Under the pieces are notes generated by a model, which worked only from the letters and a program-made list of their open reading frames with translations, was not told the origin of the DNA and did not search any database. A stretch of 33,597 nt of DNA from a virus: IMG/VR virus record IMGVR_UViG_3300038701_001546, positions 1 through 33,597 of that record; one strand, given 5' to 3'. Shown piece by piece: positions 1 to 33,597 of this stretch. Within the stretch, counting starts at the first letter, position 1. Each line of letters opens with the position of its first letter. A program made the position numbers and the translations under genes.

Positions 1-1
1 G

Positions 2-742
2 ACAGGCACACTTAGCCGGCGAACCGTGAATAACTACATCACCCATCTGAGCGCAGTATGGTATCACCTGACCGGCGAGGAGCGGATCTACACTGGCATC
101 AACCCGTTCAAGTCGATACGGAAGCTCAAGATCGAGTCAGCGCCCCCGAAGGATCGGCCGTGGGCTGACGTGGAAGCGGTCGTCGAGGAGGCCGCGCTTC
201 ATGGGTCCAATATCCACAAGGCGTTCGTGCTTACCCACCTATTCGGGATTCGGAAGGTCGAGATGCTGCGCGTGCGACACAGCGACATCGACTGGAAGAG
301 GCGAACGATCACCTTCCACAAAACGAAACCGCGGAAGAAGACCTACACCGTCCACATGCCCCCCGAGGCGGTCGAAGCACTGATGAAGTATCGACAGCCG
401 GGTGACGCCTACTTCGTCAAACCAGAGAGCGCTGCGTGGCCGGAAGACGTTGAATACCGCTGGCACTTCCGCACGGCATGGCAGACCGTGTTCCGCAGTC
501 TCAACGCGAAGCGCGAAGCAGCCAGCATCCCCAAGGTCGAGCCGTTCAGTCCACACCAGTTGCGCCACACCCTCATCACACGATTGGTCTCGCTTGGCTG
601 GCCGCTGCAAGACGTAGCCGCGTTTGTGGATCAGGACGAAGTGACAGTGACGGCCAAGTACGGCCGGCAGGGTCCGGACCTACGGCGAGAGACGCTGCGA
701 GTCAACACAAGGGATACCCGCGATGCTGCTGATAGACGTTGA
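2..742 (+). CDS. int: Tyrosine recombinase (phage integrase), 5' end outside window
   Basis: Site-specific recombinase expected to integrate and excise the phage chromosome. The frame stays open to the window edge. The residues before the GTG at 26 continue a typical core-binding domain, so that GTG is probably internal. Counting from it, the catalytic domain shows Arg76 with Glu79 (GIRKVE), the beta-hairpin lysine region HKTKPRKK (98-105), the HQLRH box (177-181) and the nucleophile Tyr212 in AKYGRQ. The position normally His or Trp between the HxxR box and the tyrosine (LGHxS) appears to be Gln203 in VDQDE, which is unusual. The gene overlaps the next one by 20 bp. Family assignment is firm; the attachment site was not identified. 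Confidence 0.93.
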   Translation, partial: TGTLSRRTVNNYITHLSAVWYHLTGEERIYTGINPFKSIRKLKIESAPPKDRPWADVEAVVEEAALHGSNIHKAFVLTHLFGIRKVEMLRVRHSDIDWKRRTITFHKTKPRKKTYTVHMPPEAVEALMKYRQPGDAYFVKPESAAWPEDVEYRWHFRTAWQTVFRSLNAKREAASIPKVEPFSPHQLRHTLITRLVSLGWPLQDVAAFVDQDEVTVTAKYGRQGPDLRRETLRVNTRDTRDAADRR

Positions 743-932
743 ACAGAAGGTGCATCAGGCTGTGAATATGGCGCTTGAGCGGAGCTATCGACCTGCCACC
801 ATGTTTGAATCGGCAATACAATTCATTCGTGGGGATCGGTGCTGGTGGGTCAAACGAATCTCATGCCCTGCGGATGAGTTTCGCTCTGCCTGCAAGGAGT
901 TAGGTGTCCTCGGAAGGTATATCTCCGAGTAA
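723..932 (+). CDS. Hypothetical protein next to integrase
   Basis: A 69-residue protein of unknown function starting inside the integrase 3' end, with AAGGGA a few bases upstream of its ATG. The overlap suggests translation coupled to the integrase. It is mixed charged/hydrophobic with a Trp-Trp pair near residue 42 and no signal peptide or membrane segment. Position after int could suit an excisionase or directionality factor, but no HTH is visible, so no function is assigned. Confidence 0.5.
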   Translation: MLLIDVEQKVHQAVNMALERSYRPATMFESAIQFIRGDRCWWVKRISCPADEFRSACKELGVLGRYISE

Positions 933-982
933 GACCGCCCACATCGCGCGCGACTTCTCGATGTCTTCGGCGGTCGGGATTG

Positions 983-1150
983 ATGGTTGAGAATTTCGCA
1001 CCACCCATGATGATACTTCCGCGTCGTGGCCCGTTGAAAGCATGCACTCTGCCTTGCCATAAATGCGAGATCAGGGGCACGTCAAACCCTCAGACGCCGC
1101 TCGCACCCTGTGCTCCATGTAAACTTCTAGAGCTTATCAGTTTTATTTGA
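983..1150 (+). CDS. Small cysteine-rich protein, possible zinc binder
   Basis: A 55-residue ORF in the gap between the int module and the lipoprotein. It has Cys21, Cys25, Cys28 and then Cys43-x2-Cys46, a spacing that would suit one zinc site. The ribosome site is weak (GGGA just before TTG-ATG). A shorter form could start at the ATG pair at 1007. It runs convergent to the lipoprotein gene. Coding status rests only on the cysteine pattern and an open frame. Confidence 0.35.
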   Translation: MVENFAPPMMILPRRGPLKACTLPCHKCEIRGTSNPQTPLAPCAPCKLLELISFI

Positions 1151-1189
1151 CAGAGTAGCAGGCAGCAGAGATTTCGTCAACAGTTTCGC

Positions 1190-1531
1190 TCAGTTTCCGG
1201 AACCCGGCCAGTCCCATTGCTGGAACGGGTCGAGAAGCCTGACCTCCCGATTCTCGAACTCGGCGCGGTCGTCGCCTCTCGAATCCAGATACTCAACGAC
1301 GATACGATACGTTCCCGGCGAGAGGAACGATTCGGAAACTGACTCGCCAGGGGCGAGGGTGCCATTCGTTATCGTTGTCCCCGGCAACAAGATCGAGTTG
1401 CCTTCATCGTTCGTCCCGAACTTCGCAAGTCCCACCGACGTAATTGTCTCGTCGTCGGAAGCATTGGTAACTGTGATGCTGCATCCCGCGAGCAGCAGCA
1501 TCGCGAAACCTATGGCTAGATGAATCTTCAC
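1190..1531 (-). CDS. Putative lipoprotein, possible lysogenic conversion protein
   Basis: A 113-residue protein with a short hydrophobic signal and lipobox LLLAGC, giving Cys16 as the expected lipidated residue after signal peptidase II cleavage. The mature part is Thr/Ser-rich then beta-like, with GTYRIVVEYLD near the centre. It starts with GTG overlapping the stop of the repressor gene (GTGA), so the two should be co-transcribed and co-translated in the lysogen. Phage lipoproteins expressed beside a repressor often modify the host envelope or block superinfection. That role here is inference from position; no family was recognised. Confidence 0.75.
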   Translation of the reverse strand: MKIHLAIGFAMLLLAGCSITVTNASDDETITSVGLAKFGTNDEGNSILLPGTTITNGTLAPGESVSESFLSPGTYRIVVEYLDSRGDDRAEFENREVRLLDPFQQWDWPGSGN

Positions 1532-1965
1532 TGCTGAATTTTCCTCTTCATTTCGGCCTCGTAGCCTTTTGCGTGTGTCGCAACGAAGTCGCGCAGTCGT
1601 TGCGCGACCATTTCATTCGACGCAGAGCTTTCCGCCAAGTCGGCAATGATGCGTAGATCCGAAGCAAGGATAGAACGTATCTCTTTGCCTCTCGGCTTCG
1701 ACGGCGAAGCACCATGCTCAAGGTACCCGTTGTCCATCAACCAGTCGGACAGCTTCTTGAGCGTGTCGCTCCCAAGGTATCCCTTCGACAGGAATTGGTG
1801 TAGCCGGTCAGACGAGATGCCTGTGTCTTGAGAGATTTTCGGGAGCAATTTCGCGTCACCTGCTCGCGACGTGCAGAGCCGGACGTGCTCTTTCCATGAG
1901 ATTTGGTCATTCATAGTGAACGCATGATGCTTCACAAATCCGCGAACTGCAATAGCTTGTGTCAT
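1528..1965 (-). CDS. cI-like repressor with N-terminal helix-turn-helix
   Basis: A 145-residue protein. Residues about 40-75 (KISQDTGISSDRLHQFLSKG then TLKKLSDWL) fit a lambda-repressor/Xre-type HTH: helix, GIS turn, recognition helix, then TLxKLxxWL. The C-terminal half is helical and charged, with no LexA-type protease motif visible. It is divergent from the early operon, the classic repressor position, and is followed by the lipoprotein in a 4-bp overlap. GAGGAA lies almost against the ATG, so initiation may be poor or partly leader-independent; an in-frame ATG at 1914 is an alternative. The HTH is confident, the repressor role is inferred from layout. Confidence 0.7.
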   Translation of the reverse strand: MTQAIAVRGFVKHHAFTMNDQISWKEHVRLCTSRAGDAKLLPKISQDTGISSDRLHQFLSKGYLGSDTLKKLSDWLMDNGYLEHGASPSKPRGKEIRSILASDLRIIADLAESSASNEMVAQRLRDFVATHAKGYEAEMKRKIQQ

Positions 1966-1996
1966 TTCCTCGTGTCCTCGTGATGATGCTTCGATA

Positions 1997-2025
1997 TTTA
2001 TACTTGACTTCCTGACGAATCATCA
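1997..2025 (-). promoter_or_regulatory. Leftward sigma70-type promoter for repressor and lipoprotein
   Basis: On the minus strand a TATAAA -10 (1997-2002) sits 17 bp from a weaker TGATGA -35 (2020-2025), about 30 bp upstream of the repressor ATG. It overlaps the rightward promoter, so the two should exclude each other, as expected for a lysogeny switch. Confidence 0.5.
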
Positions 2026-2032
2026 GTAATCT
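2004..2032 (+). promoter_or_regulatory. Rightward early sigma70 promoter
   Basis: TTGACT (2004-2009) and TAATCT (2027-2032) are separated by exactly 17 bp. They lie upstream of the excisionase-like HTH gene that opens the rightward early operon. The -35 abuts the leftward -10, giving face-to-face overlapping promoters. Confidence 0.6.
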
Positions 2033-2068
2033 CTACCTATCGAAACGAACCACGAGGAATACCGACTA

Positions 2069-2089
2069 ATGAGAGATTCTATTCGATGA
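2069..2089 (+). CDS. Possible six-codon leader ORF
   Basis: ATG at 2069 is preceded by GAGGA at 2054-2058 and encodes MRDSIR, stopping at a TGA that overlaps the ATG of the HTH gene at 2086. Translation of this mini-ORF could couple initiation of the first early gene. The alternative is that GAGAG at 2071-2075 is the ribosome site for 2086 and the mini-ORF is chance. Confidence 0.2.
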   Translation: MRDSIR

Positions 2090-2286
2090 GTGTTCAGCAA
2101 CCTCTGACGATCCAAGAAGTCGCTGAGTTTTTCAGAGTCGGCGAGGACAAGATTCGGGAGTGGATGGCATTCGAAGACGACGCCCTTCCGAGTTTTCGAT
2201 CAGGACATCGCACTCTCCGCTTCGATAAGGAGGCTGTAGAGGCATGGTGGAAGCGGCGCTCGGGTGCTCAGGGTGTGGCGCGATGA
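2086..2286 (+). CDS. Excisionase/MerR-like HTH DNA-binding protein
   Basis: A 66-residue protein with a winged-HTH of the excisionase/AlpA (HTH_17) type: LTIQEVAEFFRVGEDKIREW (residues 7-26) followed by FRSGHRTLRFDKEAVEAWW (about 37-55). The final W-W after the beta wing is typical of the family. As first gene after the rightward promoter it could be an excisionase assisting the integrase or a Cro-like early regulator. It ends in a 4-bp overlap with the next gene. Confidence 0.75.
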   Translation: MSVQQPLTIQEVAEFFRVGEDKIREWMAFEDDALPSFRSGHRTLRFDKEAVEAWWKRRSGAQGVAR

Positions 2287-2486
2287 GGATTGAGATCGAG
2301 ATCATTGGGGCAACCTTGAGTACATCCGAAGTTGCAGATTTCGTCGAGCGCATTCGCCAAGAGACCGGCGGGATCTTCGCGGGCTACAGGGTATGCCCCG
2401 AGAGTAGCGGTAGCTTCGTGGGGCGACTTGCAGGTAATCCGGTTCAGGTGGTCGAAGCGTCCCCCGATGATCGGCTTTCGTTATGA
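2283..2486 (+). CDS. Hypothetical early protein
   Basis: A 67-residue protein of unknown function. The ATG at 2283 is chosen because it overlaps the preceding stop (ATGA), the pattern used throughout this operon. An alternating N-terminus (MRIEIEIIGATL) is followed by an amphipathic helix (SEVADFVERIRQE), suggesting a small alpha/beta fold. The 3' end overlaps the next gene by 4 bp. Confidence 0.6.
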   Translation: MRIEIEIIGATLSTSEVADFVERIRQETGGIFAGYRVCPESSGSFVGRLAGNPVQVVEASPDDRLSL

Positions 2487-2749
2487 CCACGCGCGAAGTC
2501 TGCCAAGAACTCGATTGCACCGAGCGACACGTCTACAACCTTCGCTCGCGCACCTACCCCAAGGGGCATGCGAAAGCCGGCCGTCCAGTGCTAGGTAATC
2601 CGGTTCGAGCCGGCCGCGGCTACTGCTTCGACAAGCTCGCCGTCCTCGAATACAAGGCGTGGCTCATCGCCGGCAAACCTCTCGACACCAGGAAATCAGA
2701 CAAGCGCGACGAGCGCATGGGGCGTGCGCTCCAACGCGCTTCCGCTTAA
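2483..2749 (+). CDS. Small HTH-like DNA-binding protein
   Basis: An 88-residue basic protein. Its N-terminus MTTREVCQELDCTERHVYNL reads as a compact helix-turn-helix (helix, C-T-E-R turn, recognition helix with RHVYNLRSR), followed by a Gly-rich basic stretch and a second helix. It is a probable early regulator or a nucleoid-type binder. It starts in an ATGA overlap and is separated from the next gene by 21 bp carrying AGAGGAGA. Confidence 0.6.
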   Translation: MTTREVCQELDCTERHVYNLRSRTYPKGHAKAGRPVLGNPVRAGRGYCFDKLAVLEYKAWLIAGKPLDTRKSDKRDERMGRALQRASA

Positions 2750-2770
2750 CCAATCAGAGGAGACCTGATT

Positions 2771-2938
2771 ATGTTTTTGACTGTGCTTGCGCATGTGGCC
2801 GCGCTCTTGGCTGCGTTCGCCCTCGGGTGGATCGTTTGCGGCGTCTTGAAGGACTGGAAGTGGAACCAGTTGTGCACCGAGCAGCGGCACGAGTTTTGGG
2901 AACAGCAGGTTGCGGCCCAGCGCGGGGGCGTCAACTGA
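2771..2938 (+). CDS. Small single-span membrane protein
   Basis: A 55-residue protein with one clear hydrophobic segment (residues about 2-27, VLAHVAALLAAFALGWIVCG) followed by a charged, Trp/Gln-rich tail (LKDWKWNQLC). GAGGAG precedes the ATG at good spacing. The stop overlaps the next start (TGATG). Topology is probably N-out, C-in by the positive-inside rule. Function unknown; early phage membrane peptides sometimes affect host division or superinfection, but nothing here shows that. Confidence 0.65.
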   Translation: MFLTVLAHVAALLAAFALGWIVCGVLKDWKWNQLCTEQRHEFWEQQVAAQRGGVN

Positions 2939-3132
2939 TGCAACGCCACATCTTCGAGGTTCGTATCGAACTCCCACAAGACGGCGACGGGCGCATGCAG
3001 GTGATGCGCGTGCTCTCGGGGCTTCGCCAGTTGCGAAACAAACTCGATCAGAAGGACCGACTGTTGCCACTCGCCATCACTCAGGGCGACTCCATCGTCG
3101 CAACCGCTGGCGTCCGAACCGTCGATGATTGA
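2938..3132 (+). CDS. Hypothetical early protein
   Basis: A 64-residue protein beginning MQRHIFEVRIELPQDGDGRM. The start at 2938 overlaps the previous stop in TGATG. A beta-strand pair and a helix (VMRVLSGLRQLRNKL) are apparent, then a strand-rich end. It overlaps slightly with the upstream region of the SMC-like ATPase gene. No family recognised. Confidence 0.6.
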   Translation: MQRHIFEVRIELPQDGDGRMQVMRVLSGLRQLRNKLDQKDRLLPLAITQGDSIVATAGVRTVDD

Positions 3133-3151
3133 GCAATCAAGGAGAACCAAA

Positions 3152-4471
3152 GTGGGCGTAACAATCAACTCATTGCAAATCGAAAATACCAAGCGCGTGA
3201 AGGCGTTTGCGCTGGAACCCGGCCCGACAGGTCTGACCGTCATCGGCGGAAAGAACGGCAACGGCAAGACGAGTGTGCTCGACGGTATCGCATGGGTCAT
3301 TGGTGGCAACAAGTTCAAGCCGAGCAACGCGCAACGCGATGGGTCGATGAACCCACCGAACCTGAAAGTCACCCTCAGCAACGGCATCATCGTCGAGCGC
3401 AAGGGCAAAAACTCAACACTCATTGTGACCGACCCCACGGGTAAGCGACACGGACAAGCCCTGCTTGACAGCCTCATTGGGCCTTTCGCCGTAGACCTTC
3501 CCAAGTTTACGAATGAGAACGACAAGGGCAAGGCTCAAATCCTCCTCCAAATTCTCGGCATCGGCGACGAGTTGCGAAAGCTCGACCAGGACGAGGAACG
3601 AATCTACAACGAGCGCCATGCCATCGGGCAACAGCGCGACAAGAAGGCCAAGCACGCCGAGGAACTCCCCGAGTACCCCGATGCGCCTGACGAGCCGGTG
3701 AGCGCGTCCGCTCTCATCAAGCAACAGCAGTCCATCCTTGCGAAGAATGGCGAGAACGCTCGCCACCGCGATAACAAGGAGCAGTTACAGAAGAGTCTGG
3801 ACGGTTGCCGCGCCCAGATTCTTGACCTTGAAGCAAAGCTCACATCGCTCCGTGAGCAAGAATCCGTCATCGTTCGTGACCTTGCCACGGCCGAGAAGAC
3901 TGTCGAGCAACTCGAAGACGAGAGCACAGCCGAGATAGAGAAGAACCTCGAAGACATCGAAGCTATCAACGCGCACGTCGCCGCGAACCAGCAGAAGGCT
4001 AGAGCACAGGACGAGGCGGCGGAGTACTCCGCGCAGTACATCGCGCTCTCCGAAGAACTCGAAGCGACTCGCAAGGCGAAGATCGACCTGCTCAACGGTG
4101 CGGACTTACCGCTCCCTGAACTCTCCGTGACGGACGGCGTGATCACCTATCGCGATCAGCCGTGGGACTGCATGAGCGGGGCCGAGCAATTGATTGTCGC
4201 GACAGCCATCGTCCGCTGCCTCAACCCCGAGTGCGGATTCGTCCTGATGGACAAGTTAGAGCAGTTCGACACCGACACGCTCGCCAGCTTCGACGAATGG
4301 CTCAAGAAGGAGGGGCTGCAATCCATCGCTACGCGGGTCAGTACGGGCGAGGAATGCACGATCATCATCGAAGACGGTCTGCCGGCCGGACAGACGTATG
4401 TTGAAACCACCATGCCCGTGGAAGCCTCCGAGCCGGCCGACACGGACAACCCGTATGGAGAGTGGAAATGA
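3152..4471 (+). CDS. SMC/RecF/SbcC-like ATPase with central coiled coil
   Basis: A 439-residue ATPase of the AAA_23/SbcC-RecF type, expected to act in phage recombination or DNA end processing. Walker A is GGKNGNGKTS (residues 32-41). A long Lys/Glu/Gln-rich coiled coil spans about 140-310. An ABC signature-like MSGAEQ lies near 340, and Walker B is FVLMDKLEQFD near 362-372. The usual DE pair is DK, with a downstream Glu in LEQ, a variation worth noting. GTG at 3152 is preferred because AAGGAG lies 8 bp upstream; an ATG at 3125 has no such site. The next gene, a Sak4-like ATPase, overlaps by 4 bp, so the two probably work in one recombination pathway. Confidence 0.85.
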   Translation: MGVTINSLQIENTKRVKAFALEPGPTGLTVIGGKNGNGKTSVLDGIAWVIGGNKFKPSNAQRDGSMNPPNLKVTLSNGIIVERKGKNSTLIVTDPTGKRHGQALLDSLIGPFAVDLPKFTNENDKGKAQILLQILGIGDELRKLDQDEERIYNERHAIGQQRDKKAKHAEELPEYPDAPDEPVSASALIKQQQSILAKNGENARHRDNKEQLQKSLDGCRAQILDLEAKLTSLREQESVIVRDLATAEKTVEQLEDESTAEIEKNLEDIEAINAHVAANQQKARAQDEAAEYSAQYIALSEELEATRKAKIDLLNGADLPLPELSVTDGVITYRDQPWDCMSGAEQLIVATAIVRCLNPECGFVLMDKLEQFDTDTLASFDEWLKKEGLQSIATRVSTGEECTIIIEDGLPAGQTYVETTMPVEASEPADTDNPYGEWK

Positions 4472-5490
4472 CCTTACCGATTCAGACAGGAAGGATCGCC
4501 AGCGCGCAACGCTGCGTGATTCACGGCGAGGGAGGCGTCGGCAAGTCCGAACTCGCCTCGCTGATACCGGGGGCGGTGTTCCTCGACGTTGAGGGTAGCA
4601 CGGGCGACATGGACGTTGCTCGTCTTCCCAAGCCGACGAGTTGGACGGGGTTTATGCAGATCCTCTCCGAGTTCTGCAAAGACCCGCAGGGCCACACGTC
4701 GCTCATCGTCGATACGGCCGACTGGGCCGAAGCACTGCTGATTCCGCAACTGTGCGCGCAGCACGGCTTCGACGCGCTTGGCGGTCAGAATGACTTCGGG
4801 CACAGTTTCAATCTGCTCGAAACCGAGTGGTGCAAGTTCCTCGACTCGCTTACGGCTATCGCGGAGCGCGGCGTTCACGTCGTATTGCTCTGCCATACCC
4901 AAGTCAAGAAGCGTGAAGTTCCCGATGACTTCGGCGCGTTCGACAAGTGGGTACTCAAGATGGAGAAGAAGACATCCGCGAAGACCATCGAGTGGGCGCG
5001 TGAAATCCTCTTCCTTCACTTCAAGGTGCTCGTTGTCGAAGACGGCAAGACGAAGCAGAAGAAGGGACAGGGCGGCGAACGGTTCATCTACGCATCGAAA
5101 CACCCCTGCTGGGACGCCAAGACGCGGTGCGGCCTGCCCGACGAGATGCTGTTCAAGAGAGGTGTCCTTCCCGAGCCGCTTGCCACGCTGTTCCTGCCGA
5201 TGGGTGTCCCGGCCACGCCCTCGCCGCCGAAGCCGGCTGAGCAGCCGCCGACCGCGCCCGTGCAGACCGAGACCGGCCGCGAGCAAATGCCTCACCACCA
5301 GCAGGTCGCTGACCTGATGAAACAGGACGGCATCGAGTTCGCGGATTTGATGGCCGCAATCGCCGAGCAGGGGCACTTCCCCCCCGATACCCCGTTCGAG
5401 AACCTTCCCGCGGACTACGTGGCGAAGGCGTTGATACCTAACTGGCCGAAGGTGGTCAAAAGCATCAAGGAAAAGCAGCATGCAGCATGA
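4468..5490 (+). CDS. Sak4-like RecA-fold ATPase (AAA_24 family)
   Basis: A 340-residue phage nucleotide-binding protein resembling the Sak4/AAA_24 family of single-domain RecA/Rad51-like recombinases, which promote strand annealing with a partner ssDNA-binding protein. Walker A is GEGGVGKS (20-27); Walker B is SLIVDTADW near 77-85, and VVLLCHTQVKK follows as the sensor region. A Pro-rich linker (about 250-270) leads to a helical C-terminal domain. The start at 4468 overlaps the SMC-like gene stop (ATGA). The DUF669-like gene follows with an 11-bp overlap, the common partnership of these recombinases. Confidence 0.82.
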   Translation: MTLPIQTGRIASAQRCVIHGEGGVGKSELASLIPGAVFLDVEGSTGDMDVARLPKPTSWTGFMQILSEFCKDPQGHTSLIVDTADWAEALLIPQLCAQHGFDALGGQNDFGHSFNLLETEWCKFLDSLTAIAERGVHVVLLCHTQVKKREVPDDFGAFDKWVLKMEKKTSAKTIEWAREILFLHFKVLVVEDGKTKQKKGQGGERFIYASKHPCWDAKTRCGLPDEMLFKRGVLPEPLATLFLPMGVPATPSPPKPAEQPPTAPVQTETGREQMPHHQQVADLMKQDGIEFADLMAAIAEQGHFPPDTPFENLPADYVAKALIPNWPKVVKSIKEKQHAA

Positions 5491-6010
5491 GGGAAGAGCA
5501 CTGGATTGGGACCAACCTGTCGGTGGAGAGGATATGGAGGGCGGTACTTACACGCTTTTGCCCGAGGGCGAATATCCATTCACAGTCAAGATGTTCGAGC
5601 AGGGATACCACCAACCAAGTGAAGGAGGGAAGATCGGCGAGTGCAAGAAGGCAATGATTACGCTCACAGTCGATGGTGGCGAACACGGACAGGCAGACAT
5701 CAAGGTCGATTTCTTCCTCTGGTCAACAGTTGAGTGGAAGATCCATCAGTTCTTCCGGAGTATCGGCGACAGGAAGCACGGTGAAAAGGGTACGCCCAAC
5801 TGGAAAGCGGTGTTCAGAAAGACTGGGTGGTGCAAGGTTAAACATCGGCAAGGAACCAACAAGCACTCAGACAAGAAGTTCAACGAGGTCGATTACTTCA
5901 TCTACCCCGAGGACGCCCCCAGTGGTGCACAGACGCCCTCGCCCCCTCCGCAGGCTCCCGCGCCGCAGACCGCCGAGGACGCTGCACCGTGGAAACAGTG
6001 GGGTTCGTGA
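5480..6010 (+). CDS. DUF669-like single-stranded DNA-binding protein
   Basis: A 176-residue protein matching the DUF669 pattern: LPEGEYPFTVKMFEQG near 27-42, a CKKAMITLTV strand near 55, EWKIHQFFRSIG (85-96) and NWKAVFRKTGWCKV (105-118). A Pro/Ala/Gln-rich disordered tail ends in acidic and aromatic residues (EDAAPWKQW), like the protein-docking tip of SSBs. DUF669 genes sit beside Sak4 or RecT-type recombinases and are thought to coat ssDNA. The UGA stop at 6008 is followed by an in-frame open stretch to 6238. Confidence 0.8.
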   Translation: MQHEGRALDWDQPVGGEDMEGGTYTLLPEGEYPFTVKMFEQGYHQPSEGGKIGECKKAMITLTVDGGEHGQADIKVDFFLWSTVEWKIHQFFRSIGDRKHGEKGTPNWKAVFRKTGWCKVKHRQGTNKHSDKKFNEVDYFIYPEDAPSGAQTPSPPPQAPAPQTAEDAAPWKQWGS

Positions 6011-6238
6011 TCGCTGGACTGGCTGAACCTGTTCGAGTGGATTCAGACCGTTACGCCCGACCGTCTTCCTGATCCGCCGTGGCGGCTGAACCCAAACGAA
6101 CAGGTCATCGATAACGTCAAGTTTCTCTCGCTGCTTCAATCAGAGGCAGCGAATCCCAACCCGAAGGGCACCCGCGCCAAGTACGGCCGGCTGCATCACG
6201 ACCTACGCACTGTCTGTCGACTCGTCGAGGGAATATGA
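6007..6238 (+). pseudogene. Small protein gene with disrupted or non-canonical start
   Basis: After the DUF669 stop the same frame is open for 75 codons with protein-like content (LDWLNLFEWIQTVTP, LPDPPWRLNPNEQVIDNVKF, GTRAKYGRLHHDL) and ends at a TGA overlapping the helicase ATG. It has no ATG, GTG or TTG start. The overlapping GTG at 6007 is in another frame and stops after 21 codons. Removing the single C at 6012 would create an ATG in a TGATG overlap feeding this frame. Options are a one-base insertion or sequencing error, a CTG start at 6014, or readthrough of the DUF669 UGA. The protein family is unknown. Confidence 0.55.
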
Positions 6239-7833
6239 AACCACGCTACTACCAGATTGAAGCGTCCGAAGCTACACAGGCCGAGTGGGCGAAGGGCAAT
6301 CGGAAGACACTCATCGTCATGCCGACCGGCACCGGTAAGACTATCACGTTCTCAGCCATTATTCAGGACCGCGTGCGGATGGGGGAGCGCTGTCTGATTC
6401 TTGCCCATCGCCAAGAACTACTCGATCAAGCAGCAAAGAAGCTGGGTGGGATGACCGGGCTTGGCTGCGCAGTCGAGAAGGCAGAGTCTACCTGCATTAA
6501 CGACTTCTTTCGCGTGGTCGTCGGTAGTGTCCAAACGATGATGCGCGAGAAGCGGCTGGCGACGTTTCCGCGAGACTTCTTCGACACGATCATCGTCGAC
6601 GAAGCACACCACGTCCTGGCCGATTCGTACCAGCGCATCCTTGCTCACTTCGAGAACGCCAACATTCTCGGTGTGACCGCGACGCCCGACCGCGGGGACA
6701 TGCGCGAGCTTGGTGAGTTCTTCGACTCAATGGCTTACGAATACTCGCTTCCGAAGGCGATCAAGGAAGGCTTCCTCTGCCCCATCAAGGCGCTTACCAT
6801 CCCGATCACACTGGACCTGACCGGAGTGAGCGTACGCGGCGGCGACTACCGTGCCGAGGAAGTCGGCAACGCGCTCGATCCGTACCTTCACCAGATTGCC
6901 GATGAGATGGTCGAGCATTGCCGGGGGCGGCGCTCCGTGGTATTCCTCCCTCTCATTGCGACGAGTCAGAAGTTCTGCGAGATTCTGCGCGAGAAGGGCA
7001 TCCGGGCTGCTGAGGTCAATGGGCAATCCACTGACCGAACCGAAATACTCGCTGACTTCGAGCGCGGCGCCTACGATGTGCTCTGCAATTCAATGTTGCT
7101 AACCGAGGGGTGGGACTGCCCACCCGTGGACTGCATCGTGTGTCTGCGTCCGACGAAGATTCGCAGCCTCTATTGCCAGATTGTCGGGCGGGGTACTCGA
7201 ATCCACGATGGCAAAGACCACCTCCTCCTGCTCGACTTTCTGTGGCTCTCGGCAAAGCATGAGCTCTGCCGGCCCGCTCACCTGCTGGCGTACGACGACA
7301 AGATCGCCGACAAGATGACTGAGCAGATCATTGCGGCTGGTTGCCCTGTGGACCTTGAGGAGGCCGAGCAGCAAGCCGAGGGCGACAGTATCGCCGAACG
7401 GGAGGAAGCACTGCGCAAGCGCCTCGCCGAGCAGCGCAACAAGAAGCGCAAGTTGGTGGATCCGCTGCAGTACGAGATGAGCATCCATTCCATGGACCTC
7501 TCCGACTACGAGCCGTCGTTCGGGTGGGAGGCCAAGCCCCCGACCGAGCAGCAGGTGAAGCAGCTAGAGACGGCTGGCATCCTCGCCGACGAGCTCGATG
7601 CAGGCAAAGCCGAACGACTACTAACGACGATTGACCGGCGCCGCTCGAGTGGACTGAGCACTCCGAAGCAAATTCGCTTCCTGGAGAGGAAAGGCTTTCG
7701 CGACGTTGGGACTTGGGGATTCAGTGACGCAAGAAAACTCATCGACCGAATCGCCGGCAACAACTGGCGAATCCCGGGCGACATCAATCCAGCAAAGTAT
7801 CAGCCGAAACAACAGGAGAAAATCAGCGCATGA
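6235..7833 (+). CDS. SF2 DEAH-type DNA helicase
   Basis: A 532-residue superfamily 2 helicase or translocase in the phage replication/recombination operon. Visible motifs are Q-like RYYQIEA near 4-10, Walker A TGTGKT (31-36), LAHRQEL (57-63), DEAH (122-125), motif III TAT (148-150) and motif VI QIVGRGTR (314-321). The C-terminal 180 residues are helical and charged, with STPKQIRFLERKG resembling a small accessory domain found at the ends of phage helicases. It overlaps neighbours at both ends by 4 bp. The family is certain; the substrate (branch migration or origin opening) is not. Confidence 0.92.
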   Translation: MKPRYYQIEASEATQAEWAKGNRKTLIVMPTGTGKTITFSAIIQDRVRMGERCLILAHRQELLDQAAKKLGGMTGLGCAVEKAESTCINDFFRVVVGSVQTMMREKRLATFPRDFFDTIIVDEAHHVLADSYQRILAHFENANILGVTATPDRGDMRELGEFFDSMAYEYSLPKAIKEGFLCPIKALTIPITLDLTGVSVRGGDYRAEEVGNALDPYLHQIADEMVEHCRGRRSVVFLPLIATSQKFCEILREKGIRAAEVNGQSTDRTEILADFERGAYDVLCNSMLLTEGWDCPPVDCIVCLRPTKIRSLYCQIVGRGTRIHDGKDHLLLLDFLWLSAKHELCRPAHLLAYDDKIADKMTEQIIAAGCPVDLEEAEQQAEGDSIAEREEALRKRLAEQRNKKRKLVDPLQYEMSIHSMDLSDYEPSFGWEAKPPTEQQVKQLETAGILADELDAGKAERLLTTIDRRRSSGLSTPKQIRFLERKGFRDVGTWGFSDARKLIDRIAGNNWRIPGDINPAKYQPKQQEKISA

Positions 7834-8633
7834 GTGACGCCATCGACCCCCGCGTGCTCGCCTACGAGGTGAACGGGCTTAGGGTGCGGGAGAACAAAGC
7901 GCCCGGCGGCGTGCCGTTCTACACGGTATGGCGCAGGTCCGACAACACCTACCTAAATGTTCATGGTGAAGTAACCGACGAGTGGATCAGCTTCCCCACC
8001 TTCGACGCCGCCCTGACCGCGCTGTTGCGCTACGCGGATCGCGTGCTGCCGGAGGGCGCGCTGCGGGTGGTGCCATCGCTTTCGTGGCCGGGTGATTGGA
8101 TTGTGCGAAATAACGAAGCTAGCAAAATGCTTCATTCGGATGGTGTTATTAGGGATGCCAAGGATATAAGCGGGGGGTGGCGCTGGCCCACCCCCGCCGC
8201 CGCGCTGCTTGCGCTGATCGAGCACGAGGAGGCGGAACACGAGCACAATAGCGCGCGACCGTTTCCGCCGGAGGCCAGTGAGCAGCCCGACCCACAGCCG
8301 CGCTGGGAGGTGATGCAAAAAGACGCGCGCTGGTTTGTCACAGATACGAATGGTAACTACCTTTGCTGCGACCGGTCTGTGACCACAATCCCAAACGAAT
8401 GGTACGAGGAATGGCTTGCGAGAGCGGCTGCCCGCTACGCCAACGCCGAAGGTCCGCACCCGCCGAGGCCGGAGGTGTGGACGCTAAAGGAGGATCCGCC
8501 CCATTCGTGGGACGTTCTATGTCGTGGCGAGATAGCGGTTTCATTCTGGGATGATGGGCTGGGTGGCAAGGCGGAAGAGCACGCCGCCGCGTGGATGGAA
8601 GCCAAGCGCGCAGGAGGGCGGGGCGATGAGTAG
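7830..8633 (+). CDS. Hypothetical protein built of about four divergent repeats
   Basis: A 267-residue acidic protein, Trp-rich, with no recognised family. Four segments look like diverged copies of one unit: W..V/F strand, a short charged loop with an N or D, another W, then an Ala-rich helix. Examples are FPTFDAALTALLRY (about 52-65), PTPAAALLALIEHEE (122-136), NEWYEEWLARAAARY (188-202) and AEEHAAAWMEAKRA (248-261). It starts in an ATGA overlap with the helicase and closes the replication block. The repeats suggest a scaffold or binding role, which is inference only. Confidence 0.7.
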   Translation: MSDAIDPRVLAYEVNGLRVRENKAPGGVPFYTVWRRSDNTYLNVHGEVTDEWISFPTFDAALTALLRYADRVLPEGALRVVPSLSWPGDWIVRNNEASKMLHSDGVIRDAKDISGGWRWPTPAAALLALIEHEEAEHEHNSARPFPPEASEQPDPQPRWEVMQKDARWFVTDTNGNYLCCDRSVTTIPNEWYEEWLARAAARYANAEGPHPPRPEVWTLKEDPPHSWDVLCRGEIAVSFWDDGLGGKAEEHAAAWMEAKRAGGRGDE

Positions 8634-8844
8634 CGAAACTAACCAAACCGAATCCGAACGGCTGGCGCGGGCGATGAATAGGGTCTGGGATAGCGAATGG
8701 TGCCAGTGGGTCGTGCTTTGCAATTGGCACACCATCCCAGACGACGACGCCTTCCCCGACCTCTTCCCCGACTCGGCGCGATACTGTTCGCGATGCGCGT
8801 GGCGTGGCCGAAGCTGCTTGCCAAGCGTGAATACATCAGCCTAG
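8626..8844 (+). CDS. Small zinc-binding-like protein
   Basis: A 72-residue protein starting in an 8-bp overlap (ATGAGTAG) with the preceding gene and preceded by GGAGGGCGGGG. Cys32-x2-His35 and Cys54-x2-Cys57 form a plausible zinc site around an acidic DDDAFPDLFPD loop. It is the first gene of the accessory small-gene block. Function unknown. Confidence 0.6.
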   Translation: MSSETNQTESERLARAMNRVWDSEWCQWVVLCNWHTIPDDDAFPDLFPDSARYCSRCAWRGRSCLPSVNTSA

Positions 8845-8885
8845 AGCAATCTGTCTGTTATCCAGTGAATATCACTACCTGCACG

Positions 8886-8972
8886 ATGACACAGGTTGAA
8901 ATTGAGGCTATGCCCCCCGCCGAAGCCATCAACCACGCGCTCGCGGCGGTGGTGCTGAACATAGGAGAATAG
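8886..8972 (+). CDS. Very small ORF, possible truncated phage domain
   Basis: 28 codons beginning MTQVEIEAMPPAEAINHALA. The opening resembles the first helix of phage ABA-sandwich-type small proteins (MTxEEIEAMPxGxELDxLVA), as if only the N-terminus remains. No clear ribosome site precedes it. A longer in-frame form could start at the ATG at 8793, overlapping the previous gene by 52 bp. Treat as uncertain; it may be a fossil. Confidence 0.3.
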   Translation: MTQVEIEAMPPAEAINHALAAVVLNIGE

Positions 8973-8974
8973 AA

Positions 8975-9178
8975 ATGGACATGGGAAACGGGAAGTTTGG
9001 AGAAGTACCGCAGCATATACAAGACGCCTTCAATGAAATGCGAGACGAGGGTAGTCTGCTGCGCGTATTCAAAATCGGTGAAGAATTGGAAATCCGTGGA
9101 TCTAAATTCAAGGTGGAGGCTATCTACGAAGATGGTCGTATGACACTGCGCCTGCAAAAGCGGGCATTAGGGGTGTAG
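8975..9178 (+). CDS. Hypothetical phage protein
   Basis: A 67-residue protein with GGAG upstream. The layout, a DMGNGKFGEVP opening followed by LRVFKIGEELEIRGSKFKVE and a basic end, recalls a family of small phage proteins with a short beta-barrel-like core (IGEELEIRGSKFKVEAI). No function is known. Four bases separate it from the next gene. Confidence 0.65.
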   Translation: MDMGNGKFGEVPQHIQDAFNEMRDEGSLLRVFKIGEELEIRGSKFKVEAIYEDGRMTLRLQKRALGV

Positions 9179-9181
9179 GGG

Positions 9182-9373
9182 ATGAGCGTCAAAAACATTA
9201 TCGATTGCCCTAGCTGCGAGGGTTTGTTGTCGGGCATAGACAAGATTATTGATTGCGATATCTGTAGTCAGGAAATTTGCGCCGGGTGCTCGGTGCAGTA
9301 CCTCGATATGACCGTGTGTCGTTTCTGCGCTGAGGATGAAGACCAGAGAGCTATGGAGAGCTATCAACTATGA
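9182..9373 (+). CDS. Small protein with four CxxC pairs (zinc cross-brace-like)
   Basis: A 63-residue protein with eight cysteines as four CxxC pairs: 9/12, 25/28, 33/36 and 46/49. This spacing suits two zinc ions in a RING- or treble-clef-like fold. The C-terminus is acidic. Its stop overlaps the next start (ATGA). Small phage zinc proteins often contact host polymerase or nucleases, but no partner is evident here. Confidence 0.65.
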   Translation: MSVKNIIDCPSCEGLLSGIDKIIDCDICSQEICAGCSVQYLDMTVCRFCAEDEDQRAMESYQL

Positions 9374-9789
9374 CCACCGACCACCTAACCGCCCGCCTGC
9401 GCGACGGGCAGGAACTCAGCGACGGACAACGACAGCAACTAAACGAGCGCATCGCGCGGGTGCTGGACCCGGAGAACAGACGCGGGTGGTTTCGGCGCTC
9501 TTGCTCGGTGTGTCAAGCACCATTACCCGAACAAGCAACCCCGTGTTACGGCGACAAGCCATACATGGATTACATCGGCCCCGACTTCCTCTCGCCCACG
9601 GACGGCGAGGCGCAGCGGATGATGCGGGAGTGGTTGGAGAGTCGAAATTGCTCTATGAAGAGATACCCCGGCTGGACGATTATTTCTACACAACAGAATC
9701 TTCCCAACAACTTTAACTGGACAAATATTGCCAAACACCATTGCCACTCCACCGCCCTCGCGCTGGCCGTGCTGAGGGTCGGGGGATGA
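9370..9789 (+). CDS. Hypothetical protein, ABA-sandwich-like
   Basis: A 139-residue protein. The opening LTARLRDGQELSDGQRQQLN is helical. A CSVC..C segment follows (about 45-58), then a region reading like the phage ABA-sandwich domain: DFLSPTDGEAQRMMREWLE, a strand, and HHCHSTALALAVLRV at the end. Proteins of this type are common in phage accessory blocks without assigned role. Both ends are in ATGA overlaps. Confidence 0.6.
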   Translation: MTTDHLTARLRDGQELSDGQRQQLNERIARVLDPENRRGWFRRSCSVCQAPLPEQATPCYGDKPYMDYIGPDFLSPTDGEAQRMMREWLESRNCSMKRYPGWTIISTQQNLPNNFNWTNIAKHHCHSTALALAVLRVGG

Positions 9790-10013
9790 GGTGGCGATGT
9801 TTCCATTGCGACTTCGCAACACAAGACCCCGGGGAGGCTAAAGCCCATTTCGGGGAAACGTCGGACGAGGTGCCTTTGTGTAAATGGAGTGAGGGCGACC
9901 TACGCGCAGAGCTTCAACAAACAATGCTCCAACTAGAACACGAACGCGAAGAAAACCACCAGTTGCGCAGTAAAATTGAACGGCTAACAACCCCGCCCGA
10001 GGCGGAAGGATAG
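9786..10013 (+). CDS. Zinc-finger plus coiled-coil small protein
   Basis: A 75-residue protein. Cys5-x2-Cys8, His21 and Cys32 outline a C2HC zinc finger (RCFHCDFATQD then AKAHFGE and PLCKW). A long Glu/Gln-rich coiled coil then runs from about 36 to 68 (LRAELQQTMLQLEHEREEN). It probably dimerises. The start overlaps the previous stop. The finger pattern recurs in many phage small proteins of unknown role. Confidence 0.65.
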   Translation: MRWRCFHCDFATQDPGEAKAHFGETSDEVPLCKWSEGDLRAELQQTMLQLEHEREENHQLRSKIERLTTPPEAEG

Positions 10014-10018
10014 AAGGG

Positions 10019-10635
10019 ATGACCGTAAAAGAGATTTGTAAAATTATGCCCGCAGCAGATGGGTGGCGAGTGCTACCTAACGGCCACCGCGTGACGCTCG
10101 GCGACGGCGTGACGCTCGGCGACGATGTGACGCTCGGCGACGACGTGAGGATCGGCGACTACGTGACGCTCGGCGACCGCGTGAGGATCGGCGACTACGT
10201 GACGCTCGGCAACGACGTGACGCTCGGCGACTACGTGAGGATCGAGGCGCTTAATGTAGGGCGCATTCTCGCAATCCAGTCTGCCTGTACACCACTGCGC
10301 TTTTGGAAATGGGTGAACCACGCGATCTTAGCGCCTACGGTGGCTATCAGTATCAATTGGGAGCGTTTCATGAGTCTGATGGTGATGTGTCGGATGTGCA
10401 ATGCGCCGCCGGTCTGCACGTCTGCGACGTGGGCGTGATGTACGAGCATATGGGCTTGGGCACACCGGATCAGCACAGCAAGATCCCGTTACTGGTCGAA
10501 GTACAGCCGGAGGATATTTTATACGCGCCAATGCCGGGGACGGGCGGGAAATGGAGGGTGCGGCGGCTGCAAGTGTTGGATTATGCGTGGTCTAGTGATA
10601 AACCGCCCGGGGCGGAAGGAGAGAACAATGACTAA
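10019..10635 (+). pseudogene. Hexapeptide-repeat (left-handed beta-helix) protein, frameshifted
   Basis: The ATG at 10019 opens a protein with nine hexapeptides of the form V-T/R-L/I-G-D-x (residues about 25-77), the signature of a left-handed beta helix. The frame stays open to 10438, but the natural-looking C-terminal domain is one base out, in the frame ending at 10635 (EPRDLSAYGGYQYQLGAFHE, CAAGLHVCD, PLLVEVQPEDILYAP, WRVRRLQVLDY). One extra T in the TTTT run at 10301-10304 would join the halves as TPLRFLEMGEPRD. No start with a good ribosome site serves the second half. Either the gene is broken or the run was miscalled. Function unknown; it may be a beta-helix binding protein. Confidence 0.7.
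10091..10249 (+). repeat. 18-bp coding tandem repeat (beta-helix codons)
   Basis: Eight full 18-bp units from 10091 to 10234 plus a partial ninth, consensus GTGACGCTCGGCGACGAC. Some units carry GTGAGGATCGGC. Each unit encodes one hexapeptide coil turn, so copy number can change by slippage without breaking the frame. Confidence 0.9.
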
Positions 10636-11053
10636 CCCCACGCCCGAGAAACTCGCCGCGCTGGCGGAACTGATCGGCATCACGCCGGAAACGCATCCGC
10701 AGTGCTGGAGATGGACAGACGATGAGCGCGAGCGGATAGCGCATGAGCCTAAGTATCTCCCGAACCCCTTCGACCCCGACGCGGACCCGCGCGCGGTGGA
10801 TGATGTGTGGCTCGCGCCGATGAAGCGCTATCTATTTGGTAGGGGTTTCCGTATTCGTGTGACGGCACGGTTTTATAACCGCAGGCAGCAGACATTGCAC
10901 TTGTGCAAAATCAGCCATTTTAAATCGACTGCTGAGTTTCGATCCCTCCTTGAGCCGTCAGAATTTCGCGCCCTCTACACCGCCGCCCGACACGCGCGCG
11001 TGTCGGGGATCGTGGAGACTGACCACATGGAGACCGAGCATGCATCTACCTGA
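10628..11053 (+). CDS. Hypothetical protein
   Basis: A 141-residue protein starting at the ATG with GGAAGGAGAG just upstream, overlapping the end of the beta-helix gene. An N-terminal helix (PEKLAALAELIGIT) is followed by two aromatic-rich segments (QCWRWTDDERER) and a C-terminal helix (SEFRALYTAARHARV). No family recognised. It belongs to the accessory block. Confidence 0.6.
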   Translation: MTNPTPEKLAALAELIGITPETHPQCWRWTDDERERIAHEPKYLPNPFDPDADPRAVDDVWLAPMKRYLFGRGFRIRVTARFYNRRQQTLHLCKISHFKSTAEFRSLLEPSEFRALYTAARHARVSGIVETDHMETEHAST

Positions 11054-11219
11054 TTGGGTTACGTGCAACGACTGCCGACATGTGAAAGCTTGTATGTCTG
11101 AAGGGCTGACGATAAAAAAAAGTAAGAACTGCTGCAAGAGTCCGTCGCACTTTGAGCCGAAATCCGTCAAACGCATGCTACTACGCGCCAAATGGGAGGC
11201 CGAACATGCCGCGGACTAA
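11040..11219 (+). CDS. Small cysteine-rich protein
   Basis: A 59-residue basic protein with Cys9, Cys12, Cys18, Cys31, Cys32 and His37 (CNDCRHVKAC, then CCKSPSHFEPK). This suits a single zinc site. The ATG at 11040 lies 14 bp inside the preceding gene. The C-terminus is helical and basic. Function unknown. Confidence 0.6.
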   Translation: MHLPDWVTCNDCRHVKACMSEGLTIKKSKNCCKSPSHFEPKSVKRMLLRAKWEAEHAAD

Positions 11220-11562
11220 CTTTGAAGCGATGGACGACGCGACGATAAACCGATGGGCGGCAGAGCGGGATGGGTGGACGTACCACAAAAAGTCCGATAG
11301 CTGGACCTATATAGATCGCGGAATTGGTTCATACAAACCCCCTGACTACGCCACATCCGCCGACGCGACGCTAGGGCTGGCGCAGAGGTGGGGATTCGGG
11401 GTAAGTGTCGCAAACTACTATGCTGGATTTCAAGGATGGGATGTTTCTGCATATCGCGCTAAGATGTACAAAGGCGAGCAAAGTACTGCACCAACCTTCC
11501 CCCCGCGCCCTGCTCAACGCCCTGTGCGCGGCGAAGGAAGCGGAGGAACGAACCATGAGTAG
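11206..11562 (+). CDS. ABA-sandwich-like protein with a probable frameshifted end
   Basis: A 118-residue protein. The opening MPRTNFEAMDDATINRWAAE, a Trp/Tyr-rich hairpin (GWTYHKKSDSWTYID) and PDYATSADATLGLAQRWGF follow the phage ABA-sandwich pattern. After residue 97 the present frame reads a Pro/Gly-rich tail, whereas one frame over the DNA encodes PRALLNALCAAKEAEER, which resembles the normal helical end. Dropping one C from the C6 run in CTTCCCCCCGC near 11500 would join them. The native stop TAG overlaps the next ATG by 8 bp, so the present frame may also be real. Confidence 0.6.
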   Translation: MPRTNFEAMDDATINRWAAERDGWTYHKKSDSWTYIDRGIGSYKPPDYATSADATLGLAQRWGFGVSVANYYAGFQGWDVSAYRAKMYKGEQSTAPTFPPRPAQRPVRGEGSGGTNHE

Positions 11563-11736
11563 TGATCTGCGAAGCCCGTTAGCCAAAGCGCGTGATGAAT
11601 GGATTGAGAGCGACGCGGGACAATCGTGCTGCGACGACTCCACGCGGGTCTACGGGCAGTACCTACGAAACAGGCTAGAGAGAGCGTTTTTGGCTGGCGC
11701 GCGGTATGCCGAAAAGGCCAAGGAAGCGGAGGAACG
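11534..11736 (+). repeat. 17-bp direct repeat carrying ribosome-binding sites
   Basis: AAGGAAGCGGAGGAACG occurs at 11534-11550 and again at 11720-11736, each just upstream of a gene start (11555 and 11742). It contains GGAGGA. In the second copy the frame of the upstream gene encodes AKEAEER. It looks like a duplicated translation-initiation cassette that may have carried gene insertions by homologous recombination. Confidence 0.6.
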
Positions 11737-11749
11737 GGCTGATGGCTGA
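11555..11749 (+). CDS. Hypothetical small phage protein
   Basis: A 64-residue helical protein, starting after GGAGGA. SPLAKARDEWIESDAGQSCC and YGQYLRNRLERAFLAGARY match a recurring small phage protein that pairs an acidic CC segment with a helix ending in an A-G-A-R motif. No role known. The C-terminus AKEAEER is encoded within the 17-bp repeat. Confidence 0.65.
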   Translation: MSSDLRSPLAKARDEWIESDAGQSCCDDSTRVYGQYLRNRLERAFLAGARYAEKAKEAEERADG

Positions 11750-11981
11750 TCTGACAACAACGCCGATCCGCGTGTCGGTACACCGCAAGGATACCAATCC
11801 TGTGCATCACGAATCCGCGATCCATGTTGAGTTGGTCGATGAAGGCGGCGGACCATTTATCAGTCTGCTGAGCCTTGAGACGAGCGAGACGGTTAGCATG
11901 GACATAGAAGAGCTAGAAGCGGTGGTGGTTGCCGCGCGTGGCCTCATGGATGGATTCAAAAAGGAGCAGGGCGATGGATAG
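11742..11981 (+). CDS. Hypothetical protein of beta-rich phage family
   Basis: A 79-residue protein. IRVSVHRKDT near 8, AIHVELVDEGGGPFISLLS (about 26-44) and an acidic MDIEELEAVVVAARGLMDG helix fit a small family often carried by phages, with a beta-sheet core and a C-terminal helix. The start has GGAGGA upstream and overlaps the previous gene by 8 bp. Function unknown. Confidence 0.65.
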   Translation: MADLTTTPIRVSVHRKDTNPVHHESAIHVELVDEGGGPFISLLSLETSETVSMDIEELEAVVVAARGLMDGFKKEQGDG

Positions 11982-12639
11982 CGGGCGGATAGCCGAGATT
12001 CGGGAGCGGTGCGAGGCGGCGACGCCAGGGCCGTGGTTGTGGCGCATTGGGGTTCAAAATCGAAATGTTGAGCTTATCGCCAACGATGGGCTGATGTCTA
12101 TTGTTATGGATTATGCTCGATGGGGTATGAATCGCGCAACACCGCGCTTCTCTCGGGTTGGATTGCTTCACAATGCGAGCGAGTTTACTAAACCAAAGCC
12201 GGACTACGAACATCACGCGAAGTGGGACAGCACCATCGACCATGAGGATGCCCAATTCATCGCCCACGCCCGCCAAGACGTACCCGACCTACTCAACGCA
12301 CTCGACGCCGCCAACGCGAAGATAGCCTCAATGCGAGACAGCTACGCGGAGAGCATCGGGCACTACCGCGAAGAGATCCGGCTTCTAAGAAAGCAGCGCG
12401 ACGAAGCTAGGGCGCTTATTGTGGAGTTGGATGAGGCATTCGATACCCTCGACAGCATCGCGAACGCCTACCCTGAAGAGGTGTTCCCCGAGCCTGACTG
12501 GATCGCGGTTCGCGAGGCGCTTGAGGCACACAACATAAGCATGGATTGCGTCAGTGCGGGTAACATGCGCGTGGTGGCGCAGAACGTCGGGCGCATTATC
12601 GCGCCGTTGCGCAGGGAGGTCCTGCGCCATGACCGATGA
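11974..12639 (+). CDS. Ea22-like early protein
   Basis: A 221-residue protein starting at the ATG at 11974 after AGGAGCAGG. The AATPGPW motif (15-21) and DAQFIAHARQDVPDLLNAL (about 91-109) are hallmarks of the Ea22-like phage family, here separated by a variable region. A coiled coil (YREEIRLLRKQRDEARAL) and an acidic helical tail follow. Ea22-type proteins are early phage proteins of unknown biochemical role. The end overlaps the next gene by 11 bp. Confidence 0.75.
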   Translation: MDSGRIAEIRERCEAATPGPWLWRIGVQNRNVELIANDGLMSIVMDYARWGMNRATPRFSRVGLLHNASEFTKPKPDYEHHAKWDSTIDHEDAQFIAHARQDVPDLLNALDAANAKIASMRDSYAESIGHYREEIRLLRKQRDEARALIVELDEAFDTLDSIANAYPEEVFPEPDWIAVREALEAHNISMDCVSAGNMRVVAQNVGRIIAPLRREVLRHDR

Positions 12640-12838
12640 GTGGAGAATCTGGAATGGTGAATACGAGAAACACCCGTGCAAGGTACGTGACGGAAACGGA
12701 TACATCTACGCATGGCCGAATGCCGGCCTTATGATGGCTATGGATAAGAGTGGGCGATATTGGCAACCAAGCGACAATATCGAGGTGCAAGACGCTTCGA
12801 TGGGTGAGTGGATGGAGGCATTGCGCCATGGCCGATGA
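12629..12838 (+). CDS. Hypothetical protein
   Basis: A 69-residue Trp-rich protein (five Trp) with GGGAGG before its ATG. Segments DEWRIWNGEYEKHPCKV and KSGRYWQPSDNIEV suggest a small beta-barrel. It ends in the same sequence context as the previous gene (a TTGCGCC-ATG junction overlapping the next start). No family recognised. Confidence 0.6.
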   Translation: MTDEWRIWNGEYEKHPCKVRDGNGYIYAWPNAGLMMAMDKSGRYWQPSDNIEVQDASMGEWMEALRHGR

Positions 12839-13103
12839 GCAGCAGCGCAAAAAAAAAGGGAGGGCTATCACGATGCACGGGTTAGAGCAACAATATGGGG
12901 TGACGATAGACCGGAGATACCACAGGAATATCCTATTCGCCTGCGAGACCTTAGAAGACTTCATGTATGACAACTACGATTTCAAGATCCAAGATGTCGG
13001 TTTGGAAATGCGCTGGGGTGAGTTTGTAGCCGCGCTGGCATACATTCGGCACTGTGCGAGGGTCAAGATGGAAGAGACTGAGAATGCGAGGAATGATGAC
13101 TGA
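12828..13103 (+). CDS. Hypothetical protein with poly-A tract near its start
   Basis: A 91-residue protein. The ATG at 12828 has GGAGG 9 bp upstream. After seven codons a run of nine A (12849-12857) encodes three Lys. A second in-frame ATG at 12873 has GGGAGGG at good spacing and would give a form lacking the basic leader. The body is helical (YHRNILFACETLEDFMYDNY, FVAALAYIRHCARVKMEET). Slippage on the A9 run could also switch frames. Function unknown. Confidence 0.6.
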   Translation: MADEQQRKKKGRAITMHGLEQQYGVTIDRRYHRNILFACETLEDFMYDNYDFKIQDVGLEMRWGEFVAALAYIRHCARVKMEETENARNDD

Positions 13104-13152
13104 ACAGCAGCGGTGCGGGCGGTGCCCGTGCTGGAAGGAGAAGATCGAATGA
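13093..13152 (+). CDS. Micro-ORF with CxxC-C motif
   Basis: A 19-residue ORF (MMTEQQRCGRCPCWKEKIE) overlapping the previous stop by 11 bp and ending in an ATGA overlap with the next gene. Three cysteines in CGRCPC could bind a metal. It has no strong ribosome site, so it may only couple translation or be chance. Confidence 0.25.
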   Translation: MMTEQQRCGRCPCWKEKIE

Positions 13153-13289
13153 GTGAACAAGAGGCCGCAATGCAGGGCTACAGCGTCCGCCGCGTGCGTC
13201 TCGAGGTGGTGGAGGATGGCGTGCTTAGGCCTGGACATCTGATGATGCTCGCGGGGCCGTCGAAGGCGTTCGAAGAGAAAAGCGAATGA
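13149..13289 (+). CDS. Hypothetical small protein upstream of primase-helicase
   Basis: A 46-residue protein with GGAAGGAG at good spacing. It holds a strand-rich SVRRVRLEVVEDGV and a hydrophobic LMMLAGPSKAF. The start and stop both overlap neighbours by 4 bp (ATGA), supporting translation. The end GPSKAF happens to resemble the Walker A start of the next protein but is too short to be a domain. Confidence 0.55.
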   Translation: MSEQEAAMQGYSVRRVRLEVVEDGVLRPGHLMMLAGPSKAFEEKSE

Positions 13290-15667
13290 CATCGGCCGAA
13301 CTACTCAACCACATCGACCCGTCAACCCTCGACTACCAAGAATGGGTCAACGTCGGTATGGCACTCCACCACGAAGGCGCGACCGCCGAAGAGTGGGACG
13401 CATGGAGCCAGCGGGACACGAAGAGGTACAAACCCGGCGACTGTGCTCGCAAGTGGTCCAGCTTTCACGGTTCGTCGAAACCGGTCACGGGCGGTACGCT
13501 CGTCGAACTGGCAAAGCGCAGCGGGTGGAAGCCTGAGCGCCGGCAGACAGGCCCAGGCCGCGCGCTCGACTGGGGGGACACGATTGGCGGGGACGATTAT
13601 CAGGTAGTCGACACGGCGTGGGTGGAGGATTCCGAGGTACACGCCATTGAGAACACTCCCGACTGGCGACAGCTACAGATGTACCTTGAAGCGCTGTTCG
13701 AGGCGTCTGACCACGTGGGCTACGTCTGCGAGGCGTGGCAGCAGGATGAACGGTGGCTACCCAAGAAGGGGATCTGGACCCGCACGGCCGGCGAACTCAT
13801 TGCCGAACTCTCGAAGTACAAGGACATCGGCGAGGCGATGGGCGACCACAACCCTGATGTCGGGGCATGGATTCGTTTCAATCCGCTCGATGGGCAAGGC
13901 ATCAAGGACGCGAACGTCACGGGCTTCCGATACGCGCTTATCGAGTCCGACACGCTCAGCGTCGAGAAACAGGCGTCTGTCTACGCCGAGCTCGAACTAC
14001 CGATAGCCGCGCTCGTTCACTCGGGCGGGAAGTCATTACACGCCATCGTCCGCATCGGCGCAACCTCGAAGGAGGAGTACCGCGAGCGCGTCAACTTCCT
14101 GCACAAAGTCTGCGAATCGAATGGGCTTGCCATCGACACGCAGAACAAGAACCCTTCTCGACTGTCCCGAATGCCTGGCGTCACGCGCAATGGGCAGCAG
14201 CAGGCTCTTGTTGGGCTGAGTCAAGGTAAGGCCAGCTTCGAGGAGTGGCGCGAGTGGATAGAAGAACTGAATGACAGCCTCCCTGACATTGAATGCTTGG
14301 CAGATATATGGGAGGATCTCCCCCCGCTTGCTCCTCCGTTGATTGATGGCGTACTTAGGATGGGGCATAAAATGCTTCTCGCTGGACCGTCGAAGGCAGG
14401 GAAGTCCTATCTCCTGCTTCAACTTGCTATGGCTATCGCCGAGGGGCGCGAGTGGCTCAATTGGCAATGCACCCAAGGGAAAGTGCTCTATGTGAATCTT
14501 GAGCTTGACCGCCCATCGTGTCTGCATCGTCTGAAATCGCTGTATCATGCGAAGAGATGGGAGCCTGCTAACAGGGGGAGTATCGACATTTGGAACTTGC
14601 GTGGCAAGGCGCTCCCCTTAGACAAGCTAGCCCCGAAACTGATACGACGAGTAAAGAGCAGCAACCTTTCCGCCGTCATCATTGACCCGACCTACAAGGT
14701 CATCACGGGCGACGAGAACGCCGCCGACAAGATGGCATTCTTCTGCAACCAGTTCGATAGGATCTGCGATGAGTTGGGCGCATCCGTCATCTACTGTCAC
14801 CACCATAGCAAGGGCAATCAAGGCCAGAAGGCTTCCCGCGACCGCTCGTCAGGGTCGGGTGTGTTTGCTCGCGATCCGGACGCTATCATAGATATCATCG
14901 AGTTAAACCTTGAGCAGTCACACAAGGCCGTGCTCGACAATCGCTACGTCTGCCCGGTCGTCAGCCGCTTCATGGACGAGCACAAATCGGGCTGGCAGTC
15001 AGCCATCGGCCAAGACGACGCCATCGTAGCGGCGAAGTTCATCGAAGCAGCACGCGCCATGCTCGACGACAAGCACAAGAAGGATCTTCAACAAAGGATA
15101 GATGAGGCTCGCTATCATATCTTGAAGTTTAGCGGCTGGCGGCTCGAAGGCACGCTCCGGGAGTTCGCTCCGTTCGACGCCTGCAATATGCTGTTCACGT
15201 ACCCCATACACGTCGCCGATACGGACCAGATATTAGCATCGGCCAAGGCAGACGGCGAGGAGACACCCGCCGAGACAGCCATGCGAAAGAAGCGCGAAGC
15301 AGGCCACACGAAGCAGAGTCAGCGAGAGGAACTCATCGCCGCGCATGAAGACCTTGACGACGGTAGCGGCGTCATGGTGGGCGACATGGCCGACGCGATA
15401 GGGGTCACGGTGCGGACCCTCAAGGGGCGTATAGCAAAGACGAAGATGCTCGTTGTCGATGACGCCGGCGTAGTCCGCAACAAGCAGCAGGCAGAACAGC
15501 ACGTCATAGATGAGGCGGTATCAGCCGCGAAGGACTTGCACGGGGCGGTCTCTCTGCTGGCAGTAGCCGAAGCGCTGGAACTCAGCGAGCAGGGTGCCCG
15601 AAAGAAGATACAGCGCGATGGCCGCTATGCCATCAAAGACCGGCATGTGGTGCCAAAGGAGGACTGA
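13286..15667 (+). CDS. Bifunctional primase-helicase (PriCT, primase-polymerase-like, RepA-like AAA ATPase)
   Basis: A 793-residue replication protein. An N-terminal PriCT-type domain (about 1-80: WVNVGMALHHEG, WDAWSQRD, YKPGDCARKW) is followed by a primase-polymerase-like core. The core shows FRYALIESD (about 214-222), the HSGGKSLHAIVRIG block (245-258) and NKNPSRLSRMPGV (288-299). The helicase half has Walker A GPSKAGKS (367-374), Walker B AVIIDPTYK near 464 and VIYCHHHSKG with SSGSGVFARDPDAI as sensor elements. The C-terminal 150 residues hold two HTH-like segments (ADAIGVTVRTLKGRI; AEALELSEQGARKKI). It probably primes and unwinds phage DNA. It sits between the accessory block and the resolvase, in ATGA overlaps. 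Confidence 0.88.
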   Translation: MTSAELLNHIDPSTLDYQEWVNVGMALHHEGATAEEWDAWSQRDTKRYKPGDCARKWSSFHGSSKPVTGGTLVELAKRSGWKPERRQTGPGRALDWGDTIGGDDYQVVDTAWVEDSEVHAIENTPDWRQLQMYLEALFEASDHVGYVCEAWQQDERWLPKKGIWTRTAGELIAELSKYKDIGEAMGDHNPDVGAWIRFNPLDGQGIKDANVTGFRYALIESDTLSVEKQASVYAELELPIAALVHSGGKSLHAIVRIGATSKEEYRERVNFLHKVCESNGLAIDTQNKNPSRLSRMPGVTRNGQQQALVGLSQGKASFEEWREWIEELNDSLPDIECLADIWEDLPPLAPPLIDGVLRMGHKMLLAGPSKAGKSYLLLQLAMAIAEGREWLNWQCTQGKVLYVNLELDRPSCLHRLKSLYHAKRWEPANRGSIDIWNLRGKALPLDKLAPKLIRRVKSSNLSAVIIDPTYKVITGDENAADKMAFFCNQFDRICDELGASVIYCHHHSKGNQGQKASRDRSSGSGVFARDPDAIIDIIELNLEQSHKAVLDNRYVCPVVSRFMDEHKSGWQSAIGQDDAIVAAKFIEAARAMLDDKHKKDLQQRIDEARYHILKFSGWRLEGTLREFAPFDACNMLFTYPIHVADTDQILASAKADGEETPAETAMRKKREAGHTKQSQREELIAAHEDLDDGSGVMVGDMADAIGVTVRTLKGRIAKTKMLVVDDAGVVRNKQQAEQHVIDEAVSAAKDLHGAVSLLAVAEALELSEQGARKKIQRDGRYAIKDRHVVPKED

Positions 15668-16065
15668 TGAGTTTCACCAAGATACAGACCTTTACCGTAA
15701 TCGAGTGCTGCAACTGTGGGATTGCGTTCGGCGTGTCCGACGAATTCGACCAGAGGAAGCGCGAAGACCACAGCTCTTTCTATTGCCCTGCTGGACACAG
15801 CCAACACTACACCGCCAAGAGCGAGAGCGAGAAATTGAAAGAGGAACTTGATTGGGAGCGAAAGAGGCGAGAACGGGCTGAGCAAGCTGCGACCCATGAG
15901 TCGCAGCGCCGACAGAACGCCGAACGCCGTCGAGCCGCTGCAAAGGGACAGGTCACGCGCATTAAGAACCGCATAAGCAAGGGTGTCTGCCCGTGTTGCA
16001 ATCGCACGTTCCAGAATCTCGGCAGGCACATGGCTTCACAGCATCCCGAGTACACCAAGGACTGA
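15667..16065 (+). CDS. Double zinc-finger protein with coiled coil
   Basis: A 132-residue protein. The N-terminal zinc ribbon uses Cys14/Cys17 and Cys40/His44 (ECCNCG, YCPAGH). A long charged coiled coil spans about 52-95. A C2H2 finger closes it: Cys108-x2-Cys111-x9-His121-x4-His126. Proteins of this build sit beside resolvases in several phages and may bind branched or single-stranded DNA. The start overlaps the primase stop by one base (TGATG), and the end overlaps the RusA start. Confidence 0.75.
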   Translation: MSFTKIQTFTVIECCNCGIAFGVSDEFDQRKREDHSSFYCPAGHSQHYTAKSESEKLKEELDWERKRRERAEQAATHESQRRQNAERRRAAAKGQVTRIKNRISKGVCPCCNRTFQNLGRHMASQHPEYTKD

Positions 16066-16448
16066 TGAAATTCTTCCTCCCCATGCACCCGCCGCGCGTC
16101 ACGAAGCAGACCCAAGGGCGCCGCAAGTACAAGACCGATACACTGCGCGAAGCTGAGCAGAAGTTCCGCGCGCATCTCGCACCGCATCGGCCGTCAGCCC
16201 CTCTCGATGGTCCCGTGCGGCTGGTGGTCAAATGGATCTGGTACACGAAGGATAAGCGAAAGTGGGGCACGTATAAGACCACGCGGCCCGATACCGACAA
16301 CCTGCAGAAGATGTTCAAGGACACGATGCAGAAGTGCGGCTACTTCAAAGACGATGCCCGGGTCGCGTCCGAGACTGTTGAGAAGTTCTGGGACGGGACG
16401 CCGGGCATCTGGGTGTACGTTGAGGCTATCGACGAGGATGATAGTTAG
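16065..16448 (+). CDS. RusA-like Holliday junction resolvase
   Basis: A 127-residue endonuclease of the RusA family, which cuts four-way junctions during phage recombination and packaging. Family hallmarks are the conserved acidic block RPDTDNLQKMFKDTM (75-89, with Asp76 and Asp78) and YFKDDARV (93-100, with Asp96 and Asp97), plus the basic N-terminal PPRVTKQTQGRRK. It is normal length. It ends the rightward early transcript and converges with the leftward operon, overlapping it by 4 bp. Confidence 0.88.
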   Translation: MKFFLPMHPPRVTKQTQGRRKYKTDTLREAEQKFRAHLAPHRPSAPLDGPVRLVVKWIWYTKDKRKWGTYKTTRPDTDNLQKMFKDTMQKCGYFKDDARVASETVEKFWDGTPGIWVYVEAIDEDDS

Positions 16449-16822
16449 CCAGTGGTAATGATGTATGCTCCACGGATCTCATATTCGCCGGAAAGAATCG
16501 AATCTATCACGTGCTCAGGAATCCCTTGCTCCGCAAGCCTCAGTACGGCTTCCACCTCGCCCTTTAATCCTTGCGCCAGCATGTGCTTTATTGCGTCTGG
16601 ATTAAGCCACATGGGACAGCATACATAAAAATCCTCGGTGGCGCTGTCTTCACTACTTCCATTGGGCGACAGCAGCCGGAGCGCCGACTGAATAGCGCAT
16701 ACCTCGTCGGCCGTCAGTGTTCCTTCTCGAGTGTTGCCATGGTCGGCGTTCTCGCTGAGTAGATATCGGAGGACTCGCGCGGAGTGGTCATCAGCATTTT
16801 TGTTTTGCAGTGGTTCATTCAT
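16445..16822 (-). CDS. Hypothetical protein, last gene of leftward operon
   Basis: A 125-residue acidic protein with GAGGAGG upstream of its ATG. It has helical segments (LTADEVCAIQSALRLL; GLKGEVEAVLRLAEQGIPEH) around a central CCPMWLN segment and a strand-rich end. No family recognised. It overlaps the upstream RHH gene by 8 bp and the resolvase by 4 bp on the opposite strand, so the two transcripts converge here. Confidence 0.6.
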   Translation of the reverse strand: MNEPLQNKNADDHSARVLRYLLSENADHGNTREGTLTADEVCAIQSALRLLSPNGSSEDSATEDFYVCCPMWLNPDAIKHMLAQGLKGEVEAVLRLAEQGIPEHVIDSILSGEYEIRGAYIITTG

Positions 16823-17003
16823 GATCTGCCTCCTCGATGTCCGGCGTTGCCGGGTCGTTAACCTTGCACTCCGCGTGGTACTCGCGCAGCAGTCCGGCGA
16901 TGATAGCCGACACGCTGCGCCCCTCGATGCTGCTCTGCCAGTTTAGCCAAGCGTGCATCTTGGCCGGGATGTTCGCCACGGCGCGGATCTTCTTCTCAGG
17001 CAT
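16815..17003 (-). CDS. Ribbon-helix-helix DNA-binding protein
   Basis: A 62-residue protein with AAGGAGA 5 bp before the ATG. IRAVANIPAKMHAWLNWQ (6-23) and SVSAIIAGLLREYHAE (30-45) fit the strand-helix-helix of a CopG/Arc-type dimeric repressor. The acidic tail is short. In the leftward operon it could regulate its own promoter, for example through the inverted repeat at the start of the transcript, but that is inference. Confidence 0.7.
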   Translation of the reverse strand: MPEKKIRAVANIPAKMHAWLNWQSSIEGRSVSAIIAGLLREYHAECKVNDPATPDIEEADHE

Positions 17004-17184
17004 GGGGTTCTCCTTCCATCAGGTCAACGCTCACCGCCTCGCCGTCACTGTCGAACTCGCGAACGTCGAAGCAGGTAGCCGTGCTCTCGGGGTCCAGCAT
17101 CATGCTCTGAGCGATTCGAGCAGCCTGCTCGGGGGTCTCGGCGTCGATGTCGATGCTCCATTCTACGTGGTAGGTAGTCATCAT
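16996..17184 (-). CDS. Hypothetical protein of small phage/plasmid family
   Basis: A 62-residue protein. The ATG pair at 17184 has AAAGGA 6 bp upstream; a longer form from 17208 lacks this. TYHVEWSIDIDAETPEQAAR is typical of a small beta-alpha-beta protein seen on phages and plasmids (VEWxIDxDAxxPEEAA, then STATxFDV). It overlaps the RHH gene by 8 bp. Function unknown. Confidence 0.65.
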   Translation of the reverse strand: MMTTYHVEWSIDIDAETPEQAARIAQSMMLDPESTATCFDVREFDSDGEAVSVDLMEGEPHA

Positions 17185-17214
17185 AGTATCCTTTCTCGGT
17201 GCGCCCAATGCGCC

Positions 17215-17250
17215 CGCTCAGGGGCTCGGCCGAAGCCAAGCCCGAGAGCG
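17215..17250 (-). other. Imperfect 16-bp hairpin with CGAA tetraloop
   Basis: Between the second and third leftward genes, CGCTCAGGGGCTCGGC and GCCAAGCCCGAGAGCG pair around a CGAA loop with three mismatches. It lacks a U-tract, so it is more likely an RNA stability or processing site than a terminator. Confidence 0.45.
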
Positions 17251-17256
17251 GAGGCA

Positions 17257-17688
17257 CTAGGCATCTGCAATGCTGCGAAACTCGTCACGGGTCATCGGCC
17301 GCGAGGAACGCTCGAAGCTATTGCCGTCGGTTCGGTAGCCAGAGAAGCGCGGACGGCCGGTATCGGCCTCGTGGTCGTATGGCTCGCCCATCATGAAGCC
17401 TGAGCGGGTGTATTCCAACGGTGGCAGGACACATAGCGCGTCATCGTACTCCTGCTCGGTGATTTCCGACCATGTGATCGGGGTGCGCTGTTCTTCGCCG
17501 CGTTGACGCTGCCATGCTTCGAGACTGACACGAACGGCGTTCTTGTACTCGGGGCTTGATGCGCGAAGTTCTGCCTCGTCCAGCCCGCCGTGCAGGGTCA
17601 ATCCTGTATCGGGGTCGATGAGGTCGACCGCATAGGGCTGGCCGGGGACGATGTAAGCCTCGGTGATAGTGTTAAGGTTGGTGCTCAT
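17257..17688 (-). CDS. Hypothetical protein, DUF1419-like (tentative)
   Basis: A 143-residue protein beginning after GGAGGTGGGAG. It has a strand-rich N-terminus (AYIVPGQPYAVDLIDPDTG), a central acidic helix (TWSEITEQEYDDALCVLPP) and the segment SGFMMGEPYDHEADTGRPRF followed by FERSSRPMTRDEF. The order of ALCVLPPLEY, GFMMGEP and a final RPMTRDEF recalls DUF1419-type proteins of plasmids and phages. The family call is tentative. It overlaps the upstream gene by 4 bp. Confidence 0.6.
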   Translation of the reverse strand: MSTNLNTITEAYIVPGQPYAVDLIDPDTGLTLHGGLDEAELRASSPEYKNAVRVSLEAWQRQRGEEQRTPITWSEITEQEYDDALCVLPPLEYTRSGFMMGEPYDHEADTGRPRFSGYRTDGNSFERSSRPMTRDEFRSIADA

Positions 17689-18266
17689 GCTCCCACCTCC
17701 CCGAGCAGATCGGCGACGGTGCATTCCTTCTCGCCGATGTCTACGCTCGCGCCGGTGCGCTGGTCGATGATGGCGACGATACAGAGATTATCTTGGTCGC
17801 ACTCGTTGGTGGAGAGATTAAGCGCCTCTTGCCAGTCCATGCCGGTCTGCTCGTCGTCGAAGCGCTGGCCGTTGTCCTCGTAGTAGCCGATGATTCGGAA
17901 GCTGGGGGCGGCGGGCGGCTGGGTGTCGAGGGCGGCGCGGGCAGTTTCGCGAGGGCAGAAGCCCGGCCCGTGGTCGCAGGGTTCATCAGCGATGCACCGC
18001 AACGCTTCCCGCATCGCCTCAATCTCGGCGGCGGGGTCGGACATGCCCGCGCAGGCGTTGACGCAATCCACGATGCGACGGGCGTGGGCAATTGCCTCTG
18101 CTTCGCCATCGTCAACTTGATGCCCGAACACCTGCGCAATCGCTGTGGTGATGTCCTTGCCGCACTCATAGATATAGATGTCCCTAGCCCATGAGGGTTT
18201 TTGCAGTTTCCACGGCGTCGCCGTGTGCTGGGGTGGGGTTTCGGGTATACTCGTCTTGTGACTCAT
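17685..18266 (-). CDS. Hypothetical protein, first gene of leftward operon
   Basis: A 193-residue protein starting after AGAGGAGA. HTATPWK (15-21), EAIAHARRIVDCVNACAGM (about 57-75) and a helical EIEAMREALRCIADEPCDHG resemble a common phage family with an N-terminal TPW motif and a central A-x-A-RRIVxCVNACAG helix. A second half (FRIIGYYEDNGQRFDDEQ) adds a beta-rich domain. It is transcribed from the near-consensus promoter at 18362-18390. Biochemical role unknown. Confidence 0.65.
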   Translation of the reverse strand: MSHKTSIPETPPQHTATPWKLQKPSWARDIYIYECGKDITTAIAQVFGHQVDDGEAEAIAHARRIVDCVNACAGMSDPAAEIEAMREALRCIADEPCDHGPGFCPRETARAALDTQPPAAPSFRIIGYYEDNGQRFDDEQTGMDWQEALNLSTNECDQDNLCIVAIIDQRTGASVDIGEKECTVADLLGEVGA

Positions 18267-18291
18267 GGCAGGTCTCCTCTGCTGGGTCTCA

Positions 18292-18322
18292 GGCCCGCTT
18301 CGGTCTCATCACCGGGCGGGCC
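18292..18322 (-). other. 7-bp inverted repeat in leader
   Basis: GGCCCGC (18292-18298) and GCGGGCC (18316-18322) can pair across a 17-base loop within the leftward leader, close to the ribosome site. It could hide or expose the start of the first gene. No known riboswitch class was recognised. Confidence 0.4.
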
Positions 18323-18331
18323 GCTTCAATT

Positions 18332-18358
18332 TGTAGATGGGCGCTTGCCTCATCTACA
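18332..18358 (-). promoter_or_regulatory. Perfect inverted repeat at leftward transcript start (operator or leader hairpin)
   Basis: TGTAGATG (18332-18339) and CATCTACA (18351-18358) form a perfect 8-bp inverted repeat with an 11-bp spacer, beginning just downstream of the expected start of the leftward transcript. It may be an operator for an operon regulator, such as the RHH protein, or a 5' RNA hairpin. Confidence 0.55.
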
Positions 18359-18361
18359 GAC

Positions 18362-18390
18362 ACTATAGCACAAAGTAGACTTGGTGTCAA
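18362..18390 (-). promoter_or_regulatory. Near-consensus sigma70 promoter for leftward operon
   Basis: On the minus strand TTGACA (18385-18390) and TATAGT (18362-18367) are separated by exactly 17 bp. Only one base differs from the consensus pair. It drives the five leftward genes and is likely strong in the host unless repressed. CTACTT appears both just before and inside the spacer, as in a tandem operator. Confidence 0.8.
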
Positions 18391-18661
18391 GTAGAAATAT
18401 GCACTAATTTTGAGGGGTACTAAGTCTAGCAGTGATAGCAGTATCCGAACTCGTGAAACTTTGAAACTAAACCAGTTTTTACCCGGAAAGTTTCAAGGTT
18501 TCAAAGGTGCTCGGCTCGGAGGTCGGTAGAGGGTAGGTTTTAAAGGTTAGTTTCACTCTAAGTATCGAGAAATAAAGGGGTTACGAGGGTTTGAAACCGT
18601 GAAACTAAACGCGCTTTTTCGGGTTAGTTTCAAAGTACTAGACGCATGGTACTTAGTAGAC

Positions 18662-18696
18662 AGTCAGAAGTTGTTTGGTTTCAGGTACTTCTGACT
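18662..18696. repeat. Perfect 10-bp inverted repeat
   Basis: AGTCAGAAGT (18662-18671) and ACTTCTGACT (18687-18696) flank a 15-base loop containing one GTTTCA. It lies in the middle of the array and could be a cruciform or a second-factor site. Confidence 0.7.
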
Positions 18697-18720
18697 TTGA
18701 AACTTTGAAACTTTCTCGCG

Positions 18721-18737
18721 TCCCTACTACGTAGGGA
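18721..18737. repeat. 7-bp inverted repeat TCCCTAC-TAC-GTAGGGA
   Basis: A compact palindrome-like hairpin with a 3-base loop, at the right side of the motif array. It could be a protein site or a transcript hairpin; there is no U-tract. Confidence 0.55.
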
Positions 18738-18776
18738 TGACTCAAGTTTGTTTCACTCTCTCACGTGTGAAAGTCG

Positions 18777-18827
18777 GTGAGGGCGAAGCCCCCCTCACTC
18801 TCCCCCGCTGACCGCTTCGCTAGCGGG
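18777..18827. other. Two adjacent GC hairpins
   Basis: GTGAGGG/CCCTCAC (18777-18783 with 18792-18798) and CCCGCT/AGCGGG (18804-18809 with 18822-18827) can form successive stems. Neither has a T-run, so intrinsic termination is doubtful; they may insulate the array from the late promoter. Confidence 0.4.
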
Positions 18828-18900
18828 TAGAGAGTTCCCGACGTTCACAAGCTCCAAGAGTACCCCAGCCCCAGAGATTAAAACCCTTGAGGACGAAATA

Positions 18901-18959
18901 TCAGGCGTCTAACAATCTCAGGCGTAGGGGTTGACAGGGTAGGCGAGGTCGGAGATAAT
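18901..18959 (+). promoter_or_regulatory. Rightward late-region promoter with upstream direct repeats
   Basis: TTGACA (18931-18936) and GATAAT (18954-18959) are 17 bp apart. TCAGGCGT is repeated at 18901-18908 and 18918-18925, right upstream of the -35, as would suit an activator. It points at the terminase/lysis genes. Confidence 0.65.
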
Positions 18960-19003
18960 CCCGACTCGGCAGGTAAGGATTAAACATGACCGAGTAGGTC
19001 GGG
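18960..19003 (+). other. Inverted repeat spanning the late transcript start, with a three-codon ORF
   Basis: CCCGACTCGG and CCGA-gtag-GTCGGG pair as a 10-bp stem with a 4-base bulge around a 20-base loop. The loop holds AAGGAT and an ATG that opens the mini-ORF MTE, ending at TAG in the stem. Because the start point is near 18966, the outer stem would act as a DNA operator rather than RNA. Confidence 0.35.
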
Positions 19004-19015
19004 ATTGAGGATGGC

Positions 19016-19297
19016 TTGGCAGGTCCGTTGAAAAGAATTACTCCGATTCGACGGGCAATCGTGCGGCTGCGCGTTTTAGGACTGTCAGCCTCGGCAATCG
19101 CCCGAGAACTCGGCCTCACCTCGATCACCGTCGAGCGAGCGCTACAGCGGCCCGAGGTCGTGGCACACCTGGCATACCTCCTCGACCGGCTCGACGACGA
19201 AGTCATCAACGCTCTCGTCTACAGCTCCATCGCTGACGGTGTAGGAGCGCAGAAGCCCGGTAAACGGCGATATCGAAAGCGTCGACTCACAGAATGA
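19016..19297 (+). CDS. HTH protein, small-terminase-like
   Basis: A 93-residue basic protein starting at a TTG with GAGG just upstream; no ATG is available. RAIVRLRVLGLSASAIAREL and GLTSITVERALQRPEVVAHL (about 13-53) are an HTH like those of small terminase subunits and phBC6A51-type proteins. It resembles the HTH of the protein at 20071-20532, so the two look paralogous. A basic tail (KPGKRRYRKRR) follows. It may recognise packaging sites or be a regulator of the late genes. Confidence 0.6.
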   Translation: MAGPLKRITPIRRAIVRLRVLGLSASAIARELGLTSITVERALQRPEVVAHLAYLLDRLDDEVINALVYSSIADGVGAQKPGKRRYRKRRLTE

Positions 19298-19329
19298 CTC
19301 ACACTTTCGGAGCTTCGGAGCCGTAACCC

Positions 19330-19398
19330 CTTGCGCGCCAGTGGTAGAGCACCTGATTCTTGACCAGATGACCGAGGGTCGAAGCTGCGCGATGCAAG
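19330..19398 (+). other. Degenerate tRNA-like sequence
   Basis: CTTGC at 19330 pairs with GCAAG at 19394. Between them are AGTGGTAGAGCA (D-loop-like), an anticodon arm with loop TTCTTGA (anticodon CTT, Lys-like) and GGTCGAAG in the T-loop position. The D-stem does not pair, the anticodon stem has mismatches and the total is short at 69 bases. A decayed or chimeric tRNA fits best; it is unlikely to be functional. Confidence 0.3.
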
Positions 19399-19423
19399 CA
19401 CCGCAGCGATCTCCTGATGTAGC

Positions 19424-19607
19424 TTCGAAGGGTTTCGAAGGTGTGGATCGGTGTGGCTTCGAAGGCAGAGAGGACGAGCGAAGGCCGGCGAGGGAGCGAA
19501 GGAGTAAGGGCAAGGTACCCAGGGGGACGGGGGAGCCGCCAGCCTGAGAGGTAGGGAGACCCCCGCTCAAAAAACGATTTTGAAAATCCGCCTGACGTTC
19601 CTTCGAA
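19424..19607 (+). repeat. Repeated TTCGAA sites
   Basis: TTCGAA occurs at 19424, 19434, 19458 and 19602. The first two are 10 bp apart, one helical turn, as TTCGAAGG. They are close to both small-terminase-like genes and are candidate packaging or regulatory sites. Confidence 0.45.
19576..19588 (+). repeat. Short palindrome GATTTT-G-AAAATC
   Basis: A 13-base near-perfect inverted repeat about 28 bp upstream of the -35 candidate at 19616. It may bind a dimeric regulator. Confidence 0.4.
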
Positions 19608-19615
19608 ATTTCCTG

Positions 19616-19644
19616 TTGACATTCCCTGTGGATTCTGCGAGACT
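19616..19644 (+). promoter_or_regulatory. Possible second late promoter
   Basis: A perfect TTGACA -35 (19616-19621) precedes GAGACT (19639-19644) at 17 bp. The -10 is poor, so an activator would be needed. It lies upstream of the gene at 19681. Confidence 0.35.
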
Positions 19645-19680
19645 TTGCTCAACGACGGCAGCAACCCGGAGATTTCGCAC

Positions 19681-20064
19681 ATGGCCCGCAAGAAGTCCAC
19701 CTCGACGACTGACGAAACTTCGACCACGCCTGACGCCCCCGTCGATAAAGGCAACGCGCAGAACCTACCCGAGCCTGACGCGACTCCCCCGGTGCTCGAC
19801 GACCTCGACGACAGCGAATCCCGCCGGTTGGACGAGATCGAGCAGCGTTTGAGTGACGTGGAATCCCGGCTGATCGCGTTGACGGCTCCTGTGGCAGCCC
19901 CCGCGGCGAAGTCATCCCCGACGTACCACGGCCGCATCAACGACGCCGCCGAAGTGCCGGGCGAGTATAAATCCCCCGAGGGTGGTGTCTTGCTTGAGCG
20001 CGTGAACGCCGCGTTGAACGCCGACCCGAGCCTCGTCATCCCCGGCATCGTCCGTAAGGGGTAG
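19681..20064 (+). CDS. Hypothetical acidic protein before small terminase
   Basis: A 127-residue protein starting at an ATG with CGGAGA upstream. After a basic MARKKSTSTT start it is acidic and Pro/Asp-rich (about 20-45), with a coiled-coil-like SRRLDEIEQRLSDVESRLIA (47-66), a Pro/Ala linker and a C-terminal helix. No family recognised. It could be a partner in DNA packaging, judged only by position beside the small terminase. Confidence 0.55.
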   Translation: MARKKSTSTTDETSTTPDAPVDKGNAQNLPEPDATPPVLDDLDDSESRRLDEIEQRLSDVESRLIALTAPVAAPAAKSSPTYHGRINDAAEVPGEYKSPEGGVLLERVNAALNADPSLVIPGIVRKG

Positions 20065-20070
20065 CGCATC

Positions 20071-20532
20071 GTGGACAACCCGTTCACATACGACGACTGG
20101 AAATCGGCCCCTGCTGGTCACCGAGCGACGGCGAACTTCCACATGCTTGGGTTGACCAACGAGGTCATCGCCGAGAAGTTGGGCGTGACTCCGAAGGCCA
20201 TCGAAGAGGTTCTGGCGTACCCGGTGATTGCTCGCTACATTCTCGACACGCAGATTGAGATTCGTTTGAAGCGCGCGGCGGTAACGAGCATCGACGGCAT
20301 TCAGGCCACGCTCGACCAGTTGGACGGCAAGTTCGACGGCTCGACGAAAATTCCCGAGATTGTCGACGCGCTCAAGAACTACACGAACGCGATGGTGGAG
20401 ACGATACGCCGCATCCCCGGGTGGTGCGATGCAGGTGCGAAGCGAGGCCGTCCACCGAAGTCCACTCCCGGCATCGACGTTATCGACGCAGCGGCCGAGG
20501 CCGACCTGCAGAAGCGCCGGGAGGCAGCATGA
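20071..20532 (+). CDS. Probable terminase small subunit
   Basis: A 153-residue protein with a GTG start after AAGGGG. The N-terminal HTH, RATANFHMLGLTNEVIAEKL then GVTPKAIEEVLAYPVIARYI (about 19-58), is followed by a helical oligomerisation-like region (LKRAAVTSIDGIQATLDQL) and a basic tail (AKRGRPPKS). The layout and location before lysis genes and large terminase suit a TerS that binds the packaging site. The HTH parallels that of the gene at 19016. The GRPPKS motif may be an AT-hook. Confidence 0.6.
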   Translation: MDNPFTYDDWKSAPAGHRATANFHMLGLTNEVIAEKLGVTPKAIEEVLAYPVIARYILDTQIEIRLKRAAVTSIDGIQATLDQLDGKFDGSTKIPEIVDALKNYTNAMVETIRRIPGWCDAGAKRGRPPKSTPGIDVIDAAAEADLQKRREAA

Positions 20533-20921
20533 GTGCTAAACAAGAAACAGTCTGTACCAAATGCGGCTCGCATTCTTGGATCAGCTTCGATGGCGATTTG
20601 CAGCCTCGATGCTTTAACTGCAACCAGCCTTTCATGTCTCAAGGTAAGGAGCCGGGAAGTGCTTCAGACTTACCCTCCGACAGCCTATCGGTCCCCGTGC
20701 CGAGTCCACGCTCCTTTGAGCTTTACCGCAGCAGCGGCGACGTTGCCCCTGTAGTTGTCGGAGCTCATACCGCTGAGATCACTGAGAGCGGCGCTGTTGT
20801 GTTTCGTCGAAAAGACGGGACTGTTGTTGCTGCATTTGCGGACTGGCAGTATTTCGCGCAGGCAGAAGAGCCCCTCTATGTGTTCGACCCATCGAAGCCT
20901 CAAGGGGTTAATTTCCCATGA
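20529..20921 (+). CDS. Zinc-ribbon protein of unknown function
   Basis: A 130-residue protein. The ATG at 20529 overlaps the previous stop. Cys9-x2-Cys12 and Cys28-x2-Cys31 form a zinc ribbon (CTKCGSHSWI, RCFNCNQPF). A Ser/Pro-rich linker leads to a beta-rich C-terminal domain (SGAVVFRRKDGTVVAAFADW) with a final FDPSKP. Function unknown. Confidence 0.6.
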   Translation: MSAKQETVCTKCGSHSWISFDGDLQPRCFNCNQPFMSQGKEPGSASDLPSDSLSVPVPSPRSFELYRSSGDVAPVVVGAHTAEITESGAVVFRRKDGTVVAAFADWQYFAQAEEPLYVFDPSKPQGVNFP

Positions 20922-20977
20922 CCCACCCCGGCATCCAACTCACCAAGAATTTTCACTCGAGCGAGTTCGCTGTATGA
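20918..20977 (+). pseudogene. Stub resembling the start of an M15-type peptidase endolysin
   Basis: A 19-codon ORF, MTHPGIQLTKNFHSSEFAV, overlaps both neighbours by 4 bp. The xLTxNFxxSEFA pattern matches the conserved opening of VanY/M15_3-type phage peptidases (xLSxNFTLSEF). It ends where the lysozyme-like gene begins. It looks like the residue of an M15 endolysin gene replaced by another lysis enzyme, with the original translation start still coupled to the new gene. The stub alone cannot be enzymatic. Confidence 0.5.
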
Positions 20978-21516
20978 GCAAGGTTTTCCTCCAGCACGTC
21001 CAAGATCTTTGCCGCGGGTGCGCCGCTGCGGTATACAACAACACGGCACCGAACAAGCGGTATGCGAGTGATGTGTCCAATTTGCTGTTTATGACCATCG
21101 CGCACGAGAGCGACGGCTTCCGCGCCCGGCGTCAGTACGGATTCAGTTGGGGGTCCGACCGAGGGGCATGGAGCCTCGCCCAAGTCGAACAAGGCAGCGT
21201 ACTAGACTCTATGAAGTTCATGGCTGCTCGTACGAATCTGGCGCAGCGCGCGGTCCAGTGGGCAAGCTGCGACGATCGCGCAACTGCTGATTGGCTGCTT
21301 GATTTGCCTGTCGAGACGGTACTGCGGCTGCTTCCTATGAGTGAGCGGTTGACGGTGTTGTTTTGCCGACTGCACTACCTGCGCGTCCCCGCATTCGTCC
21401 CACACGATTTGTCTGCTCAGGCGGAATACGCCAAGCGGTACTACAACACGATGGCAGGCAAGGCGCGGCCTTCCGATTACCACCGAGCATTTGTTGCAGC
21501 AATAGCTGAACTTTAG
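20974..21516 (+). CDS. Putative lysozyme-like endolysin or transglycosylase
   Basis: A 180-residue protein. The core LLFMTIAHESDGFRARRQYG (about 38-57), with Glu46 in HES as a candidate catalytic acid, followed by GAWSLAQVEQG and later LTVLFCRLHYLRVPAFVPHD then AEYAKRYYNTMAGKA, follows a phage lysozyme-like family in which ES, a Q-x-E segment and the Y-R-x-VP segment recur. It should cut peptidoglycan at lysis or genome entry. It starts in an ATGA overlap with the M15-like stub, inside the lysis cassette with membrane proteins downstream. No signal peptide. Confidence 0.6.
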   Translation: MSKVFLQHVQDLCRGCAAAVYNNTAPNKRYASDVSNLLFMTIAHESDGFRARRQYGFSWGSDRGAWSLAQVEQGSVLDSMKFMAARTNLAQRAVQWASCDDRATADWLLDLPVETVLRLLPMSERLTVLFCRLHYLRVPAFVPHDLSAQAEYAKRYYNTMAGKARPSDYHRAFVAAIAEL

Positions 21517-21527
21517 GAGCAATACTG

Positions 21528-21833
21528 ATGGAAAACGACCCAGAAGATTTTGGATGGGCGCTTAACGCCCTCAAAAATGGCAACAAAGTCCGACGTGCCG
21601 GATGGAATGGGAAGGGCATGTGGATCGTGCTCATGCCTGCGCTGTCCTTGCCGCCGCACAGCAGTCAGGAACCTGGAGCGAAGGTCAATGACCGTACCGC
21701 CAAGCACATAGGCGAAGACACGCCGCTGAACTCACAGCCGTACATCGCTATGTGGACCGCGCAAGGCCAGTGGCAACCCGGCTGGCTCGCCTCGCAGGCT
21801 GACATTCTTGCCGAAGACTGGGAGCTTGCATGA
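21528..21833 (+). CDS. DUF2829-family, Tad2-like anti-Thoeris protein
   Basis: A 101-residue protein whose two conserved halves match DUF2829: DFGWALNALKNGNKVRRAGW and NGKGMWIVLMP at the start (7-37), then QPYIAMWTAQ and GWLASQADILAEDWELA (85-101) at the end. DUF2829 members include Tad2, which soaks up the cyclic ADP-ribose-type signal made by Thoeris ThsB and so prevents ThsA activation and abortive infection. It sits in the late lysis cassette, after the lysozyme-like gene, with the next gene in ATGA overlap. Whether this member binds the ligand is untested; the middle loop is longer and the signal-binding residues were not mapped. Confidence 0.82.
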   Translation: MENDPEDFGWALNALKNGNKVRRAGWNGKGMWIVLMPALSLPPHSSQEPGAKVNDRTAKHIGEDTPLNSQPYIAMWTAQGQWQPGWLASQADILAEDWELA

Positions 21834-22087
21834 TGGCTGCTCGATTTAGGAAGAAGCCGGTAGTCATTGATGCTGTGCAGTTCACAGGTGAAAACCATGC
21901 TGAGATCGTTGAATTCTCGACTGCGAGTATATCGCACTCGGAGCAGGACGGCGGTCTCACAATTGAAACATTAGAGGGGACTCTTACGGTATCTCCGGGC
22001 GACTGGGTGGTCCGCGGAGTGAAAGGCGAGCACTACCCATGCAAGCCTGACATCTTTGAGCAAACCTACGAAGCAATGGACGGATAG
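21830..22087 (+). CDS. Conserved phage protein of unknown function
   Basis: An 85-residue protein of a common phage family: RFRKKPVVIDAVQFTGEN (5-22), GGLTIETLEGTLTVSPGDWV (about 41-60) and VRGVKGEHYPCKPDIFEQTY close to the end. The GDW-V-x-G-x-KGE-YPC-KPDIF ending is its hallmark. It is often found near lysis or anti-defence genes. Two ATGs are adjacent at 21830 and 21833; the first overlaps the Tad2-like stop. Confidence 0.75.
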   Translation: MMAARFRKKPVVIDAVQFTGENHAEIVEFSTASISHSEQDGGLTIETLEGTLTVSPGDWVVRGVKGEHYPCKPDIFEQTYEAMDG

Positions 22088-22097
22088 GAGCCTACCC

Positions 22098-22211
22098 ATG
22101 AACTTTCAATTCCTCGCTGACCTTCTCGTTCAGATCGGTCTTTTCTTGATCGGCCTCGCCGGCGAGAGCGCATTGTCCGACCTCATCTCGTTCATCACCG
22201 GGCTGCTGTAG
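22098..22211 (+). CDS. Very small hydrophobic protein
   Basis: A 37-residue protein with TAGGAG upstream. Almost its whole length is one hydrophobic helix (FLADLLVQIGLFLIGLAG), then a short amphipathic SALSDLISFITGLL. It looks like a pinholin-type or small holin peptide, acting in the inner membrane. It precedes the larger holin-like gene by 4 bases. Confidence 0.55.
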   Translation: MNFQFLADLLVQIGLFLIGLAGESALSDLISFITGLL

Positions 22212-22215
22212 TCCT

Positions 22216-22635
22216 ATGCAGGATTTAGCACTAGAAGTCGCAACCGCGGTCATCCCTGTCGTGGCTACCATCGTCGGCGGGTACTTCGCTCGCCGCGGCT
22301 GGAAGGGGCGCATCATCGGTCGTATCATCACCGATGTCGTCGCTCGTGTGGCTGAGAACGAAGTCTCGCGCATGAAGCAGGCTTCTCTCGTCACCGAAGG
22401 TAAGTACGACTTGGACGAGGCTCAGTCGGAACTCGCTATGGAGAAGGCGAAGGCTCAGGTTATGGAGGACGCTCGTTCGGTCGACGCTGGCGTACCGAAG
22501 GTGCTAAAGCCTTTGGCTCCGAAGATCGAGCGCGCGGTGTTGCCGAAACTCCGAGAGCGTATCGAGGATGAGGTACAGTGCCGCAAGAATCTGGTCCGTA
22601 GTCGCCCGGCGTGGCGCCCTAAGGGCGGGCGATGA
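22216..22635 (+). CDS. Holin_LLH-like membrane protein
   Basis: A 139-residue protein. A single N-terminal membrane segment (ALEVATAVIPVVATIVGGYF, 5-24) is followed by a basic turn (ARRGWKGR), and a long charged helix, then a basic tail. This architecture suits phage LLH-superfamily holins, which permeabilise the membrane for endolysin. Its ribosome site is weak, so it may be translationally coupled to the small peptide upstream. It ends in an ATGA overlap. Confidence 0.6.
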   Translation: MQDLALEVATAVIPVVATIVGGYFARRGWKGRIIGRIITDVVARVAENEVSRMKQASLVTEGKYDLDEAQSELAMEKAKAQVMEDARSVDAGVPKVLKPLAPKIERAVLPKLRERIEDEVQCRKNLVRSRPAWRPKGGR

Positions 22636-22910
22636 CTGAAGAGCAGTCGCACGACAACAAGAAACTGATGCTAGGCATCATCAACCTCGTAACATCCTTG
22701 GTTGCAACCATGGGTGTGGTTCTTGGTGGATGGCTCCTGACAGAGCTTGGCACACTAAGTGTGGCAATTCAGGAGATCGACAAGCGACTGGTGGCCGTGG
22801 AGGCCACGCGCTTTACCTCAGAGCAGGCCATTGATGTTGAACGGCGGCTTAATAGGCTCGAGCGCGATCAAGCAGTCATTAACGAGCGCCTTCCAAGGAT
22901 TCGCGAGTAA
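22632..22910 (+). CDS. Membrane protein with coiled coil, spanin/holin-like
   Basis: A 92-residue protein with a charged N-terminus, a membrane segment (LVTSLVATMGVVLGGWLLTE, about 19-38) and a coiled coil (IQEIDKRLVAVEATRF, VERRLNRLERDQAVINERL). This N-in, C-out layout is that of an inner-membrane spanin (i-spanin) or a second holin. No separate outer-membrane spanin lipoprotein was found in this cassette. It overlaps both neighbours. Confidence 0.55.
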   Translation: MTEEQSHDNKKLMLGIINLVTSLVATMGVVLGGWLLTELGTLSVAIQEIDKRLVAVEATRFTSEQAIDVERRLNRLERDQAVINERLPRIRE

Positions 22911-23806
22911 TGGCTTTGGTCCTCTCACATAAAGAGCGTACCCGGCAGTTTGAACTGATGGCGGAGCAACTGCGCAATCTCGCGCGGAGTTCTCAGACCA
23001 TCGACGAGATAGACGCCGAACTCGTGAACATGGGCACCCCGCTGTCTTCAATAATCACTTCGATTCAGGCGTCCCTGACAGCACTGTCGAACGACATTTC
23101 ATCGGTAACATCTGGCCTCTCTGGTCTCGGGGTCGTCCACAAGGCCGTGGTCTCCATCGGGTTGCCGGTCCAGTACGACGGGGCGACCATCGACGCTATT
23201 GATACCGCCAATGGAAACTTCGGCACTGTCCGTGTCCGAAGCGCGAAGGAGTCGTTGTGCTCTCCCTTCTACGGTCTGCAGGCCGGCGACATTATCGTCA
23301 TATCCGACGCAGAAGATGCGACGAATAACGGCACCTACACGCTTCGGTATACGCCGCAAGAAGTCGGCAGCAGCGTTCTGAGTTCGGACTTCACCTCCCT
23401 GTGGACCGGCGATGGTTCCTCGCACTGGACATTCACCACGACGACCGCAACGCACGCGAGCGGCAACACGACGAATCTCGCCCTCGCCTATGCCGATATG
23501 GTGGGCGAGGTCGACAATATCCCCTACCTGTTGAGTTTCACGTTAAGTGGGCACTCCGGTACCAGCTTCCTTGTTCGGTTTGACTCCAGTGAAAATTACC
23601 TCTTGGTGGGCGCGGACGGAGACTACGAGGTGATTGTTTATTCGGATTCAGGCGGGAGTCTGGAATTCATTCCCAGTGATAATACGGCTGAGGGCGCTTT
23701 CAGTAACGTTTCCATGGTGCCCTTCACGGGACTCGCGCTGACCGAGGCGCTTGCTGTGGACAACGCTCTCGACACATCTCTCGTCATCAGCCTGGAGGAG
23801 CGGTAG
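22910..23806 (+). CDS. Beta-rich virion protein with carbohydrate-binding-like domain
   Basis: A 298-residue protein. The N-terminal 60 residues are a coiled coil (FELMAEQLRNLARSSQTIDEI). Residues about 70-155 form a beta domain (GLPVQYDGATIDAIDTANGN, GLQAGDIIVISDAEDATNNG). Residues about 165-275 resemble a carbohydrate-binding beta-sandwich: HWTFTTTT, YLLSFTLSGHSGTSFLVRF, GDYEVIVYSDSGGSLEFIPS and FSNVSM. This same pattern returns in the genes at 23810 and 32226. It is likely a fibre, spike or head decoration protein. It starts at TAATG overlap with the membrane protein gene. Confidence 0.65.
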   Translation: MALVLSHKERTRQFELMAEQLRNLARSSQTIDEIDAELVNMGTPLSSIITSIQASLTALSNDISSVTSGLSGLGVVHKAVVSIGLPVQYDGATIDAIDTANGNFGTVRVRSAKESLCSPFYGLQAGDIIVISDAEDATNNGTYTLRYTPQEVGSSVLSSDFTSLWTGDGSSHWTFTTTTATHASGNTTNLALAYADMVGEVDNIPYLLSFTLSGHSGTSFLVRFDSSENYLLVGADGDYEVIVYSDSGGSLEFIPSDNTAEGAFSNVSMVPFTGLALTEALAVDNALDTSLVISLEER

Positions 23807-23809
23807 AAC

Positions 23810-24586
23810 ATGGTGAACACAATCAAGACCCCTTTCGAAAATTCGCTTGCTATCGCCGGTGCCTCGCTGACCGACATCGGGGACCCCATCATTCTGGAAC
23901 CCGAGTTCAACGCCGGCCAGAAGTCCTTCGCCACTCGTGTCGCTCTTGAGTTCCAGAACGAAAGCGCGGCCATGGCGGTCGGTGACTTCGCTCTTCTCGG
24001 CAAGGCGCACGCCGATGGTGCTTGGCATATTCTGCTCCAGACGACCGGGTGGGACACCGTAGCCGGCATCCTGCAGGCGAAGGTGGGCACGTTGAAGGCG
24101 CTCGCCGCGGCAAGCGTCGGGCTGGCCGTTGTGGACTTCGGGCCGCTCTACGCGATCAAATTCCAGACCAAGTCAGGCGGCTCGACCATCTTGTCGAACG
24201 GTACCTTCACCAGTAACGCGAACGACTGGACCTTGGGCACGGGTATCGCCTACGACACGAACAACGTCGCGTTTACGGCAGCGACCGATACGGCGAAGCA
24301 GGCGCTGGCGGATATGAGCACCGGATGGACCGACACGCTGACCTACGAGGTCACGTTCACGATCTCCGGCTACTCTGCCGGCTCGCTGACCGTGGGCACG
24401 AATACCGACGCAGACCAGGGTGGCGCTGCAATCGAGGCGGACGGAACGTACACGCGCATCGTCACCGCCGACGCGCACGCCGATGGTCTCGTCTTCACGG
24501 CAACCGGCTTTACCGGCGTTCTGGATACGGTCTCGGCTATCGAGACGATCCCGGCATCGGTTCGTGGGACGCTTTTCACGAGTTAA
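23810..24586 (+). CDS. Virion protein with N-terminal beta domain and carbohydrate-binding-like domain
   Basis: A 258-residue protein three bases after the previous gene. The N-terminal 125 residues (FATRVALEFQNESAAMAVGD, GAWHILLQTTGWDTVAGILQ, LAAASVGLAVVDFGPLYAIKF) are a compact beta/alpha domain with the look of a small capsid or tail decoration protein. Residues about 130-245 are a beta-sandwich (NDWTLGTGIAYDTNN, YEVTFTISGYSAGSLTVGT, ADGTYTRIVTA, FTGVLDTVS). It shares its F-T-L/I-S-G-x-S signature with the upstream protein. A structural or receptor-contact role is likely. Confidence 0.65.
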   Translation: MVNTIKTPFENSLAIAGASLTDIGDPIILEPEFNAGQKSFATRVALEFQNESAAMAVGDFALLGKAHADGAWHILLQTTGWDTVAGILQAKVGTLKALAAASVGLAVVDFGPLYAIKFQTKSGGSTILSNGTFTSNANDWTLGTGIAYDTNNVAFTAATDTAKQALADMSTGWTDTLTYEVTFTISGYSAGSLTVGTNTDADQGGAAIEADGTYTRIVTADAHADGLVFTATGFTGVLDTVSAIETIPASVRGTLFTS

Positions 24587-24609
24587 CAGAAGGGACACAT
24601 AGCTTCGGG

Positions 24610-24702
24610 AGTCTCGACGGAGACTTGGGGTGCCAAAACACCCACTGAAGATACGCGATTTTGGGCGCGTTGGCTGGGTCTTCGGATTCAATCAACGCGC
24701 CC
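24610..24702 (+). terminator. Three successive hairpins, last resembling a terminator
   Basis: AGTCTC-gacg-GAGACT (24610-24625), GGGTG-ccaaaa-CACCC (24628-24643) and GGGCGCGTTG/CAACGCGCCC (24663-24672 with 24693-24702) lie in tandem between the virion protein and the large terminase. The third is a perfect 10-bp stem followed by TTTC, a weak terminator or attenuator. The cluster probably sets the ratio between lysis/fibre genes and packaging genes. Confidence 0.5.
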
Positions 24703-24724
24703 TTTCGCGTTCATGGGAAACGGA

Positions 24725-26485
24725 ATGACGGAAACGGCAGTACAGAGCAAGCGAGTACACGCATGGGACTATGAAGAGTTCCGTGCGAAGTGCTGCCCGC
24801 ATGCTCCTGACACCGTAGACTCCAGCGAGCAGGAAATGTGGGTCCGCATGTGGGAGCCGACGGGCGCTCGTGGCCCGGACGGGCCTGCTACGGGGACGCA
24901 TTACTTCTGCCGCTTCTTCTACCCGGCTACGACCGTTGAGAAGGGGCCTATGACGGACGAGCGCTTGGACTACCTCGCGATGCTCGATGACCAGTCCATC
25001 CCGCTGATCAACGTCGTGGCGCACCGAGGCTTCTCGAAGACGACGCTCGGAATCATCTTCTGCATCCGCCAGATTTCCATGCGACTCAGTAGCTTCCTCC
25101 TCTACACCAGTTCGGAGCAGAAGATCGCCCTCCGTCGCACCGAGGCTATCCGCGCATTCTTTGTCGGCGCGGACTGCCGGCGCGTCTTCGGGGATCTGCG
25201 CCCGGTTCGCAATCAGAAGATCACGGCGTCGTTCAGCGAGGACGCCTTCTACCTTATCGACCCCGACACGCAGCAGCCGGTGTCTTGCATCAGCCCTCGC
25301 GGTAGCGGGCAGACCGTGAATGGCTCCATCGCTGTGCTCGGCACGAATATGGCGCAGCGCGTAGATTTGCTCGTCAACGACGACGGCCAGAACCGCCGAC
25401 ATATCGAGAACCCGACCGTCCGCGAGACTTACGAATCGTGGCTTGAGGCAGAGTATTTCCAGACTGTTGACCCGAGCCACCAGCCTGTGAAGGTCAGGGG
25501 CAAGCTCCGCTGGCCGGACCTTCCCTCAACTCAGAGGGCTCCGTGGCGCGCGGTTCTCGGCGACTCCTGCAAGCACCGCATGGGCGCGAGTATGAAGTTC
25601 CTCAAGCGCAAGGCTTGGGAAAACCGGGTCTACCCCCTGTTCGAACACCTCTCCGATGGCAACGTCAAGCTGCGTCACAAGGTCATGACGCAAGAGCAAC
25701 TCGAAGCGCTCGTCGAGCGGAACAAACACAAGCCCGACTATCTCGCGCGCGAGTACGAGTGCAAGCCCAAGTCACCGCTGAATCAGTGCTACGCCTCTGA
25801 CATGTTCCAGCACGAGGACACCGCGGAAACTCTCAAAAATCGGCGTGGGCTGTTCAGCTTCGGCGTTGTGGACCCGTCCAAGAGCGGCAATACCGACTCC
25901 TGCCCGGTGTCGATCCTTGCGGTCAAGGTGGACGTGCTCAAGGGTAAGATCTACTTCGTCAAGAACGTGGTCGATATCATGTCGCCCGAGGAGTACTACC
26001 AGCGCGTGTTCGATGTCGCTATCGAGACTGGCATCGTCAAGTGGTGGGTCGAGGACTCCGGGCTGAACGATGTTCTACGGAACGGCTTCAAGCAGGCGGC
26101 GAGCATCCGCGGCATCGCTGGTGAGATTGATTTCGATTGGCTCACCAGCCAGCGGCACCCCGGCGTCGAGTACGGCCAAGGCAAGAACGCCATCAAGGTC
26201 GCACGGGCCAAGGCTCCTCTCCCCTTCTACAAGCAGGGCCAGATCGTTCACGACATCAGTTTGGAAGATGGCGTACTCGAAACCGAGTTACTGAACTGGC
26301 CCGACTGCACTGAGTGGGACGCCACCGACACCGCTGGCTACGTGCCTGAGATCCTTGAGAAGGAAGAAATCTACTTCGACTCTCAGGCGGAAGAAATTCC
26401 GACCATCGACATGGACACATCGGCCGAGTACGAAGAGGCCGCGCGATTCTTTGAGCGCTCGAACTGGTTCCGGAGGGTCGCCTGA
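24725..26485 (+). CDS. terL: Terminase large subunit
   Basis: A 586-residue packaging motor and nuclease. The ATPase has the Walker A-like HRGFSKTT (about 100-107) preceded by INVVA, and a Walker B candidate RVDLLVNDDGQ near 212, with DD rather than DE. The nuclease domain starts FGVVDPSKSGNTDS (about 377-390) with a second acidic site in WVEDSGLND (about 438-446). Length and order are normal for TerL. The ATG at 24725 has GGGAA upstream and is preferred over 24713. It overlaps the portal start by one base. Confidence 0.9.
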   Translation: MTETAVQSKRVHAWDYEEFRAKCCPHAPDTVDSSEQEMWVRMWEPTGARGPDGPATGTHYFCRFFYPATTVEKGPMTDERLDYLAMLDDQSIPLINVVAHRGFSKTTLGIIFCIRQISMRLSSFLLYTSSEQKIALRRTEAIRAFFVGADCRRVFGDLRPVRNQKITASFSEDAFYLIDPDTQQPVSCISPRGSGQTVNGSIAVLGTNMAQRVDLLVNDDGQNRRHIENPTVRETYESWLEAEYFQTVDPSHQPVKVRGKLRWPDLPSTQRAPWRAVLGDSCKHRMGASMKFLKRKAWENRVYPLFEHLSDGNVKLRHKVMTQEQLEALVERNKHKPDYLAREYECKPKSPLNQCYASDMFQHEDTAETLKNRRGLFSFGVVDPSKSGNTDSCPVSILAVKVDVLKGKIYFVKNVVDIMSPEEYYQRVFDVAIETGIVKWWVEDSGLNDVLRNGFKQAASIRGIAGEIDFDWLTSQRHPGVEYGQGKNAIKVARAKAPLPFYKQGQIVHDISLEDGVLETELLNWPDCTEWDATDTAGYVPEILEKEEIYFDSQAEEIPTIDMDTSAEYEEAARFFERSNWFRRVA

Positions 26486-28470
26486 TGCAGTCGGTCGTAC
26501 TCAGCGATCTCGATTACGACACCCAGCGGGAAGTCGAAAGCCACGACCAGTCCTACGCGGACGGGCTCGATTGGCGCCCTGGCCGTGAACTCCACGACAA
26601 GACGGTGAAGCGCGTACTTCGGTATGCGGAGACCGGCTACGACGCCAATACCGAGAACGTCCGCGAGAACGAGAAGATCGACGGCATTCTCGATGGCTTC
26701 ATGCCCGCCGATGAGGTCGATGAGATCCGCAAGATGGACGACCCACGCAAGCCGGTCAACGTCGTCATGGGTATGCTGTACTCGCATCTCGGCATATTCC
26801 TGACCGGGATGCACCGCGCATTCTTCTCTGGGCCGGCCTTCCATCGATACGAAGGTGCAAGCACTCCGATTCGGGCCGCAAAGGCCGCGCTTGCCGAAAA
26901 CCTCGTTGCTCGTATCGGTGGCTGGTTCGGCGAGCGCGATGCTTTCGACATTCATTGCGGCAACGGATTCAGTCATGGCCGCGCGTTCATGTGGGGTAAG
27001 TGGAGCAAGAAGACCGCTCCCAAGATTGTCGACGAAGAACTCGGCGAAGATGAAGCCATGCTCCTGCAGTCGATGGGGTACGACGTTCAGCCGGGCGACC
27101 CGATTCGCTACACCGACGAAGAAGACGAGATCCGCGCCGAGGGAACGGAGTGGATTCCTCTCGACCCGTATCAGGTGCTTCCGGACCCAGGCACGCAGGC
27201 CGGCAAGATTCAAGACGCCTCCTTCTTTGGGTGGGTAGCCGATACCGATGCTCTGCTACTGCTCACCATGGAGAGCGACCCTGAGGAACAGCTTTTCAAC
27301 TGCGAAGCGCTCGAAATTCTCTCTCGCAAGCGCAGGGCTGAATCGAACTGCTGGCGCGAAACCGACGCCATGAGCAGGAAAAAAGAGAATCGCCCAGACC
27401 GTGGCGATGACCACGAGACCACCCGCTGCCACGTCATCTACATGTTCATCCGGCTGATCCCCAAGCAGTGGGGTCTGAGCGATGCAACGCGCCCGCAGTG
27501 GTGGTTCTTTGCTGTCGGCGGCGACCGCATCCTCATCAAAGCACACCGCGTTATGGGCGACTTGCCCATCGTCGAATGCGCCCCCAACCGCCGCGGACAC
27601 CAGATTTCACCACCGTCGAACCTCTCGATGTGCCTCGGCAAACAGTACGCTATCGACTTCCTCGTGAAGCAAGACCTCGACTGCCAAGATCTGCTGCGTA
27701 ACGGCAAGTTCATCTTCAATCCCCGCTACCTCGACTGGACCCGATTCAGTCAAGGCTGTGGCCCTATGGGCATTCCGATGAAGCGGGAAGCCCAGAACAA
27801 GAACATCAGCGACATCTACCACCAAGTCGATGTGCAGAACTACACCTCCGAGAACTGGAATAAGGTCAGCAACCTGCTCGGCCTCGCTCGAGACGTAGAC
27901 GGCATCAACGAGCCCCTGAGCGCGCTGCCTGAACGCACGACGGCGACAGGCGTGGAAGCCATCAACAACCAGAACTTCGGGCGCATGGCCCGCTCGGCCG
28001 TCATCATCGACGAGCAGAGCCGAATCCCAATGGCCCGCCAACACCTGCAGAACATCAAGCAGTGGATGTCCACGGGCGCAATCATGGGAATCACCGGTCG
28101 CTATGACCAAATCATCCGGCAAGGGTACGGCCTTCCGCCCGAGGCTACGGGACTGATGGTCGAGAGTTGGGACATTGATCCGTCGCTTGAGGTGATGTCG
28201 CTTGGCGCAATGTCGAATCAAAGCAACTTTTCGGCGAAGACCGAGTTTTTCAAGAGCATCGCGGGCCTCCCCGGAGTGGCCGAAACGCTGCTCAACGGGA
28301 CGTATATCGAAGAGTTCCTGTTCTCATACTTCCGCGAAATGGGCCTCAGTGACATCGACCACCGCCGCGTGAATGTGCTCCCCGAGGTGCCTGATGAAGC
28401 ACTACGCGCGGCGTGGGAGAAGGGTGACATGGTTCCGATGCGTGAAGTCGCGCAGGAGGTAGCTCGATGA
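26485..28470 (+). CDS. Portal protein
   Basis: A 661-residue protein immediately after the large terminase. Its size, the acidic mid-section (GEDEAMLLQSMGYDVQPGDP), a helical LGKQYAIDFLVKQDLDCQDL core (about 384-403) and the Asn/Gln-rich segment around 440-500 (VEAINNQNFGRMARSAVIID) fit a large portal of the podovirus kind. It would form the dodecameric DNA channel and docking site for terminase. The C-terminal 120 residues are mostly helical. Family is inferred from size, position and this pattern, not a single motif. Confidence 0.8.
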   Translation: MQSVVLSDLDYDTQREVESHDQSYADGLDWRPGRELHDKTVKRVLRYAETGYDANTENVRENEKIDGILDGFMPADEVDEIRKMDDPRKPVNVVMGMLYSHLGIFLTGMHRAFFSGPAFHRYEGASTPIRAAKAALAENLVARIGGWFGERDAFDIHCGNGFSHGRAFMWGKWSKKTAPKIVDEELGEDEAMLLQSMGYDVQPGDPIRYTDEEDEIRAEGTEWIPLDPYQVLPDPGTQAGKIQDASFFGWVADTDALLLLTMESDPEEQLFNCEALEILSRKRRAESNCWRETDAMSRKKENRPDRGDDHETTRCHVIYMFIRLIPKQWGLSDATRPQWWFFAVGGDRILIKAHRVMGDLPIVECAPNRRGHQISPPSNLSMCLGKQYAIDFLVKQDLDCQDLLRNGKFIFNPRYLDWTRFSQGCGPMGIPMKREAQNKNISDIYHQVDVQNYTSENWNKVSNLLGLARDVDGINEPLSALPERTTATGVEAINNQNFGRMARSAVIIDEQSRIPMARQHLQNIKQWMSTGAIMGITGRYDQIIRQGYGLPPEATGLMVESWDIDPSLEVMSLGAMSNQSNFSAKTEFFKSIAGLPGVAETLLNGTYIEEFLFSYFREMGLSDIDHRRVNVLPEVPDEALRAAWEKGDMVPMREVAQEVAR

Positions 28471-28814
28471 GCAAACCTAAGTACATGCCGCCACAACTGC
28501 TGGGACGACTGCTCGACGGAATCCCCAAGACGGCCGGCACTGAGCGAGACAAGCAAGTATGGCTCGACTCGCCCTTCGCCGCGCAGATGAGCCGCAACGT
28601 GCTGGAAATGCTGTGGAGCGCCTTCAACGGAATTCTTGAGGCTAAGAACTGGGACGACTACCTCGCCCGGCGCGGAGCCTTCGAGCAACTTGAGCAGATG
28701 CTTTACGTAGTCGAGAACCCCGAGATATCCGTCGATGAGGCGTCATCGCCAGAAGAAGTGAAACACGCACAAACCAGAATACAGGAGACGATCAATGCCA
28801 CCCGACGCGATTGA
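28467..28814 (+). CDS. Hypothetical protein between portal and scaffold
   Basis: A 115-residue helical, acidic-tailed protein (PPQLLGRLLDGIPKTAGTER; SRNVLEMLWSAFNGILEAKN; GAFEQLEQMLYVVENPEIS). It starts in an ATGA overlap with the portal and ends inside the next gene by 20 bp. A portal- or scaffold-associated role is suggested by position alone. Confidence 0.65.
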   Translation: MSKPKYMPPQLLGRLLDGIPKTAGTERDKQVWLDSPFAAQMSRNVLEMLWSAFNGILEAKNWDDYLARRGAFEQLEQMLYVVENPEISVDEASSPEEVKHAQTRIQETINATRRD

Positions 28815-29700
28815 ACAGCCCGAAGGCGAAGCGCTCGATACCGGTCACGAGGCTGATGTGGAACCGCTGGGTCACGGCCTCTTCGATGATACCGAAGCCC
28901 CGGTGCACGGCATCGATGACGACGACGACCTTTTGGACAACGACGCTCCGGTAGCCGAAGCCGAAGCGGAGTCCGAATCCGACGATTACATCCCCCCGAC
29001 GAAGGAAGAGTACGAGGAACTGCAGAGCCGGGCGAACCTGACCGACCTGAACCTCGAAGACCTGATCGCGAAGGGCGAGGAGGAGCTTGAATCCACGCAG
29101 CCCGACCCGAATGCGGCGGGGCTGGAAGACTTTCAGTCGATGATGACGCCGAAGGAGTACCAGTTCGAGTACCAGCCTTCGGAGGAACTTGTTAACGCCG
29201 CTTTGGTGGAAGGGTCTCCCAAGGCCATCGGCAAGATGCTCAACGAAGCCACCAACGGCGCGGCGCTACAGATGATGGAGGTGATGCAGCACAACCAGCG
29301 GATCGAGATGCACCAGAGTATCACGAACGCCGTGCAGTACATGTCGCCCGTGCTCAACACCGTCAGCCGTTTCATCGAAGCCAATCCGAAACTGGCCGGC
29401 GCCCGCGAACTCGTTCAGAACAAGCTGTGGGACATTCGGCAGCGATTCCCGCAGGCAAACGAAATGCAGCTTCTCGCGGCCGCGAAGAAGGAACTCGACC
29501 CGCTCGTGAAGCGCGTCGAGAAGATTGCAGGACAGTCCGCCGCCGGTGGAAAGCAATTGAACGTCGGCGGTGGTGCTCCTTCCGCGAGCGCTACCACGTC
29601 GTCCCCCCGTCCGAGTTCCCGCGGTGGCAGCCAGTCAGGCGAGCCGAGTACCGCAGAAATGCTGGCAGCGATGCGGAACCATTCCGCGACCACCCTCTAA
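28795..29700 (+). CDS. Probable scaffolding protein
   Basis: A 301-residue protein starting after AGGAGACG. The first 80 residues are strongly acidic (GIDDDDDLLDNDA), followed by a helical Gln/Met-rich middle (GAALQMMEVMQHNQRIEMHQ), and a Ser/Gly/Pro-rich tail. This acidic, helical, low-complexity build and the place between portal and capsid are typical of phage scaffolds that assemble with the capsid and then leave the head. The catalytic triad of a prohead protease was not seen. Confidence 0.7.
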   Translation: MPPDAIEQPEGEALDTGHEADVEPLGHGLFDDTEAPVHGIDDDDDLLDNDAPVAEAEAESESDDYIPPTKEEYEELQSRANLTDLNLEDLIAKGEEELESTQPDPNAAGLEDFQSMMTPKEYQFEYQPSEELVNAALVEGSPKAIGKMLNEATNGAALQMMEVMQHNQRIEMHQSITNAVQYMSPVLNTVSRFIEANPKLAGARELVQNKLWDIRQRFPQANEMQLLAAAKKELDPLVKRVEKIAGQSAAGGKQLNVGGGAPSASATTSSPRPSSRGGSQSGEPSTAEMLAAMRNHSATTL

Positions 29701-29712
29701 GGAGACACGAAC

Positions 29713-30048
29713 ATGAAACCGCAGAATTCGAGAGACGAAGGACTGGACATCGGCGGCGACGGCGAATGGCAGTCTATTACCGAAGCCATCGACCTCAAGG
29801 GTACGAAGTATCGCCGTTTCGCGCTGACCGGTGGCACCTACACCGTCACCATACCGCCGCAGTCCGAGGCGGACGGGATCGAGTTCGAGTTCTTCTACCT
29901 GAGCGGCAGCGGAACGGTCACGATTCAGGACCGTGATGACGCGGTCCTCTCAGCCCGGAACTATGTCCAGACGCTCGATGCTCCCGGCGAAGGCCTGATC
30001 GTCAAGGGCAACGGTCGCTGCTACAACGAACTCTTCATCAACGAGTAA
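29713..30048 (+). CDS. Small beta-rich head protein
   Basis: A 111-residue protein after AAGGAGA. Alternating strands (WQSITEAIDLKGTKYRRFAL, GGTYTVTIPPQSEADGIEFE, GSGTVTIQDRDDAVLSARNY) and a LIVKGNGRCYNELFINE end suggest a beta-sandwich. A head decoration or cement role is possible but unproven. Confidence 0.6.
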   Translation: MKPQNSRDEGLDIGGDGEWQSITEAIDLKGTKYRRFALTGGTYTVTIPPQSEADGIEFEFFYLSGSGTVTIQDRDDAVLSARNYVQTLDAPGEGLIVKGNGRCYNELFINE

Positions 30049-30061
30049 TCGGAGCTACACC

Positions 30062-30640
30062 ATGTATCAGTATGTCCGAAACTGGCTTCTGGAATTCGGT
30101 ATCGACTGTGAGAAGGCTCGCGGGCCGATCTTTCCCAGCGGCTTGACGTCCAAGAGTGCGGATGTCGGCGGTCTGTTGTACGCCGCCAGTCCCGCTGACG
30201 ACAAGGTGGATGTGAATAGCACGGACGAAACCGCGTTCTCATCCACGTACACGATCCCCGCCGCCGCCCTCGCTGTCGGAGACGCACTCTGCGTTCGGGC
30301 GCACTTCACCGTAGATGGTGCGGTGTCCACCCCGAATGTGACGCTGCGATTCAAGTTGGGGGGGCAGACTGTGGCCTCCCAAACAATCCCTTCTGTGGCA
30401 ACGAACGACTCGTTTTCGGTCGTTGTCAATGTCCTCGTTAATGCGGCAGCTACTTCGCGGGCCTCGCTGCATTTAGCTGGCATCATCGGCGGCTCTGGCA
30501 CCGGTGGCGGAAGTCTGACCAACGGGACCGGCCTGAGTTGGGCCGCGGCACAGGCTCTCACAGTGACGGCCGAGTGGTCGGCTGCCAACGCAGGCAACGA
30601 CATCTCGTTAGAAACCATCGCGGTGTACCGCAACGCCTAA
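30062..30640 (+). CDS. Beta-sandwich protein, head decoration or fibre-like
   Basis: A 192-residue protein with CGGAG upstream. It is Ala/Thr/Ser/Val-rich and strand-forming: TAFSSTYTIPAAALAVGD near 57-74, VTLRFKLGGQTVASQTIPS, and SLETIAVYRNA at the end. The TxxFxxxYTIPAxxLxVGD pattern recurs in phage virion proteins with a jelly-roll fold. Its place before the capsid gene suits a head fibre or decoration protein. Confidence 0.6.
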   Translation: MYQYVRNWLLEFGIDCEKARGPIFPSGLTSKSADVGGLLYAASPADDKVDVNSTDETAFSSTYTIPAAALAVGDALCVRAHFTVDGAVSTPNVTLRFKLGGQTVASQTIPSVATNDSFSVVVNVLVNAAATSRASLHLAGIIGGSGTGGGSLTNGTGLSWAAAQALTVTAEWSAANAGNDISLETIAVYRNA

Positions 30641-30652
30641 TCATTCGTAACC

Positions 30653-30733
30653 GGCTCCAGGCGCTGTTGCTCTGGGCCTTGAAAGCAGGAGTCTGACGTG
30701 GGTGGCACGTCGCGAAAAATGAAGGAGGCATAG
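30653..30733 (+). promoter_or_regulatory. Capsid-gene leader: hairpin and 11-codon ORF
   Basis: A stem at 30653-30660 and 30672-30678 (GGC-t-CCAG with CTGGGCC) is followed by a GTG at 30698 with AGGAG upstream, encoding MGGTSRKMKEA and stopping one base before the capsid ATG. AAGGAGG inside it is the capsid ribosome site. It may tune the high expression of the capsid gene. Confidence 0.35.
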
Positions 30734-30734
30734 A

Positions 30735-32099
30735 ATGCCACCCACAGTAACCACAACGAGAGGGCCGGAGGTCGTCGCGCAGGCTCCGGCAAACATGCAC
30801 CCGGAGTCTTGGGACCCGAAGGTAGTTCACTACTCCCCGCTGGATGACCAGTTCCGGCTGCTCGCCATGCTGGACAAGGTTCCAGATGGCGAGAAGATTA
30901 ACAGCCGCACGCGGCACTACTGGGAAAAGCCGGCCAACATCGCGACCGGCGACATCGACGACGTGTACCTCGATGTGGGCTTCAATACGGCCTACACCAG
31001 CGGTGCAACGACGGGCACCGTGCTCGTCATCAAGCCCGCCACGGCGAGCCTGACCAAAGTGAACAACATCCGCGAGAACATGCAGGTGTCGATCCACTCG
31101 TCCAGCGTCCGTGCATCCGTGCCCGCGCGCGTGTCAGGCGTGTCGCGCTCGGGGCAGGTGTCGTTCACCATCGTCCTGCAAGCGACCGACCCGTCCGACG
31201 TGATGGCCGGTACGGGGCTGACGTGGAGCCTCAAGCAGGGCAACGAAGGTGAACTCTACGAACTCGGGCGCGGCGTGGCCGAGCACGAGTCGGAGTTCTA
31301 CAACTACCTGTACACCGACACCGAGGCGTTCGAGATTTCGCGCGACAAGTTGCGTGAAGCCCGACGCGCGAACACCATCAAGGGACTCAAGATGGTCCGC
31401 CAGATGGACGCTCTGACCCAGTTGCAGCAGCGCCGCCTGATGACCATCTACGAAGGCATTCGCGAGAAGAGCGGCGACCGCTACTCGGCTGGCGGCCTCG
31501 GCTACTTCATCGACCAGACGGCAGGCTACGACGGCGTGACCGGCTCGAACCGAATCGACTGGACCTCCGATACCGCATTCAGCGCGACGACCGACACGGT
31601 ACTGGGCGGTACGCTGAAGTTCATCTCCAAGATCATGCGTGAAAGCCGCAAGTGGGAGAAGCGTGGCGCGCGTGCGTGCGGCCTGTGTTCCGCCGAAGTC
31701 CGCGGCCTCATCAGCGAGTGCCGCGAATATCTCGGTCGCGGCTGGGATATGAAGTACGGCAAGACCCGCTACGGTCAGGACTGCACGACCATCCTCAGCG
31801 TGGACTGCGAACTCGACATTGTGGAGGAACCCGAGTTCAACCACGTCCCCGAGTACGCTCGCCGCATGTACATCGTGCGCCCCGAGCACATCCGCCGCCA
31901 CGAGCCGGAGGAAATGGAAGGCACCGGGCTGACCCGCAGCAAGGGACTGCAGTTCGTCCCGTGGTCCAAGTTCAAGAAGATGGACGGCGACACCTACAAG
32001 TCGTACATCAAAGGCGGCTGGATTGCGGAGGAGACGTACTCCTTCAATCACCCGTCCGCCGAATTCATCATCGAAAACCTCGGCTACGACAAGTCGTAG
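30735..32099 (+). CDS. Major capsid protein, DUF5309-like
   Basis: A 454-residue protein with AAGGAGG at ideal spacing. It follows the DUF5309-type capsid pattern: an early PLDDQFRLLAMLDKVPDGEK, a long beta region, EISRDKLREARRANTIKGLK near 212-231, TQLQQRRLMTIYEGIREKSG, and a helical end with KSYIKGGWIAEETYSFNHP. An HK97-type fold is expected. High-level expression is suggested by the ribosome site and by a strong terminator 13 bases after the stop. Position between decoration proteins and neck adaptor supports the call. Confidence 0.8.
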   Translation: MPPTVTTTRGPEVVAQAPANMHPESWDPKVVHYSPLDDQFRLLAMLDKVPDGEKINSRTRHYWEKPANIATGDIDDVYLDVGFNTAYTSGATTGTVLVIKPATASLTKVNNIRENMQVSIHSSSVRASVPARVSGVSRSGQVSFTIVLQATDPSDVMAGTGLTWSLKQGNEGELYELGRGVAEHESEFYNYLYTDTEAFEISRDKLREARRANTIKGLKMVRQMDALTQLQQRRLMTIYEGIREKSGDRYSAGGLGYFIDQTAGYDGVTGSNRIDWTSDTAFSATTDTVLGGTLKFISKIMRESRKWEKRGARACGLCSAEVRGLISECREYLGRGWDMKYGKTRYGQDCTTILSVDCELDIVEEPEFNHVPEYARRMYIVRPEHIRRHEPEEMEGTGLTRSKGLQFVPWSKFKKMDGDTYKSYIKGGWIAEETYSFNHPSAEFIIENLGYDKS

Positions 32100-32111
32100 T
32101 CGAGGCTTCGA

Positions 32112-32142
32112 CCCCCGGCCGCAGCCACCCTGCGGTCGGGGG
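32112..32142 (+). terminator. Strong hairpin after the capsid gene
   Basis: CCCCCGGCCGCAG (32112-32124) pairs with CTGCGGTCGGGGG (32130-32142) through 13 bp with one G-T pair, loop CCACC, followed by CTACTTT. The stem is very stable but the T-run is short. It probably trims capsid mRNA and attenuates the neck genes. Confidence 0.75.
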
Positions 32143-32161
32143 CTACTTTAGAAAGGTGCGA

Positions 32162-32233
32162 ATGAATGTTCTCGATACTGCTGATGTGCGTAGCGGCTGT
32201 GACTGCCGCGGTGGAGTCCCCTGCCATGCCTAA
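32162..32233 (+). CDS. Micro-ORF with cysteine cluster before neck gene
   Basis: A 23-codon ORF, MNVLDTADVRSGCDCRGGVP then CHA, preceded by AAGG and ending in an 8-bp overlap (ATGCCTAA) with the neck-protein ATG at 32226. It probably serves to couple initiation. In another frame an ATG at 32166 would add 20 hydrophobic residues to the neck protein. Confidence 0.3.
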   Translation: MNVLDTADVRSGCDCRGGVPCHA

Positions 32234-33413
32234 GACGCTGCTTGGAATGTCTCAAAAGGTGGCGCAGAGCCTCGCGCGGCCTGACCTCGTGGTCGACTAC
32301 GCGGGAGCCGACTTCACCCCGAAGTCCGACTTCCTTGAGATGATTAATGATGCACATCGGCACTTGGATCGGCTGCATGTGTACGACCACCGCATGAGCA
32401 AGACGAAGCTGGCAATCGCTCAAGGGCAGTACCAGCAGGCACTCCCCGAACGGCTGCGCTACATCGAGCACATCGACCTCGAAGACGCCAGCGGGAACAT
32501 CGTCCCGAACGGCGGACTCAAACAGCGCGACGAACTCTGGCTCCGCGACAAGTACGACCAGACTTTCGAACTCGTGACGCAAGGGGAACCGCAGTATTGG
32601 GCGCGGGCGGCTGGGGTTCAGGTTGAAACCCTAAGAAACCCAGATTTCGACACATCGCCGATTATCGTTGATGAACTTGAGGGGCTGGAGTACCTTGCGT
32701 TGATGACGGCAAACCCTGGGCTATGGGTCGCTCAAGGGGGAGTCAACGGGGATGACAGCGCGATCAACTGGCTTTGGTCAAATGGACTCTTGAGTATAGA
32801 CACCTACTCGTCTCCGTCCAGCACTCCTGTCGTTGGGCAGTATGTCGGCAATGTCGCCGCAGGCGATGTCACAGTCACGGTTGGTCTTGGTGCTGGCGGT
32901 GGCACGGTGCTTGTCACAATCTATAGCTCTGACGGAGCCACATACGAGTTTGTCACGCTTTCATCGGCGACGACACTAACCCATGTCTTTGAAGACCTCG
33001 GTGCATGGAATGTTATCCAGGTTGCCAATATGGGCGGCACAGGGACTGTTATCGACAGCGTATCTCTGACCATCGAATCCGCAGCACCGCAGTCGCTCCC
33101 CTCTATCCGCGTCCCGTGGTTCATTACCATGCCACCCGCCGACGCAGCCTACACGGCGGTCATTCATCACGGGCAGTACGCCACCGAACTCGTCGCCAAT
33201 GACGACGAAAGCTGGTGGAGCTACAACCACCCGGACATTCTTGCAACGGGCATCAAGCGGCAGGTTGCGGTGGACAAGAACCGCAACGCGACGGAGGTGA
33301 AGAAGTACGACGAGAAGATCGAAACGGACCTCGCCGCGCTACATATCGACGTGGGTGAAGAAGACTTCGCCGGCCCGGACGTTCGGCTCCGTTTCGGTTG
33401 GCGCCCGAGGTAA
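32226..33413 (+). CDS. Neck/head-completion adaptor with inserted carbohydrate-binding-like domain
   Basis: A 395-residue protein. The start at 32226 gives MPKTLLGMSQKVAQSLARP, the usual opening of P22 gp4-like phage adaptor proteins. The start at 32166 would add a hydrophobic leader not expected in this family. The adaptor fold continues to about residue 133 (GEPQYWARAAGVQVE) and resumes near 297 (RVPWFITMPPADAAYTAVIH). Between them lies a roughly 160-residue beta domain (NPDFDTSPIIV, WVAQGGVNGDDSAINW, GDVTVTVGLGAGGGTVLVTI, VIDSVSLTIE). Codons in the insert are less GC-biased at the third base than the flanks. A host-binding or stabilising outgrowth on the neck is inferred. Confidence 0.65.
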   Translation: MPKTLLGMSQKVAQSLARPDLVVDYAGADFTPKSDFLEMINDAHRHLDRLHVYDHRMSKTKLAIAQGQYQQALPERLRYIEHIDLEDASGNIVPNGGLKQRDELWLRDKYDQTFELVTQGEPQYWARAAGVQVETLRNPDFDTSPIIVDELEGLEYLALMTANPGLWVAQGGVNGDDSAINWLWSNGLLSIDTYSSPSSTPVVGQYVGNVAAGDVTVTVGLGAGGGTVLVTIYSSDGATYEFVTLSSATTLTHVFEDLGAWNVIQVANMGGTGTVIDSVSLTIESAAPQSLPSIRVPWFITMPPADAAYTAVIHHGQYATELVANDDESWWSYNHPDILATGIKRQVAVDKNRNATEVKKYDEKIETDLAALHIDVGEEDFAGPDVRLRFGWRPR

Positions 33414-33418
33414 TCACG

Positions 33419-33597
33419 ATGGCTGTACGACGCAGTGTTGCTAACCCGCGTCCGATTCAGACGCGGCAGGAAATAGCCCAGAACGCGGCCAAGATGCAGG
33501 GCATCCGCCGCGCTCGCAAAGAGCAAGAGGAACGTGATGCCCGGAACGCTGACAGGGCGCGAGATGCTGAACGCAGGGATGAGGCCGGAGGCATTCT
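33419..33597 (+). CDS. Hypothetical protein, 3' end outside window
   Basis: The ATG at 33419 opens a frame that stays open to the window edge (59 codons). It is strongly charged and helical (ARKEQEERDARNADRARD), probably a coiled coil. By position it may be a head-tail or tail gene. No family can be given from this fragment. Confidence 0.5.
   Translation, partial: MAVRRSVANPRPIQTRQEIAQNAAKMQGIRRARKEQEERDARNADRARDAERRDEAGGI

Follow-up and report, generated by a model that had tools for sequence, protein, structure and literature searches.

A TGAAAC iteron array as the probable replication origin of a temperate-looking phage with an InversePrim-type primase-helicase

We identified a dense non-coding array of TGAAAC/GTTTCA hexamers which, together with two hairpins at its right end, very probably constitutes the replication origin of a temperate-looking phage (positions 18454-18798). 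The phage is represented by a 33.6-kb IMG/VR fragment, and this whole stretch of DNA is referred to as the window. The hexamers are probably read as iterons by the phage's own primase-helicase, and we propose the winged helices predicted at its C-terminus as the reader. The array and its enrichment are features of the window, and relatives of the phage show both the layout beside their primases and a co-variation between the repeat word and the primase winged helix. For most phages that are available only as sequences, replication origins are unmapped.

The gene order of the window starts with an integrase (26-742), followed by an SbcC-like protein, Sak4, a helicase and the primase-helicase. 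To the right of the primase-helicase lie RusA and a leftward gene block, which the array separates from a rightward block containing TerL at 24713 (Table 1). Small ORFs reside directly upstream of the primase gene (12750-13289), and the one at 12750-13103 gave no Pfam match. Further to the left, the ORF at 10019-10438, encoding a hexapeptide-repeat protein, contains 8.3 copies of the 18-bp coding repeat CGTGACGCTCGGCGACGA (10090-10238). A DNA-level search of phage records with window positions 17600-19400 returned no match, and the window TerL as a query found no relative among the viral contigs searched. Relatives of the leftward protein (17685-18266) showed only short similar stretches and no TGAAAC array.

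Table 1. Features of the window bearing on the proposed origin and its candidate initiator
Feature	Position	Strand	Evidence
InversePrim-type primase-helicase, 793 aa, proposed initiator	13286..15667	+	phrog_2597 E=0; PriCT_2, AAA_25
RepA-like AAA_25 ATPase domain, residues 346-512	14321..14821	+	E=1.4e-30
Two winged-helix domains in tandem (predicted), residues 676-790, proposed to read the iterons	15311..15655	+	AlphaFold2 models
RusA resolvase	15993..16448	+	PF05866 E=2e-23
Leftward promoter-like site TTGACA-17-TATAGT, left of array	18362..18390	-	
Array of 12 TGAAAC/GTTTCA iterons, non-coding, proposed replication origin	18454..18755	.	
Direct pair 1, TGAAACTTTGAAAC, 8 bp phase	18454..18467	+	
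Direct pair 2, 8 bp phase, facing pair 1	18490..18503	-	
Direct pair 3, TGAAACCGTGAAAC, 8 bp phase	18592..18605	+	
Inverted repeat ACAGTCAGAAGT(15)ACTTCTGACTTT, inner 10 bp perfect	18660..18698	.	
Direct pair 4, left border of origin core	18698..18711	+	
Hairpin A, CGTCCCTAC(TAC)GTAGGGATG, apex TACTACGTA	18719..18739	.	
Inverted hexamer, unpaired, beyond hairpin A (44 bp from 18706)	18750..18755	-	
Hairpin B, GC-rich, 58 bp right of hairpin A	18777..18798	.	
Rightward promoter-like site TTGACA-17-GATAAT, right of array	18931..18959	+	
Small helix-turn-helix protein encoded by the first rightward gene, alternative binding candidate	19016..19297	+	Sigma70_r4_2 E=5e-7

The array comprises 12 hexamers within 302 bp of non-coding DNA lacking a long ORF, located on the plus strand at 18454, 18462, 18592, 18600, 18698, and 18706 and on the minus strand at 18490, 18498, 18550, 18627, 18678, and 18750. 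All of them, as well as the exact 8-bp separation of the two hexamers in each of four same-strand pairs, had been claimed by a first-pass annotation of the sequence and were confirmed here. When 12 sites were placed at random, at least four same-strand pairs with one common spacing (6-30 bp) occurred in 16 of 16,154 placements (0.1%). Across the whole window, the hexamer is found 26 times versus 13.5 times expected from shuffles, and none of 100 shuffles contained at least 26 copies. The 302 bp hold 12 of these 26 copies, and elsewhere the hexamer occurs at about the rate of chance, which bears out the local enrichment for which the annotation had suggested a comparison with the rest of the genome. 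The commonest hexamer of the region occurs 12 times versus 3.5 times in its dinucleotide shuffles, and the pairs of repeated hexamers reach z = 19.7. The GC content of the array is 42% versus 58% for the window. The cumulative GC skew of the window, suggested as another check, showed no sharp turn and no clear origin signal.

In line with the first-pass annotation, the array is situated between two divergent promoter-like sites. The gene for a helix-turn-helix protein follows it. Besides replication iterons, cooperative operators had been considered, in which case a phage regulator such as this protein would bind the hexamers cooperatively and switch the two promoters. However, neither promoter-like site carries a hexamer: the nearest one is 64 bp away from the leftward -35 element, and the last one 176 bp from the rightward -35 element. 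In relatives, moreover, the arrays are located 3' of primase or RusA genes within one-directional operons, and the repeat word follows the winged helix of the primase. We therefore regard an operator array as unlikely, and of the two functions originally put forward, the iterons are strongly favored.

The inverted repeat embedded in the array has perfect 10-bp arms (18662-18671 and 18687-18696), in agreement with the earlier description, which had overlooked hairpins A and B at the right end of the array as well as the initiator gene. The Bacillus phage BCJA1c shares the apex of hairpin A, and the window, BCJA1c, and the contigs L109 and L146 all have ACTACGTA as the palindrome apex. Iteron-type origins have an AT-rich unwinding element beside the iterons; many relatives carry an AT-rich palindrome, but hairpin A lacks this AT richness in the window. 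As a single strand, the core folds better than its shuffles (z -3.1), as might be expected if the region harbored terminators or a structured RNA and the repeats were by-products of hairpins. We consider this the least probable of the alternatives, because we detected no site with a T run that resembled a terminator, an Rfam search of the array region gave no family at the gathering score (best E 0.4), and most hexamers reside in direct pairs outside the hairpins.

The named phages with this primase include Bacillus BCJA1c, Streptococcus Javan phages, Enterococcus EFC-1, and the Faecalibacterium phages Lugh and Aster, in which a non-coding gap of ~200-500 bp adjoins the 3' end of the primase gene. 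In the window, the array is located downstream of RusA, as it is in the contigs L004 and L007, where it follows that gene directly. L005, a contig fragment with a 62% identical primase, showed no array and only coding repeats. Repeated hexamers exceeded those of shuffles in the gaps near the primase of all 19 relatives inspected (pair z 2.7-35, versus -0.8 for a coding control), a set in which the counts for Javan131 and Javan157 are identical and the top hexamer alone is not significant in five gaps. We also tested repetitiveness systematically on 74 environmental IMG/VR loci. The stretch at the primase stop was the single most repetitive of the locus in 59 of 74 loci (3.0% for random anchors) and ranked within the top 2% in 66 of 72 (4.8% for random anchors). 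The strongest array of the set is found in L168 after position 7214, 3' of the primase, with 20 copies of TGTCAA and 16 of GTGTCA.

What the relatives keep is the layout, since the remaining sequence is too divergent to be aligned by eye. The array is mostly followed by a direct pair, a short palindrome, a single inverted copy, and a GC-rich hairpin, in this order. The last direct copy and the inverted copy lie 44 bp apart in the window (at 18706 and 18750), Javan311, Javan355, and Javan31, and 43 bp apart in Javan273; the palindrome (A) and the GC hairpin (B) are 58 bp apart in both the window and BCJA1c. The repeat word itself varies among the relatives, including GGGACA, ACGAAA, ACTGCA, AATAGC, TGAAAT, GTTGCC, and GATCC. 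The first-pass annotation had looked to related phages for a conserved 8-bp spacing; the interval and the layout are indeed retained, but the hexamer changes together with the primase winged helix, and some relatives have spacings other than 8 bp. Such a change of the hexamer with the winged helix is what a co-evolving origin and initiator would predict.

The same comparison bears on two further explanations. The small-terminase-like helix-turn-helix protein encoded just right of the array could point to a packaging (pac) site for the small terminase. In BCJA1c, Lugh, and EFC-1, however, the array lies beside the primase gene with other genes between the array and terS, and the loci retrieved by the motif alone (see below) adjoin helicase or primase genes, making a pac site highly improbable. 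Centromeres and copy-control sites can also be arrays of direct repeats, and a plasmid-like prophage might accordingly use the array for partition or incompatibility. We give this explanation as little credence as the pac site: the window carries an integrase, a non-exhaustive scan of its ORFs revealed no ParA/ParB-type gene, and the array of the relatives follows the primase.

Whereas the binding protein had been presumed to be possibly new, the best candidate is the primase-helicase of the phage itself, whose gene is not adjacent to the array but 2.8 kb to the left of it. Judged by its domain order, the protein appears to match the InversePrim family as described. PriCT_2 (residues 5-76; the InversePrim paper names PriCT-1) precedes AEP-like motifs, which we read by eye between PriCT_2 and AAA_25 as ESD (220-222), SLH (250-252), and ID (283-284). 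The histidine of AEP motif II, H252, is invariant across five aligned sequences. As in the InversePrim family, a RepA-family helicase (AAA_25) is fused behind the primase, and a Pfam scan of the protein detected AAA_25 but neither DUF927 nor a D5/SF3 domain. AlphaFold2 modeled the C-terminus as two winged helices with a pLDDT of 86; we used only this C-terminal model, the full-length model being poor (pLDDT 50). A Foldseek search with the predicted fold gave weak matches to tandem winged helices, e.g., SelB (E ~2e-3), and no functional pointer. A comparable C-terminal extension is found in L004, L005, and L007, and the Firmicute phages have a single winged helix. As a guess, the second winged-helix domain might serve the paired sites.

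Support for the winged helix as the iteron reader comes from Streptococcus phages, outside the window's own lineage. Among 19 of them, array similarity correlates with the identity of the C-terminal winged helix (Spearman rho 0.70) versus a rho of 0.17 for the rest of the primase, and the partial correlation for the winged helix is 0.69 (permutation p = 0.0005). A scan along the primase in 18 phages gave correlations between -0.06 and 0.26 for the part before residue 660 and between 0.63 and 0.66 over residues 660-742. For RusA, the next gene, the correlation is 0.23. GGGACA-type arrays accompany primases with a STEDKPVSEKTVRRW-type helix, and for phiKSM96, whose helix resembles that of Javan173, the word ACGAAA was predicted beforehand and found in 10 copies. 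The linker (residues 660-690) correlates with array similarity as well (0.63), as would be expected equally of direct contact and of a short block inherited as one. In the Streptococcus phages, the array adjoins the winged-helix end of the gene, so that part of the correlation may reflect the joint inheritance of both. In either case, the winged-helix end and the array form one specificity unit.

In the origin model, we infer that the tandem winged helices bind the TGAAAC iterons and thereby assemble several primase-helicase molecules. In the core, where direct pair 4 and the hexamer at 18750 flank hairpin A, the DNA would open and the RepA-like ATPase would load, after which the AEP domain would synthesize the first primers. 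On a tentative note, InversePrim phages might share one origin class with a portable specificity module, to which the branch of the window might have added a second winged helix reading paired iterons. The module would comprise the last ~80 primase codons (the winged helix) and the adjacent array, exchanged or evolving as a unit, with the catalytic body and the two-hairpin core remaining constant. For this primase family, the results offer a testable rule for locating origins, namely, to search 3' of the primase or RusA gene for an iteron array accompanied by a palindrome and a GC hairpin, and the primase segment expected to set origin specificity can now be named. Since many of these phages combine a common enzyme body with different winged helices and repeat words, they provide a natural series for the choice of DNA words by winged helices.

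Initiators reading iterons are familiar from other phages. Lambda O binds the iterons of ori-lambda beside the unwinding region, but it belongs to another protein family, its iterons are located inside the initiator gene, and it recruits the host helicase. The alpha protein of satellite phage P4 is a primase-helicase with a C-terminal origin-binding domain for short iterons in ori and crr, with a helicase of another family and two separate cis sites. An origin-like non-coding element has reportedly been found in the S. thermophilus phage Sfi21. More closely comparable are SaPI Rep and SCCmec Cch2, whose C-terminal domain binds short iterons just downstream of their own gene and whose helicase works with a primase (PMC7581432). 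Iterons read by the C-terminal domain of an initiator are thus already known, and what is new here is the variant in this phage family. The SaPI Rep/Cch group has DUF927 or Primase_Cterm/D5_N helicases with a separate or fused primase, whereas the protein of the window has a RepA-like AAA_25 behind an inverted PriCT-AEP primase, two predicted winged helices, and a two-hairpin core. In pRN1, the origin stem-loop is located just 3' of the gene of the fused AEP primase-helicase ORF904, which has a winged-helix domain; the stem-loop is required, its shape but not its sequence is conserved, and similar cases have been proposed for some phages (PMC4234260). Unlike the window, pRN1 combines an SF3 helicase with one 100-bp stem-loop, and its origin is not described as an iteron array; no SF3 domain was found in the protein of the window, which has an array and two hairpins, both shorter than the ~100-nt stem-loop of pRN1. 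By analogy, the system of the window probably works like both but belongs to neither type, given its AAA_25 ATPase and the absence of DUF927 and D5/SF3 domains from the Pfam scan. InversePrim proteins have been described in prophages with PriCT before the AEP and a RepA-family helicase after it; the parts of that description available to us name neither an origin nor a winged helix (PMC5862659), whereas a probable origin and predicted winged helices are described here. Our literature search, with subscription papers mostly outside its reach, found no described origin or winged helix for InversePrim phages.

Dense arrays were also followed in the reverse direction by searching IMG/VR with the motif alone, TGAAACNNTGAAACN{17,45}GTTTCA, and sorting the resulting loci by hexamer density. 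A RepA-type ATPase gene, called with a profile built from the family of the window, was present within 1.5 kb in 6 of 16 dense loci versus 0 of 62 sparse loci (Fisher p = 3e-5). Pfam and PHROGs add three dense loci, L229 (AAA_25), L234 (primase), and L211 (DUF3854/DUF5906 primase), and in L216, L215, L229, L187, and L234 the array lies directly 3' of a helicase or primase gene. Because matches to the motif alone lie beside RepA-type ATPase, primase, or helicase genes, TGAAAC arrays often mark replication genes in other phages too, and dense arrays of this type in uncharacterized viral DNA can often flag helicase or primase genes.

Several loci from these searches stand apart. L208, L213, and L185 have symmetric TGAAAC arrays, in which triplets ~11 bp apart surround facing 8-bp pairs, and no replication gene was recognized in the part of the sequence examined. 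Eight matches to the head-to-head pair pattern in bacterial genomes turned out to be near-perfect hairpins or a dispersed repeat and were rejected as arrays. In L047, an unrelated phage fragment, a 1.2-kb non-coding region of another kind (8268-9475) contains a genuine paired array, with 8-bp phased TGAAACAC pairs and tandem units of TGTTACAG, TGTTGCAG, and TGTTTCAG; no initiator or replication gene was recognized in the part examined. The dispersed repeat is a TGTGAAACTGTGAAACTGTGG palindrome present in six contigs (L051, L053, and L055-L058) from a single Acidobacteriaceae MAG (bog_222), in most of them close to one end of the stretch retrieved, and is perhaps a mobile element.
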